From the NCBI GenBank assembly GCA_017302045.1, contig JAFLED010000003.1:1-34449 (forward strand): a stretch of 34,449 bases of DNA, given 5' to 3'. Both the position numbers and the translations under genes were made by a program. The stretch is from Spirochaetota bacterium. GTDB taxonomy: Bacteria > Spirochaetota > Leptospiria > Turneriellales > Turneriellaceae. The notes under the pieces were generated by a model. The model was not told where the DNA came from and did no database searches. It saw only the letters and a list, made by a program, of their open reading frames with translations. Below, piece after piece: positions 1 through 34,449 of this stretch. The number at the start of each line of letters is the position of its first letter. The first letter of the stretch is position 1.

Positions 1-1873
1 TAACATCATTGATACCCCGGGCCACGTTGACTTTACCGTTGAGGTAGAACGCTCGTTGCGCGTTCTCGACGGTGCCGTAACCTGTTATGACGGCGTTGCG
101 GGCGTCGAGCCGCAGACCGAAACCGTTTGGCGCCAGGCCGACCGCTATCGCGTGCCGCGGCTTTGCTTTGTGAACAAGATCGACCGTATGGGCGCAGACT
201 TCTTCCGCGCTGTGGCGATGATGAAAGACCGCCTTGGTGCAAACGCTGTGTGCATTCAGCTGCCGATCGGTGTTGAATCAGGTTTCGTCGGTGTGATTGA
301 CCTCGTTGAAATGGACGCTGTTGTCTGGTCGGGTGAAGAGCTGGGTGCTAAGTTTGAACGTAAGCCGATTCCCGAAGATCTGAAAGCGCAGGCTGAAGAA
401 TACCATAACATTCTGGTCTCAGCCGTTGCAGAAGTGAACGATGCTCTGACGGAAAAATATCTCGAAAGCGGCACGCTCTCAAAAGAAGATCTCGTATCGG
501 GTCTGCGCGAAGGCACGATTGCGATGAAGATATTTCCGGTGCTCTGCGGTTCGGCATTTAAGAACAAGGGCGTTCAGACTCTTCTCGATGCCGTGGTTGC
601 ATACCTGCCGAGCCCGCTCGATATTCCTCCGGTGAAGGCATTCAAACTCGACCAGGAAGCAGGCGAAGAGCCTGCGTTACTCAGAAAAGCCGACGATAAA
701 GAACCGTTCGCGGCCCTCGCGTTCAAGATTATGGCAGACCCGTTTATCGGTAAACTGACCTACTTCCGCGTCTATTCTGGAACCCTGAAGAAGGGCTCTT
801 ATATTCTCAATAGCACAAAGAACAACAAGGAACGTATCGGCCGTCTGGTTCTGATGCACGCAAACTCACGGGAAGATATCGAAGAAGTATCAACCGGCGA
901 AATTGCCGCAGCCGTGGGTCTCAAAGATACCACTACGGGCGATACCCTGTGCATGGAAGATAATCCGGCAATTCTCGAAAAAATGACATTCCCGGCTCCG
1001 GTAATCTCGGTAGCCGTAGAGCCCAAAACCAAGGGCGATCAGGAAAAAATGGGGATTGCCCTCAACCGTCTCTCTGAAGAAGACCCTACATTCCACGTGC
1101 GCACCGACGAAGAAACCGGCCAGACTATTATTGCTGGTATGGGTGAGCTACACCTCGAAATTCTCGTCGATCGTATGAAGCGTGAATTCAAAGTCGAAGC
1201 GAATGTCGGTAAGCCGCAGGTTGCATACCGCGAAACAATCCGCAAAAAAGTCGAGCAAGAAGGCAAATATATCAAACAAACGGGCGGTCGCGGTCAATAC
1301 GGCCACGTTTGGATCAATGTCGAACCGCTGCCACCGGGCGGCGGCTATGTTTTCGAAAATAAAATCGTGGGTGGTACGGTACCGCGCGAATACGTACAGC
1401 CGGTGAACAAAGGTATCGAAGAAGCGCTGACTTCGGGCGTCATGGCGGGTTATCCTGTCGTCGACGTCAAGGTCGAGCTCTTCGACGGTTCATACCACGA
1501 TGTCGACTCGTCAGAACTCGCGTTTAAGATTGCGGGTTCGATGGCGTTTAAAGACGCCTGCCGTAAGGCAAACCCGGTCCTGCTTGAGCCGATCATGAAA
1601 GTCGAAGTAGTAACTCCCGAAGACTACATGGGCGACGTTGTGGGGGACCTCAACCGCCGCCGCGGTAAAGTGAATGCGATGAACCAGCGCGGTAACGCGC
1701 GTGTGATCGAAGCACTGGTGCCACTGGCTGAAATGTTTGGTTATGCGACGGAGCTGCGCAGTATCACGCAGGGTCGTGCGGCATATACCATGCAGTTCGA
1801 GCACTACGAAGAAGTTCCACCGAATATCTCGAAAGAAATTTCAGAGAAAGCGGCTTCTAAGAAGAGCGGCTAA
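1..1873 (+). CDS. fusA: Elongation factor G (5'-truncated by window edge)
   Basis: EF-G is the GTPase that drives tRNA-mRNA translocation on the ribosome and works with RRF in recycling. The reading frame is open from base 2, so the gene begins upstream of the window; roughly the first 75 residues, including the P-loop and switch I, are missing. Visible are the G3 motif DTPGH at the very start, G4 NKID (within VNKIDRMG), the domain II barrel, the domain IV segment [11 protein letters not shown] and a normal C-terminus ([15 protein letters not shown]). About 623 residues are present of the usual ~695. No tuf or rps genes follow: the next gene is convergent, with a candidate terminator between. 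Family identity is certain. Whether this is the main EF-G or a second paralogue cannot be told from the fragment. Confidence 0.97.
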
Positions 1874-1884
1874 TTTAGCGAGAG

Positions 1885-1918
1885 ACGGGAAGGCTGCTTA
1901 ACGGCAGTTCTCTCCCGT
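1885..1918. terminator. Candidate bidirectional terminator hairpin after fusA
   Basis: Arms ACGGGA (1885-1890) and TCCCGT (1913-1918) enclose a second inner stem CTGC/GCAG. On the plus strand the hairpin is followed by TATTT. It sits between the fusA stop and the convergent peptidase gene, whose stop codon (1898-1900) lies inside it. The T-run is short, so efficiency is uncertain. Confidence 0.4.
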
Positions 1919-3007
1919 TATTTCCCCGTCACTTTCAACCCAGCGCTTCCGCTGGGCGGCCGTGCAGCGTTTTAATTTTTCCAGCTCCCTGAACCAGCAT
2001 TGGTATGCCGATTTGGGCTCAGCTTTGCGGCAGTTTTCATAGAGATTTTCAAAAGCTTTGCCCTGTGGTGTATAGCGGTGCAGCTGCACAAGTGCCGCAT
2101 TGTTAATTTCCGGAAATGTCGTCATACCAAAATATGCCGCGCGGTTACGGAGCCTGCTGTTAAAATCTGCGATAAGTTTTTTCTTGTCGGCGAGTTTCTC
2201 AGTATCGGGAGCCTGCGATTCATAGATTTTTTCCAGCGAGTCGCGCAGCATGAGTAGCTCCGCCGTCAATTCTTTGCGTCGTTTACGTTTTTCGGCCACC
2301 TGCCGTTCGTTTACGGGCCGGCCGACGGAGGCCAGGTATTCGCGGCCTGCCTTGATTTCAATAAAGGAAGCGAGCATCTCGGAGAATGCGGTATCGTTTT
2401 CAAAGTAGAGTTTTTCGTGCGCGATCTCATGCGCGAGCAGGTAGGCCAGGCCCGCTTCGCCCCAATCGAGTTGGCTCGAATATAGTGGATCTTCGAACCA
2501 GCCAAGGGTCGAGTAGCCGCCGATGGCTGCCACATGCACGTCGAAGCCGCGCCGGCGGTATTCATCTGCCCAGGCATTGGCGTAAGCCTCGTCGAAGAAC
2601 CCGAGGTAGTCAAAACTTCCAATCGGCCAAAAGCGAAACGATTCCGGTTTAAGGTTGAGGGCCGGTGCGACGGTAATATTAAAGCCCAGCTCTTTTCGCC
2701 CGAGATCGTAAAACGATCTGTAACTTTTCGAACCCCGCAGGCCATACAATGTTTCGACCTGTTGCCGAATACGCAACGTCGTTTCAAGAGCCTGCCGCTG
2801 TGGTGCCGGAATGTCGCTGCGTTTTAATCTTTCGCTGATCTGCTCTTTAAAGAAAACCACTCTAAGCTGGTGTTTGGCGAGATGAGCGAGGTACACCACC
2901 CAGCGCCGGTTGACGATGCCAAAAGCAAGTAAGGCAACCAAGAAACCCAGTGCGATCTTTTTCTTCCGGGACACAGGTAAGTCCGATTTATCTTTACCCC
3001 CTGTCAA
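1898..3007 (-). CDS. Membrane-anchored putative zinc aminopeptidase (HExxH)
   Basis: A basic N-terminus (RKKK) and one hydrophobic segment (about residues 18-40) suggest an inner-membrane anchor or uncleaved signal. The core carries HEIAH (residues 193-197), the HExxH zinc motif, followed by a downstream Glu in DTAFSE, as in gluzincins. The overall sequence resembles the proteobacterial 'putative aminopeptidase' family (Pfam Aminopep, PF10023), whose substrates are not well established. A C-terminal charged stretch (about residues 230-280) looks coiled-coil. The start is uncertain: the longest frame uses TTG at 3007, while GTG at 2974 is an alternative that keeps the hydrophobic segment. Neither has a clear ribosome-binding site. 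It is divergent from lepA with only 22-55 bp between, so the two promoters must overlap or lie in the opposite gene. Confidence 0.75.
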   Translation of the reverse strand: MTGGKDKSDLPVSRKKKIALGFLVALLAFGIVNRRWVVYLAHLAKHQLRVVFFKEQISERLKRSDIPAPQRQALETTLRIRQQVETLYGLRGSKSYRSFYDLGRKELGFNITVAPALNLKPESFRFWPIGSFDYLGFFDEAYANAWADEYRRRGFDVHVAAIGGYSTLGWFEDPLYSSQLDWGEAGLAYLLAHEIAHEKLYFENDTAFSEMLASFIEIKAGREYLASVGRPVNERQVAEKRKRRKELTAELLMLRDSLEKIYESQAPDTEKLADKKKLIADFNSRLRNRAAYFGMTTFPEINNAALVQLHRYTPQGKAFENLYENCRKAEPKSAYQCWFRELEKLKRCTAAQRKRWVESDGEITGENCR

Positions 3008-3029
3008 AATTTCGCGCTAAGCTACAGCA

Positions 3030-4844
3030 ATGCCGGATATCCCCCGTTCGCACATCCGCAATTTCTCCATTATTGCGCACATCGACCACGGTAAAAGCAC
3101 GCTTGCCGACCGTCTTTTGGCGCTCGGCAAGCTGACCGACGAGCGTACCGGCAAAGATCAGATTCTCGACTCGATGGATATCGAACGCGAGCGCGGCATT
3201 ACGATTAAGAGCAACTCGGCGTCTTTCTACTGGAAGGGCACCGATGGCGAGACTTATCTTTTTAACCTCATCGACACGCCGGGGCACGTTGACTTTACCT
3301 ATGAGGTTTCGCGCTCTCTGGCAGCCTGTGAAGGGGTCTTGTTGCTAGTCGATTCGACGCAGGGTGTGCAGGCGCAGACCCTCTCAAACTTTTATCTTGC
3401 TCTCGAGGCCGATCTCTATATTTTACCCGTCATCAATAAGATCGATCTGCCTTCGGCCGACGTCGAAAAGACGAAGAAAATGATCGGTGAGTCGCTGGGT
3501 TTAAATCCCGACGATGCGGTTGCGGTTTCGGGCAAATCGGGCCTCAATGTCGAGGCGCTGATGCAGGCGATCATCGATAAGATTCCGGCTCCCAAGCTCA
3601 AGGCAGGGGAAGGATATCCCCATACACGCGCGCTGGTCTTCGATGCGTATTTCGATACCTACCGCGGTGTCGTTGAAAAGATCCGCGTGTTCGACGGCGA
3701 GATTTCAAAAAACGACCAGATATTTTTCATGCGTAAAGGTGTGACACACCCGGTGAACGAAGTTGGCATTTCACAGTTAAAGCTCGTGCCGACACCGTCG
3801 CTCAAAGCCGGCGAGGTGGGTTATATCGTCACCGGTATTAAGAATGTGGCGGATGTCATGCTCGGTGACACTATTACGCTTGCGTCAAAACCGGCGGACG
3901 AACCGCTGTTCAAATATAAAGAAGTAAAGCCCATGGTATTCTCGGGGCTTTTCCCGGTAAACGGCGACGATTATCCGCTGCTGAAAGAGTCGATGGATAA
4001 ATTAGCTTTGAACGATCCCGCTCTCATCTATGAGCCTGAGAGCTCAGAAGCGCTCGGTTTTGGGTTTCGTGTCGGTTATCTCGGCCTGCTGCACATGGAA
4101 ATTGTGCAAGAGCGGCTTGAACGCGAATTCGGGATTAACCTCTTAACAACCGCACCTTCGGTTACCTATCACATTCAACATAAGCCGATGATGACGCTCA
4201 ACAACCCCGCGGAGTTTCCCGACCCCGGGGAAATCGACCGTATCGAAGAGCCTTACGTCAAGGTAGCAATTATTTCCCCTTCGGAATATATGGGGGCGAT
4301 TCTGCAGCTGCTTGCCGATAAACGCGGTGAGAATGTTTCAATGAACTATCTCGATACGACGACCGTGCAAATCATTTATCTTGTACCGCTTGCGGAGATG
4401 ATCTTTGAATTCTATGACCGGCTGAAAAGTGTCTCGCGCGGTTACGCGAGCCTCGACTATGAGTTTGCAGAGTACCGCAGGAGTACCCTCGTAAAACTCG
4501 ATATTCTGGTACACGCCAACCGCGTCGACGCGCTTTCGATGATCGTGCATAAAAACGCCGCCGAAACACGTGGCCGGCAGGTTATCGAACAGCTGAAGGA
4601 ACATATCTCTAAACACCAGTTCCAGATTGCAATTCAGGCGGCGATCGGTGGCAAGGTCATCGCGCGTGAGACGATTAGCGCGCTCCGAAAAAATGTGACT
4701 GCAAAATGTTATGGGGGCGATATTTCACGGAAACGCAAGCTCCTCGATAAGCAGAAAGAAGGCAAGAAGCGGATGAAGATGATTGGTTCCGTTGAAATTC
4801 CACAGGAAGCCTTTCTTTCGGTGCTTAAAACAGGCGACAATTGA
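3030..4844 (+). CDS. lepA: Elongation factor 4 (LepA) GTPase
   Basis: LepA/EF4 is a ribosome-bound translational GTPase implicated in back-translocation or 30S biogenesis. At 604 residues it is full length for the family. G1 is AHIDHGKST (16-24), G3 DTPGHVDF, G4 NKIDLP and G5 SGKSG in place of the more usual SAK. Downstream are the EF-G-like domains and the LepA-specific C-terminal domain ending [16 protein letters not shown] followed by [11 protein letters not shown]. The ATG start places the first motif where it should be. Its stop codon overlaps the TTG start of the next gene, so the two are probably co-transcribed. That a second member of the same GTPase superfamily lies 1.2 kb from fusA may be chance. 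Confidence 0.97.
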
Positions 4845-5509
4845 TCATCGTCAAGCGCGGGATCGCGTCGGGTTCGGTCAGCTCTCTCTTTATTGGTAAA
4901 GATGCGGCCTTTGCTGCCGAAGGCTTCACCAGCCAGTATCAAGAGATTCTTGGTAAATTCCCCGAGTTAAGGGGGCTTGCCTACAGCGAGCAGGTTCATG
5001 GCGATAGATCCTTTGAAATTGGCGAGACGACAGAAAAGCTTTTCTTCGCCGGAGAGGGGGATGCGCTCTTTACGCGAATATCCCGCCAGGCCTTGATAAT
5101 CCGTACCGCGGATTGTATTCCCATTCTTTTCTATTCCCCATCGCAGCCGCTTATCGGTGCTGTCCATGCAGGCTGGCGGGGACTGAAGGCCAAAATTCTG
5201 ACGAAAACTCTCGCGGCCGCAGGCCTGGGGGATGATCTCGAATTCATTGTCGGGCCATGCATCGGGGGTAAATCCTACGAAGTGGGGAGCGATGTTTCAA
5301 GCCAGTTTGCATCCGCCTTCAGCATTTCAAAGGTTCAAGGCAAATTTCTACTCGATCTGCGTCAGGTTTTGGAATCCGAATTTGCGGAGCTTGGGGTGAC
5401 CCCGGAGCGCATCGAGTGGCACGACGAAGATACGCTGCGAACGCCGGAATGGTATTCGGCACGCCGGGGAGATACCCGGCGCAATCTTGCCGTGATTTTT
5501 CGCGTCTGA
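4841..5509 (+). CDS. pgeF: PgeF/YfiH laccase-domain protein
   Basis: Member of the multicopper-polyphenol-oxidase-like (Cu-oxidase_4) family, known as peptidoglycan editing factor PgeF in E. coli; other members act as purine nucleoside phosphorylase or adenosine deaminase. The metal triad is present: His53 (SEQVHG), Cys92 (TADCIPI) and His109 (HAGWRG), and [11 protein letters not shown] is the other family signature. At 222 residues it is slightly short but complete. The only plausible start is TTG at 4841, which overlaps the lepA TGA as TTGA; this implies translational coupling to lepA. The 3' end lies 4 bp from the stop of the convergent beta-barrel gene. Exact substrate cannot be told from sequence. 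Confidence 0.9.
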
Positions 5510-5513
5510 TTCT

Positions 5514-6602
5514 TCAGAATTCGTTGAAGTTGATTTTATAGCCGAGCGTGAGAACAGCGGTATAGTAATACCCGGAAAGATCATCGCCACCCTGGCCCGC
5601 GCTACCGAAACCGGCCCGATGAATGCGGAATTCAGTCTCGGCATAGAAGCCGCGATCGGCCGAGAAATAATAACGCGCAGCCAACCCGCCGTTGATATTG
5701 AATGAATCGCTGTATGCAGGCCGCAGCCGGGAATAGCGCGGGACCGAATAGTGTGAAATGAGATCATAACCGAAGCCCGCAACTGCAAGTATGGATAGCT
5801 GTTCGAAGTTCAGGAAAGCCCACTTGACATCGGGGCCGACGAATAATCCGAAAAACTGGCTGTTCTGTTCCAAGGCCCCTGTATTCTCGTTGAAAAAACT
5901 ATATGGCGCGGGTGTTAGTCCGAACCGGAAATCCATCAGCAGTCCAAAAAAGAAATTCCCGTAACCCATATGCATCTGCATACCGATGCCGGGGTGGTTG
6001 CCGAGGCGCGCCAGATTGCCATTCGGTATCCAGTACGTACCTTGCAGGGCAAGAGCCAAAGACAAGCCGCGCTGGGCGTAAGTTCTGTCATTTTCAAAAA
6101 ACGGATAGAAACGGCTTTTTTCTGCCTGGGCTACCGCGCGCAGGAATGGGGTGTATCCCGTTGCAAACCAGATCTTTAGCAGTTTACCTTCTTCGCTTGT
6201 CGGCTTGGCTGCTTCGCCATTTGCACGGAAGAGGGCGCTTAGCTGCGGGTGTCGGCGCATACCCGTTTTGCTCTTCGACCAGGTCTTGAGCGTTTCCCAT
6301 AAGCTGGCGTTGATTTCAGGCGAGGTTGGCCCGATTTCGGGAAGACGCTGGGCGATTGTGTAGAGAAAATACTCCTTGCTTGCACCGCAGAACTTCTGCC
6401 ATTCGGTTAGGATTAAATCTTTATGCGGCGGGTTTTGCAGCAACAGGCGCGCCGCATTTTCAGAGATCGTTTCGCATTCAGGTATTTGGCGCGTCAATTC
6501 GGCACGAATGGTCTCTGCCGGGTCAGAATTTGTCACCGCGGGTGCCGCTGCCAGGTTTAGCTGTGTGAGCAGTACGATTACGATCGGAATTACGCAACGC
6601 AT
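5514..6602 (-). CDS. Predicted outer-membrane beta-barrel protein
   Basis: No named family recognised. Residues 1-20 form a signal peptide ending near AAAPA. Residues ~25-150 are soluble and helical, followed by a C-terminal half rich in alternating aromatic and glycine residues (GIGMQMHMGYGNFFFGLL, AARYYFSADRGFYAETEF) ending in Phe, typical of an outer-membrane barrel recognised by BamA. The ATG lies 3 nt after the nadA stop, so it is the second gene of a nadA operon. There is no evident functional tie to NAD synthesis. The combined helical plus barrel layout may indicate a periplasmic domain followed by a small barrel. Confidence 0.7.
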   Translation of the reverse strand: MRCVIPIVIVLLTQLNLAAAPAVTNSDPAETIRAELTRQIPECETISENAARLLLQNPPHKDLILTEWQKFCGASKEYFLYTIAQRLPEIGPTSPEINASLWETLKTWSKSKTGMRRHPQLSALFRANGEAAKPTSEEGKLLKIWFATGYTPFLRAVAQAEKSRFYPFFENDRTYAQRGLSLALALQGTYWIPNGNLARLGNHPGIGMQMHMGYGNFFFGLLMDFRFGLTPAPYSFFNENTGALEQNSQFFGLFVGPDVKWAFLNFEQLSILAVAGFGYDLISHYSVPRYSRLRPAYSDSFNINGGLAARYYFSADRGFYAETEFRIHRAGFGSAGQGGDDLSGYYYTAVLTLGYKINFNEF

Positions 6603-6605
6603 ACC

Positions 6606-7583
6606 TTATACTATTGCAAGCATGCGATCGAGGGATGCGCGGCCCCGGCGAATTGTATCTTCGCTTAAGGATATTTCAAAGCGCTCGTATTTGAGAGCGT
6701 CGCGTACTTTTTCGAGTGTAATTTTTTTCATATGCGGGCATGTTTGGCATGAGGAAATGAATGTGACTTCGGGAAATTCCGCACGCAGATTATCACCCAT
6801 GGAGCATTCGGTCATCAGTAAAACCTGGTTCGCCTTCGATTCGCGGATGTATTTCCCCATTTGCGAAGTCGAGCCGGTGAAATCGACCTTTGCCGTGACT
6901 TTTTCTTTGCATTCGGGATGAGCGATGATTTTGGCGTCGGGGAAACTCTTGCGCGCTACGTCTACGTCGAATTCGGTGTAGAGTTCATGCACCATACATT
7001 TACCCGCCCATGGAATAATTTTCTTCTTTGTATGTTTTTGAATGTTTTGCGCGAGATAACCATCGGGCACAACAAGGACCGTATCTGAGGGTAGGCTCTC
7101 TACGATTTTAACGGCATTGGCGCTTGTACAGATAATATCAACCTCGGTTTTAACCTCGGCGGTGCAGTTGATGTAGGAAACAATCGGTACCCCCGGGAAT
7201 TTTTTCCGTAAATTGCGGACATCCTCACCGGTCATGCTTTCGGCAAGAGAACAGCCGGCTTTGAGGTCTGCTATCAGAACTTTGCGTTCGGGATTAAGTA
7301 TCTTGGCGGTTTCGGCCATGAAATGAACCCCGTTGAATAGGATAATATCCGCTTCGGTATCGCGCGATCGTCGCGCCAATTCGAGTGAATCGCCGATAAA
7401 ATCGGAAATACCGTGGTATACGTCGGGTGTCATGTAATTATGCCCGAGTATGATCGCATTTTTCTCTTTTTTGAGTTCGAGAATTTCACGAACCAGGCCC
7501 TCGCGCTGGTCGAGTTCTTCTTTCAGGTAAATCGATCCGGCTTTGTCGCGCCATTCTGCAACAATGGCATCGGCTGTCTTCAT
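6606..7583 (-). CDS. nadA: Quinolinate synthase NadA
   Basis: NadA condenses iminoaspartate with dihydroxyacetone phosphate to quinolinate in de novo NAD synthesis and needs a [4Fe-4S] cluster. Cluster cysteines by family pattern are Cys111 ([10 protein letters not shown]), Cys196 (WAGKCMVH) and Cys282 (CQTCPHM); [15 protein letters not shown] and HPECKEKV are further hallmarks. I chose ATG at 7583, giving 325 residues, because the family begins about there. The frame is open upstream to 7859, but that stretch is antisense to the divergent gene at 7678 and does not look like NadA. No nadB or nadC is in the window. It leads a two-gene run with the beta-barrel gene downstream. A hairpin at 7617-7637 lies in its upstream region. 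Confidence 0.95.
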
Positions 7584-7616
7584 GGTATGTAGGGAAAATA
7601 ACGGTTTTGTTTCATG

Positions 7617-7637
7617 CCGTCCACTTAAAGGGGACGG
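7617..7637. repeat. Inverted repeat between nadA and the divergent gene
   Basis: Perfect 6-bp arms CCGTCC and GGACGG with a 9-nt loop, in the 94-bp region between the nadA and 7678 start codons. It could be an operator or a leader hairpin for nadA. No T-run follows on the minus strand, so a terminator is unlikely. Confidence 0.4.
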
Positions 7638-7640
7638 ATA

Positions 7641-7673
7641 GTGGGAAAAAATCGGTGTTTTCTGGTATTTCTT
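7641..7673 (+). promoter_or_regulatory. Bipartite upstream element shared with the 29406-29975 paralogue
   Basis: GTGGGAAAAAA, 12 nt, then GGTATTTCTT, ending 4 nt before the ATG of the gene at 7678. The same two blocks with the same 12-nt spacing precede the paralogous gene on the other strand (29989-30021). With its short distance to the start codon it may be an operator for autoregulation, or a promoter giving a nearly leaderless mRNA. Neither half matches a standard -35 hexamer. Confidence 0.6.
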
Positions 7674-7677
7674 TAGT

Positions 7678-8238
7678 ATGAAGCATCGCGATATTTCACC
7701 GGCCAGGCCGACTTCGGTCACCATGCGCTCCGCCATTCGTGCGACGCTGAAAGATGCCCAAACCCGACTCTCTGCCGGGGGTATGAATTTCTCGGAGCAA
7801 AGATTAATGCGGGAGTGCCTGCGCCTGGCCCTGCGCTTTTGGCGTGGGCGGCGTGGCATGGCTTCCTGCAGTCGGCGTTATAACGCGCGCAGTGGGCCAT
7901 ATGAAATTGTCCCGTTTTACAGCACAGAGGCTCTGCGTCAGGTTTCGATGCTGCGTTGCCATCATTCCGGGATTTCGCTCTCCCGCCTTATGGATTTCGC
8001 CGTGCGCCACTATCTGGCGCGCGTTGTCGAGAGCTGGTTGAGTGTTCCATTCATCGGCCGCGATATGACGGAGGTAGAATTTTGGAAAAGTAAATATGCA
8101 AAAAGGCGCCATCCCCATGACTTCATTATTACCTATGCGTCCAAAATAATGAAAAACGAAGAATTCTGTCTCGCATATGCGGAAAAATACCAAATCAAAC
8201 CCTGGCCACCCGATTTGACGCCGCAATACGGCAGGTAA
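7678..8238 (+). CDS. Uncharacterised RHH-like paralogue, copy A
   Basis: 186 residues, no named function recognised. It is clearly homologous to the protein at 29406-29975: residues 1-118 align without gaps, with about 42 identities, including WRGR (55-58), RRYN (66-69), Y-x-I-x-P-x-Y (75-81) and HSGxSxSR (96-103). Two successive beta-alpha-alpha stretches (about 12-55 and 74-118) look like tandem ribbon-helix-helix units, so DNA binding is my inference. The C-terminal part is basic and aromatic ([10 protein letters not shown]) and more divergent. Both paralogues begin MK and reach the TSV strand at residue 12, which supports this ATG. Monocistronic; divergent from nadA. Size and the Leptospirales-like setting recall the DUF1564 paralogue family, but I cannot confirm membership. 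Confidence 0.75.
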
Positions 8239-8265
8239 GCGCACAATCGACCAAAAACAAGCAAC

Positions 8266-8303
8266 GCCGCAGGGCGGAGCTTTGCCGGATACGATGTTGC
8301 GGC
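8266..8303 (-). terminator. Weak candidate terminator in a convergent gap
   Basis: GCCGCA (8266-8271) and TGCGGC (8298-8303) can pair around a 26-nt loop that itself can form a short CGG/CCG stem. On the minus strand the hairpin is followed within a few bases by TTGTTTTTGG, suggesting termination past the 8310-9089 gene. The loop is long, so confidence is low. Confidence 0.3.
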
Positions 8304-8309
8304 TTACGC

Positions 8310-9089
8310 TTAGAAACGATCGAGGTATTCGAAAACAATCATACGATTCGTTTTCTGTTCGATGCCCATCATGAAATCGAGTTCGAAGGCGAGGTGGTCG
8401 AAAAACTGGAAACGCAGACCCACGTTAAACAACACTTCCTTGAGGCGACTCGAATCAAAGAGAATACGCTGAATCTCGAAGATGGGTACAAATGGCCCGA
8501 TCGGAAAATCGATGCCGATATACATCTCACTGTCCTGAGGAGTATAGTTCGGGTAAACCGGCATGCGCGCGCCGAAATGTACGTGCTGTTCTTCACCGAG
8601 CAAGTATATGGGTTTCGTAACCGTGAAATAGGGGCCGAAGATCATGCGGTTGTATGGGTTGTCGGATTGCACCTTGCCACGACTACCTGCATAAAAAGCG
8701 TCATAACCCACCGCGATCAGAATCGGGAAATCAGCCCAGCCATCGGTGATCTTCGCTTTCGCAAGAACACCGGGAATATTTACCTTGGCGTTGTTTTCAC
8801 CGATGGCGCCCTCGATATCAAATGCGGCTCCGAGATAGATGTTATCGTGCACCGCCAGGATATTACGATTGAAGATTCCGCCCCCTTCGTAGGCGGTTAA
8901 TGCGACATCAAACTCCCCGCGTTTCAGGGTAACGGCCGTTTGCGTGTTAACACCGTCGATCATGGGGACGCCCTTCAGCGTCGGCGCCGCGGTATTTTGT
9001 GCGGCAACCGGCGCTCTCAAGGCCGCTAGAAAGATTAATGCCGTGAGGGTATGGCGCAAAGGCGCCGAAAACTGCAATGGCCGTAACAT
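8310..9089 (-). CDS. Predicted outer-membrane beta-barrel protein
   Basis: 259 residues. A signal peptide (about 1-30, ending APVAAQ) is followed by strands with amphipathic alternation (FGPYFTVTKPIYLL, MYIGIDFPIGPFVPIFE, LFNVGLRFQFFDHLAFELDF) and a terminal Phe (YLDRF). This predicts a small outer-membrane barrel of about ten or more strands. No specific family is recognised and no catalytic motif is visible. It is transcribed divergently from the TPR gene at 9159 (69 bp between) and converges on copy A of the paralogue family. An acyl-chain transporter or porin-like role is possible but unsupported. Confidence 0.65.
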   Translation of the reverse strand: MLRPLQFSAPLRHTLTALIFLAALRAPVAAQNTAAPTLKGVPMIDGVNTQTAVTLKRGEFDVALTAYEGGGIFNRNILAVHDNIYLGAAFDIEGAIGENNAKVNIPGVLAKAKITDGWADFPILIAVGYDAFYAGSRGKVQSDNPYNRMIFGPYFTVTKPIYLLGEEQHVHFGARMPVYPNYTPQDSEMYIGIDFPIGPFVPIFEIQRILFDSSRLKEVLFNVGLRFQFFDHLAFELDFMMGIEQKTNRMIVFEYLDRF

Positions 9090-9158
9090 GGTAACTTAAG
9101 TTTAGTATCGTCCGGAAATCCCACTATGGAAAAGTAAAATTTGCACCGAAAATAACAT

Positions 9159-11159
9159 ATGGCGCGCATTACCGAAATCAGCGATTCGGGTTACGATAAC
9201 GACTTTTCGTACCGACCCCAACCGGGCGGCGGAGGTAAGAACCGCACCGTACTGATTTCGGCGGGGGTGGTACTTCTCATTGCGCTGATTGCCTCTGGCG
9301 TCTATTACATGCTTTGGCAGAAAAAACAGGCGTTGAATGAAACACGCCTCAAACCTTCGACTGATTTCGAAGATGCCTCGTCGCGCAAGATGGCGCCTGA
9401 CCAACTACCGCAGGATCTCGAGCTTAAAAAAGCGGTCGAGATGTATAATCGGGGCTACCTAAAACCCGCACAGGCCGAGTTCCAGCAAATAGTGGAATCG
9501 GGTAAGCCAGCTGAAGTAAAGAGCATGGCGCTCGTCTACCTTGGCATCATGGCTGACGACGAGGGTAAGTTTAATCTTGCAGGCGATTTTTTTGATCGCG
9601 CGATTAAATTCGACGGCAGCAATTTTTATGCACATTACAACATGGCGATCGCCTTACGGCATAAGGGGATGTACAAAGAGGCCCTTACGGCGCTCGAAAG
9701 GGCGCAGAAGCTGCGCCCGGACCTCGTTGAAGCGCAGAACCTGAAAGGGCAGTTGCAATACCAAAACCAGGATCTCAAAGGTGCGGAATCCACCCTCAAA
9801 CAGGCAATCGAGACCAGCAAAGATCCATTGGCTTATTACAACCTGGGAATGGTATATAAGAAAGACGGCAAATTTGCCGAAGCCAAGGCCGCTTTTCTCG
9901 ATGCACTGAACCAGGCATCGGCGGGTGAAATTGCCTATAAAGCCGCGACGCAGCTCGGCATGCTGCATGCGACGCAGGGCGATTTGCCCAACGCGAAATA
10001 TTATTTCGAACGTGCCGTTGCGCTCTCACCCGCAACCGCCAAATACCATTATAATCTTGCGCTTGTGCTGCACCAGCTGGGTGAAAACGAACGGGCTGTG
10101 CGCGAGCTCGACGAAGCGATCAAGCTTGGCAGCGATAACCCGCAGACCTATATGTATATCGCGCGCCTCTTCTCCGAGCTCGGCAGAAAAGACCAGGCAG
10201 AAGAAGCTCTGCGCCGCGCTCTGAAAGAGGCTCCTAAAGATCCCGTGATTTTGTCGCAGATGGGCGACATGCTTATTGCTCAGGCAAAGTGGGCACCCGC
10301 GATTCAGGTGTTTCGCGATCTTTACGAGTCATCACCGAAGACGCAAGAAAAGGCACAGGCGCTTTATAATCTCGGCAAAGTCTATGTCGCGGTCCGCGAC
10401 TATAAGAATGCCGAAAAAGCTCTCGAAGGCGCCTACCAGCTCGATATGATGAATGAAGATGCGCTCGTCCTGCTCGCCGACGCGTATGTTCAAAACGGCC
10501 AGGCCCATCGCGCCGTGACACTGTATAAAGAAGCACTCCGCCTGAACCCCGATAACCTCAAGGTCTTAAAAGGGCAGGCACAGCTCTACCTGAATCTGGG
10601 AGAGCTCACCGAAGCCGAGAGTACGCTGAAACGCCTTGCGGAGCATCCGAATCGTAAGGGCGAAGACGCCTATTATGCGGCACAGATGCTTGGCGATCTG
10701 TACATGAAGCGCAAGGCTTATGACACCGCGATGCAATATTACGAAAAGGCCGCGCTGACATCGGATGCTGGCATCCGGTACAATACGCTGATTTCACAGG
10801 CAGACGCCATGCTGCTGAGCGATCGCCCGGTACAGGTGATTTACCCCGTGCTGATGCAGGCGATCAGCTTAAGACCCAATGCCGACGAGGCGCGGTTTCT
10901 GATGGCGCGTGCGCTGATGCGCGAAGGTACGATGTCATCGCAGGATAAAGCCATCGAGGAGTTGCGCGCGATTACGGCCGAAGTGCGCTCGGTACCGATG
11001 GCCTCGAAGGCGTTCACGCTGCTCGGCATCATCTATTTTAAGCAGGGGCAGCTCAACCGTTCGCTCGATGCGTTCAATCGTGCGCTCGAACTCGACCCTT
11101 CGAATACCGAGGCTTTCCAGAACCGTCGTTCGGTAGCCGATCGCCTCGAAAACGGCTGA
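9159..11159 (+). CDS. Membrane-anchored TPR-repeat protein
   Basis: 666 residues. A short cytoplasmic N-terminus (1-27) precedes one transmembrane helix (about 29-51, VLISAGVVLLIALIASGVYY). The rest, facing the periplasm, is a long series of tetratricopeptide repeats, at least ten, with the typical A-x-x-x-Y-x-x-A-L and LxP patterns (for example ALTALERAQKLRPDLVEAQ and SLDAFNRALELDPSNTEAF). TPR arrays act as protein-protein scaffolds, and this topology resembles envelope assembly factors, but no partner is evident. The hybrid kinase gene follows 46-55 bp later on the same strand and may be co-transcribed. No clear ribosome-binding site precedes the ATG. Confidence 0.85.
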   Translation: MARITEISDSGYDNDFSYRPQPGGGGKNRTVLISAGVVLLIALIASGVYYMLWQKKQALNETRLKPSTDFEDASSRKMAPDQLPQDLELKKAVEMYNRGYLKPAQAEFQQIVESGKPAEVKSMALVYLGIMADDEGKFNLAGDFFDRAIKFDGSNFYAHYNMAIALRHKGMYKEALTALERAQKLRPDLVEAQNLKGQLQYQNQDLKGAESTLKQAIETSKDPLAYYNLGMVYKKDGKFAEAKAAFLDALNQASAGEIAYKAATQLGMLHATQGDLPNAKYYFERAVALSPATAKYHYNLALVLHQLGENERAVRELDEAIKLGSDNPQTYMYIARLFSELGRKDQAEEALRRALKEAPKDPVILSQMGDMLIAQAKWAPAIQVFRDLYESSPKTQEKAQALYNLGKVYVAVRDYKNAEKALEGAYQLDMMNEDALVLLADAYVQNGQAHRAVTLYKEALRLNPDNLKVLKGQAQLYLNLGELTEAESTLKRLAEHPNRKGEDAYYAAQMLGDLYMKRKAYDTAMQYYEKAALTSDAGIRYNTLISQADAMLLSDRPVQVIYPVLMQAISLRPNADEARFLMARALMREGTMSSQDKAIEELRAITAEVRSVPMASKAFTLLGIIYFKQGQLNRSLDAFNRALELDPSNTEAFQNRRSVADRLENG

Positions 11160-11214
11160 GTTTTTTGTTGCGATAATTGCTGTACTCTGCGACCCGCGGC
11201 GAGATTTGCCCTTT

Positions 11215-13380
11215 ATGCGGTCGCATGTGCGGCTGAGACAGCGTTTTATTCTGCAAACGCGCCGGTTTTTACGCCGGCGCTATATGCCGCTCTGGCTCAA
11301 GGGCGCCACGACGACATTCGTTCTCTTCGTTGTTCCCTTTGTTATTCTCAGCTACCTCTCGATCAACGACAACGTCCAGAATGAAAAAGAGTCGCTGTTC
11401 CAGAATTTTTACCTGCGGGCCCATGCATTCTCGCTCGAGGTGCGCACCTACCTCAAAGATAAGGTGGATTTACAGGTCGGCAATAACTACCTGGTAGCGC
11501 GCGGCAACTTTTCGACCGGTTATGAACTGCCCGTACCCGAGTCGGTGCGGCTGAATATACAGAGCTGGCTCGCGAGCTCCGAAAGTGGCGGCGCGCTCAT
11601 CGAGTTTTATACCGACCCGGAGAAGGGGAAGCCGCGCATTGTCTATCTGGAGAAAAAACACACGCGCCGCTATTTTATCTTCGAATCGACGTTTCTTTCG
11701 CAGTTGCTCGACGTTTCGCAGAATATCAGCCCCGACGACCGTATCTTCATTTATAACGTGCACGAAGAACCTTTTCTCTCAAATACGATTGAGGCAGAAT
11801 ACCATGTGCCGCCTGACTGGCAGGCGGGTATCCACAAGCTGTTCTGGCAGCATACGGTGAACGGTATTCAGGAGCTGGTGCTCAAAGAGACGCGCTTTAT
11901 CATCGCCCGCTACCAGCTGCGCGATCTGCCGCTGGTTATCTACCTTGCACGCCCGTATGGCGTGGCCATGAGTCAGGTCGAGGCGACGGCGACACGCCTG
12001 CTGGTTATTTACCTGTTTGTAGGACTCAGCGTTTTTCTTCTTCTTATGTATTTTTTTCGCGATCAGCTGCGCACGCTGCGAAACCTGCGCGCATTTATCG
12101 ACAGCAAGATTGCGGCCGGCAGGGCGCGCAAAATGTTTCTGGTGCGCGACGAACGCGCCGAAATTTTTGCCGATATCATTTCGATCCGCGAACACGAAAA
12201 ACGCGCGCGCCTCGAGCGCGACGACGCTGAGCTGAGAACCAAAGCAAAGGCCGATTTTCTCGCGAGCATGAGTCACGAGATACGCAATCCGCTGAACGCG
12301 ATTTTGGGCATCGCCGACCTTTTGCGTGAGCGCACGACCGAAACCGAGGCGAAGGGATACCTGCAGCTGATACGGGATTCGGGCGACAGCCTGCTGCGTA
12401 TTATCAACGATATTCTCGATATTTCGAAGATTGAGAATAACCGCCTGACGCTTGAAAAAGCCGTCTTTGATATACAGAAAATGATTGCCGATCTCGAGTT
12501 TTTCTACGCTGCAAAAGCCGAAAGCCAGAAAGACAAGATTATTGTGCGCGTTCAGCCGAACACGGGAAAGCTGGTTTCGGGTGACCCTACACGTATACGA
12601 CAGGTCGTGATCAACCTGGTTTCCAATGCGCTCAAGTTTACCGAGAACGGGCGGGTGTATATCCGCGTGGCGCGCGCCGTGGAACACGATTACGTGAATT
12701 TTTTCGTGCACGATACGGGCATTGGTATCTCGAAAGAAAGTATCTCGCGCATCTTCGCGGCATACGAACAGGCCGAGGTCTCCACCACGCGCCGTTATGG
12801 CGGCACAGGGCTGGGCCTCAATATTGCGCTGCGGCTGGCGCGCCTCATGCAGGGGGCAATCCGCTGCCGTAGCCGCATCGGCCATGGGACTACGTTCTAT
12901 TGCCGTCTGTATTTGCCGATTGCGGCCGAAGAGCCGCGCGCGACCGAGGTGCCGGCGCAGACATTTACCCCGGTCGCGCACCTGGCTAAGTTGCGCGTTC
13001 TCGTCGCCGAAGATAATGAAATCAACCAGTTGCTCATGGTCGAGAATCTGAAGCCGGTCGTCGCCGAGGTCGTGGTCGCAGAGAATGGCAAAGAGGCTTT
13101 CGAGCTTGCGTCGGGCAGCCGGTTTGATCTCATCTTCATGGACATTATCATGCCCGAAATGAATGGCCTCGATGCCACTGGCGCCATAAGGCAGGCCGAG
13201 GCGCACGGCAACCGACGGCGTACGCCGATCGTGGCGCTTTCGGGTAACGCGATGGCAGAAGATATCGAGGCTTCTATGGCTGCGGGTTGCGACGCGCACC
13301 TCGCAAAACCTGTACGCAAAGAAGATCTTATCGGTGTTTTACACCGGCTTTGTCCGGCTGAAACTCCAGCGGTATCATGA
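11215..13380 (+). CDS. Hybrid sensor histidine kinase with C-terminal receiver
   Basis: About 721 residues from ATG 11215 (TTG at 11206 is a possible longer start). TM1 (about 28-47) and TM2 (about 262-281) flank a ~210-residue periplasmic sensor region of unrecognised fold. Then come HisKA with His ~354 in MSHEIRNPLNAI, HATPase_c with N-box NLVSNALKFTENG, G1 DTGIGIS and G2 GGTGLGLNIA, and a receiver domain with acidic DN near its start, phospho-acceptor Asp ~643 (IFMDIIMP) and Lys in LAKPV. All catalytic residues are present. There is no HPt domain and no neighbouring output regulator, so phosphotransfer must go to a separate HPt protein; one is encoded at 28963-29304. Its last 53 bp overlap the 3' end of the convergent gene. 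Confidence 0.93.
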   Translation: MRSHVRLRQRFILQTRRFLRRRYMPLWLKGATTTFVLFVVPFVILSYLSINDNVQNEKESLFQNFYLRAHAFSLEVRTYLKDKVDLQVGNNYLVARGNFSTGYELPVPESVRLNIQSWLASSESGGALIEFYTDPEKGKPRIVYLEKKHTRRYFIFESTFLSQLLDVSQNISPDDRIFIYNVHEEPFLSNTIEAEYHVPPDWQAGIHKLFWQHTVNGIQELVLKETRFIIARYQLRDLPLVIYLARPYGVAMSQVEATATRLLVIYLFVGLSVFLLLMYFFRDQLRTLRNLRAFIDSKIAAGRARKMFLVRDERAEIFADIISIREHEKRARLERDDAELRTKAKADFLASMSHEIRNPLNAILGIADLLRERTTETEAKGYLQLIRDSGDSLLRIINDILDISKIENNRLTLEKAVFDIQKMIADLEFFYAAKAESQKDKIIVRVQPNTGKLVSGDPTRIRQVVINLVSNALKFTENGRVYIRVARAVEHDYVNFFVHDTGIGISKESISRIFAAYEQAEVSTTRRYGGTGLGLNIALRLARLMQGAIRCRSRIGHGTTFYCRLYLPIAAEEPRATEVPAQTFTPVAHLAKLRVLVAEDNEINQLLMVENLKPVVAEVVVAENGKEAFELASGSRFDLIFMDIIMPEMNGLDATGAIRQAEAHGNRRRTPIVALSGNAMAEDIEASMAAGCDAHLAKPVRKEDLIGVLHRLCPAETPAVS

Positions 13381-14152
13381 ATTTCAGATTCTGCGCGGGA
13401 AACACCTTCTGCCGCCGCGTGGTAACGGGGACTACCGCCAGGCCCGTCGCATAACTCTTGAGCAGTTCTGCGCCGCGCCCGCGTATCAGCGAGAGCGAAC
13501 GGTAAAAACCCTTATGCCCGGTTTCCATGAGATGGCGCCATTCGGCGAGTTCGTCGGCAAGCCGCGGAAATTCCTCTGCGAGATGCTGCCAGATATTGCG
13601 GGCGGATGAAAATTTGCGGCGGTTCTTATGCCCCCAGCGGTGATCGGCTGTCCAGATATAGAGGGCGAGCGCACGGTCGAGCGCGTGTTTTTCGTGGCCG
13701 AGCGCTTCGCGCGAGCGGTGCGAACGGGCCAGCAGCGCACGCAACGAGTGTTGCTCCGCCTCGGGCATGGCATAGAGTAGCTGAAACAGGTAACCGTAAC
13801 CGACCAGCCGCCGCTGCGGCATCAGTGTTTTAATGATTTCGAAGGGAATAAAATAGGCACCGTCAGGGTGTTGCAGAACCCACGGTATTTTTTTTTCGAG
13901 TTTCTGGTAGCGCGGGCGCATTGCCGCGCGGCCGTCGTGTGCAAAGTTCTTCAACAGCAGCGCGAGCGTCTTTTTTTCGGTCGCCGCCAGCGCGGGTAAA
14001 ACCTGCTGCGGGTGGTGTTCGATAATCAGGTGTTGCCAGAAGCGGTGTACATATTCGCTTTTTTCGCGGCTGATCAGATATTGTGTCTTGCGCGACAGAT
14101 ACCTGAGGTATGCCGGGTCGTCGTGGCGGAGTATTTCGCCGAGGGTTTGCAT
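13328..14152 (-). CDS. Conserved-looking hypothetical protein downstream of purD
   Basis: 274 residues, not recognised. It is basic, rich in His, Arg, Tyr and Trp, and probably all-helical (EYVHRFWQHLIIEHHPQQ, ALALYIWTADHRWGHKN). There is no signal peptide, transmembrane segment or known motif, so it is probably cytoplasmic. The ATG overlaps the purD stop by one base (TGATG), indicating translational coupling and an operon with purD. Its 3' end runs 53 bp into the end of the convergent hybrid kinase gene; both frames stay open there. The tight coupling supports a real gene. Function unknown; a link to purine synthesis is only positional. Confidence 0.7.
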   Translation of the reverse strand: MQTLGEILRHDDPAYLRYLSRKTQYLISREKSEYVHRFWQHLIIEHHPQQVLPALAATEKKTLALLLKNFAHDGRAAMRPRYQKLEKKIPWVLQHPDGAYFIPFEIIKTLMPQRRLVGYGYLFQLLYAMPEAEQHSLRALLARSHRSREALGHEKHALDRALALYIWTADHRWGHKNRRKFSSARNIWQHLAEEFPRLADELAEWRHLMETGHKGFYRSLSLIRGRGAELLKSYATGLAVVPVTTRRQKVFPAQNLKFMIPLEFQPDKAGVKHR

Positions 14153-15453
14153 CAGGTATTCTGAGCGATGTCTTCGCGCCAGTAGAGCTTCTCGCGGCTT
14201 GTCGGGTTCGCTGCCGTAAAGGCCGCGAGATATTCGTAGGCGAGCGCGCGGGCCGTCGCCCTGTCTTTACCGTAAGCGACGACATTGGCGATGCGTCCCC
14301 CTGTGGACAGATACGATCCCTGATGTTCGCGTATGCCTGCGCCGGTGACGTGCAGGTCTTTACTTTTGTGTTCGGGAAAAATCAGGGGGATATCTTTCTC
14401 AAACGCGCCGGGGTATCCTGCTGCGGCGATGACGATATTGACCACGGAGCCCCGGCGATAGGGCACGAGTTTCGCGGTTTCGGCTTTGATCAGCGGAAAA
14501 TCCGCCCTGCCGCCATCGGTCCACAGCAGGTATTCGACGAGGTCGCCCTCGATGAGGGGTAGAATCGACTGGGTTTCGGGGTCGCCGAAGCGACAGTTAA
14601 ATTCGACAACCGCGAGATCGTCGGCGCGCTCCGAAGCAATCATCAGGCCGACATAGAGTAGCCCGCGGTATTTGAATTTTTTGAGCACGGGGGCGATAAT
14701 CTTTTCATGCGTATAGATCTTTTGTGCTTCTGAAAGATGATCGCCGGGCGTGTAGGCGCCCATACCGCCGGTATTTTCGCCCAGGTCGCCCGTGAGGGCG
14801 CGTTTATAATCGCGGGCGGATGGCAATAGCAGTGCGTCTTCGCCGTTGCAGAGCGCGAACAGCGAGGCCTCGGTGCCCTTGAGAAACTTCTGCAGCAAGA
14901 CCCGGTTACCCGAATCGCCGAAGATGCGGCCTTCGAAAATCTCTTCGAGCTTCTTTTCGGCTGAAGCATAGTCTTCGTGTATACTGACACCTTTGCCGGC
15001 GGCAAGGCCGTCAGCCTTGAGCACGATCGGCAGCGTTTGTGAGGGCAGGGCAGATTTGGCTTCGGCGAGACTTGTCGCCACAAAGCTGGTGCCATGCGGA
15101 ATGCCCGCTTCGGCCATGAAAGCATCCGAAAAAGCTTTCGAACCTTCAAGCTGCGCTCCGAGTTTATCGGGGCCAAAGACAAAATGCCCCGGTAGCTCTG
15201 TCTTGAGAAAATCGCGTACCCCATGCACGAGCGGGGCTTCGTTGCCGACAACGGTGAAAGCGATGTTTTCGGCCTGGATAAAATTTTTGAGTTCACCGAA
15301 GCTGTCTGCAATCTGCGCGCGCTCGACTCGGTCGGCCGCAGGTACGAGGCCATTGCCTGGCCAGACAAAGACTTTTTCGGCATGCGGCGAAGCTTTGATT
15401 TTAAGATACAGCGCATGTTCGCGCCCGCCCGAGCCTAAGATGAGAATTCGCAC
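14152..15453 (-). CDS. purD: Phosphoribosylamine-glycine ligase (GARS)
   Basis: PurD joins phosphoribosylamine and glycine with ATP in step 2 of de novo purine synthesis. The N-terminal RILILGSGGREHAL, ATP-grasp segment VLKADGLAAGKGV, GENTGGMGAYTPGD and the metal-binding VVEFNCRFGDPETQ are all present in order. I chose GTG at 15453, giving 433 residues, because the family starts M(R/K)xLxxGSGGREHA; the frame is open to 15549 but that extension has no family match. The next gene starts on the last base of its stop. A 142-bp gap separates it from the divergent lipoprotein gene and should contain both promoters. No other pur genes are nearby. Confidence 0.95.
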   Translation of the reverse strand: MRILILGSGGREHALYLKIKASPHAEKVFVWPGNGLVPAADRVERAQIADSFGELKNFIQAENIAFTVVGNEAPLVHGVRDFLKTELPGHFVFGPDKLGAQLEGSKAFSDAFMAEAGIPHGTSFVATSLAEAKSALPSQTLPIVLKADGLAAGKGVSIHEDYASAEKKLEEIFEGRIFGDSGNRVLLQKFLKGTEASLFALCNGEDALLLPSARDYKRALTGDLGENTGGMGAYTPGDHLSEAQKIYTHEKIIAPVLKKFKYRGLLYVGLMIASERADDLAVVEFNCRFGDPETQSILPLIEGDLVEYLLWTDGGRADFPLIKAETAKLVPYRRGSVVNIVIAAAGYPGAFEKDIPLIFPEHKSKDLHVTGAGIREHQGSYLSTGGRIANVVAYGKDRATARALAYEYLAAFTAANPTSREKLYWREDIAQNT

Positions 15454-15566
15454 AGTCGCAAGTTGGGCTGAGGCCGCGCGCGTAAATAGATTTAAGCGAC
15501 ACGCTGTGCTTTTTTGCCCTCGCCCCGAAGGTGTCTCAGCGGCATGCAACAGGTATTTCTATTGAC

Positions 15567-15584
15567 GCCGCGTATTTAGGCGGC
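15567..15584 (+). repeat. Small GC-rich hairpin just upstream of the 15596 lipoprotein gene
   Basis: GCCGC (15567-15571) and GCGGC (15580-15584) with an 8-nt loop, ending 11 nt before the ATG and followed by AGAAAAAAA. In the mRNA it would sit where a ribosome-binding site is expected, so it could affect translation. It may equally be chance in GC-rich DNA. Confidence 0.35.
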
Positions 15585-15595
15585 AGAAAAAAACG

Positions 15596-16072
15596 ATGCG
15601 TTCGGGCGCACTGGTTTTATTGTCGGCGGCATTTCTGATCTGTGGCGGCGCGAGCTGCGTGCAGTCGACGAAAATCACACAAGAATATATTAACGCGCCG
15701 GTGAATCTGACGATGAGCCTTGTCGGCACGCAGACTTATCAGGTGAGTTTTTTTTCCGACAACCGCGAGGGTAATTTCGGCGGCTACGGCATCTTTACCG
15801 GCAACAGCGCTGCAGCCTTGAATACTGCAATCGACGATATGCCGGTCGATATCAGCGCGGCGCAGGCATTTTGTACGATCGGTGCGCAGGCGACCTATGG
15901 TACGCGTGTCGCGATTCAGATCGGGCCCGCGGCGGCGGGCGTCGCTGCCGGCACCGCGCTGTGCGATATTACAACGCTGACGCTAACATCGGGTAGTTAT
16001 ATCGCGCTCCGCGCGCGTGTCGAAAGAACCAGCCGCGCATGGTCGGCAGCGGCGATCGTTCAGGTTCCCTGA
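15596..16072 (+). CDS. Small predicted lipoprotein
   Basis: 158 residues. A signal peptide with spirochaete-style lipobox (LICGGASC, Cys21) predicts lipidation. The mature part is Ala/Gly/Thr-rich with strand-like segments (QTYQVSFFSDN, VNLTMSLVG, YIALRARVERT) and two further cysteines (CTIGAQ and CDITT) that may form a disulfide. No family is recognised; the strand pattern suggests a beta-sandwich. It stands alone between divergent purD and the convergent adenylate cyclase. The 9-mer GGTATTTCT, part of the element seen before the two paralogues, occurs 35 nt upstream of the ATG. Confidence 0.65.
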   Translation: MRSGALVLLSAAFLICGGASCVQSTKITQEYINAPVNLTMSLVGTQTYQVSFFSDNREGNFGGYGIFTGNSAAALNTAIDDMPVDISAAQAFCTIGAQATYGTRVAIQIGPAAAGVAAGTALCDITTLTLTSGSYIALRARVERTSRAWSAAAIVQVP

Positions 16073-16089
16073 CGATAGCTTTTTTCTGC

Positions 16090-17439
16090 CTAGCCGTGAA
16101 TTACTCTGTGTATCCCCATCGGCTTTTCGCGGCCGCGTATTTTTACGAGTCCGATCTTCTCGTGTTTAAAAGAAGCTTCGAGTTCGCCCGCCACGGTTTC
16201 TGAAATGAGAAAATCCGCCTGCGCCTTTTTGCACAGGTGTTCGATGCGCGATGCGGTATTCACGACGTCGCCGATGACGGTATATTCGAGCTGGCCTTCG
16301 CCGCCGAGGTTGCCGGCAAATGCCTCGCCCGCGTGAATGCCGATGCCGATGCGGATTTCCGTTTCGCCGGTAGCCTTACGCGCGGCATTAAAGACGGCGA
16401 GCGCCGCGTGCATCTCAAGACCCGCGCGCACCGCGTTGGCGACGTCACCGCCGAAACTGCCCGAAGAGCGCGGCGCACCGAAGACGGCCATAATTGCGTC
16501 GCCGATGAATTTGTCGACCATGCCGTTGTTATTGAAGACCGCTTTCATCTGCAACTGCCTGAGTTCTGACAGCATTGCGGCGACGCGGTCGGGCGGCATG
16601 TTTTCAGACAGCGTCGTAAAAGACCATATATCGGCAAAGAGCACAGCCACGGGGCGGCGCTCCCCCTTTTCGAAACTCTCGATGGAGCCCTGCGCAGACG
16701 AAATCTCTTCGACGACTGCGGGCGAGAAATAGCGTGCCAGCTGCTTTTTCTGCCCTTCGCTGCGCCCGATTTCAGCCACCATACGTATGGAGCGAAAAAT
16801 GGCGTAACCCACGAGGGTCGCGACGATGAGCGGCATCAGAATCCAGAGCGTGAGCCAGGCCGGCATGATGACGGCGTCGCCGAGGGAATACTGGATCCAG
16901 TTAGAGGTCTGTGGCGCCCCTGAAAGTTTAGCGTAACCGAAGAAACCCAGTATCGTCAGAACACACACTGCGAGCGAGAATAATAACAAACTCTGCCGAA
17001 ACTGAATAAGCGTGGTGAGACTCGGTATTAGCAGCAGCACGATATACGGCGATTTCATCGCATGGTTGAAATTGCCGGGGCTATAATGCACATAATAAAA
17101 AATCATCAGGCCGGCAAAGAGCGCATGGTCTGCCAGTACGAGAAAATAGTTGAAGCGGTGCACGGCACGGTGCAGTTTTTTCCGGATGAGCAGCCATTGC
17201 GCGAATACGGCGATACCGTATGCCCCCGCAAAAAACATATTCGAAATGACGTCTTTGATATCCGACGCCGAGATCGATCCGCCGGCCGCAAAAAAGATAA
17301 AGAAGAAAAAACGAAAATAGAGCAGAGCGCGCGCGCCATTTTCTTCTTCGCGCCCCAGTACCTCCTGAATCGTCGGGTCGAGTTGACCGGTCCGCATCGA
17401 GTGCAAGAACCCTATCCCTTTGCGGATTTTTTGCTGCAT
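16090..17439 (-). CDS. Class III adenylate/guanylate cyclase with multi-TM sensor
   Basis: 449 residues. The N-terminal half (about 38-220) has six predicted membrane helices, then a linker and a class III cyclase domain (about 262-449). Metal Asp270 (LFADIWSF) and Asp314 (KFIGDAIMAVFG), purine-recognising Lys310 with Thr387 (EYTVIGD), and transition-state Asn394 and Arg398 (VNTASRIE) are all present, so the enzyme should be active. A Lys/Thr pair is common in bacterial adenylate cyclases; I infer ATP rather than GTP as substrate. The membrane half is likely a MASE-like sensor of unknown signal. It is divergent from the esterase gene (69 bp between) and convergent with the small lipoprotein gene. 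No cAMP receptor gene lies in the window. Confidence 0.9.
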   Translation of the reverse strand: MQQKIRKGIGFLHSMRTGQLDPTIQEVLGREEENGARALLYFRFFFFIFFAAGGSISASDIKDVISNMFFAGAYGIAVFAQWLLIRKKLHRAVHRFNYFLVLADHALFAGLMIFYYVHYSPGNFNHAMKSPYIVLLLIPSLTTLIQFRQSLLLFSLAVCVLTILGFFGYAKLSGAPQTSNWIQYSLGDAVIMPAWLTLWILMPLIVATLVGYAIFRSIRMVAEIGRSEGQKKQLARYFSPAVVEEISSAQGSIESFEKGERRPVAVLFADIWSFTTLSENMPPDRVAAMLSELRQLQMKAVFNNNGMVDKFIGDAIMAVFGAPRSSGSFGGDVANAVRAGLEMHAALAVFNAARKATGETEIRIGIGIHAGEAFAGNLGGEGQLEYTVIGDVVNTASRIEHLCKKAQADFLISETVAGELEASFKHEKIGLVKIRGREKPMGIHRVIHG

Positions 17440-17508
17440 CGCGCAAATTTTATGCGCAACCGTCTCTTACAATCGCTTTTTGCTTGTCACCCATCTCTGA
17501 TATGATCG

Positions 17509-18513
17509 ATGGGATTAATGTCCCGTGCCGCCTCTCTCTGCGGTCTTGCCTTAATTCTCGCTGGCTGCACGCTCGTGGGTCAAGTCAAGCCGACACCCGC
17601 AGGTTTACCCCGCATGCCTTCGGGCACATACACGATGATGCACAAGGGGCTTGCCCGCAAATATATTCTGCATTTGCCCAAGGGCAGGGAATACGACGAT
17701 CGCCTGGCGCTGATCGTGGCGATGCACGGCGCCCCCGGCACCGCAAAGAATCTCGAAGAAAATTCATTGCTGAGTCAAAAGGCCGACGCCGCGGGTTTTA
17801 TCGTGGTTTATCCCGATGGCACGAGTTTCGGCGACCCGAAATTTCCCGAATGGAACTACTGGAATTGCTGCACCTATACGGGGGAGCGCGGCGCCAATGA
17901 GGTCGCTTTTATTCGCAATCTGGTGGAACACCTTACGCGTGAATACAAGATAGACCGGCGGCGCGTTTATGCGACAGGTTATTCCCGCGGGGGCATGATG
18001 GCGCAACTGCTCGCCTGCGACGCTTCAGATCTATTTACGGGTATTGCCGACATTGCCGGTGCGCTCAACTTCGAAGAATGTAAACCCAAGCATCCGGTCG
18101 ATGTGCTCATTGTGCATGGGCGCAACGACAACAACGTCAAGTTTGGCGGAGCGATGCCTAAAAAACTGTTACCGCTGGCTCAGGGCGAAGATCGCCCCGT
18201 CGCGTATTCGGTGCATTTGTGGAAGAAGCACAACCACTGCCGTACCGGAAAGACGATCACACGGGGTAACGTTGAATATACGGATTATTCCTGCGCGCGG
18301 GGGGCTCTCCGCCTGATTGCGCTCAACAATGAAGGCCATACCTGGCCGGGTTCGTTGCCGGGCATGCTTGGCTCCGAGAGACCCACACCAGAGATATCGG
18401 CCAACGATGAGATGTGGAGCTTCTGGACGAAGGCGCGCCGCCGCCGCAGGGAGAAAGCGGGCAACAAAAGTGCTTTCTCGGGCGATGGACACGCGGCTTT
18501 ACCTTCTCACTGA
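17509..18513 (+). CDS. Lipoprotein esterase, PHB-depolymerase/LpqC-like alpha/beta hydrolase
   Basis: 334 residues from ATG 17509 (ATG 17518 is equally possible). The signal peptide ends in a canonical lipobox LAGC (Cys20), so the enzyme is probably membrane-lipidated. The hydrolase core shows AMHGAPG near the oxyanion hole, the paired Cys in WNYWNCC, nucleophile Ser159 in GYSRGGMM, Asp207 in HGRNDNNV and His277 in NNEGHTWPG, which match the LpqC / feruloyl esterase / PHB depolymerase family. The substrate is not predictable. The last ~30 residues are basic and low in complexity and may be a disordered tail. The gene is monocistronic, followed by a 160-bp gap with several inverted repeats. 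Confidence 0.85.
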   Translation: MGLMSRAASLCGLALILAGCTLVGQVKPTPAGLPRMPSGTYTMMHKGLARKYILHLPKGREYDDRLALIVAMHGAPGTAKNLEENSLLSQKADAAGFIVVYPDGTSFGDPKFPEWNYWNCCTYTGERGANEVAFIRNLVEHLTREYKIDRRRVYATGYSRGGMMAQLLACDASDLFTGIADIAGALNFEECKPKHPVDVLIVHGRNDNNVKFGGAMPKKLLPLAQGEDRPVAYSVHLWKKHNHCRTGKTITRGNVEYTDYSCARGALRLIALNNEGHTWPGSLPGMLGSERPTPEISANDEMWSFWTKARRRRREKAGNKSAFSGDGHAALPSH

Positions 18514-18552
18514 AAAAGAGTAAATCATACAACCTTCAATGAGAAGATCTCC

Positions 18553-18577
18553 GTGGTGTGGCTATCAGAACCACCAC
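18553..18577. repeat. Inverted repeat after the esterase gene
   Basis: GTGGTG (18553-18558) and CACCAC (18572-18577) with a 13-nt loop, 40 nt after the esterase stop. No T-run follows. It could be an mRNA 3'-end stabiliser or part of a weak terminator. Confidence 0.35.
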
Positions 18578-18600
18578 AGCTATATCTTGGTATTTACATC

Positions 18601-18627
18601 GCTTAGGAGTTAAGGCTTCTTCTAAGC
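18601..18627 (+). terminator. Candidate terminator hairpin upstream of the MerC-like gene
   Basis: GCTTAGGAG (18601-18609) pairs with CTTCTAAGC (18619-18627) over 9 bp with one G-T pair and a 9-nt loop. AATTTTCC follows a few bases later. It may end transcription from the esterase gene and so isolate the next promoter. Confidence 0.45.
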
Positions 18628-18638
18628 CCTGAATTTTC

Positions 18639-18689
18639 CTTTACGGCCTGTATAATGATATATCCTTATCATTATGGTTGGCCGTAAAG
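18639..18689 (+). promoter_or_regulatory. Nested palindrome over the MerC-like gene promoter: Fur/Zur-box-like operator
   Basis: Inner arms ATAATGATA (18652-18660) and TATCATTAT (18667-18675) are a perfect 9-bp inverted repeat with a 6-bp spacer, similar in size and AT-richness to Fur/Zur boxes. It covers a perfect -10 TATAAT (18651-18656) and reaches the ATG at 18674, which is where a repressor would block transcription. Outer arms CTTTACGGCC (18639-18648) and GGCCGTAAAG (18680-18689) are a second perfect 10-bp repeat around it. A Fur-family gene lies 0.5 kb away. That this regulator binds here is inference. Confidence 0.6.
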
Positions 18690-19213
18690 CGCACCACCAC
18701 TCGCATAACGGCTCTGTCTTCTCTGCCATTTGGGATAAACTCGGCATTCTCGCATCGGGCCTCTGCCTGATCGACTGTATCGTACTTCCCCTGGTTTCGA
18801 CCGCGTTGATTAGCTTTCAATCCACGTTTGCGTGGGCTGAGAAGCTGCACTGGCTGCTGTTGCCCGTGATCGGATTAACCGCGGGTATGGCGTTCTACCA
18901 TTCGTGGAAGGCGCACCGCTCTTATTTTATCGTAGCCGCCGGTTTGACCGGCTTCTTGCTTTTGCTCGCCGGTGAAATTTTCGAGGCGAAATTACGTTTC
19001 CTGAAGTTGAACTGGGTGAGCGTAGCAGGTTCGGCGTTTCTGATTGGCGCGCATGTGCGTAACCTCGTGATGCATCTGAGCCACCGCCATATCTGTACTG
19101 TGGACCATGCGGGTCATGGGCGCAGTCATTTCGGGCGTCGGGCCCCGCACAGTGAGGCTGCACTCAACCCGCCAGCGGTGACAGCGTCAGCGCAGGCACA
19201 CCCCTGCGCTTAA
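18674..19213 (+). CDS. MerC-domain membrane protein, candidate metal transporter
   Basis: 179 residues with four predicted membrane helices. The first holds Cys31 and Cys35 (GLCLIDCIVLPL), which fits the MerC family, where a Cys pair in helix 1 binds metal. The N-terminus (KAHHHSHNG) and C-terminal tail (HLSHRHICTVDHAGHGRSH) are rich in His, which suggests zinc or another soft metal rather than mercury only. There are no merR, merA or merP genes nearby. The start codon lies inside the Fur/Zur-box-like palindrome, and the 3' end overlaps the stop of the convergent Fur-family gene by 4 bp (shared TTAA). I infer a metal-responsive gene, most likely derepressed on zinc shortage; direction of transport is unknown. 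Confidence 0.75.
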   Translation: MVGRKAHHHSHNGSVFSAIWDKLGILASGLCLIDCIVLPLVSTALISFQSTFAWAEKLHWLLLPVIGLTAGMAFYHSWKAHRSYFIVAAGLTGFLLLLAGEIFEAKLRFLKLNWVSVAGSAFLIGAHVRNLVMHLSHRHICTVDHAGHGRSHFGRRAPHSEAALNPPAVTASAQAHPCA

Positions 19214-19596
19214 CCGCAGTTGGCGCAGGTTCCGTAGAACGTAAATTCGTGCGTTGTTAACGTAAAGTTTTTAGGTAGAAATTTTTGCAGATCAACGCCG
19301 TCGGGGCAGCCCGGCAAATCATAGACTTTGCCGCAGTTCTGGCACTTAAAATGATGGTGGTGGTGCAGGTGCGCCTTTTCATACAGTGCTTCGCCGCCCG
19401 GCATCGACACGGCCTGTATTTCGCCGGCGTCGAGCAGGGCGTTGACGGTGCGGTAGACCGTCGCCTGGCCGATCTTTGCCTTGCGTTCTTGCGCCATCGT
19501 GACGAGATTCGCGATCGTCAGCGGCCGGTCGGATTCCATAATGATGTCGTGGATGATGCCGCGCTGCTGGGTTTGCCGTTGGCCGATTTTGACCAT
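19210..19596 (-). CDS. Fur-family metalloregulator (Fur/Zur/PerR type)
   Basis: 128 residues, a short but complete Fur-family repressor. The winged-helix part contains IGQATVYRTVNALLDAGEI, the DNA-recognition region, followed by the His-rich metal site AHLHHHHHFKCQNCG and a structural zinc site of two CxxC pairs (CQNC and CANC at the C-terminus). I chose ATG 19596; the frame is open far upstream but only in DNA that codes for tsaE on the other strand. Whether it senses Fe, Zn or peroxide cannot be decided from sequence. The neighbouring MerC-like gene with a box-like palindrome favours zinc. A sigma70-like promoter for tsaE lies across its first codons. Confidence 0.9.
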   Translation of the reverse strand: MVKIGQRQTQQRGIIHDIIMESDRPLTIANLVTMAQERKAKIGQATVYRTVNALLDAGEIQAVSMPGGEALYEKAHLHHHHHFKCQNCGKVYDLPGCPDGVDLQKFLPKNFTLTTHEFTFYGTCANCG

Positions 19597-19607
19597 GCAG
19601 GTATAAT
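19579..19607 (+). promoter_or_regulatory. Sigma70-like promoter for tsaE-tsaB
   Basis: -35 TTGGCC (19579-19584), 17-nt spacer, -10 TATAAT (19602-19607). It points toward tsaE and would leave a leader of about 40-70 nt depending on the tsaE start. It overlaps the start codon of the divergent Fur-family gene (19594-19596). Confidence 0.55.
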
Positions 19608-19680
19608 ACGCGATCGGCCAACAGCCCTGCAACGGATTATTGTTCTTTGCGGTGTGTCTGAGGCGCCGGATACAAAAGCA

Positions 19681-20112
19681 GTGGAGTTGACCGCCGATGA
19701 TCTTGAAACCTTTAAGGCACAGGCGCGGCAGCTGGCGGGGCACTTCAAACCGCCGCTCCTGGTTTTGGTCAGCGGCGATCTCGGTGCGGGTAAGACCACC
19801 TTCATCGGCGAAGTACTGCGTACCTGGGGGATATCCGGCGCGGCTTCGCCGACATTCAACCTGCGCAACGATTATGAAACAGAAGGCTTGCACGTCATTC
19901 ACCTCGATTTTTACCGGTTGAAGCCGGGCGATGCGGGGCTCGATCTTCTGCCGCCCGATGAAGATTATGACTCGAGTATCGTTTTTGCCGAGTGGCCCGA
20001 AAAAGCGCCACCCGGTCTCTTTCAGCCTTTCGTGAACCGTGCACACCTCGCGATCGAGACCGGCCCTGGTAACCGGCGCAAGCTTACCTTCGACGCAGGC
20101 GGGGTAAATTAG
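19681..20112 (+). CDS. tsaE: tRNA t6A-synthesis ATPase TsaE
   Basis: TsaE is the P-loop ATPase that resets the TsaB-TsaD complex making N6-threonylcarbamoyl-adenosine in tRNAs that read ANN codons. The Walker A motif is SGDLGAGKTT (31-40); downstream SPTFNLRNDYE, HLDFYRL and FAEWPEKA match the family. I chose GTG at 19681, giving 143 residues, which fits the family's N-terminus (ELTxxD). GTG at 19654 is an alternative; the longer open frame upstream runs through the antisense of the Fur gene and is rejected. tsaB follows 7 nt later. tsaD and tsaC are not in the window. Confidence 0.9.
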   Translation: MELTADDLETFKAQARQLAGHFKPPLLVLVSGDLGAGKTTFIGEVLRTWGISGAASPTFNLRNDYETEGLHVIHLDFYRLKPGDAGLDLLPPDEDYDSSIVFAEWPEKAPPGLFQPFVNRAHLAIETGPGNRRKLTFDAGGVN

Positions 20113-20119
20113 CGAGACG

Positions 20120-20806
20120 ATGCAATACCCGGCGCTGGTCATCGACACCTCGACCCGTTACCTGCTTTTTGCGCGCCTCGATGCAAGAGGCGTAGGATTG
20201 CTCACCGTGAAAACGGCGGCCGCTGAGGGAGAAAGTGCTGTCGATTCTGCGGTAGCCGAACTTTTTCCCGATCTCGGTGGTCTTGCTGAAATCTGGCTGG
20301 GCAGCGGCCCCGGTTCATTTGTCGGGCTGCGTTCGTCTTTCGCCTATGTGCGTATGCTCGCGATGCTGCGCGGTGTACCGTGCCGTACGTTTCTCTCGTC
20401 GCGGCTTTGGCGCAGCTTTTTTGGCGTTGCGCCCGAGGCGTGGTTTCTGACGCGCACGAATGCAAGACTCTATTATGCCGAACGGTATTTGCCCGCGCGC
20501 GAAGCCCAGGCCGTCGAGGTCTCTGCCGCCGCAGAGCTCGCGGGAGAAAAGTTTTGTTTTTACGACAGTTGGTTGCCCACAGCTTCGGGAGCAAAAGTCA
20601 GGCAGGGGGCCGGCGTCGCAGACATTGTCTATCCGCCGGCAAAAATATTGCATTTTGCCGAAGCCAAAATGGGGACAGAGTTGCTCACGCCCGAAATTCT
20701 GTGCCCCGGCGAACCAGAGCAGCATACGGCTCTCGAGCCGCTCTACGGGCATGAACTCAATTTCGCGCTGGCCGATCACCGGCAACAGGCGACGAAAAAT
20801 ACATGA
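20120..20806 (+). CDS. tsaB: tRNA t6A-synthesis protein TsaB
   Basis: TsaB is the inactive ASKHA-fold partner that supports TsaD in t6A formation. Features are the N-terminal VIDTSTRYLLFARL and the signature WLGSGPGSFVGLRSSFAYVRMLA. At 228 residues it has the usual length. The C-terminal half is divergent from better-known TsaB proteins but aligned by position. It sits 7 nt after tsaE, and the RNase R gene begins 13 nt after its stop, so a tsaE-tsaB-rnr operon is likely. Identification rests on the N-terminal motifs plus the tsaE neighbour. Confidence 0.87.
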   Translation: MQYPALVIDTSTRYLLFARLDARGVGLLTVKTAAAEGESAVDSAVAELFPDLGGLAEIWLGSGPGSFVGLRSSFAYVRMLAMLRGVPCRTFLSSRLWRSFFGVAPEAWFLTRTNARLYYAERYLPAREAQAVEVSAAAELAGEKFCFYDSWLPTASGAKVRQGAGVADIVYPPAKILHFAEAKMGTELLTPEILCPGEPEQHTALEPLYGHELNFALADHRQQATKNT

Positions 20807-20819
20807 ATAGAAGAAAATA

Positions 20820-23021
20820 ATGGATAAAAAATTAGAAAAAACAATGGACCAGTGGCTTTACCACGCGTTCAAATCGGGTAATCCGAAACTGGGAACAGCA
20901 GGCAACGCCGCTCAACCTGACAAAGAAAAAGAAAATAAAAATACACCCACAAAAGGTAAGGGCCGCCGCGGGCGTAAACAACGCGCCGCAGCGCATGCCG
21001 CTGGTACCGCCCCCAAATCGCAGGCGATGGGTGCCAACGACGAGATACTTGCGTTTCTCAAAAACGCCGGGTTAGTCGAGCTCGTGGCGAAAGAGTGGCG
21101 GCTTAGAAACCGTTTCACGGGCTTTCTCAGCGCCGCTAAATCGGGGATTGCATTTGTGCCCGCCGGAAAGGTCGAAGCGATAATACCGCATAACGACCGC
21201 GGCGCGGCGCTGCACCGTGACAAGGTGGCGATCACCCTGACCGGGTTTAACCGCGGTCGGTTTACGGCAAAGGTCACCGAAATCGTCGAACCGTTCTCGG
21301 GCGAATACCTTGCCCGGGTGTTGGGCGCGGCGCGGGGTGTGGGTAATGCCGGCAAAGGCGAAAATTTCTTTCTCGCCGAGCTCATCGATCTGCCCGACCG
21401 GCCGCAGGTCTTGCTGAAGGCCGCGAAGGCCCCGGCAAAACTCGTTTATCTCAAGCGCAGCGTCGCACAAAAACAGTTTCTGCGCGATGCGCGGCGCGGC
21501 GAAGGTTACGAACGATCGAACGCCTTTGTTTTTGAAACGTCGCCGCGCAAGGTTACCGAAGACCGTAAGGGCGATCTCGAGCGTCTGCGCCTGCGCTACA
21601 TGTTACCTGACGATTACGCGAAGGCTCTGATCCCCGCGAAACGAGATCTCGATAAGTTGGTCAAACAAGAGCTGAAGAATAAAGAGCGCGTGCATGTCAA
21701 GGGGCGCTATATTTTCACGATCGACGGCGAAGACGCTAAGGATTTCGACGACGCGATTTCCGTAACCGAAAATGCCGAAGGTTTTGAACTCGACGTTCAC
21801 ATCGCCGACGTGGGTTTCTTTGTAACTCCCGAAACACCCCTGTTCGAAGAGGCTCTAAAACGCGGTAACAGCTATTACCTCGCGGGCTCGGTTATACCCA
21901 TGTTGCCCGAAATTCTCTCGAATGAGTTTTGCAGCCTGAAACCCAAAACTACGAGGCTCGCTTTTTCGGTGCGGATGCAGTTCGACCGCGCAGGCCGCAT
22001 GAAAGATTACGAAATCTTCAAATCGGTGATCTATATCGATAAGCGCTATACCTACAAAGAAGCGCATGAAAACCTGAAGAAAAAGGGATCTCCACTCGCA
22101 CCGGCATTGCGTCTCTCAGAGACGCTCATTAGCCATCGCGACGGGGCGGGCCGCATCGACCTCAATATCGCCGAACAGAAAGCGGTGTATGACAAGAAGG
22201 GTAGGTTTGTGGGGCTGGAAAGCCAGGCGCGGCTTGCGTCGCACCGCCTCGTCGAAGAATGTATGCTGAGCGCGAACCAGGCAGTTGCCGGTTATGCGCT
22301 GCGTTACCACGTACCTGTGCTGCACCGTAATCACGAGAGTATGCCGCTCGATAAGCTCGATCGCCTGAACCGCTATCTCGAAAAATATGTGCCACGCCTC
22401 AAGCTGCGCGGCGTCGAACAGGCCGAGATTGGCAGGGTGCTTTCGCACCAGCTCGTCGAACCGGTGAAAGATGTGTTTCAATACCTGCTCTTACGCTCCT
22501 TTATGCAGGCGAATTATGTGCCCGAGGCGAAAGGCCATTGGGGTCTGGCATTTCGCGAATATTCGCATTTTACCTCGCCGATCCGGCGTTTTGCCGACCT
22601 CGTGACTCACCTGCAGCTTGCGGCGCATCTGAAGCGGGAGCGCCTGCCTTTGAACCTCGAACAACTCGACCATTATGGGCGCGAAACCTCGCGTCTCGAA
22701 CGGATTGCCTTCGAGGCCGAGCGGGCAGACAAAAAACTGCTGGCGGTGCGCGCGATGGGCGGCAAGGTCGGGCAGGTTTTTACCGCCTGGCTCAGCGGTT
22801 TTTCCCAGGAGCGCCTGTTCGTTTCGTTACTCGATTTTCCCGTTGAGGGAGAAATCGAGGCTATGCAGGTCGATAAACGCGGCGAGATTCAGGTGCTCGA
22901 CGACTTCAGTATTTTCGCCGGCAAGCTGCAAAAGACGATCGCTCTGGGCGACAAATTCAAGGTAAAGCTGGTCAAAGCCGATCCGCTTGAGATGGCGCTG
23001 AAGTTTGAATTCGGGAAATAA
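20820..23021 (+). CDS. rnr: Ribonuclease R / RNB-family 3'-5' exoribonuclease
   Basis: 733 residues. RNase R degrades structured RNA 3' to 5' and takes part in rRNA and mRNA quality control. A Lys-rich, disordered N-terminus (about 1-70) precedes cold-shock-like OB folds, then the RNB catalytic domain with DGEDAKDFDDAISV, whose acidic residues bind the two magnesium ions. The motif EYSHFTSPIRRFADL marks the end of RNB, and an S1-like OB domain (about 640-733) closes the protein. It is somewhat shorter than E. coli RNase R (813). AGAAG a few bases upstream of the ATG may serve as ribosome-binding site. It is likely co-transcribed with tsaE-tsaB. Confidence 0.93.
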   Translation: MDKKLEKTMDQWLYHAFKSGNPKLGTAGNAAQPDKEKENKNTPTKGKGRRGRKQRAAAHAAGTAPKSQAMGANDEILAFLKNAGLVELVAKEWRLRNRFTGFLSAAKSGIAFVPAGKVEAIIPHNDRGAALHRDKVAITLTGFNRGRFTAKVTEIVEPFSGEYLARVLGAARGVGNAGKGENFFLAELIDLPDRPQVLLKAAKAPAKLVYLKRSVAQKQFLRDARRGEGYERSNAFVFETSPRKVTEDRKGDLERLRLRYMLPDDYAKALIPAKRDLDKLVKQELKNKERVHVKGRYIFTIDGEDAKDFDDAISVTENAEGFELDVHIADVGFFVTPETPLFEEALKRGNSYYLAGSVIPMLPEILSNEFCSLKPKTTRLAFSVRMQFDRAGRMKDYEIFKSVIYIDKRYTYKEAHENLKKKGSPLAPALRLSETLISHRDGAGRIDLNIAEQKAVYDKKGRFVGLESQARLASHRLVEECMLSANQAVAGYALRYHVPVLHRNHESMPLDKLDRLNRYLEKYVPRLKLRGVEQAEIGRVLSHQLVEPVKDVFQYLLLRSFMQANYVPEAKGHWGLAFREYSHFTSPIRRFADLVTHLQLAAHLKRERLPLNLEQLDHYGRETSRLERIAFEAERADKKLLAVRAMGGKVGQVFTAWLSGFSQERLFVSLLDFPVEGEIEAMQVDKRGEIQVLDDFSIFAGKLQKTIALGDKFKVKLVKADPLEMALKFEFGK

Positions 23022-23069
23022 ATCCCGACAAATAATTGACGCTACGCTCGCTTTCGCCAGTCGTCCGCC

Positions 23070-23417
23070 GTGGTTCAGATGAAAGAGATCGAGGGCATAC
23101 CCTGTGCCCTGATTACCGCTGCACAGCTCCACATGTATTTTATTCCCGATCTAAAAGAGAAGCTGCTGGCGACGGTGGCGACTGAACTCGATCATCTCAT
23201 CATCGATCTGACGCAGGTTGAATATCTCGACTCTTCGGCGATGGGTGTGCTTTTTCAGGTGCAGAAAAAGATGCAGGCTTATGGCGGCGCGCTGTACCTT
23301 GTGGGGATCAATGCGACCATCGAGATGGTCTTTAAGCTGACTAAGTCAGACCAGCACTTCACTGTCTATGCCGACGCCCCCGCGGCGGCGCGTGCGATCC
23401 AGGGCAAAGCCGAGTAA
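23070..23417 (+). CDS. STAS-domain anti-sigma factor antagonist
   Basis: 115 residues forming a single STAS domain. The region IIDLTQVEYLDSSAMGVLFQVQKKM contains the DSS motif (residues 54-56), where SpoIIAA-type proteins are phosphorylated on Ser by an anti-sigma kinase. Such proteins switch partners with a GHKL kinase to free a sigma factor. No such kinase, phosphatase or sigma28/sigmaB-type gene is adjacent; the ECF sigma factor 0.5 kb away is of a different type. GTG 23070 or ATG 23079 could be the start; there is no clear ribosome-binding site. It follows rnr by 48 nt. Confidence 0.85.
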   Translation: MVQMKEIEGIPCALITAAQLHMYFIPDLKEKLLATVATELDHLIIDLTQVEYLDSSAMGVLFQVQKKMQAYGGALYLVGINATIEMVFKLTKSDQHFTVYADAPAAARAIQGKAE

Positions 23418-23474
23418 CCCCCGCCTAGGCGTAAGCCACTCCTGTCTCTATTGGCAGAGAGGTTTAAAGAAAAT

Positions 23475-23531
23475 AAATCTTTTGAAATTAAGATTTGGCT
23501 CAGCCCCCTCACCATGTTAAGGCTTAGGGGG
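23475..23531. terminator. Two hairpins in the convergent gap after the STAS gene
   Basis: The 128-bp gap between two convergent genes holds AAATCTT/AAGATTT (23475-23481, 23490-23496; 8-nt loop) and CCCCCT/AGGGGG (23504-23509, 23526-23531; 16-nt loop). Both are perfect inverted repeats. They may terminate transcription from either side; no long T-run is attached to the GC-rich one. Confidence 0.35.
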
Positions 23532-23545
23532 ATAAGCAAGTGCAG

Positions 23546-23896
23546 TTAAGAAAATTTCGCGCGCAGCGCGTTGAGTTTCTCAATCAGCTCGGCCTTATGC
23601 CGCGGATCAGAATAACGATGGGCAACGCCGGCAAAGATAATCAGAAACGCGATGGCTCCGGCGGCTATATTCAGCGTGAGTAACAAATTTTCCGAATATA
23701 CGAGTTTCGCGCGAAAGATAAAGAAACTCAGCGGCGAAGCGAAGAGCAGCAAAACACTGCCGGCAAATTGCCAGGGTTTGACGAGCGGCAGGTGCATGAG
23801 GGCACGAATTTTGAGGCGCAGCGCTTCGGGCGCAGGGCGCGTATATTCGTCACCCACGGCTTTAGTCACTGCTTCACTGTATGTGTATTTTTTCAT
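23546..23896 (-). CDS. Small membrane protein downstream of the ECF sigma factor
   Basis: 116 residues. A charged N-terminal ~45 residues (KKYTYSEAVTKAVGDEYTRP) precede two membrane helices (about 43-61 and 72-92) and a basic C-terminus. I chose ATG 23896 because AGAGG lies 8 nt upstream; the open frame to 23956 runs into the sigma gene. It starts 13 nt after the sigma stop, so it is in the same operon. It could be an anti-sigma factor, as these are often small membrane proteins next to ECF genes, but there is no ZAS motif (HxxxCxxC) and the topology is unusual. Confidence 0.75.
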   Translation of the reverse strand: MKKYTYSEAVTKAVGDEYTRPAPEALRLKIRALMHLPLVKPWQFAGSVLLLFASPLSFFIFRAKLVYSENLLLTLNIAAGAIAFLIIFAGVAHRYSDPRHKAELIEKLNALRAKFS

Positions 23897-23909
23897 GCCG
23901 CTACCTCTT

Positions 23910-24419
23910 TTATTTGCCCATTTTCTGCCGTAAAATATTTTTTGCCCTGTGCACATTCGCCTTGAGTGTGCCTTCTTTGATGCCGGTTATGGCCGAAATT
24001 TCAGCATAGGGCATGTTCTCAAAAAACAGCAGTATCAGGGGAATACGATACGCGTCGGGCAAGGCGCCGACATGCTGCCTGAGCGCCGCGATTTCGCTTT
24101 CGTCGAATTGCGGGTCGGCAGCTTCGGGGGCGGCGATGTCAAAATTTTCAATGTCTTCTGCCGTGATGCGTTTTTTATGGCGCAGGTCTTCGAGTCCGAA
24201 ATTCCACGCGAGGCGGTAAAGCCAGGTAGAAAAGGCGGAGCGCCCCCCGAATTTGTCCTTTTTTTTCAGCGCAAAAGGGTAGAGCGACTGCGCGAAATCC
24301 GAGGCGTCGTCTTCGTTACCCCGGTAGAGCTTCAGGCCGATCGAATAGGTCATGTCGAGCGACCTCTCGAACTCCCTGTCAAAATCTTCTTTGCTGAAGA
24401 CATACTCATCGGCTGCCAT
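23910..24419 (-). CDS. ECF-type RNA polymerase sigma factor
   Basis: 169 residues. Sigma2 region (about 20-82) shows the helix with DDASDFAQSLYPFAL and the -10-binding segment FSTWLYRLAWNFGLEDLRHKKR. Sigma4 (about 112-165) shows LPDAYRIPLILLFFENMPYAEISAITGIKEGTLKANVHRAKNIL split by the usual helix-turn-helix. There is no sigma1.1 or sigma3, so it is of the ECF group. Its start overlaps the end of the upstream membrane-protein gene by 14 bp, and another membrane-protein gene follows 13 nt after its stop. These flanking proteins are the obvious candidates for signal input. The stimulus is unknown. Confidence 0.92.
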   Translation of the reverse strand: MAADEYVFSKEDFDREFERSLDMTYSIGLKLYRGNEDDASDFAQSLYPFALKKKDKFGGRSAFSTWLYRLAWNFGLEDLRHKKRITAEDIENFDIAAPEAADPQFDESEIAALRQHVGALPDAYRIPLILLFFENMPYAEISAITGIKEGTLKANVHRAKNILRQKMGK

Positions 24420-24804
24420 TCGCCCCTGACTTACGCTGCGCCAGATAAAAAAACGCGATCAGGCCGATGCCGGCCGAAAGCGGAATTAATCCACCCAGAA
24501 TGCCCGGGTTACGCGGGTTAGTGAAGATAAAAAACAGTGTCAGCGGAATGCCCGCCGTAAAGCTTAAACAACCAGCCAAAAGACTGATAAAGCGCAGATG
24601 TTCGATGGCGCTCTCGGTCGGTATTTGTTGCCGGATTTTTTCGCGGCGAATGCGGTAGTTGTAGAGTAAGAGGAAAAACAACAGTACCGAGCCGAAAACG
24701 ACGGCAACCATCGGCACAATCGATAAAATGACGTCCGCGGTATGCGACTGCGTTAAGGCCCTTTCGAGCATAGCCTCTATATTCTTGAGTTGCGCGCTTT
24801 CCAT
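24406..24804 (-). CDS. Small multi-TM protein upstream of the ECF sigma factor
   Basis: 132 residues. A short N-terminal helix (about 1-22) is followed by three membrane helices (about 24-48, 71-92 and 98-120), with a basic loop RIRREKIRQQ after the first. The layout recalls the DUF6249-type proteins often encoded beside sigma factors, though I cannot confirm family membership. A strong ribosome-binding site AAGGAG (24811-24816) precedes the ATG, the clearest in the window. The gene overlaps the sigma start by 14 bp, which points to translational coupling. It lies 47 bp after mqnD and could be read from that operon. Confidence 0.75.
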   Translation of the reverse strand: MESAQLKNIEAMLERALTQSHTADVILSIVPMVAVVFGSVLLFFLLLYNYRIRREKIRQQIPTESAIEHLRFISLLAGCLSFTAGIPLTLFFIFTNPRNPGILGGLIPLSAGIGLIAFFYLAQRKSGANGSR

Positions 24805-24851
24805 ATCCGTCTCCTTTTAGATGAAAATATCTGGTTGGGGTTGCAAAAAAG

Positions 24852-25643
24852 TTATTGCAGGCACTTTTCCCGGAACACGTCAACCGATTTCAGGGCCTCT
24901 GCACCCATTTCCAGCGTATCGGCGGTGACATACGTCTCGACATGCGCTTCGACAACCTGGTCTTCTTTCTCCTGCGCCTGTTCGCGCATGTAGGGTAAAA
25001 TTTCCGACAGATAGCGCGGGGATTTCCCCCGGTGCTCCCGGCCGCTTGCCATAAGGCTGTCTTTGAGCTGAGCTACGAAAGCGGATTTGGTCTCGGCCGG
25101 CAGCGATTTGCGCGCGTAGATACATCCTAACGGTATCATGGCGCCGGTCTTTTCTTCCCAAAAAGCCCCGAGATCAGAGATGAGTTTTAGGCCCAGGCCC
25201 GGGTAGACGAAACGGCCTTCGTGTATGAGCACCGCCGCGTCGATTTTGCCGGCTTTGAGTGCGGGCAGCATTTCGAAGAACGGCATCTGTTGCGTCAGCA
25301 GCCCGGTGTCTGGATGGTAACTTTGCCAGAACTTGTATAGGCGGTGCGCGGTGGTATTCTCGCCGGGCAGCGCGACTGTGCCGCCCGGTTTTAGGCTGCC
25401 GACGAAAACCGGGCCGACGCCCTTGCCGATGGCCGCACCCACGGGCAGGATTTCGTATTCCGGGGCGATCTTCTGCATAATAGCAAAGGAGCCTTTTGCG
25501 ATATCGTATTTGCCGGCGATGAGGGCGCGGTTGAGTTCTTCGATGTCGAGAAAATCGACCTTGTATTTAGCCGCGTGAATGATTGCATAAAATGCAAAGG
25601 TGTCGTTCGGGCAGGGCGAGATGGCAATCGGCCCGGTAGCCAC
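24852..25643 (-). CDS. mqnD: 1,4-dihydroxy-6-naphthoate synthase MqnD
   Basis: MqnD converts cyclic dehypoxanthinyl futalosine to 1,4-dihydroxy-6-naphthoate in the futalosine route to menaquinone. The periplasmic-binding-protein-like fold shows ISPCPNDTFAFYA at the N-terminus, then SFAIMQKIAPEYEILPVGAA, and IHEGRFVY near the active site. At 263 residues it is full length. The start is GTG at 25643, 5 nt after the stop of the upstream lipoprotein gene. No mqnA, B, C or E is in the window. The gene indicates that the organism makes menaquinone via futalosine and so presumably respires with it. It is part of the PASTA-rpe-lipoprotein-mqnD run. Confidence 0.92.
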   Translation of the reverse strand: MATGPIAISPCPNDTFAFYAIIHAAKYKVDFLDIEELNRALIAGKYDIAKGSFAIMQKIAPEYEILPVGAAIGKGVGPVFVGSLKPGGTVALPGENTTAHRLYKFWQSYHPDTGLLTQQMPFFEMLPALKAGKIDAAVLIHEGRFVYPGLGLKLISDLGAFWEEKTGAMIPLGCIYARKSLPAETKSAFVAQLKDSLMASGREHRGKSPRYLSEILPYMREQAQEKEDQVVEAHVETYVTADTLEMGAEALKSVDVFREKCLQ

Positions 25644-25648
25644 CGGTC

Positions 25649-26116
25649 TTAACGGATGCGCCCGAGTTTCGAGGCGACGAGATATTCGCGTATCGTGTCT
25701 TTATTTTCGCCGAGTATGCGGAAGAGAATTTTCTTTGCCGTAAAAATCTCACCCGCAATACCCGTGCTGCGCACGAAAGTGTAACGGTATTCGCCGGCTT
25801 TCGTCTGGTCGTATTCGCGCGGCGCATTCTGCCGCTCGGCTCCGGCGAGGGTTTCATACCCCTGTTTCGCCTGCGCGTCGTCGGCGAATTCCCAGACATC
25901 GAGCGACAGCAGTGTACCGAAATGACCCGTCTTGGCTTCTTTGGCTTCGAGCGTGAGTTCTGTGTTCTTTTCTACCTGTTTTGGCTGATTCTTGAACTCG
26001 GCGATGAAAACGTCGTCGAGCGATTTGAAGCTGGCGTCGATTTCTGTGAAGATCGAAGATTTTTTGCAGGAGATCAGGTTCAGAATAAGCAATAAAAAAA
26101 AATACTTCGCGCGCAT
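25649..26116 (-). CDS. Predicted lipoprotein between rpe and mqnD
   Basis: 155 residues. The signal peptide ends in the loose lipobox NLISC (Cys17), typical of spirochaetes. The mature part (about 135 residues) is charged with alternating strand-like segments (SLDVWEFADDAQAKQGYETL, YRYTFVRSTG). No named family is recognised. The ATG shares a base with the rpe stop (TGATG), and mqnD starts 5 nt after its stop, so all three are surely co-transcribed. A role in menaquinone synthesis is not implied by its sequence. Confidence 0.7.
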   Translation of the reverse strand: MRAKYFFLLLILNLISCKKSSIFTEIDASFKSLDDVFIAEFKNQPKQVEKNTELTLEAKEAKTGHFGTLLSLDVWEFADDAQAKQGYETLAGAERQNAPREYDQTKAGEYRYTFVRSTGIAGEIFTAKKILFRILGENKDTIREYLVASKLGRIR

Positions 26117-26760
26117 CAGAGCCCCTTGAGTTTTTTAACCTTCTCTTTCATATCGCCTTTAAAAACATAGCTACCCGAAACCAGAATATCGGCTCCGGCC
26201 TCGACGAGTTGTGAGGCGTTCACATCAGAAACTCCACCGTCGACTTCGATCTCGAATGGATGCCCTTTTGCTTTCAGCGACTTGAGTACAGTCAGGCGCT
26301 CCCACGAGGCTTCGATGAACTTCTGCCCGTAAAAACCTGGCTCTACCGACATGAGTAAGACAACGTCAATGTAACGTGTTAGATCTTCCAGCACAGAAAC
26401 CGGCGTGCGTGGGTTGAGTGAAATACCTGCCTTGATGCCGCGCGCACGAATCTCTTCGGCGAGGCGTATCGGGGCGGTCGTCGCTTCATAGTGGAACGTG
26501 ATAATCGCCGGTTTGAGATCGAAATATTTTCGTGCTTCGGCTTCGGGTTTTGCTACCATCAGGTGCACATCGAGCGGCACCTTTGACTCGGCAGAAATTG
26601 CAGCCGTGATCTGATCGCCAAAAGTCAGCGCGGGTACGAAGTGCCCGTCCATGACGTCGATGTGAATGTATTCGCACCCCGCGGCTTCGATGTCCTTTGC
26701 CGCTTTACCAAGATGCGCCAGCGGCGCGGCGAGTATGCTGGGTGAAATTTTTACGGGCAT
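26116..26760 (-). CDS. rpe: Ribulose-phosphate 3-epimerase
   Basis: Rpe interconverts ribulose-5-phosphate and xylulose-5-phosphate in the pentose phosphate pathway. The TIM barrel shows ISPSILAAPLAHLG, HIDVMDGHFVPALTFG (metal His/Asp), LDVHLMVAKPE, TFHYEAT, LMSVEPGFYGQKF and EVDGGVSDVNA with VSGSYVFKG at the phosphate site. It is 214 residues and complete. It follows the PASTA gene by 22 nt on the same strand. In Firmicutes rpe lies close behind the PASTA kinase prkC and rsgA, so this pairing resembles that order without the kinase domain. Confidence 0.97.
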   Translation of the reverse strand: MPVKISPSILAAPLAHLGKAAKDIEAAGCEYIHIDVMDGHFVPALTFGDQITAAISAESKVPLDVHLMVAKPEAEARKYFDLKPAIITFHYEATTAPIRLAEEIRARGIKAGISLNPRTPVSVLEDLTRYIDVVLLMSVEPGFYGQKFIEASWERLTVLKSLKAKGHPFEIEVDGGVSDVNASQLVEAGADILVSGSYVFKGDMKEKVKKLKGL

Positions 26761-26782
26761 GTGCGGTAAACCTGCCGGAGGA

Positions 26783-27994
26783 TTAAAGCGTGTCGGCTTT
26801 CAGCTTAACGGTTTTATCGGGTTCGCGCGCTTTCTGAGGAGCTTCGCTTTTTTGAGCATCGCCGACGATGGTTTTCGTAGATTCTGGCGCCTTTTCACCG
26901 GGTTTCGCCGCGGTATACGCGTAATAATCTTTGTAGACGTCGAATTTTTCATTGCGGCGGCGAAAGACCGGCAGGGGGGATTGATTTTTTACCAGGAAGT
27001 ATTCGCTGTACGGGGAGCCATCTTCTGCCACAATCACTTCACGGCGTGCGATCGTCAGCACCTGATCTTTCTCGCCCCATTTTTTTTCGGGGACAAAAAG
27101 CTGCACGAATGGCAGATCTTCAAAATCGATTTTGCTTTTTCCCTTGCCGATGATTTCAGTGAACTGGCCGACCACCAGCTCGATGCTTTCAGCGGTAATT
27201 TTTGCATCGGCAACTAAAGTCGCATTTTCGTCTGCTTTTTCCGTTTTTGTCAGTTTGATCGTTGCCGGTATTTTCATGTGGTAGGCGGCATTGAGCGCTA
27301 TCGAAACCGGCGTGCCTTTTTCGATCTTTTGTTTCAACAGCGCTTGTGGGCCCGCGGCGCTCACGGGGGCGGGCCCGTCAGAGATGAGTAGCGAAACGGG
27401 GGTATTGGGAATTACGGGTGTGCCGATGGGGGGAAATTGCGCCAAGACCTCACGCCGGGGTTGTGCAGATGGTACGCGCGTGATTACTCCTTTACGCAAT
27501 GAGAAAATACGGCCACCAACGGGTAGGCTGGCAAGCGAACCTTCGACGAGGTCTTCTGAAAAGCCGGTCAGTTTGGGCACTTGTACGATGGCATCGGAAA
27601 GGTTTACCAGCAATTCGAATTTCGTGTTTTTATCTACGGATTTTCCGGGGGTTAAGTCCTGCGCGAGAATGTAACCATAGGGATACTGCGGAAGATAAGC
27701 CGCTTTGATATCGACCTTAAATTCTTCGCGCAGCTTATTGTGTTCGCCCAGGAACAGACGGCCGACAACGTCGGGCACGAGGGTTTTTTCGCTGTCGGCA
27801 AAAAGAACCTTGAAAACGGCAAAGCCTGAAATTAGGAAGATTGAAAGACCGACGAAATAAAACAAAAGAATTTTGGAGAGATGCTTCACAAACAGCATTT
27901 TGGGAATTTGGGGGGCAGCCGTGGTTTCCTGACTTTTCATTACACCGGTAGAAAAACGGTCTGAAAACAGGTTGTAAATATGTTCTTGACGCAC
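26783..27994 (-). CDS. Membrane-anchored PASTA-domain protein without a kinase domain
   Basis: Up to 403 residues from GTG 27994; ATG 27940 (385 residues) is an equally good start. A short cytoplasmic N-terminus, one transmembrane helix (about 41-66) and an external part with PASTA-like units: VPDVVGRLFLGEHNKLREE to about residue 130, then VQVPKLTGFSEDLVEGSL to about residue 208 ending LLISDGP, and a third, more divergent, segment. PASTA domains bind muropeptides or beta-lactams in kinases and PBPs. No Ser/Thr kinase or transpeptidase domain is present. The C-terminal ~45 residues are Lys/Glu/Pro-rich. It leads a run with rpe and is divergent from the creatininase-family gene (25 bp between). 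Confidence 0.8.
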   Translation of the reverse strand: MRQEHIYNLFSDRFSTGVMKSQETTAAPQIPKMLFVKHLSKILLFYFVGLSIFLISGFAVFKVLFADSEKTLVPDVVGRLFLGEHNKLREEFKVDIKAAYLPQYPYGYILAQDLTPGKSVDKNTKFELLVNLSDAIVQVPKLTGFSEDLVEGSLASLPVGGRIFSLRKGVITRVPSAQPRREVLAQFPPIGTPVIPNTPVSLLISDGPAPVSAAGPQALLKQKIEKGTPVSIALNAAYHMKIPATIKLTKTEKADENATLVADAKITAESIELVVGQFTEIIGKGKSKIDFEDLPFVQLFVPEKKWGEKDQVLTIARREVIVAEDGSPYSEYFLVKNQSPLPVFRRRNEKFDVYKDYYAYTAAKPGEKAPESTKTIVGDAQKSEAPQKAREPDKTVKLKADTL

Positions 27995-28019
27995 TTTTAT
28001 TTCAGAACCGTTTCAGGCC

Positions 28020-28949
28020 ATGGAATTTTACGACGAGTTTCCCGAAAGCCGGCTTGCAGGGTTATTTGCAGAAAGCCCCCTGTTTATTTTTGTTAATCCT
28101 ACGGAGTATCATGGCCCGCACCTGCCTCTCGCTAACGATTACCTGATTAGCCGCGGGCTTGCCGAGCGCCTGTTCCAGAGGCTCAAAAAAGCCGGTCTCG
28201 CGGAGCAATTTATCGCGGCGCCGCTGGTGAATCTGGGGCTCGATCCGACACCGGGGCCGGGTACTATAACCACAACCCCGCGCCAATTCGACAGCCATCT
28301 CGACCAGATCGCCGAAAAATTACCCGGTCTCGGGGTAAAACGCGCCATCGTGATGACCTTCCATGGTGCCCCCCGGCATAACCATGCTTTGCAGCGCTTC
28401 ATTAAAAAGCTCGGCGCCGTGGGCATTCAGGCTCTTAACCCGATGAACACGATATTGAAAAGGCTGCTTGAATACCGGCCCGGCGATTATGCCGAGGCTA
28501 TAGCTCCGGTTAAGGATGCCTCGGTGCGCGAAGAGATTTCGAAAAATCTGGGTAGTGATTACCACGGTGGCTTCTTTGAAACTTCGCTGACGCTGGCACT
28601 TGCGCCCGCAAGCGTAGATCCGGCACATAAACATTTACCCGATTGCCCTGCGATAGAGATTCCCGCCTGGCAGAGGGCTGCGATACAGGGTATGCGTTCC
28701 GTCGGTCAACCCATGGCGGCGCGCGAACTTTTTTTTGCCGCCGAAGCGCTGGCTTGGCTGAAGCTCGATCCCTTTCCCGGTTATACAGGCAAGCCACGTT
28801 TCGCGAATGCAAAAAGCGGTGAGCTATTCGTGGCGAGAATTCTCGATGAATATGAAGCGGCTGTGCATGCCGTATTCGTCGATGGTATGAATCCGCCCGA
28901 ACCTGTTATGGGCGTCACCGAACTGATTGCGGGTGTCGTGGGTGTATGA
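28020..28949 (+). CDS. Creatininase-family metal-dependent amidohydrolase
   Basis: 309 residues. Metal-ligand motifs of the family are E29-x-H31-x-x-H34 with Asp40 (PTEYHGPHLPLAND), then HGAPRHNHAL and DYHGGFFETSLTLAL near residues 120 and 185. Family members include creatininase, formamide hydrolases of riboflavin/F420 synthesis (ArfB) and mycofactocin MftE. None of the usual neighbours (fol, rib or mft genes) is here, so the substrate is open. The ATG sits only 25 bp from the divergent PASTA gene. Its stop is 13 bp from the convergent HPt gene. Confidence 0.85.
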   Translation: MEFYDEFPESRLAGLFAESPLFIFVNPTEYHGPHLPLANDYLISRGLAERLFQRLKKAGLAEQFIAAPLVNLGLDPTPGPGTITTTPRQFDSHLDQIAEKLPGLGVKRAIVMTFHGAPRHNHALQRFIKKLGAVGIQALNPMNTILKRLLEYRPGDYAEAIAPVKDASVREEISKNLGSDYHGGFFETSLTLALAPASVDPAHKHLPDCPAIEIPAWQRAAIQGMRSVGQPMAARELFFAAEALAWLKLDPFPGYTGKPRFANAKSGELFVARILDEYEAAVHAVFVDGMNPPEPVMGVTELIAGVVGV

Positions 28950-28962
28950 TGGGGGCGCGGCT

Positions 28963-29304
28963 CTATGGAAAAGCAGCGGCTTTGTAAGTCTTCACTTCTT
29001 CGAGTAGTTTTTCGAGTTGGTCGAGATCAGCCCCGGCGTTGGCGAGGTTTTGCGATTTCGTGCGTACGTTCAGGTCGATGAGAATGGCGCTCATGGAATT
29101 AAGCCCCAGGCTCATGGCGCTGCCCTTGAGCGTGTGCACGCAGTAATCGACCTTCTGTGCGTCATTGGTACCCAGCGCTGTCTTGGCGTCGGCGATCAGC
29201 TTCGCCGAATTTTCGATAAACTTACTCAGCAGCTTCGTGATTAAGGCGTCGCCACCCAGAGCCTTGAGTTCTGCCAGTTTTTCGGGAGAAATTTCGGTCG
29301 CCAT
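28963..29304 (-). CDS. Stand-alone HPt phosphotransfer protein
   Basis: 113 residues from ATG 29304 (GTG 29349 gives 128). Single HPt four-helix bundle with phospho-acceptor His57 in CVHTLKGSAMSLGL, as in the relay step between a hybrid kinase receiver and a final response regulator. No response-regulator gene is adjacent. The hybrid kinase at 11215-13380 lacks an HPt domain and may use this or another such protein. It lies downstream of copy B of the paralogue family on the same strand, 101 bp after it, and could share a transcript. Confidence 0.88.
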   Translation of the reverse strand: MATEISPEKLAELKALGGDALITKLLSKFIENSAKLIADAKTALGTNDAQKVDYCVHTLKGSAMSLGLNSMSAILIDLNVRTKSQNLANAGADLDQLEKLLEEVKTYKAAAFP

Positions 29305-29405
29305 GGCGGGAAGATCGGGAGCGCGCGGGGGCACGTCAACTTTTAACACTGCTGTGTGATGATATCGGGTTTATTTAGGCTGGGTCTGCTATTCTAGGAG
29401 CATTT

Positions 29406-29975
29406 CTACGCGGCTTGGTGCAATAATTGCCAAATTTCCATCACGGATAGGTCTGCTTTGGAAATTATTTCCGCTTTTTGACAATATTCTAGTATTCGAC
29501 CGTTATTGTTTTCCGTATGGCAGGTATAGTTAATGAAAAAGTCAGCGTATTGGCGTTTGCGCCGGGCGAGACGCTGGTTCCAATACCTGGAATTCCTCAA
29601 ATCCTGCGCGCAAAGGAGTGTTTCCAGAAGCCGTGGCAGATAAACACGGATAGCCAAATCGAGCATACGGGATATGGATTCACCCGAGTGCAACGCCCGC
29701 TGCCAGAGGCTTGCATACAGTACCTGGTTTATGTACAGGGGATGAATGGCATACGCCTGACCTTCCCGATTATACCGCCGCAGGCCATTCGTCTTGAGAC
29801 CCCGGCCGCGCCAGTTTTTCAGGTATTCCTTGAAAAGCCGGCGATATATCTCATGATCGGAGAACCGGATACCGTTCCGGGACAGCATTTTTTTTGCAGC
29901 CAGCAGGCGGCGGTAAGCGGAGTCAGGCAGAGAAACGGATGTTTTCCTGCAGATGAGGGGGTGAATATTTTTCAT
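29406..29975 (-). CDS. Uncharacterised RHH-like paralogue, copy B
   Basis: 189 residues, homologous over residues 1-118 without gaps to the protein at 7678-8238. Unit 1 (TSVSLPDSAYRRLLAAKKML then FSDHEIYRRLFKEYL) and unit 2 (YAIHPLYINQVLYASLWQRAL then SISRMLDLAIRVYLPRLLE) each look like a strand followed by two helices, as in ribbon-helix-helix DNA-binding proteins. After a short gap the C-termini can be aligned again (RYWNQRLARRK, DFFINY). No function is recognised; a small DNA-binding regulator is inferred. ATG 29975 is supported by the equal MK-to-TSV distance in both copies. The shared upstream element lies 14-46 nt ahead of the start. The HPt gene follows on the same strand. Confidence 0.75.
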   Translation of the reverse strand: MKNIHPLICRKTSVSLPDSAYRRLLAAKKMLSRNGIRFSDHEIYRRLFKEYLKNWRGRGLKTNGLRRYNREGQAYAIHPLYINQVLYASLWQRALHSGESISRMLDLAIRVYLPRLLETLLCAQDLRNSRYWNQRLARRKRQYADFFINYTCHTENNNGRILEYCQKAEIISKADLSVMEIWQLLHQAA

Positions 29976-29988
29976 AGAAGCTCTACAT

Positions 29989-30021
29989 AAGAAATACCCA
30001 AAGTGGTCTGTTTTTTCTCAC
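29989..30021 (-). promoter_or_regulatory. Bipartite upstream element shared with the 7678-8238 paralogue
   Basis: Read on the minus strand: GTGAGAAAAAA, 12 nt, GGTATTTCTT, ending 13 nt before the ATG at 29975. Both blocks and the 12-nt spacing match the element at 7641-7673; the 12 spacer bases mostly differ. The match is therefore block-wise, as for a protein-binding site or promoter, not a recent duplication. Confidence 0.6.
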
Positions 30022-30062
30022 ATGAATTTTAGAAAAGGGAAATAGTTTACTTCGAATCTTTC

Positions 30063-32525
30063 ATGCCGAATTTCTTTACACCGCGTCAAAATGCCCACCC
30101 CTGCCAAAGCGTGCGCGGTATTATCCAACTTTATGCAAAGCTCGCCGATCGCGCGGCGCGCGTGTTTCTGGCTGAAAATCTGGGCCGCCGCATCACCGGC
30201 ATTGCCTTTTACGGGCTGTTCTTTTTTTTCACCGCGCTCTTCTCTGTGGCTATTTTGAGCCAGGCATGGCGTGCTCTGGCGCTCGATTCGTACAAACCTT
30301 CTGTGCCCAGCGAGCTCTATGACCGCAAAGGCCGCCTGATTACGACTTTTTTTCAAGATCAGCGGATTCTTGCACCCGAGAAAGATATCCCTACACACCT
30401 CAAGCAGGCTTTTATTGCAATGGAAGATAACCACTTCTATGAACATGCAGGTATTTCGCCACAGGGTATTTTTCGTGCGTTTCTGATTAATCTTCAGGCG
30501 GGGCAGGTCAAACAAGGGGGATCTACCATTACGCAGCAGCTGGCTAAAGTAGTGCTGACTGACCAGAAGCGTACCTTTACACGCAAGATAAAAGAAGCTG
30601 CCCTGGCCCTCATTATCGATGCAGGTTATTCAAAAGACAAGATTCTGCATCTCTATTGTAACCAGATCTATTTTGGCCATGGTAACTACGGAGTCGAAGC
30701 AGCCTCGCAGTTCTATTTCGATTCTTCGGTAAAAAATATCACAGTCGCCCAGGCGGCCATTCTTGCGACGTTGCCCAGTTCTCCTAATCGTTATTCGCCG
30801 ATACGCAACCCGCATCTTTCGCGCGCCCGTCTGCAGCATGCGCTGATGAAGATGGTCGACTTAGGCTTTATCGATATCCAGGCGGCGCAAAAAGCCGAGG
30901 CCGAGGCGACGCATTATTACGGAACGCTGAACATTGCCCCGACCGAGACGGCATTCGGGCGCCGCGTCGATAATGCGCCGTATTTCTCCGAAACCGTGCG
31001 CCCGATACTCGAAAAAGAATTCGGTAAACATGCGCTTTATAACGAAGGCCTGAAGATTCACACCGGGCTTGATCTCGATCACCAGAAGGCAGCACAAGAT
31101 GCGCTGTGGCGCGGTGTGCGGGCGCAGAATTCAATTTCGCGTAACTATTTTTTCTCAAAACAGCTCGAGCTTTCTCATGAATATTCAGCGCTGCTGACTC
31201 TGGCGCAGATGTCGTTGAATTTACCCGAACTCAACCCGCAGAAGCGTTTCGATCAGTATGAACTGCACATGAACTTTTTCGAAGAATATCTCGATCCGCT
31301 CGAACTGGTAAACCTCGGTTTCGGTGGTGACGAGCGCATGGACTCGGTGCTGACGCACCTGAGGGCTGATAACCCTTTTGCCAACCGGTACCTCGCGGTA
31401 CAGGGGGCTCTTGCCGAAATCGACAACATGACGGGCGAGGTTACGGCCGTTGTGGGCGGACTTCCGTTCAGTACGCAGAACCAGATTAACCGGGCAATAC
31501 AGATGGAGCGCCAACCTGGGTCTTCTTTTAAGCCGCTGCTCTATGCCGCCGCGATAGAAACGAAGAAAGTGACCGCGGCGACACAGTTTCCCGATTCACC
31601 GATTGTCTCGATCGACGAGCGCGGCGATCTCTGGATGCCCGAAAATTATTCCTCGGGTTTTCGCGGATTTATTACGCTGCGCGATGCGCTGCGGTTCTCG
31701 GTAAATACCGTGAGCATCACGGTTGCCCGCGAAGTCGGACTGAGTAACGTTTTGCCGACCATTGCGAAAGAACTGTATGTTAAACCGCAACAGATCCCGT
31801 ATAACCTTTCTATTGCGCTGGGCACACACGAGGTCTCGCCGCTCGGCATGGCGCGTGGGTTTTCTCATTTCGCGCGCGGTGGCGAAAGTATAGAGCCCGT
31901 GATGCTGAAGAAGGTCTTTGACCGTAACAATAAACAAATTAAAGATTTTACTCCCGTGCAGAAGAAAGAGCAGATTATCAGCGCGGGCACTGCGACGATT
32001 GTGCGTTCGCTGCTCGAGACGGCAGTACAGCATGGTACAGGCTCGAGCGTGCGCAAAACGGGTTACGGCGGTTACGCGGCCGGCAAAACCGGTACGACCA
32101 ACGGATTCCGCGATGCCTGGTTCGTGGGCTTCAACAAACGTTATACCGCAGCTGTTTGGGTCGGGTATGACCGGCCGAGTCTTTCTTTAGGGCCTGGCCA
32201 GGCAGGGGCGGGGGTAGCTGCACCCATTTGGGCAAATTATCAGAGCCGCATTGCCGCAAAGATCGCCGACGAAGAGCCCTACCTGAAAGAAGCCGAGCTG
32301 ACCGAGATAACTTTCTGCCGCTCTAACGGTTTGCCCGCAACTGCGAGCTGCGGCGAACCTTATAAAGAACTTTTTTTAGACGATACGGGTCCTGAAACCG
32401 GCAATAAGATCGATCTGGGCGAGAACACGGCGATCGACAACGAGCTCACAATTTCGGTACCGGCCCCGATCGAGAAAAAGCCGGTCGTCAAAACAAAAGA
32501 CTTCTTCGAAGGTGACGACGAATGA
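30063..32525 (+). CDS. mrcA: Bifunctional penicillin-binding protein 1A (class A PBP)
   Basis: 820 residues. Class A PBPs polymerise and cross-link peptidoglycan in the periplasm. One transmembrane helix (about 43-65) precedes the GT51 glycosyltransferase with catalytic Glu in FIAMEDNHFYEHAG (~121) and GGSTITQQLAK. The transpeptidase has SxxK at Ser ~487 (PGSSFKPLLY), SVN ~544 (RFSVNTVS) and KTG ~674 (AGKTGTTN). All motifs are intact. The C-terminal ~130 residues are acidic and probably flexible. The dnaX start overlaps its stop as ATGA, so both are on one transcript. The symbol follows E. coli usage; orthology to ponA/mrcA was not tested. Confidence 0.94.
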   Translation: MPNFFTPRQNAHPCQSVRGIIQLYAKLADRAARVFLAENLGRRITGIAFYGLFFFFTALFSVAILSQAWRALALDSYKPSVPSELYDRKGRLITTFFQDQRILAPEKDIPTHLKQAFIAMEDNHFYEHAGISPQGIFRAFLINLQAGQVKQGGSTITQQLAKVVLTDQKRTFTRKIKEAALALIIDAGYSKDKILHLYCNQIYFGHGNYGVEAASQFYFDSSVKNITVAQAAILATLPSSPNRYSPIRNPHLSRARLQHALMKMVDLGFIDIQAAQKAEAEATHYYGTLNIAPTETAFGRRVDNAPYFSETVRPILEKEFGKHALYNEGLKIHTGLDLDHQKAAQDALWRGVRAQNSISRNYFFSKQLELSHEYSALLTLAQMSLNLPELNPQKRFDQYELHMNFFEEYLDPLELVNLGFGGDERMDSVLTHLRADNPFANRYLAVQGALAEIDNMTGEVTAVVGGLPFSTQNQINRAIQMERQPGSSFKPLLYAAAIETKKVTAATQFPDSPIVSIDERGDLWMPENYSSGFRGFITLRDALRFSVNTVSITVAREVGLSNVLPTIAKELYVKPQQIPYNLSIALGTHEVSPLGMARGFSHFARGGESIEPVMLKKVFDRNNKQIKDFTPVQKKEQIISAGTATIVRSLLETAVQHGTGSSVRKTGYGGYAAGKTGTTNGFRDAWFVGFNKRYTAAVWVGYDRPSLSLGPGQAGAGVAAPIWANYQSRIAAKIADEEPYLKEAELTEITFCRSNGLPATASCGEPYKELFLDDTGPETGNKIDLGENTAIDNELTISVPAPIEKKPVVKTKDFFEGDDE

Positions 32526-33904
32526 GCCTCGCGACGCGCTATCGGCCACAGAACTTCGAAGATCTGGTTGGCCAGTTAGCAGCGGCACAAAGTCTTAAAA
32601 ACGCACTCGATTTCAAAAAGATCGGGCATGCCTATCTTTTTCACGGCGCACGCGGGGTGGGCAAGACAACGATGGCGCGTATTCTCGCGAAAGCGCTCAA
32701 CTGCGTGAATGGGCCGACTTCGACGATCTGTAATATCTGCGAACACTGTGTTGAGATATCCGAGGGGCGCTCGACCGACGTGATCGAAATCGATGCGGCT
32801 TCGAACCGCGGTATCGACAATATCCGCGAGCTTCGGGCGCAGGCTGTGTTCGCACCGATGAAATCCCGCTATAAGGTATATATCATCGACGAGGTGCACA
32901 TGCTGACCGTCGAGTCGTTTAACGCCTTATTAAAGACGCTCGAAGAACCGCCGCACCACGTCGTCTTTATTCTGGCGACGACAGAACTCCACAAGATTCC
33001 CGAAACGATTGCCTCGCGTTGTCAGGTCTTCACCTTCAAAAAATTTAACGCCCGGGAGATCGCGGGGCGTCTTGCCCACATACTCGAAAAAGAGCAGATC
33101 GCGTTTGAGAAAGATGCGCTGCTGCCGATCGCCGAGCGCGGCGAAGGTTCTTTGCGTGATGCCATTTCGCTATTAGACCAGACGCTGGCGTTTTCGGGAC
33201 AAGACAGCCTGACGATACAAGCGGTGCGCGCCTCGTTGGATATCCTGCCGATCGAAGTCTATAACCAGTTTGTGGCGGGCCTGAGAACTGGCGACCTGCA
33301 TGCGTTGCTGAACGCGATCCATGAACTGACGCAGGGCGGCGCGAACCTGCGTGTTTTTCTCAAAGACCTGCTGGCCTACTTGCGCGCGCTCGTGCTTGTG
33401 GGTGAAAAAGTCGAGGTGCATTCGCTCTCGAAAGAAGATGCAGCGCAGATCGCCGAACGCGCCGCCGAGTGGGATCGCCATGCCCTGATACGCGTCTTTC
33501 AGCAGCTGTTTAAGCTCAATCAGGATTTTTCGCAGATGCTCTCCGCGAAATCGAGCGAACTCAAAATGGCGCTCGAGATCGCGCTCGTCGATCTCGTACA
33601 GAAACTCAAAGAGCCATCGGTGAGCCAGTTAGTGCAGAAGATCGAACGTCTTAAAAACGCGATCGAAACCGGAAAGGGTTTTGAGGATACGGTTGCCGTA
33701 GCCGCGCCAGCGGCGCAGCCGGTTGCCGCAAAGCCTGTGGCCGCAAACCCTGTGGCCGCAAACCCTGTGGCCGCCGCCGTGCCGGCAGCGCCTGCCGCAG
33801 CTTCGGGCGAAGACCACCACGATACCGGTGCCTTTCTGCAGAAGGCCTTTCTGGCAGAAGAGGTGCCCGTAAATCCCGAAACGCAGAAAATGTTCGGCGG
33901 TTGA
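32522..33904 (+). CDS. dnaX: DNA polymerase III subunit gamma/tau (short form)
   Basis: 460 residues. DnaX is the ATPase of the clamp loader that puts the beta clamp on DNA. Walker A is HGARGVGKTT (41-50), the zinc cysteines are Cys61, 70, 73 and 76 (CNICEHC), Walker B is IIDEVHM (121-127), sensor 1 LATTE and the SRC finger are present. Domain III follows to ~380. The C-terminus is an Ala/Pro/Val-rich linker with a 5-residue repeat and a short tail, so the DnaB- and alpha-binding domains of a long tau are absent or minimal. I see no A6G-type slippery site for a gamma frameshift. It overlaps the PBP gene by 4 bp. Confidence 0.95.
   Translation: MSLATRYRPQNFEDLVGQLAAAQSLKNALDFKKIGHAYLFHGARGVGKTTMARILAKALNCVNGPTSTICNICEHCVEISEGRSTDVIEIDAASNRGIDNIRELRAQAVFAPMKSRYKVYIIDEVHMLTVESFNALLKTLEEPPHHVVFILATTELHKIPETIASRCQVFTFKKFNAREIAGRLAHILEKEQIAFEKDALLPIAERGEGSLRDAISLLDQTLAFSGQDSLTIQAVRASLDILPIEVYNQFVAGLRTGDLHALLNAIHELTQGGANLRVFLKDLLAYLRALVLVGEKVEVHSLSKEDAAQIAERAAEWDRHALIRVFQQLFKLNQDFSQMLSAKSSELKMALEIALVDLVQKLKEPSVSQLVQKIERLKNAIETGKGFEDTVAVAAPAAQPVAAKPVAANPVAANPVAAAVPAAPAAASGEDHHDTGAFLQKAFLAEEVPVNPETQKMFGG
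33719..33775 (+). repeat. 15-bp tandem repeat in the dnaX linker
   Basis: CCTGTGGCCGCAAAC occurs twice exactly (33734-33748, 33749-33763), preceded by a diverged copy (33719-33733) and followed by a partial one (33764-33775). It encodes PVAAN/PVAAK units. Length variation between strains is likely by slippage. Confidence 0.8.
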
Positions 33905-33996
33905 GCTCTCGGGCGCCCTATCTGCGGGTTGTTTCACGTAACGGTAAATACTGAATTCAGGTTGAAAGCATGTCGGGTGTCGTCGATGCGCACTCT

Positions 33997-34449
33997 ATGC
34001 TTTACAGAACCGTGATTGTCTCCGTGTTTTTTCTTTCTGCAGCGTTAAGCGCGCAACAGCAGAGCCCTACAGAGCAGCTTGAGGCTGCTATCTATGCCAA
34101 TGACGGCGTGAAGGTTGCCGCGGCTGTGAAGGCCGGCGCGAACGTGAACGGCGGTACCTATTTCGGGCACTATCTCGGTATCGCAGCGACGGGTAATTAT
34201 GACAAAGCGGTCAAGGCGCTCGTCGAAGCCGGCGCCGACGTGAATTACAAAAGCCGTGGCGGTTGGACTGCTGCGATGGGTGCAGCAGATAACGGGCACC
34301 TCGAAGTCCTGAAATATCTCGCTGCCAAAAAAGCCGACCTGGCTGCGCGTACGCGGCAGGGCAGAACCCTGCTCATGCGCGCGGCATACCATGGCAAAAC
34401 CGAAGTAGTGCAATACCTGCTGGGCAAGGGAGCCAAAGCCAACGATACG
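33997..34449 (+). CDS. Secreted ankyrin-repeat protein (3'-truncated by window edge)
   Basis: The frame is open to the window edge; about 151 residues are visible. From ATG 33997 there is a signal peptide (MLYRTVIVSVFFLSAALSAQ), so the protein is probably periplasmic. An in-frame ATG at 33970 would add nine residues (MSGVVDAHS) and is preceded by a weak AGG. At least three ankyrin repeats follow, with the hallmarks GADVNYKSRGGWTAAMGAA, GHLEVLKYLAAKKADL and GRTLLMRAAYHGKTEVVQYLLGKGA. Ankyrin arrays bind other proteins. The partner is unknown and the C-terminus lies outside the window. Confidence 0.85.
   Translation, partial: MLYRTVIVSVFFLSAALSAQQQSPTEQLEAAIYANDGVKVAAAVKAGANVNGGTYFGHYLGIAATGNYDKAVKALVEAGADVNYKSRGGWTAAMGAADNGHLEVLKYLAAKKADLAARTRQGRTLLMRAAYHGKTEVVQYLLGKGAKANDT

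Follow-up and report, generated by a model that had tools for sequence, protein, structure and literature searches.

A stretch of 34,449 nucleotides of spirochaete DNA, referred to as a whole as the window, carries two paralogous genes far apart and on opposite strands, each preceded by what looks like the same bipartite sequence. This raises the question of whether that sequence is a site through which the encoded protein controls its own gene or a dedicated promoter and, if the latter, what else it serves. The window comes from a metagenome-assembled genome of the genus Turneriella (3.78 Mb, 84% complete), and upstream sites were scored with a sequence profile, R1, made from 50 element sites.

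The bipartite element in the window

The features of the two loci are as follows.

7641-7673, + strand: bipartite element of paralogue 1, GTGGGAAAAAA-N12-GGTATTTCTT (profile R1, E 3.3e-8)
7642-7650, + strand: -35-like block of that element, TGGGAAAAA
7664-7670, + strand: -10-like block of that element, GGTATTT
7678, + strand: putative transcription start of paralogue 1, the A of the start codon, placed from the conserved TA
7678-8238, + strand: paralogue 1, P0001, 186 aa, subfamily A of the predicted tandem ribbon-helix-helix family
29989-30021, - strand: bipartite element of paralogue 2, GTGAGAAAAAA-N12-GGTATTTCTT (profile R1, E 7.3e-8)
30020-30012, - strand: -35-like block of that element, TGAGAAAAA
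29998-29992, - strand: -10-like block of that element, GGTATTT
29976-29984, - strand: putative short leader of paralogue 2, AGAGCTTCT, beginning at the conserved TA(G)
29406-29975, - strand: paralogue 2, P0002, 189 aa, subfamily B, predicted tandem ribbon-helix-helix protein

The two proteins are 32% identical (BLASTP 1e-26). An initial sequence-only reading had proposed that one element with equal spacing stands before both genes and is unlikely to have arisen by chance, and both proposals held: 20 of 21 block positions are identical, and a search allowing up to 3 mismatches matched twice in the window but not once in 100 dinucleotide shuffles. Between the paralogues the spacers differ, as that reading had also described, and so do the flanks, with blocks and their spacing unchanged. 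The ATG of paralogue 1 (at 7678) lies 4 nt past the end of its element, that of paralogue 2 (at 29975, - strand) 13 nt past.

Distribution across the genome and the genus

At no more than 2 mismatches the element was found at 15 sites in the source genome and a reversed control pattern at 0. With profile R1 the number rose to 23 sites (E<=0.004), 16 of them upstream of paralogues and 7 upstream of other genes, namely two ssb genes, recA, comM (yifB) and genes for an outer-membrane-like protein, a secreted-looking protein of 423 aa (L013) and a small membrane protein (L032). A genome scan had been proposed with the initial reading, and it placed the element directly upstream of 16 of the 17 full-length family members found (5 of subfamily A, 7 of B and 5 of C) and not mainly inside genes; it also placed it before non-family genes, which the window alone could not show.

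The association of the element with these genes, and its specificity, were also seen beyond the source genome. The genus was sampled with six genomes, among them T. parva (G004) with a closed chromosome of 4,384,015 bp. On this chromosome profile R1 gave 22 matches at E<=5e-6, the next match coming only at E 0.2, and all 22 could be assigned: to two ssb genes, recA, comM, the outer-membrane protein gene, a gene of family E, an IS91-type transposase gene and 15 paralogues. These classes of target recur across other genomes of the genus. Exact matches to the genus consensus among 84,980 prokaryote species numbered 59, of which 57 were in Turneriella-group spirochaete MAGs, and there were 0 in the viral contigs searched.

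Two of the target families gave no match to Pfam. The outer-membrane-like family (L105, L120, L014, L151 and L170; about 300 aa) has one member under the putative promoter in each of five genomes and a conserved C-terminal tail, KWGLxPVEALRFxxxxxxCxLSxxAxxxLxxxxWxC. Family E (L101, L126, L158 and L176; 116-127 aa) has one such member in each of four genomes.

Geometry of the element and the putative start point

A logo of the sites shows an upstream A/T run, TGAGAAAAA, a 13-nt spacer ending T-rich, GGTATTT and, at a fixed distance, a near-invariant TA followed by purines (G, A, G/A, G). The blocks occupy positions 0-8 and 22-28 and the conserved TA(G) positions 35-37; the TA at +35/+36 is conserved in 85 related sites and in the set from the source genome. 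This conserved geometry is that of a sigma70-family (ECF-like) promoter, with blocks about 22 nt apart from start to start and a start point 6-8 nt past the -10. The distance from element to ATG, on the other hand, varies with the gene, being 4 nt in subfamily A, 13 nt in B, 15 nt in C and at least 40 nt in ssb and recA (overall range 4 to about 74 nt). As the TAG(AGG) stays fixed while the ATG moves, it looks like a transcription start region and not a ribosome site. No conserved block was seen in the logo upstream of the element, and with an ATG only 4 nt downstream this suggests that the element itself must be the core promoter.

In subfamily A the TA forms the first part of TATG, so these mRNAs should be leaderless; within the window the mRNA of paralogue 1 would thus be leaderless and that of paralogue 2 nearly so. 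mRNAs of this kind are common in Leptospira interrogans (PMC5243855). Separately, the leaders of four non-family genes (ssb genes L005 and L039, the outer-membrane protein gene L014 and recA, L036) open with a AGGGGGATATCCC-like short hairpin directly after the putative start, and such hairpins are possibly a second layer of control.

The paralogues resemble TraY in predicted fold

Searching the window proteins against Pfam and NCBIfam gave nothing useful; by profile-profile comparison, subfamilies A/B are homologous to a further subfamily, D (E 2e-10). An AlphaFold2 model of P0002 (mean pLDDT 78.8) has two beta-alpha-alpha units (E9-17, H18-33, H40-53 and E75-83, H84-97, H101-123) followed by a small C-terminal domain. 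A Foldseek search with this model gave no match at E<=0.001, and the best PDB matches came from the relaxosome of the F plasmid (probability 1.00, E 0.015), in chains as long as would be expected of TraY, with VirC2 as a further, weak match. The paralogues are predicted from this model to be DNA-binding tandem ribbon-helix-helix proteins that are TraY-like, TraY of F itself folding, within one polypeptide, like a ribbon-helix-helix dimer (PMC12117103). They share with TraY and VirC2 the two beta-alpha-alpha units within one chain, but differ from them in having no sequence similarity, in not adjoining relaxase genes, in numbering 12-20 or more paralogues per genome and, for P0002, in the extra C-terminal domain.

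A comparable family is DUF1564 (PF07600), with up to 49 matches listed per genome in several genomes of the same class, for which no paper was found among the open-access papers searched. It too is an expanded paralogous family, whose genes carry an analogous element and share the regulon with recA, ssb, comM and comF, and a model of it (pLDDT 63.7) has the same doubled beta-alpha-alpha layout and the same best matches as P0002. The Turneriella-genus genomes gave no match to PF07600 at E<=0.001, the nearest Turneriella relative scoring 17.4 bits against a cut-off of 25. Profiles of subfamily D and DUF1564 were collinear over 92 columns (E 0.0039) at a probability of just 8.5%. Membership of DUF1564 was not assigned to the window proteins, which have no Pfam match. 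A profile of family B had no match in a genome contig collection, from which near relatives may be absent, and neither the family nor DUF1564 proteins had a match in plasmid and phage collections.

The same genes stand under a different element in another family

In genus g12 of family f5 (genomes G035 and G025), 14 of the 16 DUF1564 genes examined have TTTTT-CGCAC-N16/17-ACCTAnTAnTAGTATG upstream. The short form of this element, CGCAC-N16/17-ACCTA, is unrelated in sequence to the Turneriella element, yet its blocks are the same distance apart and the ATG lies at the putative start. In both genomes recA is preceded by CCGCAC-N16-ACCCA, a match of 10.6-10.9 bits that is under the reporting limit genome-wide but in the right position in both, and one ssb per genome carries the element, again weak genome-wide (E ~0.2) and rightly positioned in both. 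The element precedes comF in both genomes (E 5e-5 and 0.0027) and comM in G025 (21.9 bits), while comM in G035 has it with CGCAT. In G035 it is also carried by a gene divergent from comM, for a small membrane protein that resembles the Turneriella L032 product (BLASTP 8e-6), and in G025 an IS91-type transposase gene is preceded by the g12 element and not by the Turneriella type. Downstream of a g12-type element there is also a VapB-antitoxin-like gene in each genome (L413 in G025, L442 in G035).

The comM genes of genera g3, g10 and g13 had no recognisable element upstream. The DUF1564 copies of G018 were too alike for an element to be delimited, and a TTTTTACCTTATA stretch is repeated there about 50 nt upstream.

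Judging from these upstream regions, gene content is conserved between the families and promoter sequence is replaced, which would be expected if the factor that reads the promoter had changed its specificity. The geometry, the genome scans and this conservation of the regulon across families together support the earlier suggestions of a dedicated promoter, of nearly leaderless mRNAs and of a previously undescribed regulatory system.

Search for the sigma factor

T. parva has 18 Sigma70_r2 genes and none of the 18 has a regulon site upstream. The only ECF group common to the carriers of the regulon, and so the candidate by phylogenetic profile, was rejected as the likely reader: G008 has it as well but lacks the motif, and its gene lies next to one for a periplasmic stress protein. 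In Turneriella and relatives a conserved ECF gene lies directly behind a CpxP/Spy-like periplasmic protein gene (L362, L376, L374, L379 and L347), and its product is probably an envelope-stress sigma factor.

A probable competence regulon and its alternatives

The explanation that we consider probable is that the element acts as a core promoter for a specialised form of RNA polymerase and co-expresses a regulon for incoming or single-stranded DNA, most likely that of natural competence. Here TGAGAAAAA, the 13-nt spacer and GGTATTT would form the core promoter, with transcription starting at the TA(G) 35-36 nt past its first base, and the reader would most likely be RNA polymerase with an alternative sigma factor. 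The promoter would co-express recA, the two ssb genes, comM, the outer-membrane protein, the IS91-type transposase and the tandem ribbon-helix-helix family. The recombination proteins would prepare imported single strands for integration, and the paralogous DNA-binding proteins would probably be expressed only in the competence state, some of them from leaderless mRNAs; we infer the promoter role, the factor that reads it, this state and the role of the paralogues.

The genes ssb, recA, comM and comF are the usual DNA-processing members of competence regulons, comM being found in those of Gram-negatives. At the level of the element, in Turneriella and g12, a set of this type (ssb, recA and comM or comF) stands under a common upstream sequence, comF joining it in the g12 branch. 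None of the 22 T. parva sites lies before dprA, comEC or pilus genes, so the DNA-entry machinery would be outside the set. The closest parallel is the late competence regulon of streptococci (ComX/SigX), which likewise consists of dispersed single genes under a short dedicated promoter; the ComX box is unlike the Turneriella promoter in sequence. The Turneriella set differs further in its lack of dprA, comEC and pilus genes among the T. parva sites, in having no sigma factor assigned and in consisting mostly of tandem ribbon-helix-helix paralogues, plus an IS91-type transposase. The open-access papers searched yielded no documentation of competence in Turneriella and no competence or recombination regulon in a spirochaete.

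Some bacteria possess LexA-independent damage regulons, and the presence of the element before recA and ssb, both classic repair genes, would also fit an SOS-like response to DNA damage in which these genes are induced through a non-LexA factor. We regard this as unlikely, though it is the alternative that survives best: the 22 assigned T. parva sites include none upstream of lexA, recN, dinB or uvr genes, comM and comF are transformation genes and not SOS genes, and the element is not a LexA palindrome. The Leptospira SOS regulon (LexA1/LexA2) resembles the Turneriella set in including recA, but in L. interrogans the LexA regulon comprises recA, recN, lexA1, lexA2 and dinP under palindromic boxes, TTTGN5CAAA, and is without ssb, which showed no response to UV (PMC3789691). 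An SOS-like role is thus less likely than competence.

About equally unlikely is that the element is an operator at which one or more of the tandem ribbon-helix-helix proteins repress or activate all genes of the regulon, including their own. The site does stand upstream of nearly all family members, whose fold is predicted to bind DNA as their best structural match, TraY, does, and the genus consensus contains an AGAAAA/TTTTCT inverted repeat. In the source genome, however, the inverted arm of this repeat is weak, and the g12 element has no comparable dyad; moreover, an ATG 4 nt downstream leaves no space there for a core promoter distinct from the element, and the upstream side shows no conserved one. 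Single-purpose autoregulation would also leave recA, ssb, comM and IS91 unexplained. Self-repression by the family protein, which the sequence-only reading had offered, therefore does not stand as the main explanation, because the element precedes these other genes (recA, both ssb, comM and the transposase) as well, because it reaches to a conserved start point and because, in the other family, an unrelated sequence with the same geometry precedes the same genes. Given its predicted DNA-binding fold of two ribbon-helix-helix units, the family protein may still exert feedback as an extra layer on top of the putative promoter.

Possible mobility of family members

In the MAG KLAP116 one family member is present as 13 dispersed copies, about 89% identical and with unrelated flanks.

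KLAP116 copy loci: L133, L138, L141, L142, L150, L165, L168, L172, L174, L177, L179, L181, L186

The repeated unit is about 690 bp long with sharp ends, starting about 115 nt upstream of the ATG at an imperfect palindrome, TTGTAATAGTTATTACAA, and continuing through promoter and ORF to terminate at the stop codon; it has the look of a mobile element made of one gene, with no transposase evident. Interpretation as an integron cassette was dropped, as the ends are not common to other paralogues, and termination at the stop codon leaves no room for an attC-like site.

The Turneriella-type promoter is also found on an IS91-type transposase gene in T. parva, in Turneriella sp. Bin_83R and in G018, a genome of another family, and is retained in all of these copies at 71-79% identity.

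IS91-type loci with the Turneriella-type promoter: L102 (G004), L127 and L128 (G006), L114 (G018)
IS91-type locus with the g12-type promoter: L437 (G025)

As G018 is otherwise without the Turneriella-type element, this suggests horizontal transfer of the element. A more speculative idea, to which we give rather little credence, is that the tandem ribbon-helix-helix genes are themselves semi-selfish single-gene elements which, like the IS91-type transposons, are tied to the host's competence promoter and spread through DNA uptake and recombination, with incoming or single-stranded DNA as the substrate of their protein, in a role much like that of TraY in conjugation. If true, this would explain both why near-identical dispersed copies multiplied in particular lineages (13 in KLAP116, many in G018) and why every copy keeps a promoter whose sequence drifts between families. 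That the shared upstream sequence is only left over from duplication or belongs to a mobile unit, and has no regulatory role of its own, is highly improbable in spite of the 13 copies of the KLAP116 unit, for blocks and distances are kept between paralogues while spacer and flanks differ, unrelated single-copy recA, ssb, comM and outer-membrane protein genes carry the element in several genomes, and in g12 another element stands before the same genes.

Implications for DUF1564 and for spirochaete competence

DUF1564 reaches dozens of copies per genome in relatives of Leptospira, and its link through a putative clade-specific promoter to recA, ssb, comM and comF gives the family a cellular context and predicts when it would be expressed. 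The comparison of Turneriella with g12 offers a clear case in which the gene content of a regulon appears to have outlived the replacement of its promoter sequence. With a competence regulon as the probable explanation, natural transformation in Turneriella and in saprophytic Leptospira becomes directly testable.
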